From the NCBI RefSeq assembly GCF_029338395.1, contig NZ_CP119809.1:1860001-1924000 (forward strand): a stretch of DNA of 64,000 nt, read 5' to 3'. This document shows, piece by piece, positions 1-64,000 of the stretch. The notes beneath the pieces are model-generated. The model saw nothing but the letters and a program-made list of their open reading frames with translations. It ran no database searches and had not been told where the DNA came from. Source of the DNA: Halorussus caseinilyticus (GTDB lineage: Archaea; Halobacteriota; Halobacteria; Halobacteriales; Haladaptataceae). Position numbers and translations under genes: made by a program. The first letter of the stretch is position 1; each line of letters opens with the position of its first letter.

Positions 1-1
1 C

Positions 2-829
2 GTGGGCTACCCCCGAAACGACGCGCTCTTCGGCGCGGTTCCGGGCGAGGAAGTCGGTGCCGACGCCGCGGCGTTAGACCGAATCGGCGACCTCGCCGAC
101 GACCAGTCGCTGGTCTTCTACCTGCCGACGTTCCGGGAGTGGACCGACGAGTCGGTCGCCGACCGACTCGACTTGGAGACGCTCGACGCCTTCCTCGCCG
201 AGCGAGACGCCACGCTGGTTTTCAAAACCCACCCTCGGGACCACCTCGAACTCCCGGAAGGTCTCTCGCAGGTAGTTCAACTCCCCGAGTCCACCGACAT
301 CTACCCGTTCCTCCGGCACGCCGACGCCCTCGTCACCGACTACTCGTCGGTCTACTTCGACTACCTCCTGCTCGACCGGCCGGTCGTGTTCTACCCCTAC
401 GACTTCGAGGAGTACCGCGCCCGCCGGGGCTTTTACTTCGACTACGAGGAGGTCACGCCCGGCCCGGTCGCCCGAACCTTCGACCAGTTGCTCGCGGGTC
501 TCGACCGGGCGCTCGACCCGGCGGCCGACCACGACGCCGACCGGCGCGCGGCGCTTCGGTCTCGACTCCTCGACGGCGACCCCGCCGTGTCGGGCGAGTC
601 GGCGACTGCCTCCGCCCCGTACCGGAGCGCGACCGACCGCACCACGGACGACGCCACGAACTGCGCGACCGACGCCGACCGGTCGGCGTCGGTCGCGCGA
701 CTCGTCGGGCGACGACTCACCGGCGTTCGGCCGAAATCGACGGACTCAGACCGATTACGTAGTCTATTGGGGTCTCTATCGTCTCGGTTGCGTTCGGCAA
801 CAGTATTTATATTGAAAAAGAAACCTTGA
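2..829 (+). CDS. CDP-glycerol glycerophosphotransferase family protein (5' truncated by window edge)
   Basis: The open frame runs in from the window edge, so the true start lies upstream; family members are usually well above the 275 residues visible. The visible part has the C-terminal GT-B half of the TagB/TagF family: a GYPRND segment at the left edge, FKTHPRDH near residue 74, and [10 protein letters not shown] near residue 112, the latter two matching the nucleotide/phosphate-binding region. Such enzymes transfer glycerol-phosphate (or another polyol phosphate) from a CDP carrier onto an acceptor, usually for surface polymers. The last 80 or so residues are an Ala/Thr/Asp/Ser-rich tail with no domain that I recognise. 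It precedes a glycerophosphodiesterase and a cytidylyltransferase-like gene, which fits a CDP-polyol pathway. The family call is solid; the substrate is inferred. Confidence 0.85.
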
Positions 830-911
830 AGTTCACTTCGTCTCAACCCTCGGTTAAGGGTGGCAGACGGCGCTCGCGCGGCCGCGCGGGAGCGCCACGA
901 AAACTGACAAC

Positions 912-1799
912 ATGGTACGCACGAGCGGAACGACAGGGCAGGACGCGCCGAACCGAACCGACGTATCGCTCATCGCACATCGGGGATTCGCGGGCGTCTA
1001 CCCCGAGAACACGGTGGCGGCGGTCGAACAGGCGACGGCCGGAGTCGCCGTCGGCGGACGACCCGAGATGGTCGAAATCGACGTGATGCCCACCGCCGAC
1101 GGGGAAATCATCACGTTTCACGACACCTCTCTCGGCCGCGTGACGGACGCGCCCGCCGAACTCGCCGACCGGAAGGTGTGGGAGACGCCCTACGAGACGC
1201 TGGCGGAGTTGGAAGTCCTCGGAACCGGCGAGCGAGTCCCCACGTTAGACGAGGTGTTGGACGCCCTCCCCTCGGAAATCGGCGTCAACGTCGAGTTCAA
1301 GAATCCGGGGTCGGCCGACGTGCGCCCCCGAGAGAACCTCCCTCCAGAGGCCCGCGCCGACCAGAAGGCCCTCTGGAAAGACTTCGCCGAGGACGTTCTC
1401 TCGACCCTCTCGGGCACCGACCACGACGTGTTGGTCTCGTCGTTCGCGGAGGGTGCGCTGGCGGCGGTCCGAGAGGTGGAACCCTCGGTCCCCCTCGCGG
1501 CAGTGTTCGCCGACTCCATCGCCGACGGGATGGAAGTCGCGCGCCGGTACGACTGCGAGGCGGTCCACCCGCCGTGGAACATGATAGCTGACACCGCGCT
1601 GTTCAACGCCGAGTACGGGTCGCTCGGTCCATACGAGGACATCGATCTCGTGGAAATCGCCCACGAGGAGGGCCGTGCGGTCAACGCGTGGACCGTCGAA
1701 CGCTGGTACGAGGCCGACCAACTCCGGCAGGCGGGCGTGGACGGCGTCATCGCCGACTACCCCGGCGTCCTCCGGTTCGGCGGCACGGCGGCGGACTGA
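912..1799 (+). CDS. Glycerophosphodiester phosphodiesterase (GDPD family)
   Basis: Predicted to hydrolyse glycerophosphodiesters to glycerol phosphate and an alcohol. The 295-residue TIM-barrel protein shows the GDPD signature: LIAHRGF near residue 20, YPENT just after it, the metal ligands of VEIDVMPTADG near residue 57, and FHDTSLGRVT. The C-terminal NAWTVE and GVDGVIADYP segments are also typical. There is no signal peptide, so it is probably cytoplasmic. The ATG at 912 gives a short non-conserved leader before the catalytic motif. It sits 82 bases after the glycerophosphotransferase on the same strand; both act on glycerophosphate chemistry, so turnover of a glycerophosphate polymer or of lipid head groups is a reasonable inference. 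Confidence 0.92.
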   Translation: MVRTSGTTGQDAPNRTDVSLIAHRGFAGVYPENTVAAVEQATAGVAVGGRPEMVEIDVMPTADGEIITFHDTSLGRVTDAPAELADRKVWETPYETLAELEVLGTGERVPTLDEVLDALPSEIGVNVEFKNPGSADVRPRENLPPEARADQKALWKDFAEDVLSTLSGTDHDVLVSSFAEGALAAVREVEPSVPLAAVFADSIADGMEVARRYDCEAVHPPWNMIADTALFNAEYGSLGPYEDIDLVEIAHEEGRAVNAWTVERWYEADQLRQAGVDGVIADYPGVLRFGGTAAD

Positions 1800-1973
1800 C
1801 CCGCGTCGGCCGAACGCCCCGGAGCGTCGAACGCGAGTCCCGTCGGGCGAGTTTCCGCGCGCGCAAAGTACCTATTTAATATCGCATATCGAATCTGACG
1901 CTCCGTCGGGCCGAGAAGGGCCAATAGGGTTAATACCGACGACGTTGGCTTCTGGTGCGGTGACTTGTTCGTG

Positions 1974-3590
1974 ATGGGGGTTATCTTAGCGGCCGGTATC
2001 GGGTCTCGACTTCGGCCGCTCACGCTTCAGAAGCCGAAGTCTTGTATCGAAGTGGACGGCGCGCCGATTCTCGCCCGCCAACTCAGCGCCTACGCCGACG
2101 CGGGCGTGACCGACGTGGTGGTCGTCGCGGGGTATTTGGCCGACGACGTGCGCGCACTCTGTGAGGAAGTCGCGGACGCGCGCCCGGAACTCGACGTGAC
2201 TGTCCGCGAAAGCGAGGTGTTCGCCAACACCGACAACATGTACTCGCTGTATCTGGCGCGCGAGGAAGTCGCTGGCGACCCGTTCGTCCTGACCAACGGT
2301 GACGTGGTGTTCGAACCGGACCTGCTGGCCGACCTGCTCGCGGCCGACGCCGACAGCGCCGTCGCCACCGACACCGAGACGTTCTCGGAGGAGGCGATGA
2401 AAGTGACCGTCGGCGACGACGGCCGGGTGACACACATCGCCAAGGGCGTCCCCAAAGACGTAGCCTACGGCGTCTCGACCGACGCCTATCGCTTCTCCGC
2501 GGACTTCTCGGCCACGCTGTTCGAGGAGATTACCCGGACCGTCGAACGCGAGGGCAACTTCGGCGACTGGACCGAGGCCGCAATCGACCGCCTCGTCAGG
2601 AACCGGGACCACGACGTGGAACCCGCCGACGTGTCGGGTCGCCGGTGGGTCGAAATCGACGACTTCGCGGACCTCCGGAACGCGGACCGCCGGTTCGCCT
2701 CGCTGTCTCCCCTCGGCGAGAAGGAGGCGGTCTTCTTCGACTTGGACGGTACGGTGTATCTGGACGACGAACTCGTGGACGGCGCGGACGGCGTGATTGA
2801 GTCGCTCCGCGAGCAGGGCGTCGATGTCTACTTCCTGACGAACAACTCCTCGAAGTGGAAGGACGACTACGCCGACCGACTGACGAATCTGGGCGTCCCG
2901 GCCGACCCCGAAGACGTGTTGCTCTCGACCGACGGGGTTCTCCAGCACCTCCGGCGCACCGACCCGGACGGCGTGTTCGTCCTCGGGACCGAGACGATGC
3001 GCGATGCGCTGGCCGACCGTGGGGTCGAGGTGGTAGAGGACCCGGACTTCGGCGACGACGCGCCTGAAACGGTCGTGGTCGGGTTCGACACCGAACTCAC
3101 CTACGAGAAGGCCCGGAACGCCACGCTCGCGGTCCGGAAGGGCGCGACGTTCCTGCTGGCCCATCCCGACGCAGTGTGTCCGACCGCCGAGGGGTTCGTC
3201 CCGGACTGCGGGGCCATCGGCGCGATGATAGAGCGCGCGACCGACCGGCAACCGGACCGGGTGTTCGGCAAGCCGAACGTCGAGATGATTGGGCCGGTCT
3301 TGGACGCCGAGGGGTACGCGCCCGACGAGGTTGCCGTGGTCGGCGACCGACTGGAGACCGACGTGCAACTCGCGGAGAACGTCGGGTGTGAGTCGGTGTG
3401 CGTGCTGTCGGGCGACGCGACCCGCGTCGACGTTGAGGCCAGCGACCGGTCGCCGTCGCTGGTCGCGCCGACCGTCGCCGCGTTGAGCGAGTTCGTCGGG
3501 GAGACCCCGGAAGCCGAATCCGACGAGCGCACCGACTCCCACGGCGAACGAATCGCGTCGGCCGAGCGCGGCGGAGGTGGCGACGAGTGA
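1974..3590 (+). CDS. Fusion of sugar/polyol-phosphate nucleotidyltransferase and NagD-type HAD phosphatase
   Basis: Two enzymes are fused in one 538-residue chain. Residues 1-235 form an NTP_transferase domain with the nucleotide signature GVILAAGIGSRLRPLT at the N-terminus, the LTNGDVVF metal motif and a C-terminal VEIDDFADL; the layout resembles LicC-type cytidylyltransferases. From about residue 246 a HAD class IIA domain follows, with DLDGT (nucleophile Asp near 256), FLTNNSS, FGKPNVEMI and VVGDRLETD. A plausible role is making a CDP-activated polyol or alcohol, with the phosphatase acting on an intermediate. I chose ATG 1974 because it directly precedes GVILAAG; TTG 1965 and GTG 1971 are alternatives. 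The stop overlaps the next start (GTGA), so the two genes are co-translated. Substrates are not determined by sequence. Confidence 0.88.
   Translation: MGVILAAGIGSRLRPLTLQKPKSCIEVDGAPILARQLSAYADAGVTDVVVVAGYLADDVRALCEEVADARPELDVTVRESEVFANTDNMYSLYLAREEVAGDPFVLTNGDVVFEPDLLADLLAADADSAVATDTETFSEEAMKVTVGDDGRVTHIAKGVPKDVAYGVSTDAYRFSADFSATLFEEITRTVEREGNFGDWTEAAIDRLVRNRDHDVEPADVSGRRWVEIDDFADLRNADRRFASLSPLGEKEAVFFDLDGTVYLDDELVDGADGVIESLREQGVDVYFLTNNSSKWKDDYADRLTNLGVPADPEDVLLSTDGVLQHLRRTDPDGVFVLGTETMRDALADRGVEVVEDPDFGDDAPETVVVGFDTELTYEKARNATLAVRKGATFLLAHPDAVCPTAEGFVPDCGAIGAMIERATDRQPDRVFGKPNVEMIGPVLDAEGYAPDEVAVVGDRLETDVQLAENVGCESVCVLSGDATRVDVEASDRSPSLVAPTVAALSEFVGETPEAESDERTDSHGERIASAERGGGGDE
3573..3580 (+). 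promoter_or_regulatory. Shine-Dalgarno site for the GTG start at 3587
   Basis: GGAGGTGG lies seven bases before the GTG at 3587. It complements the archaeal 16S 3' end and supports the GTG that overlaps the upstream stop as the real start. Confidence 0.7.
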
Positions 3591-4372
3591 GCGAGGTTCG
3601 CCGGGGGTACGTCACCCAGACGCACACCGGCGCGGTCCCGTGGGACGAGGCGCTCCGGTCGGCCTCCAGAATTGGGTTCGACTTCGCGGAACTGTACATG
3701 GACGGAGCGACCGAGCGCACGCGACTCGACCCGAACGCGGTCGGGTCGCTGGCGGCCGAGGAGGGTCTGGACCTGCTGGTTCACCTGCCGTTCGTGGACC
3801 TCGAAATCGGGTCGCCGCGGAACGCGGTCCGGGAGGGGTCGCTGTCCGAACAGCGCGCCTGCATCGAGGCGGCGGCCGAGATGGGCGCGGAGAAGGCGGT
3901 CCTCCACGCCGGGACCAGCGCCCGGCCGCCCGAGTGGGAACTGGAGGAGGTTGCGCCGAACCTGCTCGACTCGATTCGGGTCTTGGACCGGTTCGCGGCC
4001 GACCGCGACGTGGAAATCTGCGTCGAGAACCTGCCCGGCGTCCCGTTCACGGTTCGGCACTTCGACCGGGTGTTTGCCGAAACCGAGGCGTCGATGACCT
4101 TCGACACCGGCCACGCCCGCGTAGACGGGATGGACGCCGACGAGACGGCCGACTTCCTCGCGGACCACGGCGACCGAATCTCGCACGTCCACGTCAACGA
4201 CGCCCGCGAGGACGCCGACGAACACGTCCCCACGGGGTCGGGAACGACCGACTTCGGGACCGCGCTGGCACCCCTCCGCGAAGGGTGGGAGGGCACCGTC
4301 TCGGTGGAGGTCTACACCTTCGACTTCGACTATCTGGCCCTCAGCGCCGAGAAACTGGACGAGTACCTCTGA
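3587..4372 (+). CDS. Sugar phosphate isomerase/epimerase (xylose isomerase-like TIM barrel)
   Basis: The 261-residue protein belongs to the AP endonuclease 2/xylose isomerase-like TIM-barrel superfamily. Visible features are FDFAELYMD, LLVHLPF, a VLHAGTS strand, CVENLPG, a FDTGHARVDG strand carrying metal-type Asp and His, and SHVHVNDA near the C-terminus. Members isomerise or epimerise sugars and polyol phosphates using divalent metals. It overlaps the nucleotidyltransferase-HAD gene by four bases and has a good Shine-Dalgarno site, so it is probably translated with it and may supply or process the polyol phosphate that the upstream gene activates. The precise reaction cannot be read from the sequence; an endonuclease IV-like role is less likely given the context. 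Confidence 0.82.
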   Translation: MSEVRRGYVTQTHTGAVPWDEALRSASRIGFDFAELYMDGATERTRLDPNAVGSLAAEEGLDLLVHLPFVDLEIGSPRNAVREGSLSEQRACIEAAAEMGAEKAVLHAGTSARPPEWELEEVAPNLLDSIRVLDRFAADRDVEICVENLPGVPFTVRHFDRVFAETEASMTFDTGHARVDGMDADETADFLADHGDRISHVHVNDAREDADEHVPTGSGTTDFGTALAPLREGWEGTVSVEVYTFDFDYLALSAEKLDEYL

Positions 4373-4384
4373 GTTCCCCGGCAA

Positions 4385-4640
4385 CCGCCGGGGACGCGCT
4401 CGGCCGACCAACCGCCGGGATGCGTCCGGCGAACCAAACCACCGGTCTGGGTGGATGAAAGGGGCCGCCCGCTCGCGGGTCTTCGACCCGTGGTCGTCTG
4501 ACCGACCCCTATCCGACGCGAGCGAAGCGAGCGAGGATATGTCGGTCAGCGACCGCGAGCGGGCGGGGGCTTTCTGGATGTTCATCACGATGACTCCGGC
4601 GGTTGCTGTAACGAGTCGGAGCGAGCGGGCGGGGGCTTTC
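4385..4640 (-). repeat. Dispersed structured repeat, family R2, copy 1
   Basis: Read on the minus strand this matches 18760-19045 and 63785-63965. The outer inverted arms are CCGCCCGCTCGC (4465-4476) and GCGAGCGGGCGG (4556-4567). An inner pair, TGACCGAC (4499-4506) and GTCGGTCA (4541-4548), is complementary. A second GCGAGCGGGCGGGGGCTTTC arm follows at 4621-4640, with a decayed one near 4696. The conserved tail (4385-4410) resembles GAGCGCGTCC and GGTTGGTCGGCCGAGCGC as seen in the other copies. Small open frames here, rich in SERAGAF-like repeats, look spurious. Confidence 0.75.
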
Positions 4641-4748
4641 GAGGTGTTCTTCGCCGCGACTCTTGCGGTCGCACTCACACGTCCAACGATGCGTAGCGAG
4701 CGGGCCGCTTCCGAGCAAGATACTCCAACTCCTACGCCTACCGTCCGA

Positions 4749-4754
4749 TTTTAT
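4749..4754 (+). promoter_or_regulatory. TATA box for quinone reductase gene
   Basis: TTTTAT lies 26-31 bases before the ATG at 4780, the haloarchaeal spacing for a leaderless transcript, and supports that start over the longer frame beginning at 4663. Confidence 0.55.
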
Positions 4755-4779
4755 CACGTTCGGCGGCGTACCCGACGCC

Positions 4780-5739
4780 ATGCGAGCAGTCCGATACCAC
4801 GAACACGGCGGGCCGGGCGTACTGACAGTCGAAGACGCGGAGCGACCCGACCCCGGACCCGGAGAAATCCGCGTCGAGGTCCGGGCCGCGGGCGTCAACC
4901 CGGTGGACACCTACTTCCGGGAAGGGAGCTACGAACCGCCGGAACTCCCGATGATTCCGGGGTCGGACTTCGCGGGCGTCGTGGACGCCGCGGGCGAGGG
5001 CGTCGAGGACTTCGCCGAGGGAGACCGGGTGTTCGGTACGGGGCTCGGTAACGACCGGCAGGGGACCTACGCCGAGTACGCCGTCGCGCCGACCGACCGC
5101 GTGGCCGAACTGCCCGACTCGGTAGACTTCGCGGAGGGCGCGGCCGCCGCGCTGGTGGGCGTGACCGCGTGGCGCGCGCTGGTGGACCACGCCGCACTCG
5201 AACCCGCCGAGACGTGTCTGGTCCACGGCGGGTCGGGCGGCGTCGGTCACGTCGCGGTCCAACTCGCCGACGCCGTAGGCGCGCGGGTCGTCACCACCGC
5301 CTCCGGGGAGTACCACGACCAACTCGAAGACCTCGGCGCGGACGACCCCGTGGACTACGGCCGGGACGACCTCGCCGACGCCGTGGTCGAAGCGGCGGGC
5401 AACCCGGACGTGATTCTGGACCACCGCCTCGACCAGTACCTCGACTTCGACGCCGAGGTGGGGACGACGGGCGTCCGCGTGGTCGGCATCGGCAACACCG
5501 AACCCGCCGCCGGGTTCGAGAACGTCGCCGCCGCCCGCGCCAAGGAGATGCGCCTCCAGTTGATGAGCATGTACAACACGCCGGACATGACGGCGATTCT
5601 CCGGAAACTCGCGTGGTTGCTCGCGGAGGGCGACCTCGAACCCCGAATCTCGAAGCGCTACGACTTGGACCACGCCGCGGACGCGCAGAAGGCGGTCCTG
5701 CACAACAGCTTCCTCGGCAAACTGGTCGTGGAACCGTAG
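4780..5739 (+). CDS. qor: NADPH:quinone reductase, zeta-crystallin-like MDR family
   Basis: A 319-residue zinc-independent medium-chain dehydrogenase/reductase. The N-terminal GroES-like domain begins MRAVRYHEHGGPGVL, typical of the QOR family. VNPVDTYFREG, IPGSDFAGVV and the GDRVFG segment follow, then the Rossmann domain with VHGGSGGVGHVAVQLA around residue 148. It probably transfers electrons from NADPH to quinones or reduces reactive carbonyls in the cytoplasm. Start 4780 is chosen because conservation begins there, a TATA-like element sits about 28 bases upstream, and the 39 extra residues of the longer frame fall in repeat DNA. The gene stands alone between an R2 repeat and a short AT-rich gap. 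Confidence 0.92.
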   Translation: MRAVRYHEHGGPGVLTVEDAERPDPGPGEIRVEVRAAGVNPVDTYFREGSYEPPELPMIPGSDFAGVVDAAGEGVEDFAEGDRVFGTGLGNDRQGTYAEYAVAPTDRVAELPDSVDFAEGAAAALVGVTAWRALVDHAALEPAETCLVHGGSGGVGHVAVQLADAVGARVVTTASGEYHDQLEDLGADDPVDYGRDDLADAVVEAAGNPDVILDHRLDQYLDFDAEVGTTGVRVVGIGNTEPAAGFENVAAARAKEMRLQLMSMYNTPDMTAILRKLAWLLAEGDLEPRISKRYDLDHAADAQKAVLHNSFLGKLVVEP

Positions 5740-5929
5740 TCCGACCGCTCGCCGGGAGCGCGACGGAACGCGACGGGAGCGTAGAGCCACCGCGACGATT
5801 TCTAGAGCAATATTTAGATGTGGTAAAAATATATTTACTCATGTCTAAGAACGCTAGAGTTGTCCATCGGCGGCGAACGCTCGGCCGACCCGCCTCTTTA
5901 ACCTCCTGCGAGTAGATTCTACACGCCGC

Positions 5930-6658
5930 ATGAGCGTCAGTTTCGACTTCACCGACCACGTGGCTCTCGTCACCGGCGCGACCGGTGCGCTCGGAAGCGC
6001 AGTCTGCGAGGCGTTCGCCGACGCGGGCGCGACGGTCGCCGCCGCGGACGTGGTGGCACCCGACGACGAGGACGCCCGCCTTGACGCCGACCGCGAGCGC
6101 ATCCACTTCTACGAGGGCGATTTCACTGACGAGGAGGCAGTCGAGAGAGTCGTCGCCGAGGTGGTGGACGACCACGCGAGTCTCGACTCCCTCGCCAACG
6201 TCGCGGGGACGTGGCGCGGAGGGTCGCCCGTCGCCGAGACCGACGCCGACACGTTCGACTTCCTCTTCGACGTGAACCTGAAGACGGCGTTCCTCGCCAG
6301 CAAGCACGCCCTGCCCCACCTGCGCGAGAGCGGAAGCGACGACGAACGGGGTGCAATCGTGAGCGTCAGCGCCCGCTCGTCGCTCGAAGGCGGCGAGGGC
6401 GACAGTCTCTACCGGGCGTCGAAGGCGGGCGTCCGCCTGCTGACCGAGAGCATCGCCGAGGAGGAATCGGGCGACGTTCGGGCCAACGCGGTAATGCCGA
6501 GCGTCATCGACACGCCCGCCAACCGCGAGATGATGCCCGACGCCGACCACGCCAAGTGGGTGGACCCCGCCGACATCGCCCGGACGGTGCTGGCCCTCTG
6601 CTCGGACGCCACCGCCGTCACGAGCGGTGCGGCGGTGCCTGTCTACGGCGAAGCTTGA
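5930..6658 (+). CDS. Short-chain dehydrogenase/reductase (SDR family)
   Basis: A 242-residue classical SDR. The cofactor motif is TGATGALG near residue 16, a LANVAGT segment corresponds to the NNAG motif, and the catalytic serine lies in IVSVSARSS. The Tyr-Lys pair is in LYRASKAG, where the Tyr precedes the Lys by four residues. The C-terminus (ADIARTVLALCSDA..TSGAAVPVYGE) matches 3-oxoacyl-ACP reductase-like SDRs. The reaction is NAD(P)H-dependent reduction or oxidation of an unknown alcohol/ketone. A TTTA box about 30 bases upstream is followed directly by ATG, suggesting a leaderless transcript. The 190-base gap before it includes an AT-rich stretch (5812-5845) with no gene. Confidence 0.9.
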   Translation: MSVSFDFTDHVALVTGATGALGSAVCEAFADAGATVAAADVVAPDDEDARLDADRERIHFYEGDFTDEEAVERVVAEVVDDHASLDSLANVAGTWRGGSPVAETDADTFDFLFDVNLKTAFLASKHALPHLRESGSDDERGAIVSVSARSSLEGGEGDSLYRASKAGVRLLTESIAEEESGDVRANAVMPSVIDTPANREMMPDADHAKWVDPADIARTVLALCSDATAVTSGAAVPVYGEA

Positions 6659-6741
6659 ACGTTCGTCAAATTTCGCGCCTCACCGGATAAATTGTCAGGA
6701 AATCCCGGCAAAAACCGCCCGCCTTCCTTCGAATCGTTCCG

Positions 6742-6747
6742 TTTATA
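6742..6747 (+). promoter_or_regulatory. TATA box for first NSS transporter
   Basis: TTTATA lies 29-34 bases before ATG 6776, the spacing expected for a leaderless haloarchaeal promoter. Confidence 0.6.
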
Positions 6748-6775
6748 TCCGCCTGTTTGAAAGCTACCCTCACAC

Positions 6776-8110
6776 ATGGCACAACGAGAGACGTGGACGA
6801 GTCGGATAGGATTTATTTTCGCCGCCGTGGGGAGCGCGGTGGGTCTGGGGAACATCTGGTCGTTCCCCTTCCAGACCGCCGCGAACGGCGGTGCGGCGTT
6901 CCTCGTGGTCTACCTGCTGGCCGTCTTCCTCATCGGCTTCCCGACGATGATGGTCGAGTTCGTCATCGGTCGGCGCGGCGAGCAGAACCCCGTGGCCGCC
7001 TTCGGAAAACTCGGCTACGGCAACTGGTCGTTCGCTGGCGGACTCGGCGTCCTCTCGACGCTGGTCACGCTGTCGTTCTACAGCGTCGTCGGCGGTTGGG
7101 TTCTCAGCTACATCGTCGGTAGCGCCACGGGCGCGTACTTCGGTGACGCCGGAGCGTACTTCGGTTCCGTGGCGTCCGGTCCCACCGCCATCGCCGCACA
7201 CGGCATCTTCATGCTGGTCACTATCGGCATCGTCGCGTCCGGCGTCACCGACGGCATCGAGCGCGCGACGAAGTTCATGATTCCCGCGATTCTCGTCCTC
7301 CTCGTCGCACTCGGGGCGTGGGCCACCACGCTCGACGGTGCCTCCGCGGGGTATAGCTACTACCTCTCGCCGGACTTCAGCGTCATCGCCAACAACTTCG
7401 GGTCCATCGTCCCGCCCGCGATGGGACAGGCGTTCTTCACGCTCTCGCTCGGGTTCAGCGTGATGATTGCCTACTCGTCGTACCTCGGGCGCGACGACAG
7501 CCTTCCGGCCGACGGCGGCGCTATCGTCGTCGTCAACACGATGGTCGCGCTTCTGGCCGGGTTCGTCGTCTTCCCGCTCCTGTTCGCAACGGGCGGAGCG
7601 GAGGGTGCGGGCGGCGGTGCCGGAACCGCGTTCATCGCTATCGCCGGGGCGTTCGGTCAACTCCCCGCGGGCGGCGCCATCGGCTTCGTCTTCTTCGCCG
7701 TCCTGCTGTTCGCCGCCCTCTCCAGCTCCATCAGTCTGCTGGAGGTGCCGGTGTCCTACGTCACCGAGAACTACGGGTACAGTCGTTCCACGACTGCGGT
7801 GGCGATGGGTCTCGGTATCGCCCTCATCGGCGTGCCCGCGACGTTCGGCACCTCGTGGCTCGGCTTCTACAACGACGTGGTGTTCAAGCTTCTACTCCCC
7901 ATCTCGGTGTTCCTGCTCGCCGTCTTCGTGGGCTGGGTCGCCGACACCGAAGCGGTTGACGAACTCGGCCGTGGGTCGACCATTGGCGAGTCGTTCACCA
8001 CGGCGTGGCTCTGGTGGGTTCGGGTCGTCGTTCCCCTCGCCGTCGTCGTGACCCTCTACCTCGGTATCGACGCGCTCTACACGGGTCTCACCAACGGAGC
8101 GTACTTCTAA
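6776..8110 (+). CDS. Sodium-dependent transporter, NSS/SNF family (first of a tandem pair)
   Basis: A 444-residue integral membrane protein of the neurotransmitter:sodium symporter family (LeuT fold). The family signature in TM1 is plain: RIGFIFAAVGSAVGLGNIW followed by FPF. TM2-TM12 are visible as long hydrophobic stretches, and TM8 carries SSSISLLEVPVSY, typical of prokaryotic NSS proteins. Members import amino acids or similar solutes with Na+, well suited to a high-salt cell. The next gene (8350-9690) is a clear paralogue of the same length and orientation, separated by 239 bases with its own AT-rich promoter region, so the two are probably expressed separately with different substrates. 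The substrate cannot be predicted. Confidence 0.93.
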   Translation: MAQRETWTSRIGFIFAAVGSAVGLGNIWSFPFQTAANGGAAFLVVYLLAVFLIGFPTMMVEFVIGRRGEQNPVAAFGKLGYGNWSFAGGLGVLSTLVTLSFYSVVGGWVLSYIVGSATGAYFGDAGAYFGSVASGPTAIAAHGIFMLVTIGIVASGVTDGIERATKFMIPAILVLLVALGAWATTLDGASAGYSYYLSPDFSVIANNFGSIVPPAMGQAFFTLSLGFSVMIAYSSYLGRDDSLPADGGAIVVVNTMVALLAGFVVFPLLFATGGAEGAGGGAGTAFIAIAGAFGQLPAGGAIGFVFFAVLLFAALSSSISLLEVPVSYVTENYGYSRSTTAVAMGLGIALIGVPATFGTSWLGFYNDVVFKLLLPISVFLLAVFVGWVADTEAVDELGRGSTIGESFTTAWLWWVRVVVPLAVVVTLYLGIDALYTGLTNGAYF

Positions 8111-8349
8111 GGCCGACGCGGTTCGACTATCCTCGTTCTTTTCGGAGCTATCCTCCGTAGCCGCGGCTACGATTCGTAGATTCGAGACGGTGACTCGGTT
8201 CGTATCCTACGAATCCTAATCGAATTCGGATTCACTCCACGACTTCGACTCGGAATTATCACGAATATCCCGACGAAATCCGCGCAAAATCCGAAGTTAC
8301 GATTTCAAACTCGAAAGCCTCTTGGGAGTGGCTTGGTGAGTGTGTCGCA

Positions 8350-9690
8350 ATGACACGCGAATCGTGGCGCACGCGACTCGGCTTCATCCTCGCCGCAGTC
8401 GGGAGCGCCGTCGGCTTAGGCAACGTCTGGCGCTTCCCGTGGATGACCGCGGAGAACGGCGGGAGCGCGTTTCTGGTCGTCTACCTCGGAATCATCCTGC
8501 TGGTCGGGGTCCCCGGCCTGCTCGCTGAGTTCGTCATCGGGCGGCGCTCTCAGCGCAACCCGGCGGGCGCGCTCTTCCGACTCTCCTCCGGGTCGAAGTC
8601 GTGGGGCGCGGTGGGTCTGTTCGGCGTCGTGACCGCAATCGTCCTGCTGTCGTTCTACAGCGTCGTCGGCGGGTGGATTCTCCGGTACTTCCTCGCCAGT
8701 TTCACCGGCGCGTACTTCGGGTCGCCCGGCGACTACTTCGGGGTCATCGACTTCGGCGCGCAGGCCGCCGGGTTCCACGTCGCCTTCCTCGCGCTGACGG
8801 CACTGGTCGTCGTCGGGGGCGTCCGGGACGGCATCGAGAAGGCGACGAAGGTGATGATGCCCGCAATCGTGGTCCTGCTGGTCGCGCTCGCGGCGTGGGC
8901 GGTCACGCGCTCGGGCGCGGACGCGGGCCTGTCGTTCTACCTCGACTTCGACGCCGCCTACCTCCGGGCCAACTTCTTCGACGTGCTCGGCGCGGCGGCG
9001 GGACAGGCGCTGTTCACCCTCTCGCTCGGCGTCGGCACGATGATTACCTACGCCTCGTATCTGGGCGACGACCACAACCTCGCGTTCGACGGGAGCGTCA
9101 TCGCGGTGTTGAACACCGGCATCGGCGTCCTCGCGGGCTTGGTCGTCTTCCCGCTTCTGTTTGCGACGGTGGGCGAACTGACCGGTCCGGCCGCGGGCGG
9201 CGGTCCGGGCGCGCTGTTCGTCAGCCTCGCAGGTGCGTTCACGCAGGTTCCCTTCGGTCAGGTCCTCGCAATCGCGTTCTTCGGCGTCATCGTCCTCGCG
9301 GCGCTGTCGTCGTCCATCAGCATGCTCGAAATCCCGGTCGCGTATCTCGTGGACGAGTACGGGATGGAGCGACGGACCGCGACCGGCGCGCTGGCGGGTC
9401 TCGTCCTCGTCACCGGGTCGGCGAACGCGCTCACCCCGGCGCTGTTCGACTTCGTGGCGAGTACGCTCGTGGACCTGATGCTGACCGCCGGACTCGCGGG
9501 CTTTCTGGTGTTCGTCGGGTGGGTCCTCGGCAAGGACGCCGTGGCCGAGTTCTCGTCGGGCGCGGGGCCGCGCGTCCGGTCGCTCGGCCCGGCGTGGCTC
9601 TGGTCGATCCGGACGATTCTGCCGCTGTTCCTGCTCGGGACGCTCGTGGTGAATCTGCTGGCGGTGGCGGGCGTCTCGCTTCCGGGGTGA
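8350..9690 (+). CDS. Sodium-dependent transporter, NSS/SNF family (second of a tandem pair)
   Basis: A 446-residue paralogue of the preceding gene with the same NSS signature near the N-terminus (GFILAAVGSAVGLGNVW, then RFPWMTAENGG). The RFPW sequence differs from SFPF in its neighbour, so the substrate site may differ. About twelve membrane helices are visible, and the SSSISMLEIPVAY motif of TM8 is kept. It should be a Na+-coupled amino acid or osmolyte importer. ATG 8350 directly precedes the conserved TRESWRTRLGF start. The two genes probably arose by tandem duplication, but they have diverged enough that recent duplication is unlikely. Confidence 0.93.
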   Translation: MTRESWRTRLGFILAAVGSAVGLGNVWRFPWMTAENGGSAFLVVYLGIILLVGVPGLLAEFVIGRRSQRNPAGALFRLSSGSKSWGAVGLFGVVTAIVLLSFYSVVGGWILRYFLASFTGAYFGSPGDYFGVIDFGAQAAGFHVAFLALTALVVVGGVRDGIEKATKVMMPAIVVLLVALAAWAVTRSGADAGLSFYLDFDAAYLRANFFDVLGAAAGQALFTLSLGVGTMITYASYLGDDHNLAFDGSVIAVLNTGIGVLAGLVVFPLLFATVGELTGPAAGGGPGALFVSLAGAFTQVPFGQVLAIAFFGVIVLAALSSSISMLEIPVAYLVDEYGMERRTATGALAGLVLVTGSANALTPALFDFVASTLVDLMLTAGLAGFLVFVGWVLGKDAVAEFSSGAGPRVRSLGPAWLWSIRTILPLFLLGTLVVNLLAVAGVSLPG

Positions 9691-9780
9691 GCGACCGCAA
9701 ACAACTCCTTTTTAGGAAACCTTTTCCCGCCCGTAGTTCTCAAATCGCCCAATGAGTTGCCATCGGAGGGTTCGACGAGT

Positions 9781-11331
9781 ATGACGATGGAAGACAAAAT
9801 CGAAGAACTCCGCGAGTTGCGCGAGGAAGCCTTGCAGGGCGGCGGCGAGGACCGAATCGAGTCCCAGCACGAGAAGGGAAAGATGACCGCGCGCGAGCGC
9901 ATCGACTACTTCTTGGACGACGGCACCTTCAACGAGTTCGACCAACTCCGAACCCACCGGAGCCACAACTTCGGGATGGAAGAAAAGCAAATCAAAGGCG
10001 ACGGCGTGGTGACGGGGTACGGCGAGGTCAACGGCCGGAAGGTGTTCGTCTTCGCCCACGACTTCACCGTCTTCGGCGGGTCGCTCGGCGAGGTGTTCGC
10101 CGAGAAGGTGTGTAAGGTGATGGACAAGGCGATGGAAGTCGGCGCGCCCGTCGTCGGCCTGAACGACTCGGCGGGTGCCCGGATTCAGGAGGGCGTCTCG
10201 TCGCTCGCCGGGTACGCCGAAATCTTCCGGCGCAACACCGAAGCCTCGGGCGTCATCCCCCAGATTTCGGCCATCATGGGACCCTGCGCGGGCGGTGCGG
10301 TCTACTCGCCCGCCATCACGGACTTCGTGTTCATGGTCCAAGACACCAGCCACATGTTCATCACCGGCCCGGACGTTATCGAGACGGTGACGGGCGAGGA
10401 AGTCACCTTCGAGGAGTTGGGCGGCGCGAAGACCCACGAATCGACTTCCGGGGTGGCCCACTTCGCCGAGAAAGACGAGGAGGAGGCGTTAGACGACATC
10501 CGCCGCCTGCTGTCGTACGTCCCGCAGAACAACGTCGAGGACCCGCCGCGGGTCGAACCGTGGGACGACCCCGAACGACGCGACGAGGAACTCACGTCCA
10601 TCGTCCCCGACCAACCCAAAAAGCCCTACGACATGACGCGGGTCATCGACGGCGTGGTGGACGAAGACTCGTTCTTCGAGGTCCAAGCGGGCTACGCCAA
10701 GAACATCGTCGTCGGGTTCGCGCGACTCGACGGGCGGTCGGTCGGCATCGTCGCCAACCAGCCCCGCGTGAACGCCGGAACGCTGGACATCGAGTCCTCG
10801 GAGAAGGGCGCGCGCTTCGTCCGATTCTGCGACTCGTTCAACATCCCGATTCTGACGTTCGTGGACGTGCCCGGATTCATGCCCGGCACCGACCAAGAAC
10901 ACGGCGGCATCATCCGCCACGGGGCGAAACTGCTCTACGCCTACTCGGAGGCCACGGTGCCGCTGATGACCGTCATCACGCGGAAGGCCTACGGCGGAGC
11001 CTACGACGTGATGGCGTCGAAACACATCGGCGCGGACGTGAACTACGCGTGGCCCACCGCCGAAATCGCGGTGATGGGACCGCAGGGCGCGGTCAACATC
11101 CTCTACGACGACGAACTGGAGGAGGCCGACGACCCCGAGGCCCGCCGACAGGAACTCATCGACGAGTACCGCGACGAGTTCGCCAACCCCTACACCGTCG
11201 CGGACCTCGGCTACGTGGACGACGTTATCGAACCCCAAGACACTCGCCCGCGCCTGATAGACGACCTCGAAATGCTCGCAAGCAAGCGCGACGAGCAACC
11301 CGACAAGAAACATGGCAACATCCCGCTCTGA
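9781..11331 (+). CDS. pccB: Propionyl/acetyl-CoA carboxylase, carboxyltransferase (beta) subunit
   Basis: The 516-residue carboxyltransferase moves CO2 from carboxybiotin to propionyl-CoA or acetyl-CoA. Visible features include [26 protein letters not shown] (N-terminal carboxyltransferase oxyanion region), [14 protein letters not shown], and in the C-terminal half [17 protein letters not shown] plus [11 protein letters not shown]. Length and order match PccB of the three-subunit haloarchaeal carboxylase described in Haloferax mediterranei. ATG 9781 is preferred because [18 protein letters not shown] fits the family start; ATG 9757 would add eight residues. A TTTTTA box sits near 9709. The 3' end overlaps pccX by 20 bases. 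The matching alpha subunit is at 14474 and the biotin ligase at 16991. Confidence 0.95.
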
Positions 11332-11632
11332 GGAGACGACGGCCGAGTCCGTAGACGAGGCCGACGCCGGACCGCTCGACGGCGTGGACGTGACCATCCC
11401 GGACGACGCTACCGACGAGGAGGCCGCCGCCATCGCCGCCGCAATCGGCGCTCACCTCCGGGCGCAGGAGGCGGCGGCCGCGGCCGCCGCCGAGAGCGAC
11501 GAAGAGACGTGGCAAGACGAACGCTGGTCGTTCGCGGGTCGCCTGCGTGGGTTGCAGGGCCGCGCGGCGCGCGTACCCGAGGGCGCGCCCACGAACGCGT
11601 GGGCCGCCTCCGGGCGGACCGACCGGTTCTGA
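11312..11632 (+). CDS. pccX: Acyl-CoA carboxylase small (epsilon-like) subunit PccX
   Basis: A 106-residue protein that overlaps the end of pccB. It has an acidic, Ala-rich N-terminus, a segment ([19 protein letters not shown]) resembling the AccE/PccX helix, and a C-terminal [13 protein letters not shown] and [11 protein letters not shown] motif that matches the epsilon subunit family of acyl-CoA carboxylases. In Haloferax mediterranei a small PccX subunit is required for activity of PccA-PccB; the same role is inferred here. No Shine-Dalgarno is visible, so translation is likely coupled to pccB. Its last codons and stop are the first part of a 31-bp unit repeated three more times downstream (11619 onward), so the 3' end is embedded in a tandem array. 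Confidence 0.8.
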
Positions 11633-11742
11633 AGGCGCGTCGGGACCGTCCGACCGGTTCTGAAGGCGCGTCGGGACCGTCCGACCGGTTCTGAAGGCGC
11701 GTCGGGACCGTCCGACCGGTTCTGAAGGCGCGTCGGGACCGA
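11619..11742. repeat. 31-bp tandem repeat, four copies, starting inside the pccX 3' end
   Basis: Units begin at 11619, 11650, 11681 and 11712, each starting CCGACCGGTTCTGAAGGCGC. The first unit contains the last codons and TGA of pccX; the others repeat this gene tail outside the gene. The unit is not a multiple of three and the copies are almost identical, so the array looks young. The last unit runs into a long palindrome (11727-11758). Confidence 0.95.
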
Positions 11743-11758
11743 ACGGTCCCGACGCGCC
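11727..11758 (+). terminator. 15-bp perfect inverted repeat after pccX array
   Basis: Arms GGCGCGTCGGGACCG (11727-11741) and its exact complement (11744-11758) are separated by AA. It is a strong hairpin at the end of the pccB-pccX unit but has no U-tract, so it may block convergent transcription or be only a palindrome. Confidence 0.5.
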
Positions 11759-11859
11759 GGAGAAACGTATATCGTCCTTTCGCAAACGTATTTGTTTGGT
11801 AGAGCAATGAATAGTTAGTCGCCGTCGCACTCGAACCTCGACTTCGCCGGAGTCCAGCG

Positions 11860-12600
11860 TCAGACCCATCGAGGGGGGTTCAGTTCCGCCGTCACGCGCT
11901 CGAACTCGACCCGGCGGGCGAGCGTCGCCAGCACGAGTTTCATCTCGGTCGTGGCGAAGCGCATCCCGATGCAGTGGCGCGGACCGCCGCCGAACGGGAG
12001 GTAGGCGTACTCGGGGTGGTCGTTCGCTCGCGGTTCGCTTCGCTCTCCGCTCGCGTCCGAGGCGCTTCGCGCCTCGCTACCCCACCGCTCGGGTCGGAAC
12101 TCGTCGGGAGTGTCCCACCAGCGGTCGTCTCGCTGGACGCTGTAGGTGGCCAGTTGGAGCGTCGTGTCCGCCGGGATGCGGTAGCCCCCGAGAACGACCG
12201 GTTTCTTCGGTTGGCGGTAGAGCGCGTAAATCGGCGGGTAGAGGCGAAGCGCCTCCTTCACGACCTGCCCGGTGTAGTCGAGTTCCGGCAGTTCGGCGAA
12301 GGTGGGGTCCCGGCCGTCCAGCACCGCGTCGAGTTCGGCGTCGAGACGCTGGCGCGCGTCGGGGTTCCCGGCCAGAAGCCAGCAGGCGTAGGTCAGCGCG
12401 GTCGCCGTTGTCTCGTGGCCCGCGAACAGGAAGGTCACGAGTTGGTCGCGGACCGCCTCGGGGTCCATCCCGGTCTCGTCGGTGTCTGCGGCCGCCACGA
12501 GCAACGAGAGCAGGTCGTCGCGGACTTCCCCGAACGGGTCGAGGTGGAAATCGACCGAGTGGGCGACCATCGCCACCTCGCGGGGTCGCTGGCCGGGCGA
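11860..12600 (-). pseudogene. Cytochrome P450, N-terminal half missing
   Basis: The minus-strand frame encodes the C-terminal part of a P450: the I-helix AGHETT, the K-helix EALRLYPP (ExxR), the PERW meander and the heme-ligand loop FGGGPRHCIG. A whole P450 is about 440-460 residues; here P450-like sequence starts only around RDDLLSLLVAA, so the substrate-recognition half is lost. Upstream of about 12600 the same frame encodes nothing P450-like and instead runs antisense to an HTH_10 remnant on the other strand. A low-complexity insertion rich in Arg/Ser/Glu (near GSEARSASDASGERSEPRAND) lies just before the heme loop. No start codon with a promoter is visible. It is probably non-functional: it sits exactly at a rearrangement joint. 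Confidence 0.8.
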
Positions 12601-12777
12601 CTGACGATGCGCCAGTTCGAGGGCATCGAAACGGCGCGTGGCCTCGGCTACTACGACGTGCCCCGCGAGGCCGAACTGAGCGAGGTGGCGGCCGAACTCG
12701 ACTGCACCGAGAGTACGGCGTCGGCGCTCCTCCGGAAGGCAGAGCGCGCGCCGGTGGACGCCGCGCTGGTCCGGTAG
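12601..12777 (+). pseudogene. C-terminal fragment of an HTH_10 (bacterio-opsin activator-type) regulator
   Basis: The plus-strand frame reads LTMRQFEGIETARGLGYYD, then VPREAELSEVAAELDCTEST and ASALLRKAE, ending at TAG 12777. This is the C-terminal HTH_10 DNA-binding domain found in Bat-like haloarchaeal regulators, normally preceded by 150 or more residues of sensor or GAF-like sequence. Those are absent: immediately upstream, on the other strand, is a headless P450. The first M (12606) lies inside the domain. Both genes lack their 5' ends at the same point, so one deletion of a divergent gene pair is the simplest explanation. Confidence 0.75.
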
Positions 12778-12790
12778 GGCGACGACGAAC

Positions 12791-12970
12791 CTACGCACCC
12801 TCGTCGGCGCGGTATCTGCCGGTCAGGTACCCCGGCAGGAAGATGCCGACGACGGAGACGACGAGGAAACCAACCCAGTCGGGGACCGACTTGACCGACG
12901 CCACGCCGAGACCGAGAGGGACCGCGACGGCGATGCAGGCGAGGATAATCCTGTTCTCGCGGGAGACCAT
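12791..12970 (-). CDS. Small two-helix membrane protein
   Basis: A 59-residue protein starting MVSRENRIILACIAVAVPLG. Two hydrophobic segments are visible (about residues 7-24 and 29-45), followed by a short charged tail YLTGRYRADEGA. I do not recognise a family beyond the many small haloarchaeal membrane proteins. ATG 12970 was preferred over upstream starts at 13021 because the longer N-terminus is Arg-rich and lacks conserved character. It lies between the HTH_10 remnant and the methyltransferase gene, on the same strand as the latter. No function is proposed. Confidence 0.55.
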   Translation of the reverse strand: MVSRENRIILACIAVAVPLGLGVASVKSVPDWVGFLVVSVVGIFLPGYLTGRYRADEGA

Positions 12971-13063
12971 GCCCCGACTTCGCGCCCGCGACTGATACCG
13001 GTTTCCCGCTGGACCGACCACTCCATCGACAGGCGCTCGGACTCTCGGCCGCCGGTTCGGTGT

Positions 13064-13942
13064 TCAAGCCCGACAGACCGCCAGCATATGTTCCGAGAAG
13101 TCCACCGCGGTCCGGTCTTCGCGGAGCGCCCGGACGACTTCGCGGACGGACTCGACCGCCTCGTCGTCGGCCTCTGCCAACTCCGATTTCATCCGGTTGG
13201 CGACGTTCTCCAGTCCGACCAGTCGCTCCACGTCGAACCCCGTCGCTTCCAGTTCCGCTTCGAGCTCGTCGGCCCGGAAGCCGTGGCACTCGGCCCACCC
13301 CTCGCCGTCGGCGTGTTCGGCGACTCGCTCGGCGGTGTAGTCGCCGTCCTCGGCGACGGGCGCGAGCAGGCCGTGGGAGTCGTCGAGGGCGAACTTCAGC
13401 ACGTCTCGGAGCATGGCGAACCGGCCGATGACCGAGACGAAGACGGGCGAGTCGGCTGTAGCGACCCGCCGGAGTTCGGCCATCGCCGCCGCGCGTTCGC
13501 CGTCGTCCACGACGTGGCTGAGGGGGCCGCCGAGACAGCACACCGCGTCGAACACTCCGGAGTCGAAGGGTAGCGCCCGCAGGTCGGCCTGTCCGGTCGT
13601 CACGCGCCCGCAGACCCCTCGCTCGCCGACGCCGTGCCCGCCGGTTTCGCGCTCGTCGGCCTTCTCGCGGGCGATGCGGACCTGCTCGCCGCTGATGTCC
13701 GCGAGCGTCACGTCGTAGCCCTGCTCGGCCAACCACAGCGCGTACCGGCCCGCGCCGCCGCCCGCGTCGAGGACGCGCACCGGGTCGTCGCCGCGTGACT
13801 CCGCGTCGGGCAGGTACCCGGCGAGGTAGTCGGTCGTGTTCTCGAACTCCATCCGGGTCACGGGGTCGCGGTCCAGTCGCTCCCACTCGTCCTCCCCGAA
13901 CTCGTCGTAGTACTGGCGGGGGTCCATGTCGGCGTCGGTCAT
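13064..13942 (-). CDS. Class I SAM-dependent methyltransferase
   Basis: A 292-residue protein with the Rossmann-type SAM fold. Motif I is VLDAGGGAGRYALWLAEQG near residue 50, an acidic residue ends motif II (DVTLADIS), and motif IV is VFDAVCCLGGPLSHVVDD. The N-terminus (YYDEFGEDEWERLDRD) matches a common haloarchaeal methyltransferase family resembling UbiE/ubiquinone-type small-molecule methyltransferases. The target is unknown; nothing in the immediate context (a decayed P450 and a small membrane protein) identifies it. ATG 13942 is the natural start, with ATG 13927 as a slightly shorter alternative. Confidence 0.85.
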   Translation of the reverse strand: MTDADMDPRQYYDEFGEDEWERLDRDPVTRMEFENTTDYLAGYLPDAESRGDDPVRVLDAGGGAGRYALWLAEQGYDVTLADISGEQVRIAREKADERETGGHGVGERGVCGRVTTGQADLRALPFDSGVFDAVCCLGGPLSHVVDDGERAAAMAELRRVATADSPVFVSVIGRFAMLRDVLKFALDDSHGLLAPVAEDGDYTAERVAEHADGEGWAECHGFRADELEAELEATGFDVERLVGLENVANRMKSELAEADDEAVESVREVVRALREDRTAVDFSEHMLAVCRA

Positions 13943-14091
13943 CTTACTCGTCTGACTCGGGATTCAGGCGAGCGGGAGTTAAGCCTTGGCAGGGCGTGCG
14001 ACGGCGTAGCGTGGTGGGTTTCGGCGAGACGACGGTGTTGCTTCGGGCGGACCACGACCAGCACTCTTCTGCACTACGACTGTGACACGTA

Positions 14092-14157
14092 GACGATTCG
14101 GAGCGGTTACAATGGCGGACGATTCGGAGCGGTTACAATGGCGGACGACTCGGAGCG
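14092..14157. repeat. 26-bp tandem repeat abutting an R1 element
   Basis: Units begin at 14092 and 14118, with a partial third at 14144; each starts GACGATTCGGAGCGGTTACA (the third has GACT). The partial unit runs straight into the GCTAG edge of the R1 element at 14158. The stretch before it (13943-14091) shows no gene. Confidence 0.9.
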
Positions 14158-14267
14158 GCTAGTTTCAGGCTTGAACCAATGAGACAGCACCGAAACCGCA
14201 CAGCTACTGCACCGCGCCCCCGTACCTCCCCGCACCGCTCGCGCCTGTCGGCGCTCGCGGTGCGCGT
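14158..14267 (+). repeat. Dispersed structured repeat, family R1, copy A (short form)
   Basis: It starts GCTAGTTTCAGGCTTGAACC and continues CAATGAGACAGCACCG, matching copies at 20313, 61231 and (reverse) 17962. The body has ACCTCCCCGCACCG and ends in a GC-rich hairpin region GGCGCTCGCGGTGCGCG, the same internal sequence as copy H. It is followed by a 20-bp direct repeat (GGTGGTCGGAGTGGCCGGAG at 14270 and 14297, period 27). Between 14317 and 14473, upstream of pccA, I see no gene. Confidence 0.8.
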
Positions 14268-14473
14268 CCGGTGGTCGGAGTGGCCGGAGCGCATTCGGTG
14301 GTCGGAGTGGCCGGAGGCGTCTCGTGGTTTGCTCGTCCGAGCGCGGACTGCCATCGCTCGCCGACTCCCTCGCCATCTCGTCAACTGACTCGCCGGTGAA
14401 AGTAGACGAGTCACCGCATCCCTATCCGGAACCGACAGAATGAGGTAGCCCACCCGAATATCTCTCCGCAAGA

Positions 14474-16312
<1,839 letters not shown>

Positions 16313-16376
16313 CGAACCGTCGCCGTCTAAACACGTAGCCACAATCCACTTGCTGTACGCGGGCTAACCTCTGGCC

Positions 16377-16751
16377 GTGTCGCAGGTCTATCCGTATCGG
16401 CTGGCGGATTTTCTGCACGAACAGGTCGGCGACGGTCTCCGGAGCGTCATCTATCACGACCCCGACGGGTACGAAGTCGTCTACGTCCGCGAGAACGTGG
16501 ACGGACGCTCCGAAGAAGACATCGACGGCATCGTCGCCGACCTCTGGGCCGACTCCTACGAGCAGGGGATTCGGGAGGAACTCCGGGGTTATGGCCCGCT
16601 GAACTGCACGGTGTGGGTGTTCGAGGAGGCCATCGAGATGCACTTCGTCGCCGACGAGCGACAGGGAATCGCGGTCGCGCTCGACACCGAGACGTTTCTG
16701 GCCCAGAGTACGTTCATCGGCCGGTGTCTCGGCGTCGCGGGACTGAAGTGA
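16377..16751 (+). CDS. Conserved haloarchaeal hypothetical protein
   Basis: A 124-residue soluble protein from a GTG start. It begins MSQVYPYRLADFLHEQVGDG and has an alternating beta/alpha character: SVIYHDPDGYEVVYVREN, an acidic helix DIDGIVADLWADSY, then TVWVFEEAIEMHF and GIAVALDTETF. It looks like a small single-domain protein of the type widespread in haloarchaea, but I cannot name the family with confidence. It sits between pccA and birA on the same strand, 64 bases after pccA, so co-transcription is possible. No catalytic motif is obvious. Confidence 0.72.
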   Translation: MSQVYPYRLADFLHEQVGDGLRSVIYHDPDGYEVVYVRENVDGRSEEDIDGIVADLWADSYEQGIREELRGYGPLNCTVWVFEEAIEMHFVADERQGIAVALDTETFLAQSTFIGRCLGVAGLK

Positions 16752-16990
16752 CTTTTAAGGACCCTCACACGTAGCCCCGAATCGGCACCCGCCAGAGCGA
16801 CGTTACTCCACGGACGAGCGACCGATGTCCGAGATTCCCGCTCACGACGCCGCCGACGTTGCACCGTCAGTCTTGCGGGCGACCAGTCGGTGGTCGAGGC
16901 GCTTCTCGGCACTGTTCCGCGTCGGAAGTAGCCTCGCCGTCTCCCCGCCGAAGCGCGCCTTTCTTGTTCGGTTCGGCCCTACCGCCGGGC

Positions 16991-17944
16991 ATGAACGAAA
17001 CGCGCCGGGCCGTCCTCGACGCTATCGCGGACGGTCCTGTTCCGGGTCCGGACCTCGCCGACCGACTCGGCGTCTCGCGCAACGCGGTGTGGAAGCACGT
17101 CGAGGCACTCCGGGACGCGGGGTTCGAGATAGCCAGCGGCGACGACGGCTACGCCCTCGAAGGCGTGCCGGAGTACGGCGGTCCCGCGGTCGAGTTCGGA
17201 CTGGAGGCTCCTTTCGAAATCGAGTACCGCGACGCGGTTGGGAGTACGAACGACCGCGCCCGCGAGTTGGCCGACGAGGGAGCGGCCGACGTGGTAGTGC
17301 TGGCCGACGAACAGACCGGGAGTCGCGGCCGACTCGACCGGGAGTGGTCGGCCCCCTCCGGCGGGGTGTGGCTGAGTCCGGTCCTCCGGCCCGACCTGCC
17401 GCCCGCGCACGTCCCCGCGCTCACGCTCGCGGCCGCAGTCGCAACCACGGACGCGGCGCGCGAGGCGGGCGTCGAAGCCGAAATCAAGTGGCCCAACGAC
17501 GTGCTGGTCGCCGCTGACGGCCCGGACGAGACCGACCGCGGCGGCCGGAAACTCGCTGGCATCCTGACCGAGATGGAGGGCGAGGCCGACCGGGTGTCGT
17601 GGGTCGTGGTCGGCGTCGGCGTCAACGCCAACGTCGCGGCCGCAGACCTCCCGGCGGGCGCGACCAGCGTCGAGGAGGAAGTCGGCCGAATCGACCGCCG
17701 GGCGTTCGTCCAGCGTCTCCTCGAACGGTTCGACGCGCTCCGGTCCGACCCCGAGGCGGCGGTCGAAGCGTGGCGCGACCGGTCGGCCACGCTCGGCCAG
17801 CGCGTGCGGGTGGAGACTCCGAAGGGGGATGTCGTGGGCGAGGCCGTAGACATCGACTTCCCCGGTGCGCTCGTGGTCGAGACCGACGACGGCGAGCGGG
17901 TTCGGGTCCACGCGGGCGACTGCGAGCATCTGCGCCCGGTCTGA
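16991..17944 (+). CDS. birA: Biotin-[acetyl-CoA-carboxylase] ligase with N-terminal HTH (BirA)
   Basis: A 317-residue BirA. The N-terminal winged helix (LADRLGVSRNAVWKHVEALR) suggests biotin-responsive repression. The catalytic domain shows VGSTNDRARELA, the biotinyl-AMP loop QTGSRGRLDREW, GGVWLSPVLRP, IKWPNDVLV and WVVVGVGVN, and the SH3-like C-terminal domain ends VHAGDCEHLRPV. It biotinylates the Lys of PccA, encoded just upstream. ATG 16991 is chosen because the HTH begins right after it; the longer frame from 16859 adds non-conserved residues. The 239 bases between 16752 and 16990 hold no recognisable gene; a TTTTAAGG element near 16752 may be a promoter or terminator tail. Confidence 0.94.
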   Translation: MNETRRAVLDAIADGPVPGPDLADRLGVSRNAVWKHVEALRDAGFEIASGDDGYALEGVPEYGGPAVEFGLEAPFEIEYRDAVGSTNDRARELADEGAADVVVLADEQTGSRGRLDREWSAPSGGVWLSPVLRPDLPPAHVPALTLAAAVATTDAAREAGVEAEIKWPNDVLVAADGPDETDRGGRKLAGILTEMEGEADRVSWVVVGVGVNANVAAADLPAGATSVEEEVGRIDRRAFVQRLLERFDALRSDPEAAVEAWRDRSATLGQRVRVETPKGDVVGEAVDIDFPGALVVETDDGERVRVHAGDCEHLRPV

Positions 17945-17961
17945 CCCGAGTCGCGCGGCGG

Positions 17962-17994
17962 GACGGTCCTCATTGGTTCAAGCCTGAAGCTAGC
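17962..17994 (-). repeat. Family R1 fragment, copy B (GCTAGC end only)
   Basis: Read on the minus strand it is GCTAGCTTCAGGCTTGAACC followed by AATGAGGACCGTC, the first part of the R1 consensus. The rest of the element is absent. It lies 17 bases after the birA stop. An imperfect 33-bp duplication (17996-18028 and 18029-18060, sharing CCGTA and GTCGCAGT.GCTC) follows directly. Confidence 0.75.
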
Positions 17995-18092
17995 TCCGTA
18001 GAACCGCTGTCGCAGTTGCTCACTCACACCGTAAATTCGCCGTCGCAGTCGCTCGCTTCGTAGAGTCTGCCACCTCGCGTTCTCGAAAGCGA

Positions 18093-18581
18093 CTACTCCG
18101 CGACCGCACGCTCGTTTTCGGACTCGGGTTCGGTCGAACGCTCGCTGTCGCCGCCGACCTGCACCGTCAGCACCGGGACCGAACAGGCCCGGACGACCCC
18201 CTCCGCGACGCTCCCGAGCAGGAGGCGGTCGATACCGCCCCTGCCGTGGGTCCCCATCACCACGAGGTCGCAGTCCTCGTTCTCGGCGTACTCCACGATG
18301 CGCTTGCTCGGCGACCCGTCGAGGAGCGTGGACGTGACCGCCACGCCGTACCGCTCGGCGATGGTCTCGACGCTCTCCAGCGCCGTCTCGCCCTCCTCGC
18401 GGAGTACGTCGTCCACGCCCTCCCACGAGGTTTCCATCGGGAGGCCCGCGAACGTCGCCGAGTTGACGACGTAGACGCCGTGGAGTTCGGCGGCGTGTTC
18501 GGCCGCCAGTTCTGCGGCGTGTTCGACCGCGCGCTCGGTCTCGGACGAGCCGTCGGTCGGCACGAGTATCCGGTCGTACAT
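18093..18581 (-). CDS. Universal stress protein UspA family
   Basis: A 162-residue single-domain Usp protein. It begins MYDRILVPTDGSSETERAVE, the standard first strand and loop, and has the ATP-binding G-2X-G-9X-G-S motif in GTHGRGGIDRLLLGS followed by VPVLTV. About 25 C-terminal residues are an acidic Ser/Glu tail. Usp proteins bind ATP and are induced by stress; here the actual stimulus is unknown. Upstream, on the minus strand, an AT-rich region (18582-18617) holds a probable TTAAG core 30-35 bases before the ATG. No neighbours suggest a partner. Confidence 0.9.
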   Translation of the reverse strand: MYDRILVPTDGSSETERAVEHAAELAAEHAAELHGVYVVNSATFAGLPMETSWEGVDDVLREEGETALESVETIAERYGVAVTSTLLDGSPSKRIVEYAENEDCDLVVMGTHGRGGIDRLLLGSVAEGVVRACSVPVLTVQVGGDSERSTEPESENERAVAE

Positions 18582-18759
18582 CTATATGATAGATGATAAC
18601 ACCCTACACGACTTAAGCGTTTGCAGTGCGTGACGCGCGGTCCCCGAAACATCGTGACCGTGGGAGTGACCGGGCGAACGACGGCGACGGACGTTTCGAA
18701 AGCTCCCGCGCACTACGAAATGGTACAGCGACCGCAGACATCGGAGCGAAGAAGTCCTC

Positions 18760-19045
18760 GAAAGCCCCCGCCCGCTCGCCACCGGAAGACGTTCCTGCTC
18801 ACTGCGTTGCGCGGGCATGCGACTTCCGAGGTCTGCGTCGCTTCGCTCCGCAGACGGTCGCTCAGCGACATATCCTCGACTCATCTTCGCTTCGCTCGAT
18901 TCGTCTCGGATAGGGGTCACTGAGACGACTGAAGTGAACGCGAGCGGGCGGCCCCTTTATCCCACCCCGTCGGTCGGTTCACCGAGCGCGTCCTGTGGAT
19001 TAGTCGGCCGGGCGCGTCCTCGGCGGTTGGTCGGCCGAGCGCGAC
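18760..19045 (+). repeat. Dispersed structured repeat, family R2, copy 2
   Basis: Arms CCGCCCGCTCGC (18768-18779) and GCGAGCGGGCGG (18940-18951) enclose an inner pair CTCAGCGAC (18861-18869) and GTCACTGAG (18916-18924) with one mismatch. A degenerate extra arm (GAAAGCTCCCGCGCACTAC) lies 63 bases earlier at 18697, mirroring the doubled arms of copy 1. The tail (18977-19045) repeats GAGCGCGTCC and GGTCGGCCGAGCGC. The rest of 18582-19149 contains AT-rich DNA (19076-19130), with no gene recognised. Confidence 0.78.
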
Positions 19046-19149
19046 GCCGACAACGGGGTGGAATGGAAACCCGTGCTAAAAGAAATACTATTAGTGCTTA
19101 AAGAAAGAAAAATATATCCCAAAAATTCTCAAAGATTGCCGAGTCGAAC

Positions 19150-20163
19150 CTACAGTATCACGTCGGCCACGTCGCCGGTTCCGGCGCGGCGGACCACGGC
19201 GCGAACCACGTCCTGCGCGCCCGCGAGGTTGTCCGTGTCGCCGTCGAGGACGAGCAGTTTCGCCGGGCGGCCTTCCTCGACGACGCCGCAGTCGAGACCC
19301 GCGATTTTCGCGCCGTTGCGGGTCGCCATCCGGAGGACTTGGCGGGCGCTCACGTCGGCGAGTTTGGCGGCGAACTCCATCTCGCGGAACATCGACGGCG
19401 AGTTGAGCATCACGTTGTCGGTGCCGAGCGCGACGGTGGTCCGGTCGGCGAGGTTCGCGATGGGCGGCACGCCGACGCCGGTCACGAGGTTCGACCGCGG
19501 GCAGACCACCACGGGAGTCTCGCTGTCGGCGATGCGGTCGAGGTGGAGCGGTTCGGGGTGGACGACGTGGACGAGGAAGTCGGGATTCAGGTCCAGCGCC
19601 GGGTTGATGTCGTCGGGGTCTCGCTCGCCCGCGTGGATGCCGAACAGTTTGCCCGCGTCGGCGGTGGCGTTTCGCTCTCGGCCGAACTCGCCGTCGCGCG
19701 CGCCGCTGGCACCGAACCCGTCGCTGGCCTCCATCGCCTCTATCGTCTCCCGGCCCAGAATCACAGGGTCCACGTCGAGTCCTTCGACCGCCTCGCGGAG
19801 GGCGTAGACGCCTTCGACGCCGCCCTCGCGGAATTCGAGGAACGAGGCGGTCCCGGTCTGCCGCATGAACGTCACCGACCGGCGCATCGCCGAGACCTTC
19901 TCCTCGCGGGACGCCGCCCGCAGGAGTCGATGTTTCAGGCCGTCGGGCGGCGCGACGAGTTCGTCTAGACTCAGGCCGCCACCGGCCTCCTTCGCGATGG
20001 AGTCGCCGATGTGGGTGTGGGCGTTGACGAACGCCGGGAGGACGATTCGGGACGAATCGACCGCGGCCTCCTCGACTGCGCGTATCTCGCCGTCCTCGAC
20101 GACGACCCGACCCTCGACGGGTTCGAAGTCGGGACCGCGGAGGACGGTTCCCTCGACTATCAT
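19150..20163 (-). CDS. Amidohydrolase family protein (cytosine deaminase/guanine deaminase-like)
   Basis: A 337-residue metal-dependent hydrolase. The first metal motif is NAHTHIGD near residue 48 (two His); a third His is in FGIHAGE; a fourth is probably in LVHVVHPE; and the catalytic Asp is in VALGTDNVMLN. A small beta-sandwich is formed by both ends of the chain, as in the SsnA/TrzN/AtzB-like group. It probably deaminates or hydrolyses a cyclic amidine or amide such as a purine or pyrimidine; the substrate is not predictable. It is shorter than most members (about 420-450) but has all recognisable motifs. It stands alone, with an R2 repeat after its 3' end and an R1 repeat beyond its 5' end. 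Confidence 0.85.
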   Translation of the reverse strand: MIVEGTVLRGPDFEPVEGRVVVEDGEIRAVEEAAVDSSRIVLPAFVNAHTHIGDSIAKEAGGGLSLDELVAPPDGLKHRLLRAASREEKVSAMRRSVTFMRQTGTASFLEFREGGVEGVYALREAVEGLDVDPVILGRETIEAMEASDGFGASGARDGEFGRERNATADAGKLFGIHAGERDPDDINPALDLNPDFLVHVVHPEPLHLDRIADSETPVVVCPRSNLVTGVGVPPIANLADRTTVALGTDNVMLNSPSMFREMEFAAKLADVSARQVLRMATRNGAKIAGLDCGVVEEGRPAKLLVLDGDTDNLAGAQDVVRAVVRRAGTGDVADVIL

Positions 20164-20260
20164 GTCTCGGAGACTCTCCGCGATGACCTTGAAGGTCCCT
20201 ATTCGGGTAGCGGGGTGAGGTGGACGGTCCGAGTTCGGCGTCGAAGTCGCCGAGTCGGAA

Positions 20261-20306
20261 CTCGGAGAACGAACGTGTTAGGGACGTACTCGGAGAACGA
20301 ACGTGT
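20261..20306. repeat. 28-bp-period direct repeat beside R1 copy C
   Basis: CTCGGAGAACGAACGTGT occurs at 20261-20278 and 20289-20306. The second copy ends seven bases before the GCTAGC edge of the R1 element. Confidence 0.85.
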
Positions 20307-20312
20307 CGGGAG

Positions 20313-20478
20313 AGCTAGCTACAGGCTTGAGCCAATGAGGACCGCACAGCACCGCTCCGCACCGCGACCGCGGGCCTCACACCTCCCCAACCGACTGCGT
20401 TGCTCGGCCTACGGCCTGCGCTACTCGCCCTCGCGCGGATGGGCGCGGCGCACGAGCGCCGCGCCCGCGCGCGCCGGT
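20313..20478 (+). repeat. Dispersed structured repeat, family R1, copy C (full)
   Basis: It starts AGCTAGCTACAGGCTTGAGC, continues CAATGAGGACCGCACAGCAC, passes ACCTCCCCAACCGACTGCG and ends CGCGCCCGCGCGCGCCGG. An 11-bp perfect hairpin (GGGCGCGGCGC at 20441-20451, its complement at 20456-20466, loop ACGA) lies near the 3' end. The remainder of 20164-20591 shows no gene. Confidence 0.85.
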
Positions 20479-20591
20479 GCTACGGAAGCGCAAGCTATCG
20501 GTTTCGGAAAAATCGCGCCGTCGTCCGGCGAAAATAGGCGAGAACCGCAGGCAAGGGAGTGACGCCGACCGCGGAAGGGCCGAAGCGTCGT

Positions 20592-22105
20592 TCAGTAGGG
20601 GTACTGGCGCGGTTCGTCCTGAACCGAAATCCAGCGGGTCTCGGTGAGTTCCTCCAGAATCCACTCGCCGTTGTACCGGCCGACGCCCGAGGCGTTGACC
20701 CCGCCGAAGGGGATGTGGGGTTCGTCGTTGAGCGGTTGGTCGTTGACGTGGACCATGCCCGTGTCCATCCGGTTGGCGATGTCGATTGCGCGCTCGATAT
20801 TTTCGCAGTGGACCGACCCCGAGAGACCGTACTCGGTGTCGTTTGCCATCTCGATGGCCTCCTCTTCGTCGGAGTAGGGGATGACCGGCGCGACCGGACC
20901 GAAGTGTTCGTTCGCGGCGATGGGCATGTCGTTGTCCACGTTCGAGAGGACCGTCGGTTCCACGAACCACGGTTCGAAGTCGCCGCCCGCCTCGATTTCC
21001 GCGCCTTGGGCGACTGAGGCTTGGACGAGGGCCACGATGCTCTCGTACTGGTCCTCGTTCTGGACCGGACCCACCAGCACGTCGTCGTCTCGGGGGTCGC
21101 CGACCGGCAACTGTGCGGCGCGGTCGGCGAGTCGCTCGACGTACTCGTCGTACACCGACTCGTGGACGATGTGGCGGTTGATGGAGATGCACTCCTGTCC
21201 TTGGTGGGTGAACGACCCGAAGACGCCGCCGTCCACCGCGCGGTCCAAGTCCGCGTCCTCGGTCACGATGTGGGCGTTGTTGCCGCCGAGTTCGAGCGAC
21301 GGGACCGAAAGCTGTTTTCCGGCCTCCGCGGCCACTTCGCGGCCGACCTCGGTCGAACCGGTGAACGAGACGACCGACGGCGTGGGGTGTCCGGCGACCT
21401 CGCTACCGATTTCCGAACCCTTCCCGGTGACGACGTTCAGCACGCCGTCGGGGAGTCCGGCCTCGTCGAACAGTCGCGCGAGGGCGAGACCGCCCGTGAC
21501 GGACGTGTGGGTCGAAGGCTTGAGGACGACGCTGTTGCCCAGCGCGATGGCGGGCGCGACGGCCCGCATCGAGAGGTACAGCGGGAAGTTCCACGGCGAG
21601 ATGACCCCGACCACGCCCGTCGGTTCGCGCGTGACGAGGTTGCGCTTGCCGTCTATCACCGACTCGTGTTCCTCGGTGCCGAAGGAGTCGGCCATCCCCT
21701 CGGCGACTTCCATCGTGCCAGCGGTCAGGTCGAGTTCGATTTCGGCCTTGAGTCGCGCGCCGCCGCACTCGACGGCGAACAGGTCCACGAGGTCCTCGTG
21801 GTACTCCGCGAGGAGTTCGCGGGCGTCGGCGACGACCTGCGCACGTTCCTCGGGCGTGCGCTCGGCCCAGTCGGTCTGGGCCGCTCGGCGACTTCGTAGG
21901 CCTCGTCTACGTCGGCCGCGGTGCCCGCGGGCACCGCGCCGACGGCCGTTCGACTCGTCGGGTCCACGATGTCGCAGGTGTTCCGGTCGCCGACGGACCG
22001 CCACTCGCCGCCCACGTACAGCGAGTTCCATCCGGCGTCCGGTGTGAAATCGAACGTCTCGATAGTTCGTGCCTCTGACTCGGTATCGAACTCAAGTACT
22101 GACAC
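20592..22105 (-). pseudogene. Aldehyde dehydrogenase family protein, single-base frameshift
   Basis: An NAD(P)-dependent aldehyde dehydrogenase of about 500 residues split between two frames. The GTG start at 22105 opens the first frame (MSVLEFDTESEARTIE, WRSVGDRNTCDIVDPTSRTA). Near 21885 the frame must shift from VDEAYEVAE to AAQTDWAERTPEERAQV; one missing base explains it. The rest is complete: SPWNFPLYLS, the cofactor loop FTGSTEVGREVA, the catalytic Glu of LELGGNN, the catalytic Cys of HQGQECISINR, NEHFGPVAPVI and the C-terminal FGGVNASGVGR. This subfamily resembles vanillin/benzaldehyde or succinate-semialdehyde-type dehydrogenases, substrate unknown. Everything else is undamaged, so either the mutation is very recent or it is a sequencing error. 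Confidence 0.85.
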
Positions 22106-22273
22106 AACGTCACAATCAATGATACCCTATTTATGTTTGTTGGAAATGTTTTCTATATTAAAATTATCGCGGATGAAAACCACGCGATAAAATGGTTGTA
22201 CTGTTTACCTTTCGCTGTCGCGTCGAAGTTCGCCCCGAGAAGAGACCGCGAATCGACGGCGGCGACGGGAACG

Positions 22274-23500
22274 CTACTCGAACTCGTCCAGCGTCGTCCG
22301 CTGACCCGCGGTCCGAACCTCGCTGACCAGCGCACCCTCGGTCTCCAGTCCGAGGACGCGCTCTGCGGCGTGACCCACCGCGTCGGTGTGGCCGTCGGGC
22401 GCGTAGACGCCGAGTCGCCACTGCTCGCGCTGGACGTGTTGGAGGGCGGCCACCAGCGCCGACTGCTGGTCGAGGCGTCGAATCTCGCCGTTGACGATGA
22501 CCCGACTCTCGGATTCGGTCATGCTGGGCCTGTCGAGAACTTCGATGATGACCTCGCCCGGTTCCACGTCGGCCTCGGCCGCGATGTCGGCCTCGTAGTC
22601 GCGGAGGGTCTCGTAGTCGGCGTCGATGACGCCCTCGGGAACGTCGGACATCTCGGCCCAGACCGCCCGCTTGTAGAGGTCCCGGTCGCTGAGTCGCCGG
22701 GCGTACTCGGCGGTCTCCGGCGTCTCGCGCAACGCGACCAACAGGTCGTAGTCGTCCATCCGGCGAAGTCGCTCGGCGGTCACGTCTGTCGCTTCGAGCA
22801 GACGCTCGCTGGCCTGTTGGAGGATGCCCCGAGCGATGCGCGTGACGTGGTGGTTGTAGACGGTGGGGTTCATCAGCGCCCGCGCCAGCAGGAGACTCTC
22901 GGCCGTCGGGACGTTGCCCTCCGCCAACACGAGTTCGCCGTCGATGAGGGTGAGTTCGCGCACCAGACGCGAGTGGTCGATGGTGCCGTAGGGGACGCCG
23001 GTGTGGTGGGCGTCCCGGACGAGGTAGTCCATCCGGTCCACGTCGAGTTCGCCCGAGACGAGTTGACCCAACTTCCCGTCACCGGCGATGAGGTCCGCGA
23101 CGGTACCGGGGTCGTGGCCGTGGTCCCGAAGTACGTCGCCGACTTCGCTCTCGTCGAGGAGTTCGTGAACGTCGTCGTGGTACTTGCCGGTGTGGCGGTG
23201 GATTACCTCCTCGATGGCGTGACTGTACGGGCAGTGGCCGATGTCGTGGAGGATGGCGGCGGCCCGAACTCGCTCGGCCTGCTTGCCCTGAATGCCGAGG
23301 TGGTCGAGTCCCTCGCAGGCGAGGTGGTAGACGCCGAGACTGTGTTCGAACCGGGTGTGGTTCGCCGAGGGGTAGACGAGATGGGCCGGGCCGAGTTGCC
23401 TGATTCGTCGGAGTCGCTGGACCGCGGGCGTGTCGAACAAGGCGCGAGCGACGCCCTCGACCTCGATGTGGTCGTGAACGCTGTCCTTGATGGTCTTCAT
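22274..23500 (-). CDS. HD-domain phosphohydrolase (dNTP triphosphohydrolase-like)
   Basis: A 408-residue protein of the COG1078 HD superfamily. The metal-binding residues are visible as the first His in TRFEHSLGVYHL near residue 50, the HD pair in AILHDIGHCPYSH near 88-100, and a later Asp in DRMDYLVRDAHHTG. This organisation is that of dGTPase/SAMHD1-type enzymes that cut dNTPs or related nucleotides. The C-terminal half is helical with a final beta-rich part. The start MKTIKDSVHDHIEVEG is typical for the family. It is transcribed in the same direction as the aldehyde dehydrogenase, 168 bases away across an AT-rich region, so separate promoters are likely. Confidence 0.9.
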   Translation of the reverse strand: MKTIKDSVHDHIEVEGVARALFDTPAVQRLRRIRQLGPAHLVYPSANHTRFEHSLGVYHLACEGLDHLGIQGKQAERVRAAAILHDIGHCPYSHAIEEVIHRHTGKYHDDVHELLDESEVGDVLRDHGHDPGTVADLIAGDGKLGQLVSGELDVDRMDYLVRDAHHTGVPYGTIDHSRLVRELTLIDGELVLAEGNVPTAESLLLARALMNPTVYNHHVTRIARGILQQASERLLEATDVTAERLRRMDDYDLLVALRETPETAEYARRLSDRDLYKRAVWAEMSDVPEGVIDADYETLRDYEADIAAEADVEPGEVIIEVLDRPSMTESESRVIVNGEIRRLDQQSALVAALQHVQREQWRLGVYAPDGHTDAVGHAAERVLGLETEGALVSEVRTAGQRTTLDEFE

Positions 23501-23583
23501 GCTCCGGAATTTGTCGCCTTAGTATAAAAACCGCCGGGAGTAGATGAGGCGAGCGACGCGGCTTGTGGGGGATTGAGCGGAGT

Positions 23584-23634
23584 GACGATGGTGATGTCGG
23601 GGAGGTCTCGAAACGACGATGGTGATGTCGGGGA
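23584..23634. repeat. 31-bp-period direct repeat abutting R1 copy D
   Basis: GACGATGGTGATGTCGGGGA occurs at 23584-23603 and 23615-23634; the second copy runs directly into the AGCTAGC edge of the R1 element at 23635. Confidence 0.9.
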
Positions 23635-23800
23635 AGCTAGCTACTGCCGACTCCAAGGAGTCACAGCACCGCGACCGTACCGCCCCGCAAGGGCCACGTC
23701 CTCCCCAACCGACTGCGCTACTCACTTCGTTGCGTTGCTCATCCCTCGCGCGGATGGGCGCGACCGCGACGCGCGTCGCGGTCGCGCCCGCACGCGCCGG
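23635..23800 (+). repeat. Dispersed structured repeat, family R1, copy D (full)
   Basis: It starts AGCTAGCTACTGCCGACTCC, which differs from the TTCAGGCTTGAACC form, then GGAGTCACAGCACCG, CCTCCCCAACCGACTGCG and a 15-bp perfect hairpin (GGGCGCGACCGCGAC at 23756-23770, complement 23775-23789), ending GCACGCGCCGG. The hairpin sequence differs from copy C but pairing is complete. Between 23501 and 23887 there is no gene; the cofD start follows. Confidence 0.85.
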
Positions 23801-23887
23801 GAAGAAGATGAAACCAGCGCGCCCGTCGGAGTTCTCCCACCGCGAGACAGCACAAGCGTTTACCTCTCCGAACACGCACCTCCCCAC

Positions 23888-24898
23888 ATGACGACGTTTC
23901 TCTCCGGGGGCACCGGGACCCCCAAGCTACTCGCCGGGGCCGAGTCGGTCTTCGACCCGGCAGACACGACCGTCGTCGCCAACACCGGCGACGACGTGGA
24001 GTTGGGCGGCCTGCTCGTCTGTCCCGACGTGGACACCGTGCTGTTCGAGCAGGGCGACCTGCTGGACCGCGAACTCTGGTGGGGCATCGAAGGCGACACC
24101 ACCGAGACCCACGACGAACTCCACGAACTCGCCGCGGCCGCGGGTCTCGACGGCGGGCCGCGGTACCTCCCCGACGAGGCCCAGACCGCGGGCCGAGACA
24201 TCGCCCGCTGGCGGCGCTTCTCGGGGGTCGCCGAGTTCATGGAACTCGGCGACCGGGACCGGGCGGTCCACGTCACCCGGACGAGTCTGTTGGACGAGGG
24301 CCACAGTCTCACCGAAGTCACCCGACTGCTCGCCGACGCCTTCGACGTGCCCGTGGACGTGGTGCCAATGAGCGACGACCCCGTGGCCTCCGTCGTCCAC
24401 ACTCCCGAGGGGGACGACGAGTACGAAGACGAGATGCACTTTCAGGAGTTCTGGGTGGCCCACCGCGGCGACCCTGAAGTGGACCACGTGGAGTTCCGCG
24501 GCGGCGAGGACGCCGAACCCACCCGTGCCGCACTCGGCGCAATCGAGGAAGGGCCGGTCGTCGTCGGCCCGTCGAACCCCGTCACCAGCATCGGGCCGAT
24601 GCTCGCAATCGACGAACTCCACGACGCGCTCGAAGAAGCCACCGTGGTCGCCGTCTCGCCGTTCGTGGAGGACGAGGTGTTCTCCGGCCCGGCGGCCGAC
24701 CTGATGGAAGGCGTCGGCTTCGACCCCTCGACTGCCGGTGTCGCGGAGGCCTACCCCTTCGCCGACGCCTTCGTGTTGGACGACCGCGACGACACTGACC
24801 TCGACCGCCCGGTGGTCAAGACCGACACCGAGATGAGCGACGACGAAGACGCCGAGCGCGTGGCCCGCGCCGTCGCCGACGCGCTGGAGGTGATTTGA
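23888..24898 (+). CDS. cofD: 2-phospho-L-lactate transferase CofD
   Basis: A 336-residue CofD that joins the lactyl-phospho (or phosphoenolpyruvyl) moiety to Fo to form F420-0. Motifs are [15 protein letters not shown] at the N-terminus, [23 protein letters not shown], the [22 protein letters not shown] region that lines the Fo site, and [13 protein letters not shown] near residue 225. ATG 23888 begins exactly at the conserved MTTFLSGG; the longer frame upstream reads through R1 repeat DNA and is not real. The stop is adjacent to the GTG of the next gene, which has a Shine-Dalgarno site inside the cofD 3' end, so the four genes cofD to DUF447 form one operon. Confidence 0.95.
24886..24894 (+). 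promoter_or_regulatory. Strong Shine-Dalgarno site for the GTG start at 24899
   Basis: GGAGGTGAT, a nine-base complement to the 16S 3' end, lies inside the last codons of cofD with proper spacing to GTG 24899. It fixes the start and shows re-initiation within the operon. Confidence 0.75.
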
Positions 24899-25663
24899 GT
24901 GTTCGACCCTCGACTCGCGCTCGCCAGTCTCAGCGGCCAGTCCGACGCGGCGTGGGCCGAGACCGCCGAAGAACACGCTGGCGCGGCGTTCCTCGGTGGC
25001 ATCGCGCTCGACGGCCCGACCCGCGAGGCCGCCGCCGAGATGGTCGAACGCGACCGCGAGGAGTTCCTGCCCGACGACCCCGTGGCCTTCGTGGACCGCC
25101 AACTCGCCGCGCTCGCGGACGCCGACCTCCGACCGGGCTTCAACGTCCGAACCGCCTCGCTCGGTCCACTCCGAGAGGTCGCCGAAGTCTGCGCCGACCA
25201 CGACGCCATCCTCGAACTCAACGCCCACTGCCGACAGGACGAGATGTGCCGCGCCGGGGCCGGGGAAGCCCTCCTGCGGGACCCCGACCGACTCCGCGAG
25301 CAGGTGAGCGCCGCGGCCGCGGAAGGTCCCGCGGTGAGCGTGAAGGTCCGCGCGGAACTCTCCGGCGTGGACCTCTCGGCAGTCGCCCGCACGATTGCCG
25401 ACGCGGGCGGTGACGCCATCCACGTGGACGCGATGGACTCGGAGGCAGTCGTCGCCGACATCGCGGGAGTCGCCGCCGAGACCGACCTCTTCGTGATAGC
25501 GAACAACGGCGTCCGCGACGAGACCACGGTCCGGGAGTACTTAGACTACGGCGCGGACGCGGTGAGCGTCGGCCGACCGAGCGACGACCCCGCTGTCCTC
25601 CGGCGAGTCCGGACCGCGGTAGACGACTGGTTCGAGACCGATAGACGGGAGGTGAGCGCATGA
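24899..25663 (+). CDS. Dihydrouridine synthase-like TIM-barrel flavoprotein
   Basis: A 254-residue protein of the tRNA-dihydrouridine synthase/dihydroorotate dehydrogenase-like barrel group. Visible are LILELNAHCRQDEMCR-type sequence near residue 100 (ILELNAHCRQDEMCRAGAG), SVKVRAELSGVDL, AIHVDAMDSEAVV and the C-terminal phosphate-binding strand FVIANNGVRDETT then GADAVSVGR. It is shorter than true Dus enzymes (about 320-340), lacks the C-terminal RNA-binding helical domain, and is linked to cofD. A role in tRNA modification is therefore uncertain; a cofactor-related redox function is an alternative. The GTG start directly follows the cofD stop. Confidence 0.72.
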   Translation: MFDPRLALASLSGQSDAAWAETAEEHAGAAFLGGIALDGPTREAAAEMVERDREEFLPDDPVAFVDRQLAALADADLRPGFNVRTASLGPLREVAEVCADHDAILELNAHCRQDEMCRAGAGEALLRDPDRLREQVSAAAAEGPAVSVKVRAELSGVDLSAVARTIADAGGDAIHVDAMDSEAVVADIAGVAAETDLFVIANNGVRDETTVREYLDYGADAVSVGRPSDDPAVLRRVRTAVDDWFETDRREVSA

Positions 25664-26502
25664 CCCCCGCCGAGGACGCCCAACTCGCGCTCCTGCTGGA
25701 GGTGTCGGGCACGCCCAAGCCCGGCAACGTGGACCGCGAGCGCGACTTCACGGACCTCCGATTCGACCACTTCCTCGCGGGCGCGGTCGGTGCGGGTCCG
25801 GGCCTGCGCGCGGCCGAGCGCGGCGCTCCCGTCGGCGAAGCCTTCGAGCAGGCGGTCGCGGGGATGAGCCAACAGGAGGGCGGCAACACCCAGTTCGGCG
25901 CGCTCCTGTTGCTCGTGCCCCTCGTCCGGGCCGCCGCGGACGGCGACCTCTCGCCGGAGGGGGTCGCGCGCGTGGTCGAAGACACTACCGTAGAGGACGC
26001 CGCGAACTTCTACCGGGCGTTCGACCACGCCGACGTGTTCGTGGACGACCCACCCGAAGACGCCGAGGAACTCGACGCCCGGCGGGGGAGCGAGGCGGTT
26101 CCCGCGGTCGAATCGCGGGGTGTCACCCTCTACGACGTGATGGAACTCGGCGCGGAGTCCGACGACGTGGCCGCCGAGTGGACCGGCGAGTTCGAGCGCA
26201 CCTTCTGGGCGGCCGACCGCCTCGCGGAACTTTCGGGGTCGGTCCCGGCGTCGGCCCTCGGCGCGCGGGTCTACCTCGAACTGCTCGCGCGCGAACCCGA
26301 CACGCTGGTCGCCAAACAGCACGGCGCGAAGACCGCCGAGAGCGTTCGGGTCCGGGCGCAGGAAGCCCTCGAAGGCGGTCCCGAGGTGGTCGAGGCATTC
26401 GCGGAGTCGTTGGTAGAAGACGGCGTGAACCCCGGTACGACCGCCGACCTCACCGCGGCGGGCCTGTTCGTCGCGCTGGCGCGCGGGGAGGTGTCGGTGT
26501 GA
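25660..26502 (+). CDS. Triphosphoribosyl-dephospho-CoA synthase family protein (CitG/MdcB-like)
   Basis: A 280-residue member of the CitG family (COG1767). The family hallmarks are GTPKPGNVDRERDF near residue 17, MSQQEGGNTQFGALLLL near 68, and the C-terminal NPGTTADLTAAGLFVAL. CitG proper makes the prosthetic group precursor of citrate lyase, but no citrate or malonate lyase subunits are nearby, and homologues cluster with tetrahydromethanopterin genes in methylotrophs; the role here is therefore open and probably concerns cofactor synthesis. The ATG overlaps the previous stop, and GGAGGTGA at 25648-25655 is a good Shine-Dalgarno site. Confidence 0.82.
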   Translation: MTPAEDAQLALLLEVSGTPKPGNVDRERDFTDLRFDHFLAGAVGAGPGLRAAERGAPVGEAFEQAVAGMSQQEGGNTQFGALLLLVPLVRAAADGDLSPEGVARVVEDTTVEDAANFYRAFDHADVFVDDPPEDAEELDARRGSEAVPAVESRGVTLYDVMELGAESDDVAAEWTGEFERTFWAADRLAELSGSVPASALGARVYLELLAREPDTLVAKQHGAKTAESVRVRAQEALEGGPEVVEAFAESLVEDGVNPGTTADLTAAGLFVALARGEVSV

Positions 26503-27230
26503 CCGGCGAGCGAGAGCCGCGGGACGGGTCGGGCGAGACCGAGAAATCGGAAGACCGCCAGTCCGCTGGCGACCAAGAGTCGCCAGCGGACTGGCCGGTC
26601 GCGCTCCGGGGCGTCACAGAGTCGGTCGTGACCACCCTCGGCCCGAACGACCTGTGGAACGTCGCGGCGCTCGGGTTGCATCCACCCGAGGAGTCCGGTC
26701 CGTCCGACGAGTCGGACGGACCGGCGGCAGACGAATCGTCGGGCGACCCGGACGACGAATCGACCCCGAAAGCCCCCGTGACGGCCACGACGTGGGGCAA
26801 CACCCGGACCCGGCGCAACTTCCACCGGCAGGGCCGGGGCTACGTCCAGTTCACCCGAAATCCGGTCGATTACGTGGACGCGGCGCTCTCCATCTTCGAA
26901 ATCGACGAGCCAGTGCTGGACAGCGCAGACGCGTGGGTCGAAGTCGAAGTCGAGCAGGTCGATTCCGGCGAGGACGGCGGCACGCGATGGGAGCAGTGGG
27001 AACTCTACCCCCGAGAGGCGAGCGTCGAACGCGAGACGGTGCCGACGACCAACAGGGGGTTCAGCGCCGTCGTGGAGGCCACCGTCGCGGCGTCACGACT
27101 CGGCGTGGACGCCTACGACCAGACGAAACTCCGAGAGCGACTGGCGTACTTCGAGGAAGTCGCCCGAGCGTGCGGCGACGACCGGGTGTGCGCGGCGACG
27201 GACCGACTCCGCGAGTACGTCGAAGAGTAG
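26499..27230 (+). CDS. DUF447-family protein
   Basis: A 243-residue protein from the GTG at 26499 (GTGA overlap with the citG-like stop, GGAGGTG upstream). An acidic Ser/Glu/Asp-rich stretch occupies residues 1-30 and 65-90. The folded part begins ALRGVTESVVTTLGPNDLWN, continues TATTWGNTRTRRNFHRQG, the VQFTRNPVDYVDAAL segment, RWEQWELYPREASV and VEATVAASRLGVDAY, a pattern I associate with DUF447 (COG2457), a presumed flavin-binding split-barrel. Relatives in methylotrophs and methanogens occur near tetrahydromethanopterin genes. The long frame starting at 26178 overlaps citG and is not the real start. It forms the last gene of the cofD operon. Confidence 0.8.
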   Translation: MTGEREPRDGSGETEKSEDRQSAGDQESPADWPVALRGVTESVVTTLGPNDLWNVAALGLHPPEESGPSDESDGPAADESSGDPDDESTPKAPVTATTWGNTRTRRNFHRQGRGYVQFTRNPVDYVDAALSIFEIDEPVLDSADAWVEVEVEQVDSGEDGGTRWEQWELYPREASVERETVPTTNRGFSAVVEATVAASRLGVDAYDQTKLRERLAYFEEVARACGDDRVCAATDRLREYVEE

Positions 27231-27285
27231 CCACTCGCTCCTTCGCGCCGGTGGGTCGTTCCGGAGCCGAACCACTTCGCGGCTT

Positions 27286-27486
27286 TCAGATGCCGTCTTT
27301 GCGGTCGATAGTGACGGTCCAATCGGGAAGTTCCTCGGGTTCGTATTCGAGGTCCCAGACTCCCTCGATGTCCTTCCCTTCGCCGAACGCCCGAAGCACG
27401 AGTGCTTCGAGTTCGCTCTCGAACGTGCGGTCGGGCGCGCCGTCTTCGACGGCTTCCCGGTCGGTATCTCGGTCAGTTCTACGCAC
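27286..27486 (-). CDS. Small conserved haloarchaeal hypothetical protein
   Basis: A 66-residue acidic protein: an Arg/Asp-rich N-terminus, then ESELEALVLRAFGEGKDIEG and VWDLEYEPEELPDWTVTIDR. The helix followed by a Trp-containing beta segment recalls several small haloarchaeal proteins of unknown function. The start ATG at 27486 has no clear Shine-Dalgarno; it is divergent from S17e across a 219-base gap that contains a 20-bp direct repeat (27524-27562). Codon use is ordinary for the window, which supports a real gene. No function is proposed. Confidence 0.6.
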   Translation of the reverse strand: MRRTDRDTDREAVEDGAPDRTFESELEALVLRAFGEGKDIEGVWDLEYEPEELPDWTVTIDRKDGI

Positions 27487-27523
27487 AGTTACTAGTTCGG
27501 TGTGCAGACTCCACCGTCATTAT

Positions 27524-27562
27524 TTTTACGAAGAAAAGTACCCTTTTACGAAGAAAAGTACC
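27524..27562. repeat. 19-bp direct repeat, period 20, in a divergent promoter region
   Basis: TTTTACGAAGAAAAGTACC occurs at 27524-27542 and 27544-27562. It lies between the divergent small gene (27286-27486) and S17e (27706) and could be a pair of operator sites two helical turns apart. Confidence 0.8.
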
Positions 27563-27705
27563 TTGAGACGCGATACTCGCCCTGAGTCGTCAGTTCGGCG
27601 ATTCGTCGGCGGGCGTGCCCAACCGACGGCGCGAACGTTCGAGGGGACCGTCGGGTCCGGCCAGATACCGCAACGCACTTACTTTACGGTCGTAGAAATC
27701 TATGC

Positions 27706-27879
27706 ATGGCAATCAAACCCGACTACGTAAAGAAGACGGGTACCATCCTGCTGGAGCGGTACCCCGACGCCTTCACGACCGACTTCGAACAGAACAAAGA
27801 GAGCGTCCAGAAACTCACCAACATCGAGTCGAAGGGCGTGCGAAACCGCATCGCTGGCTACGTTACCCGCAAGAAATAA
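27706..27879 (+). CDS. rps17e: 30S ribosomal protein S17e
   Basis: A 57-residue archaeal S17e, short enough to be missed by automatic callers. It begins MAIKPDYVKKTGTILLERYP, then FTTDFEQNKESV and KLTNIESKGVRNRIAGYVTRKK, matching the conserved S17e core. It is part of the small ribosomal subunit. A TTTAC element about 23-29 bases upstream of ATG 27706 fits a leaderless promoter. The gene is followed after 142 bases by asd, which has its own promoter; no other ribosomal protein genes are near. Confidence 0.95.
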   Translation: MAIKPDYVKKTGTILLERYPDAFTTDFEQNKESVQKLTNIESKGVRNRIAGYVTRKK

Positions 27880-27988
27880 CGCCGACTGACGCTGTTTCCT
27901 CCACTTCACCGACTCGCCGACCAGTCGTGACTCCCCGGTAGCTGGCGGTCCCCGGAAGTCACGCAAAATGGTGACGCTTCCCAAATCG

Positions 27989-27994
27989 TTTTAT
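27989..27994 (+). promoter_or_regulatory. TATA box for asd
   Basis: TTTTAT lies 28-33 bases before the ATG at 28022, supporting that start rather than the in-frame ATG at 27968. Confidence 0.6.
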
Positions 27995-28021
27995 CGTCGT
28001 AACGCAGAACGATGCAGTACC

Positions 28022-29056
28022 ATGAGTGTACGAGTCGGCGTTCTCGGCGCGACGGGTGCCGTCGGCCAGCGATGTATCCAACTGCTGGACGGCCACCCTG
28101 AATTCGAACTGGCGGCGGTAACTGCGAGCGAAGACAGCGCGGGTCTCTCCTACGGCGAGGCCGCGAAGTGGCGGGTCGATTCCCCGATTCCCGCGTCGGT
28201 CTCTGACCTGACCGTGCGGGCGACCGACCCCGCGGAAGTGCCCGACGACGTTGACCTCCTCTTCTCGTCGCTCCCCTCGGACGTGGCCGCGGAAGTCGAA
28301 CCCGACTTCGCGGAGGCGGGCTACGTCCTCTCGTCGAACTCCTCGAACGACCGGATGGCCGACGACGTTCCCCTCGTCATCCCCGAAATCAACCCCGGCC
28401 ACCTCGACCTGTTGGAGGTCCAGCGAGACGAACGCGGATGGGACGGCGCAGTCATCAAGAATCCGAACTGCTCGACCATCACCATGGTCCCGACGCTGGC
28501 GGCCCTCGACCAGTTCGGACTGGAGCGTGTCCACGTCTCGACGCTTCAGGCCGTCTCGGGCGCGGGCTACTCGGGCGTCTCCTCGATGGAGATTATCGAC
28601 AACGTGATTCCCCACATCGGCGGCGAGGAGGAGAAGATGGAGACCGAATCTCGGAAGCTTCTGGGCACCTTCGACGGCGCGGAACTCTCTCACCACGACG
28701 CCGACGTGTCGGCGTCGTGCAACCGCGTGCCGACCATCGACGGCCACCTCGAAAACGTCTGGGCCGAGACCCGCGACGACGTGACCGAGGCCGACGTGGA
28801 AGACGCGTTCGGCGGCGTCGAGAGTCTGGACCTGCCGAGTTCGCCCGACCCGCTCATCGAGGTGTTCGAGGACCCGAGTCGCCCCCAACCCCGACTCGAC
28901 CGGACACTCGGCGGCGGGATGTCCATCGCGGCGGGTGGCGTGCAAGCGACTCCGGCGGGCGTCCAGTACAACTGCCTCGCGCACAACACGATTCGCGGCG
29001 CGGCGGGCGCGGCGGTGCTGAACGGCGAGTTGTTGCGGAGCGAAGGCTGGATTTAG
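28022..29056 (+). CDS. asd: Aspartate-semialdehyde dehydrogenase
   Basis: A 344-residue enzyme converting aspartyl phosphate to aspartate semialdehyde, the branch point to lysine, threonine and methionine. The NADP-binding start is [30 protein letters not shown] and [10 protein letters not shown] follow, the active Cys is in [14 protein letters not shown] near residue 153, AVSGAGYSG follows, and the catalytic His is probably in the [11 protein letters not shown] segment. Start 28022 is preferred because conservation begins there. Its TAG overlaps the TAA of the convergent winged-helix gene at 29053-29056. Confidence 0.95.
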
Positions 29057-29388
29057 GCCCCGCCGGTCGTCTGCTCGGGGGCGCGACTCGCGTCGCTCTC
29101 CAGCGCGGCGCTCACGAGTTCCGTCGCGGGCGGAGACGCCCGATACCGGACGGTACCGGTTCGGGCGTCGTACTCGATTAGTCCGGCCTCTCGGAGTATC
29201 GGCAGGTGGTTGTGGTGCAACGCGACTCGCAACTGCTCGTCGGTTCTGCCCTCGCGCACGTCGCGGAGTAGTTCGGCCAACTCGGACAACTCGGCCACGT
29301 CGTCCTCTCGCCGGGAGAGCAGACCCAACACCTCGCGGCGGAGCGGATGCGCCAGTGCCCGGAAGACGGTATCGATGCGGTCGGTCAT
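29053..29388 (-). CDS. ArsR-like winged helix-turn-helix protein (haloarchaeal type)
   Basis: A 111-residue DNA-binding protein. It starts MTDRIDTVFRALAHPLRREV, the usual haloarchaeal ArsR/DUF7344-like beginning, then LLSRREDDVAELSELAELL, RVALHHNHLPILREAGLIEY (recognition region) and a beta wing ARTGTVRYRASP. It has no metal-binding Cys, so metal sensing is unlikely. ATG 29388 is preferred over the GTG at 29403. The 3' end overlaps the asd stop in the opposite direction, so the two transcripts share their ends. The regulated genes are unknown. Confidence 0.85.
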   Translation of the reverse strand: MTDRIDTVFRALAHPLRREVLGLLSRREDDVAELSELAELLRDVREGRTDEQLRVALHHNHLPILREAGLIEYDARTGTVRYRASPPATELVSAALESDASRAPEQTTGGA

Positions 29389-29516
29389 ACTCGAACGTAG
29401 CACTTCGACGGGGTTAGAAACGGGGAGAGATTTTCACGGGATAGGAAACAGGCAGGGTATTTTTAATCCAAACACCGTACTCCACCCATAATTCATGGAT
29501 ATAGTGAAAATATGGA

Positions 29517-30497
29517 TTAGATTACCTGATTCTCTAACTCCTCGCCGTCGTCCAACCGCCGGACGTTCTCGGCCACGATGTCGGCCAACCGCGAGTAGTA
29601 CTCCGGCGTGTGGCCCGAGCAGTGGGGCGTAATCAGGCAGTTCTCGAAGTTCCAGAGCGGGTGATGTTCGGGGAGCGGTTCGGGGTCGGTCACGTCGAGG
29701 GCCGCGCCGCGGAGGTGGCTCCCGCGGAGCGCCCACACCAGCGCGTCGGTATCGACCACCGGTCCGCGGGCGACGTTGACGAGAACGGCGTCCGGCGGGA
29801 GGGTCTTGAGTTCCTCCTCGCCGATTAGTCCGCGCGTGGTATCGGTCAGCGGACAGGAAATAGCGAGGTAGTCGGTGCGCGCGAGGGCGTCCTCGAACTC
29901 CGGTCCCTCGAACCCCACCACCTCGTCGGTCGGGCCGCCCTTCTCGGGGGTGTAGCGCACGCCGATGGTCTCTACGCCGAAGCCGTCGAGTCGCTCGACC
30001 ACCGACTGGCCGATGGCCCCGAGTCCGACGACGGTGACGGTGCTTCCCTGCAACTCGTGAGCGCAGAAGTGGCGCCACTCGCGGTTGCGCTGACGCCGCC
30101 ACCCCTCGTGGAGTCGGCGCGCGAACACGAGCAGGTTCCCGACGACGTGTTCGCCGATGTTCGGCCCGTGGACGCCCGAGGCGTTCGTCACGGCCACGCC
30201 GCGCGCTTCGAGGGCGTCCAGCGGCAGGTGACCGGTCCCGGCGTAGGCGCACGCGAACAGGTCCATCGCCTCGGCGCGGTCCAGCAGGTCCTCGTCCAGT
30301 TCCATCCCGGCCACGACGGGCGCGTCGGCGACGAGTTCGCGCTCTTCGGTCGGCGTGCGGGCGTAGCGCACGTCGTAGTCGGGCAGGCGCTCGCGCAACT
30401 CGGCGACGTACTCCGCGACGGGAACGCCGTGGGTACTCTTGCGTAGGACCACTACGTCGGGGCTATCGTCGGTTATTTTCGGACTGTCGTCGGTCAT
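29517..30497 (-). CDS. D-2-hydroxyacid dehydrogenase
   Basis: A 326-residue NAD(P)-dependent enzyme of the D-isomer-specific 2-hydroxyacid dehydrogenase family. The Rossmann motif is VTVVGLGAIGQSVVERL. The catalytic Arg is in LVNVARGPVVDTDALV, the Glu in DVTDPEPLPEHHPLW, and the catalytic His in LITPHCSGHTPEYY. It is similar in layout to haloarchaeal ddh and to glyoxylate/phosphoglycerate-type members. It would reduce a 2-oxoacid such as pyruvate or hydroxypyruvate; the exact substrate is not readable. The 5' region (30498-30750) includes a short R1 remnant and AT-rich DNA shared with the divergent YjbQ gene. Confidence 0.9.
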   Translation of the reverse strand: MTDDSPKITDDSPDVVVLRKSTHGVPVAEYVAELRERLPDYDVRYARTPTEERELVADAPVVAGMELDEDLLDRAEAMDLFACAYAGTGHLPLDALEARGVAVTNASGVHGPNIGEHVVGNLLVFARRLHEGWRRQRNREWRHFCAHELQGSTVTVVGLGAIGQSVVERLDGFGVETIGVRYTPEKGGPTDEVVGFEGPEFEDALARTDYLAISCPLTDTTRGLIGEEELKTLPPDAVLVNVARGPVVDTDALVWALRGSHLRGAALDVTDPEPLPEHHPLWNFENCLITPHCSGHTPEYYSRLADIVAENVRRLDDGEELENQVI

Positions 30498-30564
30498 TCG
30501 TCGGTGCTTCGGCGTCCGGTCTTAAAGTGGCACCTGAAGCGGTGAGCGAGGACGGCGACGTTGG

Positions 30565-30640
30565 TGACGGGTTCTAGCCGACTCCGACGAAGACCGCACC
30601 GCCACCGCGGGTCGCGCCCGCACGCGTCGGGGAAGGAGAC
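30565..30640 (+). repeat. Family R1 partial copy E
   Basis: GTTCTAGCCGACTCCGACGA, then AGACCGCACCGCCACCGCGG and GTCGCGCCCGCACGCGTCGG correspond to the start and the 3' end of the R1 consensus with the middle missing. It is probably a decayed or internally deleted copy. Confidence 0.6.
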
Positions 30641-30654
30641 AAACAAAAATAAAT

Positions 30655-30686
30655 TGAAAGACAATATAAATAATTCTGAAAGACAA
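30655..30686. repeat. 10-bp direct repeat, 22 bases apart, before YjbQ gene
   Basis: TGAAAGACAA occurs at 30655-30664 and 30677-30686, both followed by TATA-rich sequence. It lies about 65-95 bases upstream of the YjbQ start and could be a regulator site. Confidence 0.5.
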
Positions 30687-30750
30687 CTATATATTTTTCA
30701 CGCCGCGGTCACTCGGTGCAACTACGGCGGTGGGCGTCGAACGCCCGGCC

Positions 30751-31134
30751 ATGTTCGAGGTCCAGACCGACGAGCGAACGCAGGTCGTGGACGTGACCGA
30801 CCGCGTGGCCGCCGAGGTGCCCGACGACGCGACCGGCGTCTGCACCGTCTTCGTTCGGCACACGACCGCTGGCGTCGTCGTCCAAGAGGCCGAATCGGGC
30901 CTGCTGGCCGACATCGAGGCGTTCGCGGAGGGACTCGCGCCGAGTGACGGCGACTACCGACACGACCGAATCGACGACAACGCCGACGCACACCTCCGCG
31001 CGACCGTACTGGGCGAGTCGGTCAGCGTCCCCGTCGAAGACGGCGAGTTGGCGCTCGGAACGTGGCAGTCCGTGCTGTTCGTGGAGTGCGACGGCCCGCG
31101 AACCCGGACGGTGGACGTGACCGTCGTGTCGTGA
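30751..31134 (+). CDS. YjbQ/UPF0047 family protein (secondary thiamine-phosphate synthase-like)
   Basis: A 127-residue single-domain protein. Family features are VCTVFVRHTTAGVVVQEAES (HTT motif near residue 32), the DYRHDRIDDNADAHLRATVL segment, and GTWQSVLFVECDGPRTRTVDV near the end, with the His and acidic residues that bind metal in the YjbQ fold. Some members have weak thiamine-phosphate synthase activity; the physiological role is uncertain. ATG 30751 (MFEVQTDERTQ) is preferred over the in-frame ATG at 30730. It is not obviously in an operon with its neighbours. Confidence 0.92.
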   Translation: MFEVQTDERTQVVDVTDRVAAEVPDDATGVCTVFVRHTTAGVVVQEAESGLLADIEAFAEGLAPSDGDYRHDRIDDNADAHLRATVLGESVSVPVEDGELALGTWQSVLFVECDGPRTRTVDVTVVS

Positions 31135-31286
31135 CTCCGACCGAACCACCGCAGACGCCCGACCATTCAGACCACAGAGAAACAAAGCGACGAGACCACG
31201 GCGACGACTACGGAAGACCCGCAGACCCGAGATACCACGTAGTCGATACCCTCACATCTTTACGTCCGCCCCCGGAAGAGAGGGGT

Positions 31287-31586
31287 ATGACCGACACCGA
31301 CGTTGAGACCGTGACGTACACCATCGAATCGCCCGACGGAGACGCCGAGGAACTAACCCTCCCGAAGAAAATCGTGGACCTCCTCCGCGAGGAAGCGACC
31401 GAAACCGACACCAAGGTTCTGGGCGACCTGACGATGCTGTCGTTCGCACAGCAGGCCCATGCGCTCGTCCACCACGCGCCCCAAGAACCCGACGAGGAAG
31501 TGCTGGCCAACGAGGAGAAGGCGATGGAACTGTTCGAAGAGCGGTTCGGCCAGACGTTCGGCGAGATGACCGGCCACTCCCACTGA
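31287..31586 (+). CDS. Conserved haloarchaeal hypothetical protein
   Basis: A 99-residue acidic protein beginning MTDTDVETVTYTIESPDGDA. After EELTLPKKIVDLLREEATE it is mostly helical, with LGDLTMLSFAQQAHALVHHA and a C-terminal GQTFGEMTGHSH. The His residues in HALVHHA and near the C-terminus could bind metal, but I cannot name the family. ATG 31287 was chosen because composition changes there; the longer frame from 31062 overlaps the YjbQ gene and is not credible. A TTTACG element at 31259 may be the promoter. Confidence 0.75.
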   Translation: MTDTDVETVTYTIESPDGDAEELTLPKKIVDLLREEATETDTKVLGDLTMLSFAQQAHALVHHAPQEPDEEVLANEEKAMELFEERFGQTFGEMTGHSH

Positions 31587-31690
31587 GTCGCCCGACCGTT
31601 CGTCCGATTCTCCGGAAACCTAAAAACGTGATTGCATAGCAGGGAAAATCATTCCCCTGACGACTCCGAAGTGTTACCTGAGAAACATCA

Positions 31691-31846
31691 ATGGGCGGGG
31701 ACGAAATCCGGATACGGGTTCGTTGCCGGGACTGTTCCTTCGAGAAGGTCGTCAGTGTCGATGCCGACGAGACGCCCGCGGACGTTCTCATCGAACACGG
31801 TCAGCGAACGGGCCACACACTCTCACTAGACCGGATTAGCGAGTAG
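31691..31846 (+). CDS. Putative C2H2-type zinc-finger microprotein
   Basis: A 51-residue protein below the usual length cut-off: MGGDEIRIRVRCRDCSFEKV, then VSVDADETPADVLIEHGQRT and GHTLSLDRISE. Cys-x2-Cys (RCRDC) is followed about 26 residues later by His-x5-His, a spacing that could bind one zinc. Similar short zinc-finger proteins are common in haloarchaea and often of unknown function. The reading frame is intact from ATG 31691 to TAG 31846, and its codons are GC-rich at the third position like its neighbours. No partner is obvious; it lies between a hypothetical gene and the convergent reductase gene. Confidence 0.68.
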   Translation: MGGDEIRIRVRCRDCSFEKVVSVDADETPADVLIEHGQRTGHTLSLDRISE

Positions 31847-31864
31847 TCCGGTCTCCTCCGAGAT

Positions 31865-32527
31865 TCACTCGACCGAGTACCGGAGCAGAACCCCATCGTC
31901 GATTCGCTCTACGTCGGCCAGTTCCAACTCCGGGAACTCAGAAACGAACCCCTCGCCGTCGGCCAGCGTGGGGGCGTCCCGGCCGCCGATTATCTTCGGA
32001 CCGACGAACACCCGGAGTTCGTCGGCGAGTCCCGCCTCGAACAGCGAGAAGATGAGTTCGCCCCCGCCTTCCACCATCAACTGGTCGAACCCCTCGCGTT
32101 CCAGCGTCGAGAGCGCGTCCGTCAGGGCCACGCGCTCGTCGCCCGCGGTGACGAGTCGCGCCCCCGAACTCTCCAGCGCCTCGATTCTCTCCGTCGGCGC
32201 GGACTCGGACACGAGGACGTAGGTGGTCGCGGCGTCGTCCAGAATCCGGGCGTCGGTCGGGGTCCGCGCTCGGGAGTCGGCGACGACGCGGACGGGGTGG
32301 GCCGACTCGTCTCGGTCTCGGCGGGCGGCCTGTCGCTCGGGGTCGTCCAGCGTGAGGTGCGGGTCGTCGGCCAGTACCGTCCCGACGCCGACCATCACCG
32401 CGTCGCTCCCGGCCCGGAGCGCGTCCATCCGGTCGAAGTCGTCCGGGCCGCTGATGGCTATCTGCTCGCGGCGCTTCGAGGAGAGTTTGCCGTCCGCGCT
32501 CATGGCGGCGTTGACGACCACGCGCAT
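31865..32527 (-). CDS. 2,5-diamino-6-(ribosylamino)-4(3H)-pyrimidinone 5'-phosphate reductase
   Basis: A 220-residue RibD C-terminal-domain reductase of archaeal riboflavin (and F420/flavin precursor) synthesis. It starts MRVVVNAAMSADGKLSSKRR and has the NADPH-binding GVGTVLADDPHLTLD, PVRVVADSRARTPTDARIL and the QLMVEGGGELIFSLFEAGL loop. Archaea use this stand-alone reductase instead of the bifunctional RibD, so the length fits. It is convergent with the small zinc-finger gene and divergent from the arylsulfotransferase gene, with 70 bases between the starts. Confidence 0.92.
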   Translation of the reverse strand: MRVVVNAAMSADGKLSSKRREQIAISGPDDFDRMDALRAGSDAVMVGVGTVLADDPHLTLDDPERQAARRDRDESAHPVRVVADSRARTPTDARILDDAATTYVLVSESAPTERIEALESSGARLVTAGDERVALTDALSTLEREGFDQLMVEGGGELIFSLFEAGLADELRVFVGPKIIGGRDAPTLADGEGFVSEFPELELADVERIDDGVLLRYSVE

Positions 32528-32597
32528 ACCCGGAGTAGTCGCCCCCCCGGAAAACCGCTTTCGGTCGATTTATGTCGCTCACGACGTATGTCCGCGT

Positions 32598-33926
32598 GTG
32601 CGCCGCCACCGAGTCGCTTTCGCCCTCGTCGTCGTCCTCTGTGCCAGCACGCTCGGCTACAGTTACGGCTCTTCGCCCGCCAACGCCGCGGTTTCGACCT
32701 ACCAACAGCAGGCCGAACTCCCCGAAGACGAACGCGCGTCGGTCGTCCCGCCGCGCGAGAACGTCACCGTGGTCGCTGGCCACGGGATGAAAGGCGAGTC
32801 GGCCGCGCTGGTCGCGTTCGGTCCCGACGGAAAGGTGCTGTACCACAACGACTCCTACCACGGCTACTTCGACGTGGACCCCGTGAAGGGGACCGAGATG
32901 ACCGTCGAGTACGTCGCCGAGTACGACTACGACGGCGACGACTGCAACGGCAAGTGTACAGTCTCCGTCGTCGAGCGCCTGAACCTCACGACCGGCGAGA
33001 TAGAGCGCGTCTACTCGCGGGTCATCCCGCAGGACCGCGGGGCCAACTGGCACGACGTGGACCGACTCGGCGAGGACCGCCTCCTCGTCGGGGCCATCAA
33101 CACCGACGAGGCCTACGTCGTCAACACCACGACGGGAACGACGACGTGGGAGTGGTCCACCAAGCAGTCGTATCCCATCTCGGGCGGCGGTCCCTACCCG
33201 GAAGACTGGGCCCACCTCAACGACGTAGAGCGTCTCCACGACGGCCGAATCATGACCAGTCTCCGGAATCAGGACTCGGTGGTCTTCATCGACCCCGAGA
33301 CCGGTATGCAGGACAACTGGACGCTCGGTGCCGACGGCGCTCACAGCGTCCTCTACGAACAGCACAACCCCGACTACATTCCGGCCTCCGAGGGCGGCCC
33401 GTCGGTTCTCGTCGCCGACTCGCTCAACGACCGGGTAATCGAGTACCAGCGAAAGAACGGCAAGTGGGCCCAGACGTGGGTGTGGTCCGACGACGAAATG
33501 AAGTGGCCCCGAGACGCCGACCGACTGCCCAACGGTAACACGCTCATCGCGGACACGAACGCCCACCGCGTGCTGGAGGTCAACGAGCAGGGTGAGGTGG
33601 TGTGGAGCGTGAACTTCTACGCGCCCTACGAACTCGAACGCCTCGGCACGGGCGACGAGAGCGCGGGCGGGCCGAGCGCCGCGAAAGCCGACCTCCAGTC
33701 CCGCGGCATCGAGGAAGCCGACGTGAAGAAAGAGACTACCGCAGTCGCCGGGTTCACCCCTCGGAAGATAACCAACAGCGTCGCGTTCGTCCTGCCGGTT
33801 TGGATGGGCTTCACCGACATCGGGGCCGCCCTGATTTTGGTCCTGACCGTCCTCGCGTGGGCCGCCGTGGAGTACCGCAACTCCTCGCTGTCGGTGTCGT
33901 TCCGGTGGCCGATTCGACTCCAGTGA
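32598..33926 (+). CDS. Arylsulfotransferase (ASST)-like membrane-anchored protein
   Basis: A 442-residue protein from GTG 32598. It has an N-terminal signal or anchor helix (RHRVAFALVVVLCASTLGY), a beta-propeller body, and a C-terminal membrane helix (WMGFTDIGAALILVLTVLAW) with a short cytoplasmic tail. The body has repeats such as WHDVDRLGEDRLLVGAINTD, EDWAHLNDVERLHDGRIMTS and WPRDADRLPNGNTLIADTN, which are the propeller motifs of bacterial ASST and related archaeal proteins. The catalytic His of true ASST is not certain here, so transferase activity is unproven; it is exposed on the cell surface if topology is right. The GTG is chosen because no ATG is in frame ahead of the hydrophobic helix. 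Confidence 0.8.
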   Translation: MRRHRVAFALVVVLCASTLGYSYGSSPANAAVSTYQQQAELPEDERASVVPPRENVTVVAGHGMKGESAALVAFGPDGKVLYHNDSYHGYFDVDPVKGTEMTVEYVAEYDYDGDDCNGKCTVSVVERLNLTTGEIERVYSRVIPQDRGANWHDVDRLGEDRLLVGAINTDEAYVVNTTTGTTTWEWSTKQSYPISGGGPYPEDWAHLNDVERLHDGRIMTSLRNQDSVVFIDPETGMQDNWTLGADGAHSVLYEQHNPDYIPASEGGPSVLVADSLNDRVIEYQRKNGKWAQTWVWSDDEMKWPRDADRLPNGNTLIADTNAHRVLEVNEQGEVVWSVNFYAPYELERLGTGDESAGGPSAAKADLQSRGIEEADVKKETTAVAGFTPRKITNSVAFVLPVWMGFTDIGAALILVLTVLAWAAVEYRNSSLSVSFRWPIRLQ

Positions 33927-33993
33927 GTCGCTGGTTCTCCCGCTAACTTGTTTCGCGCTCAATCGACCAACCGACGAGAGCAAATAAAAGAGT

Positions 33994-34028
33994 CGCCCGG
34001 TTGCGGGTCGCAGACCCGCGACCGGGCG
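33994..34028 (+). terminator. 16-bp hairpin after the ASST-like gene
   Basis: CGCCCGGTTGCGGGTC (33994-34009) pairs with GACCCGCGACCGGGCG (34013-34028) over a 3-base loop, with one G-T wobble. A small second hairpin, GGGG-TTCGA-CCCC, follows. It probably ends the ASST-like transcript and isolates the rpa1 promoter. Confidence 0.6.
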
Positions 34029-34052
34029 GGGTTCGACCCCCGTGACGAACAC

Positions 34053-34058
34053 TTTTAA
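34053..34058 (+). promoter_or_regulatory. TATA box for rpa1 operon
   Basis: TTTTAA lies 24-29 bases upstream of ATG 34082, as expected for a leaderless transcript. Confidence 0.65.
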
Positions 34059-34081
34059 TCCGTCCGGGCAAAGGTCGAGTG

Positions 34082-35350
34082 ATGAGTTTGGACGACCATG
34101 CCGAGGAACTCGCCTCCGACCTCGGCGTCGACAAGGAGGAGGTCAAGGCGGACCTCGAAAATCTAGTAGAGTACAGCGTGCCGGTGGACGAGGCCAAACA
34201 GAGCCTCAGGCGGAAGTACGGCGACGGCGGCGGCGGTTCCAGCGAACCCTCGCAGGCCGACATCGCCGACGTGTCCACCGAGGACAGCAACGTCACCGTC
34301 ACCGGGAAGGTGCTGACGGTGGGCAAGCGCTCGATTCGGTATCAGGGCAACGAGCAGGTCATCCACGAGGGCGAGATTGCCGACGACTCGGGCAAAATCT
34401 CGTACACCGCGTGGGAGGACTTCGGTCTCTCGGCGGGCGACACCATCACGGCGGGCAACGCTGGCGTCCGCGAGTGGGAGGGCGAACCCGAGTTGAACCT
34501 CGGCGAGAGTACCAACGTCGCCTTCGGGGACGACATCGAAGTGCCCTACCCCGTCGGCGGTGACGCGGACCTCGCGGACCTCGACCCCGGCGACAGGGGC
34601 ATCGACCTCGAAGTCGAGGTGGTCGAAGTCGAGACCAAGACCATCGACGGACGGGACGGCGAGACCCAAATCAAGAGCGGCGTCCTCGCCGACGAGAGCG
34701 CCCGCCTCCCGTTCACCGACTGGGAGTCCCGACCCGAAGTCGCCGAGGGCGAGACGTTGCGACTCGAAGACGTGTACGTCCGGGAGTTCCGGGGCGTCCC
34801 CTCGGTCAACCTCTCGGAGTTCACCGAAGTCGCACCGCTCGACCGCGAACTGGCCATCAGCGACACCGGCACCCGGATGACCGTCAGCGAGGCGGTCGGG
34901 ACCGGCGGTGCCTACGACGTGGAAGTCGTCGGGAGCATCGTGGCGGTCCGCGACGGGTCGGGTCTCATCGAGCGATGCCCCGAGTGCGGCCGGGTCATCC
35001 AGAACGGCCAGTGTCGAAGCCACGGCGACGTTGACGGCCAAGACGACCTGCGCGTGAAGGCCATCGTGGACGACGGCACCGGCACCGTGACCGCGGTGCT
35101 TGACGACGAGCGAACCGCCGAGGTGTACGGCGGCGGCGTGGAGGACGCCAAAGCGCAGGCCCGAGACGCGATGGACAAGGAAGTCGTCGCCGACTCGATT
35201 CGTGACCGCATCGTCGGCCACGAGTACCGCGTCCGGGGCAACCTCTCGGTGGACGACTACGGCGCGAACCTCGAAGTCACCGAGTTCGAGCAGTCGGCCG
35301 ACTCGCCCGCAGACCGCGCCGAGGCCCTGCTCGCGGAGGTGGCAGAATGA
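34082..35350 (+). CDS. rpa1: Replication factor A, single-stranded DNA-binding protein (RPA1-type)
   Basis: A 422-residue RPA with several OB folds and a zinc finger. It starts MSLDDHAEELASDLGVDKEE, has repeated OB-fold segments (DVSTEDSNVTVTGKVLTVGK; ISYTAWEDFGLSAGDTITAG; LPFTDWESRPEVAEGETLRL), and a C-terminal zinc motif CPECGRVIQNGQCRSHG (C-x2-C-x7-C-x2-H). It coats single-stranded DNA in replication and repair. The gene heads an operon with a 4-base overlap into an RPA-associated protein and then a phosphoesterase, the same order as the rpa1-rpap1-rpe operon described in Haloferax volcanii. Confidence 0.94.
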   Translation: MSLDDHAEELASDLGVDKEEVKADLENLVEYSVPVDEAKQSLRRKYGDGGGGSSEPSQADIADVSTEDSNVTVTGKVLTVGKRSIRYQGNEQVIHEGEIADDSGKISYTAWEDFGLSAGDTITAGNAGVREWEGEPELNLGESTNVAFGDDIEVPYPVGGDADLADLDPGDRGIDLEVEVVEVETKTIDGRDGETQIKSGVLADESARLPFTDWESRPEVAEGETLRLEDVYVREFRGVPSVNLSEFTEVAPLDRELAISDTGTRMTVSEAVGTGGAYDVEVVGSIVAVRDGSGLIERCPECGRVIQNGQCRSHGDVDGQDDLRVKAIVDDGTGTVTAVLDDERTAEVYGGGVEDAKAQARDAMDKEVVADSIRDRIVGHEYRVRGNLSVDDYGANLEVTEFEQSADSPADRAEALLAEVAE

Positions 35351-37131
35351 GCGGAAACGAAGACGAAAACGAGTCGAATCAGGGCGGCGCGGGGCGGCGC
35401 GAAGTCGCGTGGCGCGTCTTCGCCGCCGAGTACGACGACGCCGACTTCGACTATTCGGAGAGCGACGAGGAGCGCGCCCCGAACTACGTGGTCACGCCGA
35501 CCGGCGCGCGAATCAATCGCCTGTTCGTCGTCGGCGTTCTGACCGAAGTCGAACAGGTCAGCGACGACGTGCTTCGGGGTCGGGTCGTGGACCCGACCGG
35601 CGCGTTCGTCCTCTACGCCGGGCAGTACCAACCCGACGAGATGGCCTTCCTCGAAAGCGCCGACCCGCCCGCGTTCGTCGCGGTGACGGGCAAGGCTCGG
35701 ACCTTCCAACCCGAGGATTCGGACCGCGTGTTCACCTCGATTCGGCCCGAGTCCATCAACCGCGTGGACGCCGAGACGCGGGACCGCTGGGTGGTCCAGA
35801 CCGCCGAGCAGACCCTCTCGAGGGTCTCGACGTTCGCCGACGCCATCGACTCGGGCGCACGTGGCGACGAACTCCGGATGGCGCTCGAAGCGGAGGGCGC
35901 GGACGCCGGACTCGCGTCGGGCATCCCGCTCGCGCTCGACCACTACGGCACGACGAAGGCCTACCTCGCGGAAGTCTGGGACCTCGCGGTCGATTCGACC
36001 CGCGTCGTCGCCGGGGAAATCACCGCCGACGAGGTGGGTCCGCTCGGATTCGCGCCCGGCGAGGGCGGCGACGAAGTGGCCGTCGAGCTAGACTACTCGC
36101 TGACGGAGATGGGCGCGGACGCGACAGGTCTCGAAACCGAGGTAGCCGAGACCACGGAATCGACCGAGGCGACCGAAACTGCCGAGACTGCGGAATCGGT
36201 CGAAACGACCGAACCGGCCGACCCCGAGACGGGTCTCGGTGACGCTCCGGAACCGGGAACCGAGACGCCCGCAGACGAGGGGATGGAATCGGAGACGCCC
36301 GCAGACGCCGACGAGGGACTCGGCGAGGCACCCACCGGGACCGTCGAGGGGTCGGAAGCCGAGACCGCCGAGGCCGAGACCGAGCAAGCCCCGGAGGTCG
36401 AAGATGCGGAAGATGCCGCGGAGTTGCAGGACGAAATCGGCACCGAGGAACCGCCGACCGTCGAGTCCGAGCAGGACACTTCGACCGACGAATCGCTCGC
36501 GCCGGAGACCGACGGCGACGAGGGACCGGACATCGGCACCGCCGGGGCGGGCGACGAGATGTACGAATTCGACGACGAGGAGCGCGAACAGGTCGAAGAG
36601 GAGTACGGACTGGAGTTCTCCTCGGGGTCGGAAGTCGAGAGTCCCGAGGAGTCCGACCTCGAACCGCCGGAACCCGACGCCGGTCTCGAAGGCGAACCCG
36701 GCGACAGCGACGGGCACGCCGAACCCACCGACGACGAAATCGACGCCGACGAACTGGAGGAGGTCGAACCCGCGCCGGGCGGCACCGAGGAAGTCGTTGA
36801 CTCGGTAGACCAAGCGCCCGAGGGCAGTGAGTCGGCCGCCGCCCAAGCGCCCGGCGCGTCCATCGGCGAGGACGAAGCGGACGAATCCGGCGGTGTGAGC
36901 GACGACTCGGGCGAGTCCGGCGACCAAGCGGTGCCCGAGAACCTCGAAGACACCGTGATGACCGAGATGCGCGAGTTGAACGAGGGCGACGGCGTCGGGC
37001 GCGAGACCCTACTCGCCGCCGTGGTGCAGGCCTACGACGTGACGCCCGCCGACGTGGAGGACGCCCTCGAAGCCGCGCTGATGGCCGGGCGGTGCTACGA
37101 GTCCGGCGAGGACACCCTCAAGCCTATCTGA
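35347..37131 (+). CDS. rpap1: RPA-associated protein (COG3390 type)
   Basis: A 594-residue protein. Residues 20-235 form an OB-fold-containing domain (REVAWRVFAAEYDDADFDYS, RINRLFVVGVLTEVEQVSDD, GRVVDPTGAFVLYAGQYQPD) typical of haloarchaeal RPA-associated proteins. About 280 residues of very acidic Glu/Asp/Ala/Thr-rich linker follow with TESTEATETAETAESVETTE-type repeats. The last 60 residues (MTEMRELNEGDGVGRETLLA to MAGRCYESGEDTLKPI) form a winged-helix-like domain. In Haloferax volcanii the partner is needed with RPA for DNA-damage resistance; the same is inferred. A Shine-Dalgarno GGAGGTGG at 35335 precedes the start, and the stop overlaps the next start (TGATG). Confidence 0.9.
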   Translation: MSGNEDENESNQGGAGRREVAWRVFAAEYDDADFDYSESDEERAPNYVVTPTGARINRLFVVGVLTEVEQVSDDVLRGRVVDPTGAFVLYAGQYQPDEMAFLESADPPAFVAVTGKARTFQPEDSDRVFTSIRPESINRVDAETRDRWVVQTAEQTLSRVSTFADAIDSGARGDELRMALEAEGADAGLASGIPLALDHYGTTKAYLAEVWDLAVDSTRVVAGEITADEVGPLGFAPGEGGDEVAVELDYSLTEMGADATGLETEVAETTESTEATETAETAESVETTEPADPETGLGDAPEPGTETPADEGMESETPADADEGLGEAPTGTVEGSEAETAEAETEQAPEVEDAEDAAELQDEIGTEEPPTVESEQDTSTDESLAPETDGDEGPDIGTAGAGDEMYEFDDEEREQVEEEYGLEFSSGSEVESPEESDLEPPEPDAGLEGEPGDSDGHAEPTDDEIDADELEEVEPAPGGTEEVVDSVDQAPEGSESAAAQAPGASIGEDEADESGGVSDDSGESGDQAVPENLEDTVMTEMRELNEGDGVGRETLLAAVVQAYDVTPADVEDALEAALMAGRCYESGEDTLKPI

Positions 37132-37874
37132 TGAGCCTCGTCGAGCCGGTTCCCGGCGAACCGGCCGCGGTCGCCGACCTCGGGAGCGAGCGCGCGCTTG
37201 TCGTCGCCGACTTCCACGCGGGCGTCGAGCAGGCGCTCCGCGCCGAGGGCGTCTCGCTGGATAGCCGCGCGAGCGAGCGCCGCGAGCGACTGCTCTCGCT
37301 CGTCACCCGGACCGACCCCGACCGGGTGGTCTTTCTGGGCGACCTGATGCAGACCATCGGCGACCCCGGCGGGGCCGAGCGCGGCGAAATCGAAGTCCTG
37401 CTCGAACGCCTCGCGGAGCGGGGCGTGGCCGCCACGCTGGTCAAGGGCAACCACGACGGCGCGATAGAGTCGTGGGCCGACCTCGAAGTCACCGACGGCG
37501 CGGGGGTCCGACTCGGCGATGTGGGGTTCGCGCACGGCCACACGTGGCCCGCGCCGGAGGTGCTGGACGGCGAAGTCGTCTGCGTCGGCCACGAACACCC
37601 CGCGGTCCGACTGGAAGACGAGGTGGGCGGGAGTCGCGTCGAGCGCGTCTGGCTCCGTGGGTCGCTTTCGGGGGCCGCCTTCGCCGAACGCGAGGCGACG
37701 GTGCGGGACGGCGCGCAACTCGTCGTCTTCCCGGCGTTCAACGAACTCGTGGGCGCGACGTGGGTCAACGTCGAAGGTCAGGAGTTTCTGGCTCCGTTCC
37801 TGCCGGAGGGACTGGACGGCGGACAGGCGTATCTGCTCGACGGGACGCGACTCGGCAGATATGGCGACGTTTAG
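37131..37874 (+). CDS. Calcineurin-like metallophosphoesterase of the RPA operon
   Basis: A 247-residue phosphoesterase with all motifs of the COG1407 family: LVVADFHAGVEQAL (D-x-H), VVFLGDLMQTIGD (GD), LVKGNHDGAIESW (GNHD) and GFAHGHTWP (GH-x-H region). It is the third gene of the RPA operon and overlaps the previous stop by one base; the corresponding gene in Haloferax volcanii is called rpe. The substrate (nucleic acid, nucleotide or phosphoprotein) is unknown, although context points to DNA metabolism. The start at 37131 is fixed by the overlap and by conservation directly after it. Confidence 0.92.
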   Translation: MSLVEPVPGEPAAVADLGSERALVVADFHAGVEQALRAEGVSLDSRASERRERLLSLVTRTDPDRVVFLGDLMQTIGDPGGAERGEIEVLLERLAERGVAATLVKGNHDGAIESWADLEVTDGAGVRLGDVGFAHGHTWPAPEVLDGEVVCVGHEHPAVRLEDEVGGSRVERVWLRGSLSGAAFAEREATVRDGAQLVVFPAFNELVGATWVNVEGQEFLAPFLPEGLDGGQAYLLDGTRLGRYGDV

Positions 37875-38528
37875 TTAACCCTCCTTGGTTTCTATCTCGT
37901 TGAGAAGCCTGCGACGCTGAACGACGAACGAAACGCTCGTAATCAGTAACAGTGCGGTAAGCAGTCCGAATCCGATTCCCACATACTGTCTCGTGATTTC
38001 GTACCCAAGCAATTTCGGTGCTGGACTCCATTCCGAGACGAGAATCGGCCCGATGGAGAGGTACGTCAGTCCGAACAGAAAGAGTTGAATTGTCTTCGGA
38101 ACCGTGGACCACCCGAGACCGAATAATCCCGTTCGTCTACGTAATTTCCCGAATGCGCCGCCGCGTTGACGTTCGTATCGAAACGGCGAACCATCCTCGG
38201 ACAGTTCCCGCTCTATCGCTATTAAGTGTCGTGCGACGATAATCATCTCTTGGTAACTCCGCACGCTCTCAACGAGCAGGAACCCGACTGCGAGCGGGAC
38301 GAAGACTAACAGATGGAAATTTTCGACTATCGCAGACCCGATTATTGCGCCGATGACTGCTACCCCCCGCGTATTCCGCCGATTACCCGCCTGCATCCGA
38401 ACGCGCAACTCGGCTCGGAGATTCTCGTAGGTCGCGAGTAACTTCTCGTCTCGAGACAACCCTCCGCTTCCATCGGTCGTACTCGGTACCGACCGTCGAA
38501 CCCCGGTCAACGAATCTAACCGTTTCAC
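37875..38528 (-). CDS. Membrane protein with four helices, lower-GC, unknown
   Basis: A 217-residue protein from a GTG start. The N-terminal 50 residues are soluble and helical (SRDEKLLATYENLRAELRVR), then two close membrane helices (VAVIGAIIGSAIVENFHLLV.. and VPLAVGFLLVESV), a loop with an acidic and Arg-rich part, and two more helices near 145-165 and 180-200, ending with a charged tail. Its codons are visibly less GC-rich than those around it, and its stop directly abuts the phosphoesterase gene end, so it may be a recent arrival. The general shape (soluble helix plus paired helices) is seen in several prokaryotic two-helix families, but I do not assign one. Confidence 0.6.
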   Translation of the reverse strand: MKRLDSLTGVRRSVPSTTDGSGGLSRDEKLLATYENLRAELRVRMQAGNRRNTRGVAVIGAIIGSAIVENFHLLVFVPLAVGFLLVESVRSYQEMIIVARHLIAIERELSEDGSPFRYERQRGGAFGKLRRRTGLFGLGWSTVPKTIQLFLFGLTYLSIGPILVSEWSPAPKLLGYEITRQYVGIGFGLLTALLLITSVSFVVQRRRLLNEIETKEG

Positions 38529-38564
38529 AGAAGTAAAAAATACTCAGGTCATAAAAGTATTATT

Positions 38565-39038
38565 TCACTTCATCTCTTTCGTCGCTTCTTGGACCGCCGC
38601 CAGCAACTCGTCGGGTCGCTCGGACCCCACGAACACCGACTTGCCGCCGGTGCGCTCGAACCGGACGCCGGTCTTGCCGCTGACGGTGTAGGCGATGCCG
38701 CTCGGACTCCACCGGATGCCCCACCCGCCGTACCGGAGGGGACTGTACCCCGTCGCCTGCACGTCCGCGAGGTCCGAGAAGGGGACGCGCTTGGCCGACC
38801 GGTGGAACGGCGCGAAGGCGACGTACACGCCGTCGTCGCGGACCTCGGTTCGGAGGGTGGCGACTCGGAAGAAGAGAGCGACGGCCCCGAGCGTGGCGAG
38901 TCGGCCCACCGTCTCGCGGGCCGACCGCTTGCCGCGGGCGAGGGACACGAAGTCGGCGAGCGCGCGCAGGCCGAGCAGTCCCCAGAGCCACCGCTGGTCG
39001 AACGCTTGGGTCTCCCGAAAGTGGACTTCCGTCTCCAT
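38565..39038 (-). CDS. Membrane-associated protein, possibly DUF6141-like
   Basis: A 157-residue protein beginning METEVHFRETQAFDQRWLWG. It has one or two short hydrophobic segments (WLWGLLGLRALADFV and LGAVALFFRVATL), then a soluble beta-rich part with PLRYGGWGIRWSPSGIAYTV, SGKTGVRFERTGGKSVFVGS and a C-terminal helix ERPDELLAAVQEA. The GGWGIRW..G.AY.VSG pattern is what I associate with DUF6141 or PH-like membrane proteins; the assignment is tentative. No functional clue from neighbours. Confidence 0.65.
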   Translation of the reverse strand: METEVHFRETQAFDQRWLWGLLGLRALADFVSLARGKRSARETVGRLATLGAVALFFRVATLRTEVRDDGVYVAFAPFHRSAKRVPFSDLADVQATGYSPLRYGGWGIRWSPSGIAYTVSGKTGVRFERTGGKSVFVGSERPDELLAAVQEATKEMK

Positions 39039-39086
39039 GGAGCGACTTCGACACCTTCGGAGAAAAGTCTTCGCCGGAAGTCGAAG

Positions 39087-39452
39087 CTACCGGCAGAGAA
39101 CGTCGTCTTTCAGCGCCGCGACTTCGGCCATGATTTCCTCTACGGACTGGTCGGGAACGTCGAACTCCCGGAGTGCCGCTTCGAGGTGCGTGGCGATTGC
39201 CGTGAAGTGCTGTTCTTCGAGTCCGAGACCCTCGTGGGCCTCGCGCATCTCCTCACCGTCGTACTCGACGGGACCGCCAGCGACCGCGCTCAGGAACTGC
39301 GTCTGGTGGGCGCGCTGGGCGGCCATGTCCACGTCCTCGAAGAACTGGGCGACTGAATCGTCGGCTAACACTCGCTCGTAGAATTCGTCTACGATGCTCG
39401 AAATCTGTTCTTTACCGCCTAACCGATGGTAGAGTGTATCTCCTGCAGACAT
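39087..39452 (-). CDS. Truncated hemoglobin, group 1
   Basis: A 121-residue globin of the 2-over-2 fold. It starts MSAGDTLYHRLGGKEQISSI, includes VDEFYERVLADDSVAQFFED (helix B-C with the CD1 Phe), QRAHQTQFLSAVAGGPVEYD (helix E) and EAHEGLGLEEQHFTAIATHL, where the His of EQHF is the proximal ligand. It would bind oxygen or nitric oxide in the cytosol. The start at 39452 is chosen because the longer frame adds 147 non-conserved residues. An AT-rich region (39541-39570) upstream is the likely promoter; the next gene is divergent (Lhr), 476 bases away. Confidence 0.92.
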   Translation of the reverse strand: MSAGDTLYHRLGGKEQISSIVDEFYERVLADDSVAQFFEDVDMAAQRAHQTQFLSAVAGGPVEYDGEEMREAHEGLGLEEQHFTAIATHLEAALREFDVPDQSVEEIMAEVAALKDDVLCR

Positions 39453-39928
39453 TCGTGTCGTTTGGGTCGAACCGTCGCCGCGCTCGGCGACGAGGGGGAT
39501 GGTCGTGCGTCGATGCCCGGTCCGCACCGCCACCGGCGTCGAATTAATTTGAACGCGTCGGTTGGATATATTTTCCCCCGAACACGTTCGGCGCGACTCC
39601 GGAGTCCCGTCGTATCGCCGTCTCGGGTCGTCGCTCGCGTCGAAGCGCCGCGAACCGCCGGATGCGCTCTCGGAACGGAAAAGTTGTCTTTCAAATATCT
39701 TTACCAATGTTAGAGATACTATATCGAATATTAAAGCATTATTCTCCTTTGAAACCTCGGTTCGAGACCGTCGGCGCGGAGCGCCGACGGTCAGCCAACG
39801 CGTCTTTGACGGCGGGCGACCGAGCGCCCGGAGAGCGAACGGGTCGGCCCGCGAGACGCCGCCCGCAGTCCCGGCGTCGGTTTCCGAAGGCAACGCGCTT
39901 ATGACCGTCTACCCGCTAAAAACGTCCA
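39453..39928. other. 476-base intergenic region between globin and Lhr genes
   Basis: No gene is supported here. It holds an AT-rich promoter-like stretch (39541-39570) for the globin gene, a second AT-rich part (39690-39750), a perfect 12-bp hairpin at 39766-39792, and the Lhr promoter region with GCTAAAAAC just before ATG 39929. Short open frames on both strands have no conserved character. Confidence 0.6.
39766..39792. repeat. Perfect 12-bp inverted repeat
   Basis: GACCGTCGGCGC (39766-39777), loop GGA, and GCGCCGACGGTC (39781-39792). It lies between an AT-rich block and the Lhr gene start and could be a terminator, operator or structured leader. Confidence 0.7.
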
Positions 39929-42781
39929 ATGAGCGACCGACGGGCCGCCGGTTCTGCGGCCTTCGCCCGACTCGGTGAACAGGTGCGGGCGGCGCTCTCG
40001 GAACGAGGATTCTCGACGCCCACCGAACCACAGCGTCGGGCCATCCCGCCGCTGGCACGCGGCGAGGACGCGCTGGTCATCGCGCCGACCGGAACCGGCA
40101 AGACCGAGACGGCGATGCTCCCGGTGTTCGACGCCATCGCCGAAGCGCGGGCCGACGACGGCCCGCGCTTCGGCATCTCGGCGCTGTACGTCACCCCGCT
40201 CCGGGCGCTCAACCGGGACATGCGCGAGCGTCTGGACTGGTGGGGCGACCAGTTGGACCTCGCGGTGGACGTGCGCCACGGCGACACCACCGACTACCAG
40301 CGCCAGAAGCAGGCCAACGACCCGCCCGACGTTCTCGTCACCACGCCCGAGACCCTGCAAGCGATGCTCACCGGGTCGAAACTCCGGACTGCGCTCGAAG
40401 ACGTACACCACGTCGTCGTGGACGAGGTTCACGAACTCGCGGCCGCCAAGCGCGGCGCGCAGTTGACGATAGGTCTCGAACGCCTCCGGGAACTCGCCGA
40501 CGACTTCCAGCGAATCGGTCTCTCCGCGACGGTCGGCGACCCCGAAGCGGTCGGTCGCTTCCTGACCGGCGGCGACGACCCCGAAGTCGTGGCGGTGGAC
40601 GTGGGGAGCAAAGTCGAGTTCGAGGTGCGTGAACCCGAGATAACCGACGAGGACGAGCGACTCGCGGGCAGACTCGCCACCGACGAGGAAGTCGCCAGCC
40701 ACGTCCGGGCCATCCTCGACGTGGTGGACGACCACGACTCGACCCTCATCTTCGTCAACACGCGACAGACCGCCGAGGCACTCGGGTCGCGGTTCAAGGA
40801 ACTCGACGCCAACGTCGGCGTCCACCACGGGTCGCTCTCGAAGGAGGCCCGCATCGACGTGGAGGACCGCTTCAAGGCCGGGGAACTCGACGCTCTGCTC
40901 TGTACCTCCTCGATGGAGTTGGGAATCGACGTGGGACGCATCGACCACGTGGTCCAGTATTCGAGTCCCCGGGAGGTCGCGCGCCTGCTCCAGCGCGTCG
41001 GGCGCGCGGGCCATCGCTCCGAGCAGGTTTCCCACGGCACCATCGTCACCAAACACCCCGACGACACCCTCGAAGCCCTCGCCATCGCCCGGCGCGCGAA
41101 GGCGGGCGACGTGGAGAACGTCGAGATTCACGACGGGAGCCTCGACACCGTGGCGAACCAAATCGTGGGTCTCGTGATGGACTTCGGCGACCTCTCGGCG
41201 ATGCGGGCCTACGAAATCGTCACGCGGGCCTACCCCTTCCGGGACCTCTCGAAGGCCGAGTTCAAGGCGGTCTGCCGCGAGTTGAAGGGCAACCGACTCG
41301 TCTGGTTGGACGAGGAGAACGACCGACTCGAAAAGTCGGGCGGGACGTGGCAGTACTTCTACGCCAACCTCTCGATGATTCCCGACGAGCAGACCTACAC
41401 CGTAGAGGACATCGCCAGCGGGTCGCAGGTCGGCACGCTGGACGAGCGGTTCGTCGTCAACTTCGCCCGCCCCGGCGAAATCTTCGTCCAGCGCGGCGAG
41501 ATGTGGCGGATTACGGAGGTCGAGGACGAGGAGGAGACCGTCAAAGTCTCGCCCGTCGAGGACCCCGGCGGCGAGATTCCCTCGTGGGTCGGCGAGGAGA
41601 TTCCGGTGCCCTACGACGTGGCCCGAGAGGTCGGCGAGATGCGCGCCGTCGCGCGACCCCGGTTCGAGCGCGGCGCACCCCGCGAGGGCGTGGCCCGCGA
41701 GTTCACGAACCGGTATCCGACCGACGAGTACACCGCGAGTGAGGCCTTAGACCAGTTGGACCGCCACGCCGAGACGGGGGCACCCCTCCCGACGGCGGAC
41801 CGAATCGTGGTCGAACACGCCGCCAACACGGTGGTCGTCAACGCGTGTTTCGGCCACAAGGTAAACGAGACGCTCGGCCGAGTCCTCTCGTCGCTCGTGG
41901 GCCAGCGCACGGGGTCGTCGGTGGGCATGGAGGTGGACCCCTACCGCATCGAGTTGGACGTGCCCGCGAAGGTGAACGGACGGGAAGTCGCCGAAGTCCT
42001 CGAAGGGACCGACCCGAACCACGTCGAGGCAATCATCGAGTTGAGCCTCAAACGCTCCGACTCGCTCAAGTTCAAACTCTCGCAGGTCGCCGCGAAGTTC
42101 GGCGCGCTCCGCAACTGGGAGGGAAACTCGGGCGGTCCGCACATCGACCGCCTGATGGCCGCCCTCGAAGAGACGCCGATGTACGACGAGGCGGTCCGAG
42201 AGGTGTTTCACGACGACCTCGCGGTCGAACGCGCGAGCGAGGTCCTCCGGAAAATCCGCGACGAGGAAATCGAAGTCGTCACCACCGGCGGGCGCACTCC
42301 GGTCGGCACCGGCGGCATCTCGTCGGGCCGGGAACTGCTCGCGCCCGAGAACGCCGACGCCAGCGTCATCCAGACGGTCAAAGACCGGATTCGTGACGAC
42401 GAGGTAATCCTGCTCTGTCTCCACTGCGAGGACTGGAAGCGCAAGAAACCCGTCCGGCGCGTCCGCGACCAACCGGAGTGCCCCGAGTGTCACTCGACCC
42501 GCATCGCCGCGCTCAACCCGTGGGCCGACGAGGTGGTGCAGGCGGTCCGGGCCGCCGAGAAGGACGACGAACAGGAGAAGATGACCGAGCGCGCGTACAA
42601 GGCCGCCAGCCTCGTCCAGAGCCACGGCAAGCAGGCCGTCGTCGCGCTGGCGGCCCGCGGCGTCGGTCCCCGGAACGCGGCCCGAATCATCGCCAAGTTG
42701 CGCGAGGACGAGGACGACTTCTACCGGGACATTCTGGCCCAAGAGCGCCAGTACGCCCGAACCCAGTCGTTCTGGGACTGA
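39929..42781 (+). CDS. lhr: Lhr-family (large helicase-related) ATP-dependent helicase
   Basis: A 950-residue superfamily 2 helicase. Motifs: FSTPTEPQRRAIPPLARGED (Q region), the Walker A APTGTGKTETA near residue 54, YVTPLRALNRD, the DEVH box in VVVDEVHEL near 168, LSATVGDP, then TLIFVNTRQTAEALGSRF and LQRVGRAGHR (motif VI). The C-terminal half has winged-helix and Lhr-specific parts, plus a four-Cys zinc motif (CLHC near residue 832 and CPECHS about 20 residues later). Archaeal Lhr proteins unwind DNA or RNA-DNA hybrids and act in repair. The gene has its own promoter and no operon partner. Confidence 0.95.
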   Translation: MSDRRAAGSAAFARLGEQVRAALSERGFSTPTEPQRRAIPPLARGEDALVIAPTGTGKTETAMLPVFDAIAEARADDGPRFGISALYVTPLRALNRDMRERLDWWGDQLDLAVDVRHGDTTDYQRQKQANDPPDVLVTTPETLQAMLTGSKLRTALEDVHHVVVDEVHELAAAKRGAQLTIGLERLRELADDFQRIGLSATVGDPEAVGRFLTGGDDPEVVAVDVGSKVEFEVREPEITDEDERLAGRLATDEEVASHVRAILDVVDDHDSTLIFVNTRQTAEALGSRFKELDANVGVHHGSLSKEARIDVEDRFKAGELDALLCTSSMELGIDVGRIDHVVQYSSPREVARLLQRVGRAGHRSEQVSHGTIVTKHPDDTLEALAIARRAKAGDVENVEIHDGSLDTVANQIVGLVMDFGDLSAMRAYEIVTRAYPFRDLSKAEFKAVCRELKGNRLVWLDEENDRLEKSGGTWQYFYANLSMIPDEQTYTVEDIASGSQVGTLDERFVVNFARPGEIFVQRGEMWRITEVEDEEETVKVSPVEDPGGEIPSWVGEEIPVPYDVAREVGEMRAVARPRFERGAPREGVAREFTNRYPTDEYTASEALDQLDRHAETGAPLPTADRIVVEHAANTVVVNACFGHKVNETLGRVLSSLVGQRTGSSVGMEVDPYRIELDVPAKVNGREVAEVLEGTDPNHVEAIIELSLKRSDSLKFKLSQVAAKFGALRNWEGNSGGPHIDRLMAALEETPMYDEAVREVFHDDLAVERASEVLRKIRDEEIEVVTTGGRTPVGTGGISSGRELLAPENADASVIQTVKDRIRDDEVILLCLHCEDWKRKKPVRRVRDQPECPECHSTRIAALNPWADEVVQAVRAAEKDDEQEKMTERAYKAASLVQSHGKQAVVALAARGVGPRNAARIIAKLREDEDDFYRDILAQERQYARTQSFWD

Positions 42782-42908
42782 GAAACACCCGGTTTCCCGC
42801 CCGTAACTCCGATTGCTCGCCCGTAATCCGGATGTCGCCGCGTTAGGCCGGGATAGCGGCCGTGAACGGCCAATTCGCTATAAGAGCGAACGCGGCGGGG
42901 GTTCGACC

Positions 42909-43610
42909 ATGCCGAACGACACACCACGACGGCGCGACTTGCTCAAGGCCGGTGCCACCGCGGGTCTGCTCGGAGTCGCGGGCCTCACCCTGAACGGCGC
43001 TTCGGCCCAAGAGGCGAGGACGCGACAGGAGACGACGACGCAGGCCGAGGGGGAGGGCGGAACCGGCGTCTTCAGTTTCAGCCTCGAAGAAGGCGACCTG
43101 TTCCGGGTCCGGTTCCGGCCGCGGGACCCCTTCGGCGAACCCGCGACCGAAACCGTCCCGGCGGCGTGTCTCGGCGGCGACCGGTCCGAGGAGTATCAAC
43201 TGTTCGTCGTCCGGACGTTCCGCGCCGACGCCGACATCGGTTTCCGGGGTCTGCTGGCCCCGCAGATGGCACTGGCGGAGGACCTGCTCGAAACGACGAC
43301 TGCCGCGGGCGGCGGGGCGACCGAGACCACGGCGATGGCCGGTGAAACGACCACCGAGGCCGCGATGCAGGACCAGACAACGACAGAGGAAGGGGAAACA
43401 ACGACGGAGGTGGTCGAAGAAACGACGACGATGGCTGGCGGCCGACTCCCCGAAATCCAACTCGGCGAGTGGTACCGGGTCGCGTCGGCCGAGACCTGCG
43501 ACGGTCTGAACCGACTCACCATCGAGGTCACGGACCCGCCGGAGACGACCGCTACCCCCGCGGGCGGCGAGACGACGACTGCCGCGGGCGGCGAGACGAC
43601 GACGGAGTAA
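42909..43610 (+). CDS. Tat-exported Thr-rich secreted protein
   Basis: A 233-residue protein with a clear twin-arginine signal: RRRDLLKAGATAGLLGVAGL, cleavage likely after the Ala-Ser-Ala of NGASA. The mature part has a beta-rich segment (FSFSLEEGDLFRVRFRPRDP), LFVVRTFRADADIGFRGLL, and a low-complexity Thr/Glu-rich section made of ETTTE-like repeats (around residues 140-180 and at the C-terminus), probably a wall-spanning or O-glycosylated stalk. No catalytic motif is visible. The start at ATG 42909 fits a Tat signal; the longer frame begins in non-coding DNA. The next gene (43686) is on the same strand 76 bases away but unrelated. Confidence 0.8.
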   Translation: MPNDTPRRRDLLKAGATAGLLGVAGLTLNGASAQEARTRQETTTQAEGEGGTGVFSFSLEEGDLFRVRFRPRDPFGEPATETVPAACLGGDRSEEYQLFVVRTFRADADIGFRGLLAPQMALAEDLLETTTAAGGGATETTAMAGETTTEAAMQDQTTTEEGETTTEVVEETTTMAGGRLPEIQLGEWYRVASAETCDGLNRLTIEVTDPPETTATPAGGETTTAAGGETTTE

Positions 43611-43685
43611 GCGCCCTCTGCGCCGCGACGACCCTGAATCGGGCCGTACGGCCTTTAGGCGTGGCCGACGTGTGACGTTACAGCT

Positions 43686-44240
43686 ATGGCTACTTCCCGG
43701 AGTCGCGTCGAGCGCGTCGTGAACGTCGCGCGGGACCGAAACGTCATGTTTCTGGCGGCGAGCATCGCCTACTACGCGTTCGCCTCGTTGATTCCGCTGA
43801 CGTTGCTCGTGGTGGTCGTCGGGAGCATCGTGGGCGGGCAGGCGTTCGCCGACTTTCTCGTCCAGCAGGTCGAAAGCTCGCTGTCGGGGTCGGGTGAGCG
43901 AGTTCTTCAGCAGGCGCTCACGAGTTCGACCGGGCGGACCGGCGCGGGCGTCGTCGGGTTCGCCACCGTCGCGTGGAGCGCACTGAAACTGTTCCGGGGT
44001 CTCGACATCGCGTTTTCGGAGGCCTACGGCACCGACCGCGACCCGTCGCTGGTCGAGCAGATTATCGACGGCGTGGTGAGCATCGGTCTGGTCGCCGCGG
44101 CAGTCGCGCTGGTGGTCGCAGTCGGCTACGCTCTCCGGTCGTCCGCACTCGCCGAGAGCATCCCGTACGCCAACTTCCTCGGGAATCTCGCGCTCGTCGG
44201 GGGTCTCGTCGTCGCGTTTCTGCCGCTTTACCTGAATTGA
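43686..44240 (+). pseudogene. YihY/BrkB-type membrane protein, left part, interrupted by IS element
   Basis: The first 182 residues of a YihY/virulence-factor BrkB family protein: FLAASIAYYAFASLIPLTLLVV, FATVAWSALKLFRGLDIAF (conserved amphipathic region), and several membrane helices to GGLVVAFLPLY. The frame then enters the inserted element and stops after two foreign residues (LN). Removing 44232-45752 fuses LPLY with YVMAPVEMSVREALPG in frame, giving a 264-residue protein of normal family character. As it stands the protein lacks its last helices and is unlikely to work. Confidence 0.9.
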
Positions 44241-44391
44241 GGCGCTAAGGCCCCTTCCTCAACGAACGAGCGGAGCGAGTGAGTAGGGAGGGGATACAGC
44301 GCCACACAGTTCTCAAACACGTTCGTCGCTCGGCCCACAGGCCCACGCAATCGTAACTGTTTAGTACGTAATTTCCATAATTTATGGTGTA

Positions 44392-44511
44392 GCAACGCGC
44401 AAGACTATCTCTATCCGCGACGACCAAGAGGAGTGGATTCAGGAGAATCATCTGAGTCTGTCTTCGTTCGTCCAAGAGAAACTTGACGAACTCATCGAAG
44501 AACGCTCGTGA
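44392..44511 (+). pseudogene. RHH/CopG-like short frame upstream of tnpB, start codon lost
   Basis: The frame reads ATRKTISIRDDQEEWIQENH, then LSLSSFVQEKLDELIEERS and TGA at 44511. This matches a short ribbon-helix-helix-like protein often found before haloarchaeal tnpB genes. The codon where a start would be expected is GTA (44389-44391), and no ATG, GTG or TTG is in frame before an upstream stop. Its stop overlaps the GTG of tnpB. It is probably a decayed gene, unless an unusual start is used. Confidence 0.6.
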
Positions 44512-45737
44512 ACTACAACTACAGGTATCGGCTCCGACCGTCCGACGCTCTCGAAGAACAGTTAGCGTGGACTGTCGATACCTGTCGGCAGGTCTACAAC
44601 CACTTCCTCCACCGCCTCAACCGCACCGACGACACCTCGGCATACAGCGAACAGAAGCGGCTCCCCGACCTCAAGAAGTGGTGGAACGACCTGAAACACG
44701 TTCACTCGAAAGTTCTTCAGAAAGTCGTTCAGCGGTTGTACGACAACCTCTCGACACTTCGCGGTCGCAAAGAGAACGGCTACCGCGTTGGGACGCTCAA
44801 GTGGAAGGCACCGGGCGAGTACCGCAGTTTCACCTACAGTCAATCCGGCTTCAAGCTCAAGAACACGAGCGGTCGGACAAAACTGTGGCTCTCGAAACTC
44901 GGAGAAATCCCGCTCACCTTCCACCGCGACCTCCCCGACGACACCGAGATTAAGACCGTCACGGTCAAACAGGAACCGACCGGGAAGTGGTACGCTGTCC
45001 TCGGCGTCGAAACTCCTGACGACCCGCCCGCGAAACCCGAGCATCCCGAGAAGTGCGTCGGTATCGATGTAGGGATTCTCAAGTACGCTCAAGACACCGA
45101 CGGCACCGCCGTCGAATCCCTCGACCTGTCCGACGAGCGTGACCGCTTGGAACGCGCCCAACGCGACCTCTCGCGGAAACAGCACGGTTCGAATAACTGG
45201 GAGGAACAGCGCCGTGTTGTGGCCGAACGTCACGCCGACCTCAAGAACAAGCGGCGGGACTTCCTCCACAAACTCTCAAACTACTACGCACGGGTGTACG
45301 ACCTCGTGGCGGTCGAAGACCTTGACGCGAAGGGGTTGGTCGAACTGCCGGGCAACTCACGCAATCGGACAGGAGCGGCGTGGGGGACGTTCCTGCGTAT
45401 GCTTGAATACAAGTGCGAGCGTGAGGGAACGCACTTCGTCGCCGTGAATCCGCGCGGAACGACGAAGGAGTGCGCGTCTTGTGGCGTTTCGACGGAGAAA
45501 CCGCTGTGGGTGCGCAAACACTCCTGTCCGGCGTGTGGGTTCGAGGCGGATAGAGACGCGAACGCGGCGTGGAATATTCTTTCTCACGGTATCAGGAAGC
45601 GGTTAGGAGCGGGACGCTCCGAATCAACGCCTGTGGAGACTGCGCTCCCTGTGTCCTCGGTTGTGGATGCAAAGCGCGTCGTTGAAACAGGAAGCCTCAC
45701 CCTCACCGAGCGAACGGCGTCAGCCGTGAGCGAGTAG
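44508..45737 (+). CDS. tnpB: RNA-guided endonuclease TnpB
   Basis: A 409-residue TnpB of the IS1341 type, apparently complete. The RuvC-like catalytic residues are visible as Asp187 in CVGIDVGI, Glu270 in VAVEDLDAKGL, and the Asp of DRDANAAWN near 350; between them is the zinc ribbon C322-x2-C325 and C340-x2-C343. The helix-turn-helix N-terminus starts MNYNYRYRLRPSDALEEQ. TnpB proteins cut DNA next to a TAM sequence using a guide RNA from the right end of their own element. The predicted TAM here is TTAC. The GTG start at 44508 overlaps the stop of the small RHH-like frame. Nothing looks broken in it. Confidence 0.93.
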   Translation: MNYNYRYRLRPSDALEEQLAWTVDTCRQVYNHFLHRLNRTDDTSAYSEQKRLPDLKKWWNDLKHVHSKVLQKVVQRLYDNLSTLRGRKENGYRVGTLKWKAPGEYRSFTYSQSGFKLKNTSGRTKLWLSKLGEIPLTFHRDLPDDTEIKTVTVKQEPTGKWYAVLGVETPDDPPAKPEHPEKCVGIDVGILKYAQDTDGTAVESLDLSDERDRLERAQRDLSRKQHGSNNWEEQRRVVAERHADLKNKRRDFLHKLSNYYARVYDLVAVEDLDAKGLVELPGNSRNRTGAAWGTFLRMLEYKCEREGTHFVAVNPRGTTKECASCGVSTEKPLWVRKHSCPACGFEADRDANAAWNILSHGIRKRLGAGRSESTPVETALPVSSVVDAKRVVETGSLTLTERTASAVSE

Positions 45738-45752
45738 GGTGGGGTAGTTCAC

Positions 45753-46001
45753 TACGTCATGGCGCCGGTCGAGATGTCCGTCAGGGAGGCGCTTCCGGGT
45801 GCAGTCGTCGCGGGCGTCGGATGGGTCGCGTTGCAGGTCCTCTTCCAGTTCTATCTCGCTCACGCCGGGCAGTATCAGGCCTACGGGGTCATCGGCGCGG
45901 TGTTGCTCCTATTGACGTGGCTCTACTTCGCGGGTGCGGTCGTTCTGCTCGGCGGGGTGGTGAACTCGGTTCTGGGCGCTCGCATTCGGTTGTCGGGCTA
46001 A
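45753..46001 (+). pseudogene. YihY/BrkB-type membrane protein, right part
   Basis: Eighty-two residues beginning YVMAPVEMSVREALPGAVVA and ending in GAVLLLLTWLYFAGAVVLLG and GGVVNSVLGARIRLSG, the last two to three helices of the family. It joins the left part in frame when the element is removed. An ATG at 45759 would allow separate translation but without a sensible N-terminus. Confidence 0.88.
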
Positions 46002-46930
46002 TCGCCCCCTCGGTCCGCTCGGGTCACTTCGACGGTTTCGTTCATGCTCTCGTGGACGACGGCCACCTCGCTCGGGAGCGCGTAGTTCAACCCGACGGTG
46101 GCTTGGTAGGCGACTTCCCCAGTACACTGGGTTCCCGGTTCGCCGCCGTCCTCGCCAGTCGCTCGGACGCGGACCGTCAGCGCGTCGGCCGTCCGGTCGT
46201 AGTCGGTCCCCGCGAGCGCGAGGTCCGACCGGGGCGTCGGAGCGCGGACCGCACCGCGGACTTCGACTTTCTCGCCCGCGAACTCGACCGTCGCGCGGTG
46301 TTCCGTGCCGCAGTCGCCCTTTCCGACCGAGAGCGAGGTGTCGGCGACTTCGGGACTCGGACACCCCGCGGCGGTGGACGCCGAAATCGTCTCGACGCTC
46401 CCGTCGGGCATGACGCCCGCGTCGGTGGTCGCGGAGTTGCAGTCGAACGACGCGCGGGAGAACTCGACGGTGGTCGCGTCCCCACCCTCGGGTGTGACCG
46501 CGACTCGGTAGTCGTCCGGTTCGTTCAGGAGGACCGTGAGGTAGGCGTCGGTCTCGAACTCGACGGTTCTGTCTACGGGCGTCTCGCTCCCGCGAGACAC
46601 CCGAATCTCGATTTCGCGGCTCCCCTCGGTCGCGTTCCAGACCCGCACCCGTCGAGGTTGGTTGTTGTCGGGGAAGGGGACGGCCTCTCGACTTCCGACC
46701 GAAATCGTCCGGAAGGGGTTCTCGTCGTCGGACCGGACGCCGGAGAACTCGCCGCCGGAACCGCCAGCGCCCGAGTCGCCGTCTCGTTCGGAGTCGGTTG
46801 TCGTTCCGCGGTCGGTCGTCCGGTCGCCGTCTGTCGTCGGGGCGTCGGTTCCGGTACTGCCGAGGCAACCGGCGAGACCCGCGGCGGCGGCCAGCGCACC
46901 GCCACGGTGGAGGAGTTCGCGTCGGTTCAT
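45998..46930 (-). CDS. Tat-type lipoprotein, unknown
   Basis: A 310-residue exported protein. It begins MNRRELLHRGGALAAAAGLA with a lipobox LAGCLG (Cys near residue 22), so it is probably lipid-anchored on the outer face. A Thr/Asp/Gly-rich linker (residues 25-60) follows, then a beta-rich part (RTISVGSREAVPFPDNNQPR, VRVWNATEGSREIEIRVSRG, VEFETDAYLTVLLNEPDDYR) that resembles a haloarchaeal surface domain family with Ig-like folds. Three Cys are in the mature domain and could form disulfides. There is no recognised enzyme motif. The stop overlaps the end of the split YihY gene in the opposite direction (45998-46001). Confidence 0.82.
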   Translation of the reverse strand: MNRRELLHRGGALAAAAGLAGCLGSTGTDAPTTDGDRTTDRGTTTDSERDGDSGAGGSGGEFSGVRSDDENPFRTISVGSREAVPFPDNNQPRRVRVWNATEGSREIEIRVSRGSETPVDRTVEFETDAYLTVLLNEPDDYRVAVTPEGGDATTVEFSRASFDCNSATTDAGVMPDGSVETISASTAAGCPSPEVADTSLSVGKGDCGTEHRATVEFAGEKVEVRGAVRAPTPRSDLALAGTDYDRTADALTVRVRATGEDGGEPGTQCTGEVAYQATVGLNYALPSEVAVVHESMNETVEVTRADRGGD

Positions 46931-47002
46931 ACGCCTCGGTTACGGTCGCTACTCAAAGGGTCTTCCGTAAACTCAAATCCCAGTTTGATATATCGGCGTC
47001 CG

Positions 47003-47374
47003 CTACTCGACGACGACGTAGCGTTCCGAAACCGTCACCTCGTGGCCCGCGTACTCGAACGACACTTCGACTTCGGTCGGGATGTCCTCCGCGCGCGTGA
47101 AGACGAGTCCGGCCGAGGGCGACCGTTCGGCGACGCCGACGAGTCGGTTCAACGAGTCGGCGTCAACGTAGTCGCTGAGCGGTGGGAGCGACCGCCGGTC
47201 GGTGTCCGTGGCGTTTGCGACCGCCGCTACGACCGCTTCGCTCGCGTTTTCGTCACCCGCTATCGGACGCCGCCGTGGTGGCATCTCGCCAGTCGTCCCG
47301 GTCGGCGGCCGCCCGGCGACGACTTTCGATAACTGCTTCGACATAATCAGTTCATTATTAGTTCGAGTAGACAT
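47003..47374 (-). CDS. HalOD1 output-domain protein
   Basis: A 123-residue protein (MSTRTNNELIMSKQ start; a later ATG at 47344 is possible). After a disordered N-terminus, residues 45-123 match HalOD1: ASEAVVAAVANATDTDRRSL, PPLSDYVDADSLNRLVG and the terminal VEVSFEYAGHEVTVSERYVV. HalOD1 is a haloarchaeal domain found alone or as an output unit of signalling proteins; its activity is not known. A TTTTAAG element at about 47417-47423 is the likely promoter. It is upstream of, and on the same strand as, the lipoprotein gene, with 72 bases between them. Confidence 0.75.
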   Translation of the reverse strand: MSTRTNNELIMSKQLSKVVAGRPPTGTTGEMPPRRRPIAGDENASEAVVAAVANATDTDRRSLPPLSDYVDADSLNRLVGVAERSPSAGLVFTRAEDIPTEVEVSFEYAGHEVTVSERYVVVE

Positions 47375-47458
47375 ATTACCTGCGGACGATAACGGCTCTG
47401 TCACAAATTGATATTTGCTTAAAACCGTAGGAAATTATACTGGGTATTCGAACGACGG

Positions 47459-48706
47459 CTATCGGGGCGTTTCCGTCCCCCACTTTTCGAGCGCAGTCGC
47501 CAGTTCCGGGTAGTCTTCGGCGTACTCTTCGAGGGGGACGCCCGCCATCGTCCCGTCGATGGCCTGCCGGAGGGCCTTCGCCCCCGCGTGGGTCCCGTCG
47601 GGGTGGCCGTGAACGCCGCCCCCGGCCTGAATGCCGATGTCGGTGCCGGTGCGCGCTACCAGTTCCGGGACGAGTCCGGGGTGGAGTCCGCCGGAGGCCA
47701 TCGGCAACACGTCGTTCAGACCGTAGAGGTCCGAGTAAAGCCACTCGTTGATACCCACCGTGTCCTCGTTTTCGAGTTTGCCGAGGTCCGCGGTTCCGGT
47801 GTGGATGTGGTCCACGCCGCAGAGACGGGCCACCTGCGCGATGACGCGCATCGAGACGCCGTGGGTCTCGATGCGGTCGAAGGCGGCGTGCATCGCGCGG
47901 TGGGCGTGGATGGCGAGTCCGTGTTTCTCGCACCGCCGTCGGACCTGCTGGACCGCGGCCCACCCGGTCGTAATCACGTCGACCATGACGTACTCACACC
48001 CCTGTTCGGCGGCCATATCCACGCGGTCGAGCATCTCGTCGCCGTCGGCGGTGACGTTGACGAGATAGCTCTTTTTCTCGCCGGTCTCCTCCTCGGCTTG
48101 GTCGCGCTTTTCGAGGCTTCGCTTCAGGCGCTCCTCGAAGGGGTTGAAGTCTTGGTCGGTGAGGTTCTCGTCGTCCTTCAGGAGGTCGATGCCGCCGGTC
48201 CACGCCTCGTAGCCGACTCGGACGTGCTGGTCGGTCGTGAGACCGACCTTCGGTTTGGGGACCGTCGCGGTGATGGGTCGGTCGCCCGCGTCGAAAATCT
48301 CCTCGCGGACGCTCGTGCCGAACTGCGGGCCGGGGAACGAGGTGGTCAACTTCTCGGGCCAGTCGCAGTCGAGCAGGCGGATGCGCTCTACGGCCTTCAT
48401 CCCGAGGATGTTGCCCGCGATGCACGACAGGACTTGGGGCATGTTGCCCGCCTCGAAGAGGGCGTCGGGGTACGCCACCGTCACTCGGTCGCCGTCGATG
48501 TCACACGCGGTTGCGCTCAAGTCGCGCACGGAGCCTTCGACCTGCAACTCGGCCCACGTCCCGTTGGAACTCTCGGAGGCCACGCGACTGGCGGCCGCCT
48601 CCATATCCATGTCGGCGGCGGGTTCGACGTAGAACTCGCAGACGAGGGCGGTGTCGTCCGGGTCGTATCCGAGGTCGATGAAGTCTTCGTAGGTTATACC
48701 GGTCAT
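47459..48706 (-). CDS. rbcL: Ribulose-bisphosphate carboxylase large chain, type III
   Basis: A 415-residue archaeal form III RuBisCO. The carbamylated Lys with its two metal ligands is in GGIDLLKDDENL (Lys177, Asp179, Glu180). TVPKPKVGLT carries Lys151/Lys153 of the active site, AIHAHRAMH the conserved His, HTGTADLGKLE loop 6 with its Lys, and ASGGLHPG and IQAGGGVHGHP complete the phosphate sites. In archaea it converts ribulose-1,5-bisphosphate from AMP breakdown to 3-phosphoglycerate. No AMP phosphorylase or ribose-1,5-bisphosphate isomerase gene is in the window. An AGATTATCC box about 30 bases before the start supports leaderless expression. Confidence 0.97.
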   Translation of the reverse strand: MTGITYEDFIDLGYDPDDTALVCEFYVEPAADMDMEAAASRVASESSNGTWAELQVEGSVRDLSATACDIDGDRVTVAYPDALFEAGNMPQVLSCIAGNILGMKAVERIRLLDCDWPEKLTTSFPGPQFGTSVREEIFDAGDRPITATVPKPKVGLTTDQHVRVGYEAWTGGIDLLKDDENLTDQDFNPFEERLKRSLEKRDQAEEETGEKKSYLVNVTADGDEMLDRVDMAAEQGCEYVMVDVITTGWAAVQQVRRRCEKHGLAIHAHRAMHAAFDRIETHGVSMRVIAQVARLCGVDHIHTGTADLGKLENEDTVGINEWLYSDLYGLNDVLPMASGGLHPGLVPELVARTGTDIGIQAGGGVHGHPDGTHAGAKALRQAIDGTMAGVPLEEYAEDYPELATALEKWGTETPR

Positions 48707-48810
48707 GGTTCGTCCGGAGAACTATCGCGCGGTAGCCGGATAATCTTTGAGGGTGGGACGGAAGTCTGGGAGCGCCGAGAGGCCCTCTCTGTCCCGCCTC
48801 TCGCGTCCGA

Positions 48811-49395
48811 CTACCGTCCCGACCCGACGCGCGCGGGGAGCCACGACCCGAGCAGTCCGGCGGTTCCGGTCGCCAGCGCGAACATCCAGACGGCCGTCAG
48901 CGCGAGCGAGACGGCGACCACCGCCGTCTGGAACCACATCGGCGGTTCCGAGAAGACGGCGTTCGTGGCGACGACCATCGCGGCGTAACTCGCGGCGAAC
49001 GGGAGCGCGAGGACCAGACCGAACGGCGCGAGAACGAGGTCCACCCACGCCGGAATCGTCGTGACGAGCGTGGCGAGCAGATAGCCCGCAGTCGCGGCCA
49101 CGAAGACGCCGAGAACCGCGAGCGTCCGGTCGGTCGGACGGAACGCGAGTCGGCCGTAGGGGGTACGGTCCGCGAGCGCCGGGGCGTCCACCATCGCAAG
49201 GACGCCGACGGCGACGAGGTAGGACCCTGCGAGTCCGGCGAGGGCGTACCCCGCGTGGGTCGCGTCGAGGCACGACGGACCAGCGGGACACCCCATCGAG
49301 GCGTCCCGGTAGACGAAGTACAGCACCGGGGTCGCGAACACGAGAAGGGGGAGGACGAGGCTCCGACGGGGACGGAGGGCGGCGTACCAGTCCAT
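48811..49395 (-). CDS. Multi-helix membrane protein, unknown
   Basis: A 194-residue integral membrane protein beginning MDWYAALRPRRSLVLPLLVF. Five to six hydrophobic helices are visible (around residues 13-28, 46-66, 90-115, 118-142 and 158-185). A Cys pair in the first external loop (GCPAGPSCLDATHAG) may form a disulfide. No family is recognised. It is on the same strand as the RuBisCO gene but upstream of it, 104 bases away, with no hint of functional coupling. Confidence 0.7.
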   Translation of the reverse strand: MDWYAALRPRRSLVLPLLVFATPVLYFVYRDASMGCPAGPSCLDATHAGYALAGLAGSYLVAVGVLAMVDAPALADRTPYGRLAFRPTDRTLAVLGVFVAATAGYLLATLVTTIPAWVDLVLAPFGLVLALPFAASYAAMVVATNAVFSEPPMWFQTAVVAVSLALTAVWMFALATGTAGLLGSWLPARVGSGR

Positions 49396-49437
49396 AGCGA
49401 GGTGTAGGGGAGGAGAGGGGATAAATCCCGGTCGCGG

Positions 49438-50334
49438 TTAGTACTTGATGAGCTTCGTCGCGTAGCTGTCGTGGTCGAGTTGGTAGCCGTTGTCCATGTA
49501 GTAGTAGTCCTCGTAGCCGTACCAACCGGACGCGTCGTCGAAGGTGTTCTCGATGGCTTGCTCGGCGTCGTCGAACGAAGTCGCCTCGTGCGGTGCCGAA
49601 CTGTCGATGTGGGCCGACCCGGAGAGGTAGCCGTCGAAGAACCACATCTTCAGGTGCTTGCGTCCGAGGAAGCCGAAGGTGCCCGTCGCGGCGGACTTGT
49701 GCTGGGTCTGGAACTCGCCGATGCCGCTGTTCCACGCGTAGCGGTCGTACTGGACGACGGAAGTCGTCCATCCGTCGCTGGTCAGCACGTCGGCCACATC
49801 ACCGGTGGACTGCTCGGAGATGATGTTCATCGGGGCCGCAGTCTCATAGCCGCCGTCGACCGCCTCGTACTCCCAGATGCCGTACGGGTGGTCCTCCTCT
49901 GCGGGCGCGTGGGACTGGGTACTCACGCCGGTCGGTTGGAAGTGGTCCTTCCACTCGTCTTCCTTGGCGTAGTAGGTGTTCCAGTCCTGCTCTACGGTCT
50001 GCGTGTCCCGGAGCGGCAGGTCGTCTTCCTCGGCGTTGGGCCGGTCGAACGTCTCGGTCTTGGTCAGGACCGGCGGGGAGATGCCGTAGCGACGCCGCAG
50101 GTCGTCACTGCTCTTTCGCTTCGTTACCGTCACGGTGTCGGGTCGAATCTTCGCCTTGATGACCTCGCGGCCGGTGACGTGGAACTTCTCGGGGGCGGCG
50201 GGACCGGACTCCGCCCTGCCGTCGCTAGACAGCAGGGGCAGACCGAGCGAACCGACGCCGAGCGTGCCGATACCTTTCAGGAACTGACGACGACTGCCGC
50301 CGCGCGAACGACGGTCGGGGGTTTCGTCTGTCAT
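49438..50334 (-). CDS. Tat-exported protein of unknown function
   Basis: A 298-residue protein with a twin-arginine signal (SRRQFLKGIGTLGVGSLGLP, residues 15-34). The mature part has TVTVTKRKSSDDLRRRYGIS, an aromatic and acidic middle section (WNTYYAKEDEWKDHFQPTGV) and a C-terminal half full of Trp, Tyr, His and Asp (HLKMWFFDGYLSGSAHIDSS, GWYGYEDYYYMDNGYQLDHD). The latter suggests an exposed, possibly sugar- or metal-binding surface protein. A conserved catalytic motif is not evident. Upstream DNA on the minus strand is extremely AT-rich (50350-50420), so the promoter is strong or regulated. It is not in an operon with Cdc48. Confidence 0.72.
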   Translation of the reverse strand: MTDETPDRRSRGGSRRQFLKGIGTLGVGSLGLPLLSSDGRAESGPAAPEKFHVTGREVIKAKIRPDTVTVTKRKSSDDLRRRYGISPPVLTKTETFDRPNAEEDDLPLRDTQTVEQDWNTYYAKEDEWKDHFQPTGVSTQSHAPAEEDHPYGIWEYEAVDGGYETAAPMNIISEQSTGDVADVLTSDGWTTSVVQYDRYAWNSGIGEFQTQHKSAATGTFGFLGRKHLKMWFFDGYLSGSAHIDSSAPHEATSFDDAEQAIENTFDDASGWYGYEDYYYMDNGYQLDHDSYATKLIKY

Positions 50335-50487
50335 GACTTCGATAGGTCTATCCGACCGAAGCTATATAAAATATTCTATAATAAAATTATATATTTTTAA
50401 TATTTCTAGATTTGTATAATAATGGCTCGCACACGTCGTCAGCATGTCTCAAAGAGGTCGTACCGGCACTTCCACCGGATTCAGCCG

Positions 50488-52713
50488 TCAGTCCAGCGTC
50501 GGCTGGACCTTCTCGACGGCGGCGTCGAAGTGTCGGCGCTCGATTGTTATCTCGTCGGCGTTCTCGTCGGCCTGTTCGACGCCCCACGCGTCTGCGGCCT
50601 CCCGAATCGCCCGCATCGAGGCGTCACGGACCACGGCCTCCAAGTCCGCGCCGGTGTACCCCACCAGTTCCGCGGCGAGTTCGTCCAAGTCCACGTCGTC
50701 GGCGAGCGGCTTGTCGTCGGCGTGGACCGCCAGAATCGCCCGGCGGCCTCCCTCGCCGGGCGCGGGCACCTCGATGTGTTCCTCCAGTCGGCCGGGCCGC
50801 AGGAGCGCGCGGTCCAGCGCGTCCCGGCGGTTGGTCGCGGCCAACACGACGAGGTTGGGGTTCTCCGCGAGTCCGTCCATCTCGGTCAGCAGTTGGGAGA
50901 CCACGCGCTCGCTGACCTCCGCGCCGCCGCCCGCGCCCGTCCCGCGCTCGCCCGCAACGGCGTCTATCTCGTCGAAGAACACGATTGCGGGACTGGCCTG
51001 TCGCGCCCGGTCGAAGATTTCGCGGACCGCCTTCTCGGACTCGCCGACGTACCGGTCCAGCAGTTCCGGGCCGTCCACGTGGATGAAGTTCACGTCGCTT
51101 TCGCCCGCCAGCGCCCGCGCGAGCAGGGTCTTGCCGGTCCCCGGCGGACCGTACAGCAGGATGCCCGTCGGCGGTTCGGTGTTGGTCTCCGCGAAGAGGT
51201 TTCGGTACGCCAGCGGCCACTCGACGGCCTCGGTCAGGGTCTGTTTGGCTTCCTCCAAGTCGCCGACAGCGCCGAAGTCGATTTCGGGCGACTCGGCGAC
51301 GAACTCCCGCATCGCCGAGGGGTCCACCGACGCCATCGCCGTCTCGAAGTCCGCGCGGGTGACTTCGACCTCCATCAGCGCCTCGTCGTCTGCTCCGGCG
51401 TCGCGCGCCCGCCGGAGCGCCGCCATCGCCGCCTCCGTCGAGAGGGCGTGGAGGTCCGCGCCGACGAACCCGTGGGTCGAGGCCGCGAGTCGGTCCAAGT
51501 CTACGTCGTCGGATAGGGGCATCCCGCGGGTGTGAACGTCCAGAACCTCGCGGCGTCCGGACTCGCCGGGCACCCCGATTTCGATTTCGCGGTCGAACCG
51601 GCCGCCCCGTCGGAGGGCCGGGTCGATGGCGTCCACGCGATTGGTCGCGCCGATGACGACGACTTCCCCGCGGGATTCGAGACCGTCCATCAGGCTGAGC
51701 AGTTGGGCGACCACGCGGTTCTCCACGTCGGACTCCTCGTCGCGTTCGCCCGCGATGGCGTCTATCTCGTCAAAGAACACGATTGTCGGGGCGTTCTCGC
51801 GCGCGGTCTCGAACACCTCCCGCAGGCGCTCTTCGCTCTCGCCTTTGTACTTCGACATGATTTCGGGTCCGGACACCGTGACGAAGTGGGCGTCAACCTC
51901 GTTAGCGACGGCCTTGGCTATCATCGTCTTACCCGTGCCCGGCGGCCCGTACAGCAGGACGCCCTTCGGCGGGTCGATGCCGAGGCGCCGGAACAGCGCG
52001 GGGTTCGAGAGCGGCAGTTCGACCATCTCGCGGACCCGGCGCAGTTCCTCTTCGAGCCCGCCGATGTCCTCGTAGGTCGCGCCGGTCGGCTTGGGCGGCG
52101 TCTCGTCGCCGCCCTCGGTCCCTTCGCCGCCGATGGGGATGGAGACGCCCGACCCAGTTGCCCCGGTCGAACTGGCTCCGGTCCCGCCGGACCCGCCCGC
52201 CCCGGCGTCTTCGGCGACCGAAACCCGCGTGTCGTCGGTCACGCGGACCACGCCGTCGGGGTCGGTCGCGCCGACGTGGAACGTCCCGGCGTCCCCGAGG
52301 CGTTCGATGCGGACGCGCTCGCCCTCCTTGACCGGCCGGTCCCGGAGCGTGCGCTTCAGGGCCGCTTCGAGGGTGTCGCGGTCGTCGGGGTCGAATCTGG
52401 CGGTCGGCGCGAGCGTCACCGACTCGGCGTCGGCGACCGAAATCTGGCGGACCGTCACCGCGTCACCGATGCTGACCCCAGCGTTGGCCCGCGTCTCGCC
52501 GTCGATTTGGACGGTTCCGCCCGTCACGTCGCTTCCGGCGGGCCACACCTTGACCACGGTGTCGCGTTCGCCCTCCACGACCACGGTGTCGCCGCTCAGG
52601 ACGCCCAGCGCGGACCGGGCCGACTCGGGGATGCGAGCGATTCCCCGGCCCGCGTCACGCTTCTCCGCGCCCTGTACGGTCAACTCGACCGCGGCCGAAC
52701 CCTTCGCATTCAT
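50488..52713 (-). CDS. cdc48: AAA+ ATPase of the Cdc48/VAT (p97) family
   Basis: A 741-residue two-ring ATPase. Residues 1-170 form the N domain (AVELTVQGAEKRDAGRGIAR, a double-psi barrel start), followed by a Gly/Ser-rich linker to about 210. D1 has Walker A GPPGTGKT at 256-263 and Walker B IVFFDEIDAIA at 311-321; D2 has Walker A at 522-529 with a similar Walker B about 57 residues later. Arg-finger regions (GRFDREIEIG, GRLEEHIEVP) are present in both. It unfolds proteins for the proteasome and other uses. The start at 52713 fits MNAKGSAAVELTV. It is monocistronic. Confidence 0.96.
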   Translation of the reverse strand: MNAKGSAAVELTVQGAEKRDAGRGIARIPESARSALGVLSGDTVVVEGERDTVVKVWPAGSDVTGGTVQIDGETRANAGVSIGDAVTVRQISVADAESVTLAPTARFDPDDRDTLEAALKRTLRDRPVKEGERVRIERLGDAGTFHVGATDPDGVVRVTDDTRVSVAEDAGAGGSGGTGASSTGATGSGVSIPIGGEGTEGGDETPPKPTGATYEDIGGLEEELRRVREMVELPLSNPALFRRLGIDPPKGVLLYGPPGTGKTMIAKAVANEVDAHFVTVSGPEIMSKYKGESEERLREVFETARENAPTIVFFDEIDAIAGERDEESDVENRVVAQLLSLMDGLESRGEVVVIGATNRVDAIDPALRRGGRFDREIEIGVPGESGRREVLDVHTRGMPLSDDVDLDRLAASTHGFVGADLHALSTEAAMAALRRARDAGADDEALMEVEVTRADFETAMASVDPSAMREFVAESPEIDFGAVGDLEEAKQTLTEAVEWPLAYRNLFAETNTEPPTGILLYGPPGTGKTLLARALAGESDVNFIHVDGPELLDRYVGESEKAVREIFDRARQASPAIVFFDEIDAVAGERGTGAGGGAEVSERVVSQLLTEMDGLAENPNLVVLAATNRRDALDRALLRPGRLEEHIEVPAPGEGGRRAILAVHADDKPLADDVDLDELAAELVGYTGADLEAVVRDASMRAIREAADAWGVEQADENADEITIERRHFDAAVEKVQPTLD

Positions 52714-52766
52714 GTCAGTCTCTCGTTTCTCGTCCGTATTGAGGGTTCCCCTGTCGGGGCAAACGA

Positions 52767-52770
52767 TTTA
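52767..52770 (+). promoter_or_regulatory. TATA-like box for the zinc-finger microprotein
   Basis: TTTA (within GATTTAC) lies 25-28 bases before ATG 52795, the usual spacing for a leaderless haloarchaeal gene. Confidence 0.45.
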
Positions 52771-52794
52771 CTTTCGTCGCGTGTATCCACGAAC

Positions 52795-52929
52795 ATGGTC
52801 GTCAAAACCCAGCGCGACGAGATGACGTGGTACAAGTGCGAGGGGTGCGGGATGATGTTCGACGACGAGGAAGACGCCGAGCAACACGAGCAGAACTGCG
52901 ACCACGAAGACCCCTCCTACATCCAGTAG
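52795..52929 (+). CDS. Small zinc-finger protein (DUF7128-like)
   Basis: A 44-residue protein: MVVKTQRDEMTWYKCEGCGM, then MFDDEEDAEQHEQNCDHEDP and SYIQ. The Cys-x2-Cys of YKCEGCGMMF, with His in QHEQNCDHED and a further Cys, makes a single C2H2- or C2HC-type finger. Very similar short proteins are widespread in haloarchaea and appear as DUF7128; their function is unknown. It is divergent from cdc48 (81 bases between starts). The small size explains why it is easily missed. Confidence 0.85.
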   Translation: MVVKTQRDEMTWYKCEGCGMMFDDEEDAEQHEQNCDHEDPSYIQ

Positions 52930-53057
52930 TCGGTTTCTCGGTTGAGGGTGTTCACGAGTCGGAACGGGATTGGTCGAGTGGCGTGGGTTTCGGTGTCGCC
53001 GCGGGAGTTCCGGTGGTCGGCAGGGTTGTCGGAGACCGAACGTGGACCGCGAGGGAG

Positions 53058-53222
53058 TAGCTAGCTATCGCCGACTCCGAGGAGTCTACCGCACACACTG
53101 CGACCGCACGGCACCGCGACCGCACGCATCAGCCTCACGCCTCCCCGCCCCCAGCGGTCGCCCGAACGCGACCGCTTCCCTCGCGCGGTGGGCGCGACCA
53201 CGAGCGCCGCGCCCGCACGCGC
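53058..53222 (+). repeat. Dispersed structured repeat, family R1, copy F (full)
   Basis: AGCTAGCTATCGCCGACTCC, then GAGGAGTCTACCGCACACAC and CACGCCTCCCCGCCCCCAGC, ending GCGCCCGCACGCGCCG. A GGGCGCG arm (about 53188) and CGCGCCC arm near the 3' end can pair. It most resembles copy D at its start. No gene is found in 52930-53309 apart from this element. Confidence 0.8.
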
Positions 53223-53309
53223 CGAGTCGGAAATTCAGTCGAGCGCGCCAGCAGTCGCTCCGTTCCGGAGCGCCCCAGAAGACCCCGCCACGAACGTCGC
53301 TATCCCGAC

Positions 53310-53564
53310 CTACGACCCGGCGCGCTCGCGGTGTTCCTCGGCGAGTTCCTTCGCCTCGGCCTTCGTCCCGCAGGTCTCCCACCGAACCTCGTCGCCGGAC
53401 CCGTAGGCCAGCGCGTCCTTGAGTTCGTCGCGCAGGACGCCCCATCCGACTTCCAGAACCTCGCCGTCGTCGCCGAGTTCGTAGACGCCGTAGCGCTCGG
53501 GGGCGCTCCCCACCGTCTGGCGGTTCAGCGTCTGCCAGCGTTTCGGAAGCGGCACGGCGCTCAC
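53310..53564 (-). CDS. Small conserved haloarchaeal protein, GIY-YIG-like character
   Basis: An 84-residue protein from the GTG at 53564, which overlaps the stop of the upstream DUF5796 gene (GTGA). It begins MSAVPLPKRWQTLNRQTVGS and continues APERYGVYELGDDGEVLEVG, then WGVLRDELKDALAYG and a C-terminal helix TKAEAKELAEEHRERA. The YGVYEL..DGEVLEVG..VLRDEL.. pattern is reminiscent of a GIY-YIG nuclease fold (a GVYEL strand and a second strand), but the catalytic Arg/Glu set is not complete, so nuclease activity is doubtful. It matches what I recall as DUF7508. It is translationally coupled to DUF5796. Confidence 0.75.
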   Translation of the reverse strand: MSAVPLPKRWQTLNRQTVGSAPERYGVYELGDDGEVLEVGWGVLRDELKDALAYGSGDEVRWETCGTKAEAKELAEEHRERAGS

Positions 53565-53989
53565 TCCTCTTCGACCATCTCGTAGAACCGTTCGCCGAGT
53601 TGGTCCTCCTCGAAGACGAACACCCGGCCGCGGGCAGTCTCGGGGTCGGCCTCCACCTCGACGGCGTAGCCGTCCACCCGCACCGTGACGCCGGGGAACA
53701 GTTCTTCCTCCTCGCCGGGTTCGAGCATCACTCGGCCGACGCCGGTCGATTCGAGGATGTCGTCGTGGGTGTTGCGGTCGTTGACGTACATCATCACGCC
53801 CTCGGTTTCGGTCGGGTCGGTCACCAGCACTTGGACGAGTTTGCCGGGTTGGGTCCGGAGCGTGCCCGACTCCTTGCGGGGCACGCCGTTGTAGAACGTC
53901 TCCCGGCCGTCGGTGTACTCCACGACGATGCCGTCCTCGGTCAACTCGACGCCGAGGGTATCGGGGGCCACGTCGTTGCGCGCGCTCAT
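53561..53989 (-). CDS. DUF5796 family protein
   Basis: A 142-residue haloarchaeal protein beginning MSARNDVAPDTLGVELTEDG. It continues IVVEYTDGRETFYNGVPRKE, QPGKLVQVLVTDPTETEGVM, a DRNTHDDILESTGVGRVMLE segment and ends RVFVFEEDQLGERFYEMVEE. This beta-rich single-domain protein is, to my recollection, DUF5796; its function is unknown. ATG 53989 is preferred over the frame from 54082. It forms a two-gene unit with the 84-residue protein downstream and is divergent from shikimate kinase (131 bases between starts). Confidence 0.8.
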   Translation of the reverse strand: MSARNDVAPDTLGVELTEDGIVVEYTDGRETFYNGVPRKESGTLRTQPGKLVQVLVTDPTETEGVMMYVNDRNTHDDILESTGVGRVMLEPGEEEELFPGVTVRVDGYAVEVEADPETARGRVFVFEEDQLGERFYEMVEEE

Positions 53990-54120
53990 ACCCGGATTTT
54001 CGTCGGGGCCGGGGAAAAGGGGTACGCTTCCGGCGGCGACGACCCGACCCCCGCGGTTCGGTCGGTTCTCCATTTGCCCCAACCACCAGCGTCAATACGC
54101 GCCGTGAGAGAATCCCGAGC

Positions 54121-54987
54121 ATGCACGGCCGAGCATCGGCACCCGCGGCGGGGACCGTCCTCAACGCCCTCGCCAGCGGAAAGGGGTCGGCGTTCGCCAT
54201 CGACGCCGAGACCACCGCCGAAGTCGAACTCGACGACTCGGGGTCGGTCGCGGGCGAAGTCGCCGACGCACCCGACGCCGACACCGCGCTGATAGAGCGA
54301 TGCGTCGAACTCGCAATCGAGGAGTACGGCGACCCGACCGCAGATGCCGTCTCCGGGGGGCACGTCCGGACCGAGAGCGAGGTGCCGATGGCCGCGGGAC
54401 TCAAGAGTTCCAGCGCCGCGGCGAACGCCACCGTGCTGGCGGCGCTGTCGGCGCTCGGGGTCGCAGAGGACGTTGCCCGCGAGGACGCCTGCCGACTCGG
54501 AGTGCGCGCGGCGCGTGACGCTGGCGTGACTGTCACCGGGGCGTTCGACGACGCCAGCGCGAGCATGCTCGGCGGCGTCACCGTCACCGACAACCGGTCG
54601 GACGAACTGCTCGCCCGCGAATCGGTTTCGTGGGACGTGCTGGTGTGGACGCCGCCCGAACAGGCTTTCAGCGCGGACGCCGACGTAGAACGGTGCAAGC
54701 ACGTCGCGCCGGTCGCGGAAGTGGTCGCGGACCTCGCGCTAGACGGGCGGTACGGCGAGGCGATGACCGTCAACGGCTTCGCGTTCTGCGCGGCGCTCGG
54801 TTTCACGGCCGACCCGATGCTGGATGCGCTACCCGACGCGCGGGGGGTCTCGCTGTCGGGGACTGGCCCGAGTTTCGTCGCGGTCGGCGAGCGTGCGGTA
54901 CTGAAACAGGTACGAGACCGATGGAGACAACGAAGTGGTACAACATGGCTGACGACGACACAGAACGACGGCGCCCGGACCAGATGA
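54121..54987 (+). CDS. aroK: Archaeal shikimate kinase (GHMP family)
   Basis: A 288-residue GHMP-type shikimate kinase, the archaeal non-orthologous replacement of bacterial AroK. The ATP-binding motif is PMAAGLKSSSAAANATVLAA near residue 90, with MHGRASAPAAGTVLNALASG at the start and FDDASASMLGGVTVTD in the middle. The C-terminal motif 3 is LSGTGPSFVAVGE. It phosphorylates shikimate with ATP. The chorismate mutase gene begins inside its 3' end (43-base overlap), so the two aromatic-pathway genes are translated together. The last residues are less conserved. Confidence 0.94.
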   Translation: MHGRASAPAAGTVLNALASGKGSAFAIDAETTAEVELDDSGSVAGEVADAPDADTALIERCVELAIEEYGDPTADAVSGGHVRTESEVPMAAGLKSSSAAANATVLAALSALGVAEDVAREDACRLGVRAARDAGVTVTGAFDDASASMLGGVTVTDNRSDELLARESVSWDVLVWTPPEQAFSADADVERCKHVAPVAEVVADLALDGRYGEAMTVNGFAFCAALGFTADPMLDALPDARGVSLSGTGPSFVAVGERAVLKQVRDRWRQRSGTTWLTTTQNDGARTR

Positions 54988-55250
54988 CACTCGCGGAACT
55001 CCGCGAGGAGATAGAGAGCATCGACCACGACATCGTGGAACTCATCGCTCGTCGGACCTACGTGGCCGAGACGGTCGCGCAGGTCAAAGAGCAGAGGGAG
55101 ATGCCGACGACCGACGAGAGTCAAGAAGAGCGCGTGATGGAACGCGCCGGGGAGAACGCAGAGCAGTTCGACGTGGACGCGAACCTCGTGAAAGCGATTT
55201 TCAGGCTTCTCATCGAGTTGAACAAGGTCGAACAGCGTGATAAACGGTAG
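54945..55250 (+). CDS. Chorismate mutase (AroQ type)
   Basis: A 101-residue helical chorismate mutase from ATG 54945 (an upstream in-frame ATG at 54921 is possible). Residues PDQMTLAELREEIESIDHDI, VELIARRTYVAETVAQVKEQ and LVKAIFRLLIELNKVEQRDK give the typical AroQ helices with the catalytic Arg and Lys. It converts chorismate to prephenate, feeding the TyrA encoded at 62920. The 3' end has two oddities: its last 31 bases recur at 56009-56039 with differences only at third codon positions, and codons from about 55185 onward are less GC-rich, suggesting that this end was exchanged by recombination. Confidence 0.93.
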   Translation: MADDDTERRRPDQMTLAELREEIESIDHDIVELIARRTYVAETVAQVKEQREMPTTDESQEERVMERAGENAEQFDVDANLVKAIFRLLIELNKVEQRDKR

Positions 55251-55310
55251 CGTATAACACCCTTCCAGAAGGTATTTAGACGAGAGCTACCTCCGAGTAG
55301 CCGTGAGGTG

Positions 55311-55941
55311 ATGCGTATTAACGACAACGACAATCGACATCCTGATTCAGGGTATCATTATCGGGGTCTCGATTGCGGCCCCAGTCGGCCCGATCGGGGT
55401 TCTGTGCATCCAGCGAACGCTTTCTAAGGGCCGACTCTCGGGGTTCGTAAGTGGACTCGGAGCCGCGTCTGCGGACGCCGTGTACGGTTCGATTGCAGGG
55501 TTCGGAATCACGGTGCTGTCATCGCTCCTGCTCGACTACCGCACGGGTATTCGAATTGGAGGCGGACTCCTTCTGCTGTATCTCGGCATACGGTCGTTCC
55601 GTGCCGAGCCAGCGGAGACAGCAGTGTCCACCTCGAACGTGCAGGGGGTCGCTAGAGACTACGGTTCGACGTTCCTGTTGACGATAACTAACCCGGTGAC
55701 CATCATCGCCTTCGTCGGCATCTTCACAGGATTGGGGGTTGGCGTGTCAGGGAAATACACCGATGCCGCCGTGTTGGTTGGCGGCGTCTTCCTCGGCTCG
55801 GCGTTCTGGTGGCTCGCCCTGAGTGCCGGTGTGAGCCGCTTCCGTTCCCGGTTCACGCGCTCAGTCATGCGTCGAGTGAACCAACTGGCGGGTGCAGTCA
55901 TCGTCGGGTTCGGATTACTCGCTATCTGGGGCACTCTCTAA
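55311..55941 (+). pseudogene. LysE family exporter, start region frameshifted
   Basis: A LysE/RhtB-type amino-acid exporter of about 207 residues. The coding frame reads TTTIDILIQGIIIGVSIAAP, VGPIGVLCIQRTLSKGRLSG and FVSGLGAASADAVYGSIAGF, with five to six helices to VIVGFGLLAIWGTL. The sequence has no ATG, GTG or TTG in frame before residue 54 (GTG 55480). An ATG at 55311 lies one base out of frame; removing a single A in TATTAACG (55317-55323) would give a normal start. So it is either a pseudogene or carries a base error. GC content is lower than the surrounding genes, consistent with horizontal acquisition together with the chorismate mutase tail. Confidence 0.82.
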
Positions 55942-56008
55942 CCCCACCGCTCCAGATATTTGGAAAGGCGGCGAAATACGTAAAATCTGTAACGTCAGTC
56001 TGCGACCC

Positions 56009-56039
56009 GAACAAGGTCGAGCAACGCGAGAAGCGATAG
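56009..56039 (+). repeat. Orphan copy of the chorismate mutase 3' end
   Basis: This reads NKVEQREKR then TAG in the chorismate mutase frame. It aligns base by base with 55220-55250: same length, six differences, all at third codon positions. No chorismate mutase sequence precedes it. It is a leftover of the older 3' end displaced by the LysE-containing segment. The following 70 bases (56040-56110) include GC-rich palindromic sequence and no gene. Confidence 0.85.
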
Positions 56040-56114
56040 GAGACCCGCGTCGGGTCCTCGGCCTTCGGGCGTTCCGTCCCCGCGAGTAGCCGGGACCCGA
56101 CGCTCCCGTCGCGT

Positions 56115-56537
56115 TCACCGCTGTTCCGGTTGGACCGACCGATGCGGCGGCGAGGACGACTCGGGGGCCGACTCCCGGTAGAACGAGAGCAGTTCTTCGA
56201 GCAACACGGCGTCTCTCTCGTGGGGAGCGTAGTGGTGGTCGATGAAGTCCTCGGCGTCTTGGACGTTCCCGCGAAGCGCCTGCTTGCGAACGAAGAGAAC
56301 CGATTCGAGAAAGGAAACGCTGTCCTCGCCGGAGGGACCGGGAGACTCGCGGACGAGTTGCTCTTCGAGGGCCTCGAAATCGAGCGTCTTGGGTTCGTAG
56401 TCGTCCAAGAGTTGCGCGAGGACGTACTCCGAGCAGAAGCGGTGAAACTCCGATTTGCTCTCGACGACGCCCTCGTCCACGAGCGATTCGATTTCCTCGA
56501 TTACGGGTTCGGGAAATCGGACGGTACTCTTCACCAT
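56115..56537 (-). CDS. Ribbon-helix-helix DNA-binding protein
   Basis: A 140-residue protein. The N-terminal RHH domain is MVKSTVRFPEPVIEEIESLV, then DEGVVESKSEFHRFCSEYVL. The remainder is helical and acidic (LDFEALEEQLVRESPGPSGE, then SVLFVRKQALRGNVQDAEDF and HHYAPHERDAVLLEELLSFY), perhaps a ligand or oligomerisation domain. Domain order resembles the longer haloarchaeal CdrS/CdrL-type RHH regulators, but equivalence is not proven. ATG 56537 is preferred over 56579. It likely autoregulates through the AT-rich DNA ahead of its start. Targets are unknown. Confidence 0.8.
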   Translation of the reverse strand: MVKSTVRFPEPVIEEIESLVDEGVVESKSEFHRFCSEYVLAQLLDDYEPKTLDFEALEEQLVRESPGPSGEDSVSFLESVLFVRKQALRGNVQDAEDFIDHHYAPHERDAVLLEELLSFYRESAPESSSPPHRSVQPEQR

Positions 56538-56732
56538 GTCACTGTATCCTCGGTACCGTCCAATAAACTTTGGCCCCAAACATATCGGTGCTGGTAAATA
56601 AATGTATCAGTCACTTACGCAGACGATTTCGGTTCGACACCCCACTACGTCGTCCGATTCGACCGTCGGCTTCCCCTCCGTCGTCTGCCAGTGTTCTGAG
56701 GCTGGTACTATCAGCAGTACTTATTCCGCGGC

Positions 56733-56754
56733 GACCCTGCGAGCAGGGTCGCCG
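56733..56754 (-). terminator. Palindrome at surE 3' end
   Basis: GGCGACCCTGC (56733-56743) is followed directly by GCAGGGTCGCC (its complement, 56744-56754) just after the surE stop (minus strand). It forms a compact hairpin without a U-tract. Confidence 0.5.
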
Positions 56755-56763
56755 CCTCGCCCG

Positions 56764-57534
56764 TCAGAACCGTTCGGCGAGTTCGTCCAGCGCCTCGTGG
56801 CGTTCGGTGGTGTGTGGCGAGGTCAGCGGCGAGACGCTGATTTTCCCCTCGAAGACCGCCCGGCGGTCGGTGCCTTCGGGGTCGGGCAGACTCTCGCCGT
56901 CCATCTGCTCCCACGTGTGGTCGTGGAGCGTCACCACGCCGTCGTCCTCGCTGGCGTCCATATCGTAGACGTGCGACGGCCGGGTGACGGCCATCGGGGT
57001 GTGGTCGGCGGAGGGAAGCGGCGCGTTGACGTTGAGATACTCGGCTTCCTCGAAGACGCCCTCGTCGGGTGCGCGTTCCACGAGGTAGCGGACCGCCTCG
57101 GCGACTTCGCTGTACTCCTCGACGGTGGTGTCGCGGGGCCACTCGCTCTGGGGGACGTGGAGCGACGCCGCGATTGCGGGCACGCCGAAGAACGCGGCCT
57201 CGACCGCGGCGCTGACGGTGCCCGACCGCCCGAGGACGTACGCGCCGATGTTCGCGCCCTCGTTGCACCCCGAGACCACGATGTCGGGGTACGGGCCGAG
57301 TTCCGCGAGTCCAGCGACCACGCAGTCGGAGGGCGTCCCCTCGACGGCGTAGCCCAACTCGTGTTCGTGGACCGGGAACTCGTAGGTCATCGCTCGGCCG
57401 ACCGCGCTCTGGTCGTCGGCGGGCGCGACGGTGGTGACGTTGCCGACCTCCGAGAGGGCGTCGTAGAGCGCGCGGATGCCGGGGCTATCTATCCCGTCGT
57501 CGTTCGTCAGGAGGATTTCGCGGGAGTCGGTCAT
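56764..57534 (-). CDS. surE: 5'/3'-nucleotidase SurE
   Basis: A 256-residue SurE phosphatase. The metal site is formed by LLTNDDGIDSPGIRAL (two Asp) near residue 8, the Ser of VAPADDQSAVG and the Asn in VVSGCNEGANIGAYVL. It dephosphorylates nucleoside monophosphates and is stress-linked in other organisms. ATG 57534 is chosen by conservation (MTDSREILLTNDDG). Between 56580 and 56763 no gene is seen; a short palindrome GGCGACCCTGC..GCAGGGTCGCC (56733-56754) beside its 3' end may be a terminator. Confidence 0.95.
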   Translation of the reverse strand: MTDSREILLTNDDGIDSPGIRALYDALSEVGNVTTVAPADDQSAVGRAMTYEFPVHEHELGYAVEGTPSDCVVAGLAELGPYPDIVVSGCNEGANIGAYVLGRSGTVSAAVEAAFFGVPAIAASLHVPQSEWPRDTTVEEYSEVAEAVRYLVERAPDEGVFEEAEYLNVNAPLPSADHTPMAVTRPSHVYDMDASEDDGVVTLHDHTWEQMDGESLPDPEGTDRRAVFEGKISVSPLTSPHTTERHEALDELAERF

Positions 57535-57623
57535 GTAGGAGACGTTACGGTGGGCGGTCAAAAGTCCTACTGCTCCGGAATTCGAGGCGACTCGTGCGCT
57601 CCGGACTCGAAGACGGTCGGATG

Positions 57624-58985
57624 TCAGTTCCGCGCCGGATGGTCCTCCGCAAGCCTCGTTCGTCCTTCCTCCTCGAAGAGGTTCTCGCGCAGGGTGTCGC
57701 CCTCGTAGCCCTCGCGGACGAGTCCGCGCTCCCGGAGTTCCGGCACCACCATGTCCACGAAGTCCCGGAGGGTGCCCGGTCGGACGACTTCCTTGAGGTT
57801 GAACCCGTCCACGCCCACGTCCTCGAACCAGTACTGCAACTCGTCGGCGACCTGTTCGGGGTCGCCGACGACGACGGGAGAGGTGGACCCCAGTCCCGCG
57901 AACGCCGCGACTTCGCCGACGGTCCAGTCGCGGTCGGGGTCGTTCTGCGTGAACGCGTTGACCGCGCCCTGAATCGCGTCGGTCTCGATGTGTTCGACCT
58001 TCTGGTCGGGGTCGAGTTCGGAGAAGTCGATGTCAGTGAAACCGGCAAGTAGTGCGAGGGTCGCCTCGTAATCGACGTTCTCGGCGTAGGTCTCGTACTT
58101 CTCTCGGGCGACTTCCTCGGTCTCGCCGACGACGGGGACGATACCGGGGAAAAAGCGGAGTTCGTCCGGGTCGCGCCCGCGTTCGGCCGCGCGCTCGCGG
58201 AGGTCCTCGATATAGCTCCGAACGCCCTCCTCGGTCGGTTGGCTGACGAACACGGCTTCGGCGTTGTCCGCGGCGAAGTCGCGCCCGCGGTCCGACGACC
58301 CGGCCTGATAGAGGACCGGCGTGCGCTGGGGCGAGGGTTCGCAACTGTGGGCGTCGGGGACCGAGAAGTACTCGCCGTCGAAGTCGATGCCCGAGACCTT
58401 CTCCGGGTCGGTGTAGACGCCCGCCTCTCGGTCCCGAACCACGGCGTCGTCGTCCCAACTCTCCTCCCAGAGGCGGTGACAGACCGCCATGAACTCGTCG
58501 GCGCGGTCGTATCTGGTCCGGCGGTCCATCCGCTCGTCCAGTCCGAGGTTCCGGGCCGCGCTTTCGAGGTAGGAGGTGACGATATTGAACGCGACCCGGC
58601 CGTCGGTCACGTGGTCGAGCGTCGAGAGTTCCCGGGCGAGTTGGTAGGGATGGACGTAGGTCGTAGAGCGAGTCACCGCGAAGCCGAGGTGGTCGGTGAC
58701 GGTCGCCATCGCGGGAACGAGGGTTTGGGGGTCGTTGGCGGGCGTCTGGACCGCGTTCTCGATTGCGGTCCCGCTGTCGCCGCCGTACACGTCGTAGATG
58801 CCCCGCACGTCGGCGAAGAACACCGCGTCGAACCCGCCGCGCTCGGCGGTCCGCGCCACGTCGAGCCAGTACTCTACGTCGGTGTAGCGGTCCGACTGGT
58901 CGCCGGGGGTCCGCCAGTTGCCCGTCGTGACGTGTTCGACCGAGTTCATCGTGAAGAGATTGAGGTGAACGTAGTCGCTACCCAT
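57624..58985 (-). CDS. LLM-class flavin-dependent monooxygenase (NtaA/SnaA/DszA type)
   Basis: A 453-residue bacterial-luciferase-like enzyme. It starts MGSDYVHLNLFTMNSVEHVT and has the family's WRTPGDQSDRYTDVEYWLDV, FDAVFFADVRGIYDVYGG, VTRSTTYVHPYQLARELSTL (FMN region), GRVAFNIVTSYLESAARNLG and PVLYQAGSSDRGRDFAADNA. Members use FMNH2 supplied by a reductase and oxidise chelators such as nitrilotriacetate, or alkyl sulfonates and thiophenes. The substrate here is unknown and no flavin reductase is adjacent. The C-terminal extension (PELRERGLVREGYEGDTLRE) is characteristic of the DszA/NtaA subgroup. Confidence 0.92.
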   Translation of the reverse strand: MGSDYVHLNLFTMNSVEHVTTGNWRTPGDQSDRYTDVEYWLDVARTAERGGFDAVFFADVRGIYDVYGGDSGTAIENAVQTPANDPQTLVPAMATVTDHLGFAVTRSTTYVHPYQLARELSTLDHVTDGRVAFNIVTSYLESAARNLGLDERMDRRTRYDRADEFMAVCHRLWEESWDDDAVVRDREAGVYTDPEKVSGIDFDGEYFSVPDAHSCEPSPQRTPVLYQAGSSDRGRDFAADNAEAVFVSQPTEEGVRSYIEDLRERAAERGRDPDELRFFPGIVPVVGETEEVAREKYETYAENVDYEATLALLAGFTDIDFSELDPDQKVEHIETDAIQGAVNAFTQNDPDRDWTVGEVAAFAGLGSTSPVVVGDPEQVADELQYWFEDVGVDGFNLKEVVRPGTLRDFVDMVVPELRERGLVREGYEGDTLRENLFEEEGRTRLAEDHPARN

Positions 58986-59499
58986 GAACGTGAGTCCGGG
59001 CGGACGACCGAAGTAGGGCCGGATGGCGGCGAGGGCTTCCGGCGTCTACGTCGCCGTCGCTGGCGAGTTTACAAACGATAAATGAAAGAACGTGGCGACC
59101 TTGGCCGGAGGTTCCAGCCGGAGGTCGCCTTCGGACCTTACCGAGTTTTTTACGAGCCTATACGTTGGTGAGTGCTACGGCGACTTCGAGACACACTGCC
59201 GGATTCCCCGCAGGAACCACCGCGGGGTGTGCTGGCCACGACGCGACAGTTCCCCGCTGTCGTAGCCATTCGCGTCGTCAACGTCGCCTGCAATTATACA
59301 GTAGAACGTACCACCTATTAGTTCTATCCCTATATATTTAGGGATTTTTTAAGTGAGACGCCGGGCGATGCCCGCGAACGGTTTCGATTGGCCACCGCGA
59401 GACGTTCGTGGAACGTCCCAAGAGCGACAGCGAGGCACCCGAGTCGGCGAGAGCGTCCCCGTTTGCGGTCGGTGAGCGTCCGCGAGTCCTCGCGGACGC
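58986..59499. other. 514-base non-coding region with hairpins
   Basis: No gene is supported. A hairpin at 59094-59129 (GGCGACCT with AGGTCGCC, inner CCGG pair) is followed by a T6 run at 59146-59151. Two more short hairpins appear: CCCCGC...GCGGGG near 59206 and CGACAG...CTGTCG near 59244. A TCCCTA-TATATT-TAGGGA stem followed by T6 lies near 59326-59350. On the minus strand a start-less frame reads AGDVDDANGYDSGELSRRGQ then HTPRWFLRGIRQCVSKSP, perhaps a gene remnant. The region could hold an unrecognised RNA or a small decayed element. Confidence 0.45.
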
Positions 59500-60783
59500 T
59501 CAGCAGGAGCAGTAGTACTCTCGGGTGCCGAACTCGGTGGCGAGCAGTTGGTACGCCGGGCCGGGGTCCGAGGGTCGGTAGACGCCGGTCGTGAGCGTCT
59601 CGCTGGTCTCGAACTCGCCCGAGAACAGCGAGAGCCACGTTTCGCGGTCGAACACGTCCGCGAAGCCGTCGGTGGAGAGCGCCTTGAGGTAGTCGGCGAG
59701 GTAGACCCACTGCGCGTCCCGAATCTCGCCGGACTCGTAGGTCTCGCCCACGGCGTCGGCGTAGGCCGCCAGCGGGAGGTTCGCGCCCGCCTGCACGGGA
59801 AGGGAAATCCACTTCCACGGCCGGGTGTTCACGTCGAGCAGGACGTACTCCTCGCGGTCGGCGTCGTAGACGAACTCGGCCTCGCTGATGCCGTAGTAAC
59901 CGGTCTCGTCGAGGACGGCCAGCGCGTTCTCCTCGACCTGCGGGGCGTCCGCTCGCCGGACCACGCAGGAGGTGCCGTAGCCAAGCGGGTACCGGACGCG
60001 GGCGTTGCCGACGAAGGTGACGGCCTCGCCGGACTCGGGGACGTAAGAGGCAAGCGAGCAGTCCGCGCCCCGTTCGACCGGCACCTTCTCTTGGGCCATC
60101 ACGCGGATGCCCTCCGCGGCGGCGTTGGCCACAACGTCCTCGAACTCCGCTTCGTCGGCGACTTCGATGACGTTGGTACCGACCGCCTCGGCGAACTTGC
60201 GCTTCAGCGCGGGTTTGACCACCAGCGGGAAGTCGAGGCGGTCTGCGGCCTCGGCCATAGGGACGCTCTCGCGGTCCCCTCGCTCCGGTCCGGGTTTGCC
60301 GCCGGTCTCCTCGGGGTCGGTCTCCGCGATGCGGTAGGTCTCGGGGTAGGGCACGTCCAACCGCTCGGCGATAGCGTAGAGGGACTCTTTGTCCAGCACG
60401 CGGTCTACGGTCGCGCGGTCGGCGAACGGCAGGACGACGCCCTCGGGTTCGGTCCGGGAGAAGGCGTGGACCCACTCGTCCATGCACCCGAACGCGACGG
60501 GTTCGTGGTCGAGTTCGGCCGCCAGCGCCTCCACGTCGTCGCAAAAGCCCGCTTCGTCGTCCAGCGGGTAGGTCACGCGCCCGGCGAAGTCCACGGCGTC
60601 GGAGTAGGGCGCGACCCCCTTCCCGTTGCGGTCGATGGCGATGACGGGCACGTCGCGGGCCTTCAGCGCGCGCGCCACGCTCAGGCCGGTGACGTGGGCG
60701 TTGCAGACGATAGCCGGTGGGCGGTCGAAGTCGGCGTCCGCGAGCGATTCGCGGAGACCCTCGAACGAGCGGAACTCGGTCAT
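59500..60783 (-). CDS. ATP-grasp carboxylate-amine ligase-like protein (COG3919)
   Basis: A 427-residue ATP-grasp protein. The pre-ATP-grasp Rossmann part is PPAIVCNAHVTGLSVARALK and DVPVIAIDRNGKGVAPYSDA; the ATP-binding part has DKESLYAIAERLDVPYPETY, FPLVVKPALKRKFAEAVGTN, RVMAQEKVPVERGADCSLAS and the metal-binding LLDVNTRPWKWISLPVQAGA. The closest functional relatives that I can name are D-aspartate ligase-like and carbamoyl-phosphate-type COG3919 proteins, often in surface-polymer loci. It would form an amide bond between unknown partners using ATP. The C-terminus ends oddly with YYCSC. A 700-base repeat-rich region lies upstream. Confidence 0.85.
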   Translation of the reverse strand: MTEFRSFEGLRESLADADFDRPPAIVCNAHVTGLSVARALKARDVPVIAIDRNGKGVAPYSDAVDFAGRVTYPLDDEAGFCDDVEALAAELDHEPVAFGCMDEWVHAFSRTEPEGVVLPFADRATVDRVLDKESLYAIAERLDVPYPETYRIAETDPEETGGKPGPERGDRESVPMAEAADRLDFPLVVKPALKRKFAEAVGTNVIEVADEAEFEDVVANAAAEGIRVMAQEKVPVERGADCSLASYVPESGEAVTFVGNARVRYPLGYGTSCVVRRADAPQVEENALAVLDETGYYGISEAEFVYDADREEYVLLDVNTRPWKWISLPVQAGANLPLAAYADAVGETYESGEIRDAQWVYLADYLKALSTDGFADVFDRETWLSLFSGEFETSETLTTGVYRPSDPGPAYQLLATEFGTREYYCSC

Positions 60784-60931
60784 GGTCGTGCTTCTCGCCT
60801 CGCCCGCTAAAAGCCCGCAGAGTCGGCAAAGGAGACCGGGGACTACGACGCGGGAGGACGCGGAGTTTTGCGGATACTTCTCTCCGGTTTCCGTAGTTCT
60901 CTCCGGGGTTTTCGGTGCCGACGACCCGTCG

Positions 60932-60989
60932 CTCCGGCGCGCTATCGGAGATTTAGGACTTCGGAGCGCGCTATCGGGAATCTACGACC
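60932..60989. repeat. 29-bp imperfect tandem repeat beside R1 copy G
   Basis: CGCGCTATCGG occurs at 60938-60948 and 60967-60977, within two units of 29 bases that share most positions. It ends exactly where the R1 element (minus orientation) begins. The preceding stretch (60784-60931) has no gene. Confidence 0.7.
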
Positions 60990-61176
60990 CCGGCGCGCGC
61001 TGGCGCGACCGCGTGAGCGTGTCGCGCCATCGTCGCGCGAGGGATGAGCATCGCAACGAGCGAAGGCCCGGAAGACGCGGTTTGTCTTCCGGCGCGAGTG
61101 AGAAGCGCAGGAGGTTGGGGAGGACGAGGTGCGGCGGCGGTGCGGTTGCGGTTTGATAGGTTCAAGCCTGAAGTCC
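60990..61176 (-). repeat. Dispersed structured repeat, family R1, copy G (full)
   Basis: On the minus strand it starts CTTCAGGCTTGAACCTATCA, passes CACCTCGTCCTCCCCAACCT and CATCCCTCGCGCGACGATGG, and ends GCGCCAGCGCGCGCCGG. The hairpin near its 3' end (TGGCGCGAC with GTCGCGCCA) is again complementary although its sequence differs from copies C and D. Together with copy H, 54 bases further, it forms a head-to-head inverted pair. Confidence 0.8.
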
Positions 61177-61230
61177 GTGCCTCGAACTTTTCGAGTAGTT
61201 CCGACTCTCGAACGAGTCTTGCAGGGAGAA

Positions 61231-61350
61231 GCTAGCTTCAGGCTCGAACCGATGAAGACCGCACTGCACAGCACCGCCACCGCACAGCACCGCCACCGCG
61301 CCCCGGACCTCTCCGCACCGCGAGCGCCGTCGGCGCTCGCGGTGCGCGTC
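61231..61350 (+). repeat. Dispersed structured repeat, family R1, copy H (short form)
   Basis: GCTAGCTTCAGGCTCGAACC, then GATGAAGACCGCACTGCACA and CGCCCCGGACCTCTCCGCAC. A perfect 15-bp hairpin (CGCACCGCGAGCGCC at 61314-61328, complement 61332-61346, loop GTC) closes it. Copy A has the same internal form. The following 61351-61483 region is AT-rich near 61425-61470 and has no gene. Confidence 0.8.
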
Positions 61351-61483
61351 CCGTCGGTTGACGGGCCGAGCGCACCCGGTGGACTATCGCGCCGAGCGCA
61401 CGCCCCCAAGCAACACAGAAGCATCTTTACAAAATATACACCAATCTCTAACAAACAAAAATTTGTTCGAGGAAACGAAAAAT

Positions 61484-62923
61484 CTATATCGGAATACCGT
61501 CCACCACCGTCTCCTCGTCCACCACGAGGTTGTAGGCGTCCTCGTCGTCGTTCCGGAGGACCAGCACTCCCTCGAACGAGAGCAGGTCGCCGTAGTCCGC
61601 GGTCCGCAGGTCGCCGTTCAGCGAAGTCTCTTTCGTCAGGACCGCGAAGTGGTCGTCGGACTCGCTCCCGTCGCCGATTTTGAAGAGGGGATTGCGGTCG
61701 CCCTCCGCGAGCGAGTGGCTGAGTTTCACCGCCACGAGGTTGATGCGATTGCTGACGTGGCGGTCCATCTCGGCCATCTTCGCCGTGCGCTCGGCGTCGC
61801 CCGTGAAGTCGGCCTTGCGCTTCCCGTCGGGTCGCAGAATCGAGTAGGAGAACTGCACGTCCGCGTTGACGAACTCGCCGGACGCGCCCGCGGCGTCGTC
61901 GAGTTTTCGCTGGAACGCGGGCACGTCGAGGTCGGGTCGCACGTCGAACGACCACCCGCGGTCGGTCGGGCGCTCGCCCGGCCAGAGTCGGAGCGTGGGC
62001 GCGAACACCGTCGCCGCGCGCTTGTCGTCCGCGATGGCGCGCTCGACCCGTCGGAGTCCGATGCTGGTCTCGCGGTCGGCGGGTTCGATTGCGAGAAGCG
62101 CGCCGTCCTCCGCGAGGAAGTCGAGGTAGCGCTCGACCACCGCCTCGGGGTCGTCCAGTTCGTTCAGGACGTTGGCGAACAGAATCAGGTCGTACTCACC
62201 TCCGGTCCCCGAGTCCGACCCCGCCCGTTCGCTCCGGGGGTCGAACGCCTCTGCGGTCTCCCGGTGGAGTTCGACGTGAAAGTTCCGGCCCGCGTCGGCC
62301 GCAACCTGCTCGAACACGTCGGCGGCGGCGCTGGGTTCCAGCGCGTCGTACTCCACGAGGGCGTCGTCGGGCAGGTAGTCGGCGACGCCGAGCGCCGGAC
62401 CGCCGACGCCAGCGCCCACGTCGAGAATCCGGAGACGGCGGTCCACCAGTCCCGACTCGGCGAGTTGGTGGAGGACGTACTGGACCACCGCGTAGTTGTC
62501 CGGCAGGTGGTAGACGGCGTATCCGAGCGCGGCCGTCTCGTCGTACTCGACGGGGTTGTTCCGGAAGTAGTCCTCCTTGAGTCGCCGAATCACGTTCCGG
62601 AGTCGGTTGCCCGACTCACCCTCGTGCCAGTCGGGACCGAACCGCCCGACCAGCAGGTCTTCGAGTCGCCGACCGTACTCCGCGGGGAACGCCTCGACGC
62701 CGTGGAACGCGGGGCTAATCCGGCCTTCCTCGACCGGTTCGAAAGTTCGGTCCTCGCGCTCCGCGAGTCCGAGCGACGGGGCTTCCTCCCGGAGAATCTG
62801 GCGGACGACGCCGGGATGGGGTTGGCCCTCGACGTACTCGGAAATCTCGTCGGGGTCGATGGGCCGGACCTCCCGGAGGTACTTGGCGTTCTCCCGAATC
62901 TTCTCGCGCCGGTCGTCGGTCAT
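61484..62923 (-). CDS. Rsm22-like SAM-dependent methyltransferase
   Basis: A 479-residue protein. An N-terminal helical region (IRENAKYLREVRPIDPDEIS, RLRNVIRRLKEDYFRNN) is followed by YAVYHLPDNYAVVQYVLHQL and the SAM motif I LRILDVGAGVGGPALGVADY, then DLILFANVLNELDDPEAV (motif IV). The fold and NVLNEL motif match the Rsm22/mitochondrial small-subunit methyltransferase family. The C-terminal part is beta-rich. The substrate is presumably rRNA or a ribosome-associated component, by family inference only. The ATG overlaps the tyrA stop (ATGA), so the two genes are co-translated. Confidence 0.88.
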   Translation of the reverse strand: MTDDRREKIRENAKYLREVRPIDPDEISEYVEGQPHPGVVRQILREEAPSLGLAEREDRTFEPVEEGRISPAFHGVEAFPAEYGRRLEDLLVGRFGPDWHEGESGNRLRNVIRRLKEDYFRNNPVEYDETAALGYAVYHLPDNYAVVQYVLHQLAESGLVDRRLRILDVGAGVGGPALGVADYLPDDALVEYDALEPSAAADVFEQVAADAGRNFHVELHRETAEAFDPRSERAGSDSGTGGEYDLILFANVLNELDDPEAVVERYLDFLAEDGALLAIEPADRETSIGLRRVERAIADDKRAATVFAPTLRLWPGERPTDRGWSFDVRPDLDVPAFQRKLDDAAGASGEFVNADVQFSYSILRPDGKRKADFTGDAERTAKMAEMDRHVSNRINLVAVKLSHSLAEGDRNPLFKIGDGSESDDHFAVLTKETSLNGDLRTADYGDLLSFEGVLVLRNDDEDAYNLVVDEETVVDGIPI

Positions 62924-63696
62924 CGTTCTTTCCCCTCGTCAGTTCCGTCTCGGTCGCGGGCGCTCGCGTCCCGGTACAGTCGCTCGAACTCGTCCGCCTC
63001 GGCGTCGGCGAGTCGCGCCGCGGCGTCGGCGACTCGCTCGGCCCCGTCGAACGTCGCCTGAATCTCGGCGTACACCTCCGGCGAGTTGCCCGTGACCTGC
63101 TCGGCCACCGCCGACAGGTCCTCGAACACCGGGGTCGTCAGGCCCTCGGGCACGTCCTCGGCCGCGTGCGCGAACGCGAGGACGGCCGCGTGACTCGCGG
63201 CCTGCACCGTCTCCATCGCCTCGTCGTGTTCGGCGGGCGTCGTCTCCACGAGTCGGTTGCCCGCCGACCCGAGGGCGTCCAGCACCCGGTCGGTGACGGG
63301 ACCCGACTCGTCGGTCACGACGGCCACGTTCCCCGGCGCGTTCGCCGCGGCGAACAGCGGGTGGAGGCTCACGCGCTCGCGGTCGGGCGCGACCGCCGCC
63401 ATCGCGTCCACGGGACCGGCCATCTGTCCGGTCACGTCGAGAAGCGCGCGCTCGGTTTTCCCCGCGTGGCGCTCGATAACTTCGTCCGCGGCCGCGATGG
63501 GGACCGCGACGCACACCGCGTCGAACTGCTCGTCGGTCGAGAGCGATACCCACCGCTCGCCGACCGCTTCGGCGACAGATTCGGCGACTTCCGGGTCGGC
63601 GTCGGCGAACGCCACGTCCGCGTCTCCGAGTTCGGTCGCGACGACCTCGCCGAACCACCGGCCCATCTCGCCCGAACCGACGACGAGTAGCTTCAT
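62920..63696 (-). CDS. tyrA: Prephenate dehydrogenase (TyrA)
   Basis: A 258-residue NAD(P)-dependent enzyme of tyrosine synthesis. It begins MKLLVVGSGEMGRWFGEVVA (nucleotide-binding motif) and continues AVCVAVPIAAADEVIERHAG, LLDVTGQMAGPVDAMAAVAP, then VSLHPLFAAANAPGNVAVVT with the catalytic His, and AEHDEAMETVQAASHAAVLA. Chorismate mutase, which supplies prephenate, is encoded separately at 54945. ATG 63696 is preferred over the GTG just before it. The stop overlaps the Rsm22-like start. It lacks an ACT regulatory domain, so feedback control by tyrosine is not evident. Confidence 0.93.
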   Translation of the reverse strand: MKLLVVGSGEMGRWFGEVVATELGDADVAFADADPEVAESVAEAVGERWVSLSTDEQFDAVCVAVPIAAADEVIERHAGKTERALLDVTGQMAGPVDAMAAVAPDRERVSLHPLFAAANAPGNVAVVTDESGPVTDRVLDALGSAGNRLVETTPAEHDEAMETVQAASHAAVLAFAHAAEDVPEGLTTPVFEDLSAVAEQVTGNSPEVYAEIQATFDGAERVADAAARLADAEADEFERLYRDASARDRDGTDEGKER

Positions 63697-63784
63697 CACG
63701 TGGTGGTTGCTGTCGTGGTCTCAAAAGGGGTTCGCTCCGAATCAGCGTCACGACGCGGTGTCGGGAAGTGGTGACGGATACCCA

Positions 63785-63965
63785 GAAAGCCCCCGCCCGC
63801 TCGCGGTCGCTCAGCGACATATCTTCGACTCACCTTCGGTTCGTCTCAGATAGGGGTCGCTGAGGCGACTGAACTGCACGCGAGCGGGCGGCCCCTTTCA
63901 TCCACCCACACGGTGGATGGTGCCACCGAGCGCGTCCTGTTGGTTGGTGGGCCGAGCGCACGCCC
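63785..63965 (+). repeat. Dispersed structured repeat, family R2, copy 3
   Basis: Outer arms CCGCCCGCTCGC (63793-63804) and GCGAGCGGGCGG (63880-63891); inner arms CTCAGCGAC (63810-63818) and GTCGCTGAG (63856-63864), fully complementary. The tail carries ACCGAGCGCGTCCTG and GGGCCGAGCGCAC as in the other copies. It lies upstream of tyrA (divergent side) and may continue to the window edge. Confidence 0.78.
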
Positions 63966-64000
63966 GGAAGGTTCTCCGGCGCGTCGTCGGCCTACCGGTT

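Follow-up and report, generated by a model that had tools for sequence, protein, structure and literature searches.

CitG-like and DUF447 genes of a haloarchaeal cofD operon are kept and lost with a relative of the first methanopterin synthesis gene and may serve a methanopterin-like one-carbon cofactor

In Halorussus caseinilyticus, cofD is followed by genes for a Dus-like, a CitG-like and a DUF447 protein. Do these four genes serve one cofactor, and if so, which? The window that we analyzed is 64,000 nt of contig NZ_CP119809.1 (positions 1,860,001–1,924,000, forward strand), and the original prediction made for it was a shared pathway involving F420 or a pterin. Set against the curated view that haloarchaea use folate only, our results suggest that this old operon holds methanopterin-type pterin genes. 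Genomes that keep or lack the CitG-like and DUF447 genes likewise keep or lack a relative of the gene that opens methanopterin synthesis, and a methanopterin-like one-carbon cofactor may be present in haloarchaea.

Operon layout, start sites and protein families

All four genes are real and coupled, in the order cofD, Dus-like, CitG-like, DUF447 (Table 1). The coordinates read in the window agree with the positions and the overlapping or abutting starts that had been claimed. The CitG-like start shares four bases (ATGA) with the Dus-like stop, and the DUF447 start overlaps the CitG-like stop (GTGA). The next full-size gene downstream of DUF447 in the window is asd.

Table 1. Features of the cofD operon, in window coordinates
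Feature	Coordinates	Strand	Details
cofD (2-phospho-L-lactate transferase, F420 biosynthesis)	23888..24898	+	336 aa; ATG 23888, TGA 24896-24898
Dus-like TIM-barrel protein (MJ0144 type)	24899..25663	+	254 aa; GTG 24899 immediately after cofD stop
CitG-like protein (PF01874), candidate ribosyl-phosphate transferase	25660..26502	+	280 aa; ATG 25660
DUF447 protein, candidate FMN-dependent reductase	26499..27230	+	243 aa; GTG 26499
Shine-Dalgarno string GGAGGTGAT	24886..24894	+	upstream of Dus-like start
Shine-Dalgarno string GGAGGTGA	25648..25655	+	upstream of CitG-like start
Shine-Dalgarno string GGAGGTG	26487..26493	+	upstream of DUF447 start

The three Shine-Dalgarno strings were found as originally spelled. 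We defined a Shine-Dalgarno core as GGAGG or GAGGTG within the 18 bases before a start and took the starts from a simple gene caller. In the window, such a core was present at 4/9 tightly spaced tandem starts, two of which are those of the Dus-like and CitG-like genes, and at one of the 44 remaining starts, of which 32 were spaced and 12 belonged to first genes; the rate at random positions was 3.1%. The DUF447 start was absent from the gene caller's set, and its core was seen by inspection. The sites are therefore rare, as had been claimed, and belong to overlapping starts. They are not peculiar to this operon, however, since cores also precede two other genes, with starts at 3587 and 35347. 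Shine-Dalgarno strength was rejected as a conserved signal: among 24 haloarchaeal citG-DUF447 junctions from 23 genomes (L002 and L022 are one genome), the stop/start overlap is kept at 23, and a core is present at only 5.

CofD scored 391.9 bits against the TIGR01819 equivalog (cut-off 257.45) and also matched PF01933. The Dus-like protein exceeded the cut-off of PF01207 (40.1 bits; cut-off 20.4) and missed that of TIGR00736, the MJ0144-type equivalog (122.5 bits; cut-off 218.7), which was exceeded in none of 97 haloarchaeal genomes. Its conserved AHCRQ motif includes Cys111, present in 11 of 12 aligned relatives and presumably the Dus catalytic cysteine. DUF447 matched PF04289 (56.7 bits) and PF20766 (47.9 bits), both over cut-off. 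The fold of its model matches the FMN-bound structures 2iml (AF protein, Z 22.4), 2nr4 (MM1853, Z 22.1) and 2ptf (MTH_863, Z 16.2), a common fold with Z 16–22 over 128–181 residues. Unlike these three proteins, haloarchaeal DUF447 bears an N-terminal tail (approximately residues 1–30) and an insert (approximately 61–90), both modeled with low confidence.

Conservation and separability of the gene pairs

A lack of conserved gene order had been named beforehand as refuting the idea. The order proved to be kept in haloarchaea and to reach other Halobacteriota. All four genes occur in order in 77 of 97 haloarchaeal genomes; citG and DUF447 adjoin in 94/94 (of the 97), cofD and dus are adjacent in 94/95, and dus and citG in 78/92. 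The CofD family was found in every genome, over cut-off in 96.

A single pathway for all four genes did not hold up. In 14 genomes the cofD-dus and citG-DUF447 pairs lie on different strands or more than 2.5 kb apart. The citG-DUF447 pair is absent from three genomes that retain cofD and dus (G001, G007 and G018), and dus is absent from two that retain citG-DUF447 (G002 and G069). Among our controls, Sulfolobus acidocaldarius matches the CitG and DUF447 families and not CofD. We conclude that the operon comprises two modules, cofD-dus and citG-DUF447, and that the Dus-like gene is separable. A weak CitG match in G018 (35 aa, E 0.007) between dus and asd lies inside another 330 aa frame and was not taken as a relic.

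Association with methanopterin genes

Outside haloarchaea, the Dus-CitG-DUF447 order recurs across Halobacteriota, often with overlapping genes. In two sets of loci with room for the neighbor, DUF447 adjoins CitG in 26/26 and 63/75, leaving 12 of the 75 named loci without DUF447 next to CitG. L071 and L183, where the called DUF447 frames overlap CitG, were counted as adjacent, and L069 and L074, where no CitG was found near DUF447, are outside these counts. A dihydromethanopterin reductase gene lies no more than 1.4 kb downstream in 4/26 and 19/68 loci with room; the two neighbors tested exceeded the cut-off of TIGR02700, the model for that enzyme. L072 and L096 carry a CofD-Dus-CitG-DUF447-DmrX run. 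The methanogen Dus-CitG-DUF447-DmrX cluster shares the Dus-CitG-DUF447 order with haloarchaea. It differs in that its Dus has a methanogenesis marker 9 domain, of which the haloarchaeal Dus-like protein has none, and in that DUF447 is followed by DmrX rather than, as in the window, by asd.

CitG-like and DUF447 genes had also been said to cluster with tetrahydromethanopterin genes in methylotrophs, and this was borne out in the three bacterial H4MPT islands inspected, each of which encodes RFAP synthase, Mch, Fae, CitG-like, DUF447 and DUF6513 proteins. Such islands (RFAP synthase, mtd, mch, RimK-like, CitG-like, fae; DUF447, DUF6513, flavoprotein) place the same two families near RFAP synthase. 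In methylotrophs the island genes are named orf5, orf7, orf17 and orf19–orf22; by position in the order given in PMC3615186, CitG-like should be Orf7 and DUF447 Orf19. Unlike haloarchaea, which have no TIGR00284 protein and pair citG-DUF447 with cofD, the islands also carry Fae and DUF6513, the Azoarcus copy of which is TIGR00284-like (179.5 bits, under the cut-off of 256.65). Plasmid records matched CitG-like in 27 cases, many of them Azospirillum, and DUF447 in 20; we inspected the neighborhoods of four plasmid regions.

Within haloarchaea, four genes are missing from the same 3/97 genomes (G001, G007 and G018): those for the CitG-like protein, DUF447, the beta-RFAP synthase homologue and the Mer orthologue. 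In G000 they occupy three separate loci, with CitG-like and DUF447 together. The RFAP synthase homologue exceeded the TIGR00144 cut-off in 93 of its 94 holders among the 97 genomes searched. Mer gave best matches of 267–334 bits in the 94 other genomes, and none of the 97 passed the TIGR03555 cut-off of 348.7 bits. In the three losing genomes, the Mer search returned no match in G001 and G007 and a best E of 9.7e-39 in G018, no better than the paralogues listed. There were at least two losses, since G001 and G007 belong to one genus and all four genes are present in the six congeners of G018 in the sample. The co-loss rests on these two events, in small genomes, and the profile covers chosen families.

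Other candidate partners were rejected. CofD, DHPS and Mch match in 97/97 genomes, including the three losers, which rejects Mch and folate synthesis as such. TIGR00284 (H4MPT-type DHPS-like) was set aside because it is absent from haloarchaea: none of the 97 genomes exceeded its cut-off, and the 20 weak matches were at DHPS positions where compared. Seven control genomes matched this family, M. jannaschii, S. acidocaldarius and M. acetivorans among them, and three of the seven exceeded its cut-off.

The MetE catalytic family (PF01717) is missing from G018 and is represented in G001 and G007 by a single gene without the partner gene that overlaps MetE in G000 (by a Pfam run for the G001 copy and by looking at the sequence for the G007 copy). 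A lone PF01717 match is also all that G040, G050 and G081 show, and the number of matches by itself therefore fails to single out the three losers. CofE overlaps or abuts Mer at three loci (L202, L203 and L206). The distance from CofE-Mer to the RFAP synthase homologue is about 1.5 kb in G002; G021 has no CofE beside Mer (locus L205). Among 14 control genomes, DUF447 and RFAP synthase both match in the four archaea and in no bacterium. S. acidocaldarius matches the RFAP family as well as CitG and DUF447, and neither Mch nor Mer.

A candidate pterin pathway and competing explanations

We put it slightly above an even chance that citG-DUF447 tailors an RFAP-derived methanopterin-type pterin that is used beside folate and carries a methyl group from Mer to a split MetE. 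From the observed gene families, gene order, co-loss, neighborhoods and folds we infer which compound is made, by which steps and in what sequence. Judging by its family, the RFAP synthase homologue, encoded elsewhere, would supply the beta-ribofuranosyl-aminobenzene 5'-phosphate head group. As a member of an FMN-binding family, DUF447 would most likely perform a flavin-linked reduction, probably of the ribofuranosyl ring to open ribitol, or else another pterin reduction. The CitG-like protein would most likely add a second ribose phosphate, because CitG, in the reaction named for it, uses ATP as the donor of a ribosyl group. The resulting pterin would carry one-carbon units at the methylene-to-methyl step, where Mer, F420-dependent by homology, would form the methyl-pterin, and the split MetE would pass the methyl group to homocysteine. 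CofD would be in the operon because Mer needs the F420 that it supplies; the pathway does not need the Dus-like gene. Several results count against this reading: the absence of TIGR00284, the scores of the RFAP synthase homologue and of Mer below their equivalog cut-offs, the retention of Mch in the losing genomes, the small number of losses, the S. acidocaldarius matches to CitG, DUF447 and RFAP without Mch or Mer, the 12 loci where CitG has no DUF447 neighbor, and Mer without CofE in G021. Of the F420-or-pterin pathway first proposed, the pterin link is backed independently by the joint disappearance of the pair, the RFAP synthase homologue and Mer, and F420 tailoring is not supported.

A wider version of this reading, to which we give not quite even chances, is that most haloarchaea have a second, RFAP-based cofactor dedicated to an F420-dependent Mer to split MetE branch, with folate serving the rest, and that CitG-like and DUF447 catalyze two so far unassigned steps of methanopterin-type synthesis throughout archaea and methylotrophic bacteria. 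If true, haloarchaea, held to use folate alone, would have a methanopterin-like one-carbon cofactor beside it, and there would be a concrete candidate answer to why F420 matters in these organisms, a point called enigmatic in section 3.4 of PMC8305020. Strict anaerobes make the late steps of methanopterin synthesis difficult to investigate; should such a cofactor supply methionine synthesis in Haloferax volcanii, a genetically tractable species, these steps would be open to gene deletion and methionine tests. Our search of the open-access literature, whose scope did not include the original methylotroph orf7/orf19-22 papers, found no functional assignment of CitG-like or DUF447 and no paper joining triphosphoribosyl-dephospho-CoA and methanopterin. 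The passage of PMC13140500 that ties DUF447 to cannulae does so without data.

The best of the competing explanations, unlikely in our view yet deserving real weight, is that the trio of RFAP synthase homologue, CitG-like and DUF447, a legacy of methanogen-like ancestors, has in haloarchaea come to produce another aryl-riboside or to modify folate itself. Mer and MetE would then use folate, and the co-loss would be loss of the whole of methionine synthesis. The lack of a TIGR00284 protein and the universal presence of DHPS fit this account. So does the curated annotation in PMC8305020 and PMC4500146, where methanopterin-specific enzymes are described as absent from haloarchaea, folate as used, and Mch and Mer (HVO_1937 in Haloferax volcanii) as folate enzymes; the curators also consider HVO_2628, the RFAP synthase homologue of H. 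volcanii, probably not an RFAP maker (PMC8305020). The haloarchaeal RFAP synthase homologue scored 178 of the 328 bits set by equivalog NF040726, a cut-off that the Azoarcus H4MPT-island enzyme also missed (151). Its presumed arylamine-binding motif has N in 8/8 haloarchaeal homologues aligned and D in 3/3 bacterial ones, in an alignment that left out L088 and did not contain the Methanothermobacter enzyme. This motif is taken to hold D19 of Methanothermobacter RFAP synthase, for which PMC6787355 describes D19A as inactive and D19N as retaining some activity. However, loss of methionine synthesis alone would not remove an unrelated pathway, and the trio and Mer are gone together while Mch and DHPS stay.

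Genome reduction is a less probable source of the pattern. By this explanation, three small genomes shed many accessory genes and the co-loss is a by-product, which suits the 2.1–2.4 Mb of the losers and the two independent losses seen. Yet G021 (1.9 Mb, 98% complete) and G093 (2.2 Mb) retain CitG-like, DUF447, RFAP synthase and Mer, and the positional link of citG-DUF447 to methanopterin genes extends to bacteria and methanogens.

We regard it as very improbable that the operon is a single F420-tailoring unit in which the Dus-like, CitG-like and DUF447 proteins act on F420 after CofD, despite the place of cofD in the haloarchaeal order and in L072 and L096. The separate loss of the pairs, with CofD left behind in three genomes, and the S. 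acidocaldarius pattern make F420 tailoring by citG-DUF447 unlikely, and we rejected it for the whole operon. The three bacterial islands that hold the pair also list no cofD in 22–24 kb, in a gene table that is incomplete.

Least credible of all is that the CitG-like protein is an ordinary triphosphoribosyl-dephospho-CoA synthase for citrate or malonate lyase in a cluster without a shared role: it belongs to PF01874 (227.5 bits; cut-off 27) and shares with CitG/MdcB the fold of 3h9p of Archaeoglobus fulgidus, the top PDB match of its AF2 model (pLDDT 91.5), but it misses the CitG equivalog TIGR03125 (24.4 bits; cut-off 272.3) and the MdcB equivalog TIGR03132 (23.6 bits; cut-off 282.35) by about 250 bits each, and its partner genes differ, with DUF447 beside it in every haloarchaeal genome that has the pair.

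Organization of the operon

The cofD, Dus-like, CitG-like and DUF447 genes form a single tight row in the window, as the original prediction had it, and the families were confirmed. The family scan placed CofD above the TIGR01819 cut-off and gave the fourth gene its DUF447 identity. The Dus-like protein matched PF01207, with a score under the MJ0144 equivalog, and the CitG-like protein is a member of PF01874, yet falls about 250 bits below the CitG and MdcB equivalogs. The stop-start overlap between citG and DUF447 is conserved at 23 of 24 haloarchaeal junctions, and a Shine-Dalgarno core is present at 5 of 24.

Among 97 haloarchaeal genomes, CofD was matched in all 97, the Dus-like gene in 95, and CitG-like and DUF447 in 94 each. 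Genes were counted as neighbours when their matches started no more than 2.5 kb apart on one strand, in the order cofD-dus-citG-DUF447; this order was complete in 77 genomes. Since citG and DUF447 (94/94) and cofD and dus (94/95, the sole exception having the genes on separate contigs) are nearly always neighbours, while dus and citG are separable (neighbours in 78/92), the operon consists of two modules, cofD-dus and citG-DUF447. All 14 dus-citG separations, from 3.6 kb up to different contigs, fall within family f4. Two genomes (G002 and G069) have lost dus yet retain the citG-DUF447 pair, so on this evidence the Dus-like gene lies outside the proposed pterin pathway. Of 12 Dus-like sequences aligned, 11 retain the AHC motif; the remaining one, from locus L062, has lost the Dus Pfam match and retains the methanogenesis marker 9 domain. 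Short Dus-like proteins occur in L062, L099, L193 (a Methanothrix) and similar loci.

An amidohydrolase-family gene (Pfam), possibly a further cofactor enzyme, lies near cofD, and relatives (cluster c28) do so in two haloarchaea without citG-DUF447 and one distant Halobacteriota genome. A divergent HD-domain gene lies 5' of cofD. By sequence inspection, it also occurs near cofD in two non-haloarchaeal loci (L096 and L093), adjoined there by UbiX- and UbiD-like proteins. Two direct repeats were read from the window sequence.

Coordinates of the operon, flanking features and related genes
Feature	Location	Strand
cofD	window 23888-24898	+
Dus-like	window 24899-25663	+
CitG-like	window 25660-26502	+
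DUF447	window 26499-27230	+
Direct repeat ACGATGGTGATGTCGGGGA, 2 copies, ~250 bases 5' of cofD	window 23585-23634	
Short direct repeat TTTTACGAAGAAAAGTACC, 2 copies, in gap 3' of DUF447	window 27524-27562	
Amidohydrolase-family gene	window 19153-20163	-
Amidohydrolase-family gene	L091:10366-11391	
Amidohydrolase-family gene	L092:4855-5880	
Amidohydrolase-family gene	L070:11804-12988	
HD-domain gene	window 22274-23500	-
HD-domain gene	L096:12802-13944	
HD-domain gene	L093:3613-4791	
Dus-like gene, AHC exception	L062:5927-6877	
Lone MetE catalytic-type gene, G001	L197:5367-6422	
Lone MetE catalytic-type gene, G007	L198:5619-6674	
DHPS gene, window's own genome	L105:5541-6776	
DHPS gene, window's own genome	L106:2526-5003	

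Joint absence with RFAP synthase homologue and Mer

Profiles of named families were compared across the 97 haloarchaeal genomes, with TIGR00144 serving as the model for the RFAP synthase homologue. CitG-like and DUF447 were not found in exactly three of them (G001, G007 and G018), and neither the RFAP synthase homologue nor a Mer orthologue was found in the same three. The best Mer match in the other 94 scored 267-334 bits, none reaching the family cut-off of 348.7 bits; G001 and G007 gave no match, and the best one in G018 (E 9.7e-39) was no better than the listed paralogues. DHPS (PF00809) and Mch (PF02289) were matched in all 97. Because G001 and G007 belong to one genus and six other sampled congeners of G018 retain all four genes, the co-absence reflects at least two losses. 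The asd gene follows dus within about 300 bases in G001 and G007, and a different gene sits between them in G018.

Split MetE is described in passages of Price and colleagues (PMC7857596) as the usual methionine synthase of Halobacteria and a predicted user of methyl-folate or other methyl pterins. PF01717 (MetE) had no match in G018 and one each in G001 and G007, where the flanking DNA holds a catalytic-type subunit but not the overlapping second subunit seen in G000 (Pfam scan run on the G001 copy). A single match is also listed for G040, G050 and G081, so copy number alone is no proof. In G001 and G007, the lone catalytic-type gene adjoins an apparent A-type ATP synthase gene cluster.

The original prediction also proposed a shared F420 or pterin pathway. 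The pterin half is now better supported than from sequence alone; the F420 half is not. In the open literature, surveyed mostly by listings, we found no report of a haloarchaeal link between the CitG-like and DUF447 genes on one side and Mer and the RFAP synthase homologue on the other.

Physical linkage within and beyond haloarchaea

DUF447 occurs in 112 of 120 sampled Halobacteriota genomes, haloarchaea counted, and Dus-CitG-DUF447 is a frequent order in other members of the phylum. Of five Dus proteins scanned from such loci, four carry a methanogenesis marker 9 domain (L096 being without it). We chose 28 neighbourhoods outside haloarchaea for spread, 26 of them with CitG; DUF447 was next to CitG in all 26 (25 by script, plus L071), and Dus was upstream in 17. 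In a second set of 80 named loci, 63 of the 75 with room for the check had DUF447 next to CitG (62 by script, plus L183), and 43 of 70 had Dus upstream. Downstream, at a distance of up to 1.4 kb, a gene for dihydromethanopterin reductase (DmrX) was present at 4/26 and 19/68 loci, respectively, and the order CofD-Dus-CitG-DUF447-DmrX occurs in L072 and L096.

Three plasmid-borne bacterial tetrahydromethanopterin islands hold RFAP synthase, mch, CitG-like, fae and DUF447 genes and a DUF6513 protein, which in the Azoarcus island is TIGR00284-like (179.5 bits, under the cut-off). In a fourth bacterial record the order is DUF447-DUF6513-flavoprotein, and the displayed stretch contains no CitG. Of 14 control genomes, the four archaeal ones each carry DUF447 together with RFAP synthase, so these controls cannot separate archaea with and without the pathway. 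Haloarchaeal Mer is overlapped or abutted by CofE in L202, L203 and L206; L205 does not show this arrangement. In G002, CofE-Mer is preceded, about 1.5 kb upstream, by the RFAP synthase homologue.

Candidate chemistry and evidence against a methanopterin-type pterin

The predicted DUF447 model (pLDDT 83.4) best matched FMN-bound relatives from A. fulgidus, M. mazei and M. thermautotrophicus, followed by flavin reductase-type proteins (Z ~13). The only clear match of the CitG-like model (pLDDT 91.5) was 3h9p, titled a putative triphosphoribosyl-dephospho-CoA synthase. In methanopterin synthesis, p-aminobenzoate and PRPP give RFAP, a pterin is joined, the ribose is reduced to ribitol, and a second ribose phosphate is added, followed by an acid tail. 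An FMN reductase-like DUF447 protein would fit the ribose-to-ribitol reduction, and a CitG-like ribosyl transferase may fit the second ribosylation.

Several results weigh against a methanopterin-type product. TIGR00284 was not found above its cut-off by profile search in the 97 haloarchaeal genomes. At the presumed arylamine motif, all eight aligned haloarchaeal sequences of the RFAP synthase homologue carry N in place of D, and the Haloferax genome curators (PMC8305020) consider it improbable that the Haloferax volcanii homologue, HVO_2628, makes RFAP. Two DHPS genes are present in the window's genome, one an 826 aa FolC-FolP fusion and the other a stand-alone protein of 412 aa that scores barely above the DHPS cut-off. 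The shorter one could accept a non-folate arylamine such as RFAP. Two PF00809 matches are also listed for G001, G007 and G018, which gives no sign that the second copy follows the loss pattern.
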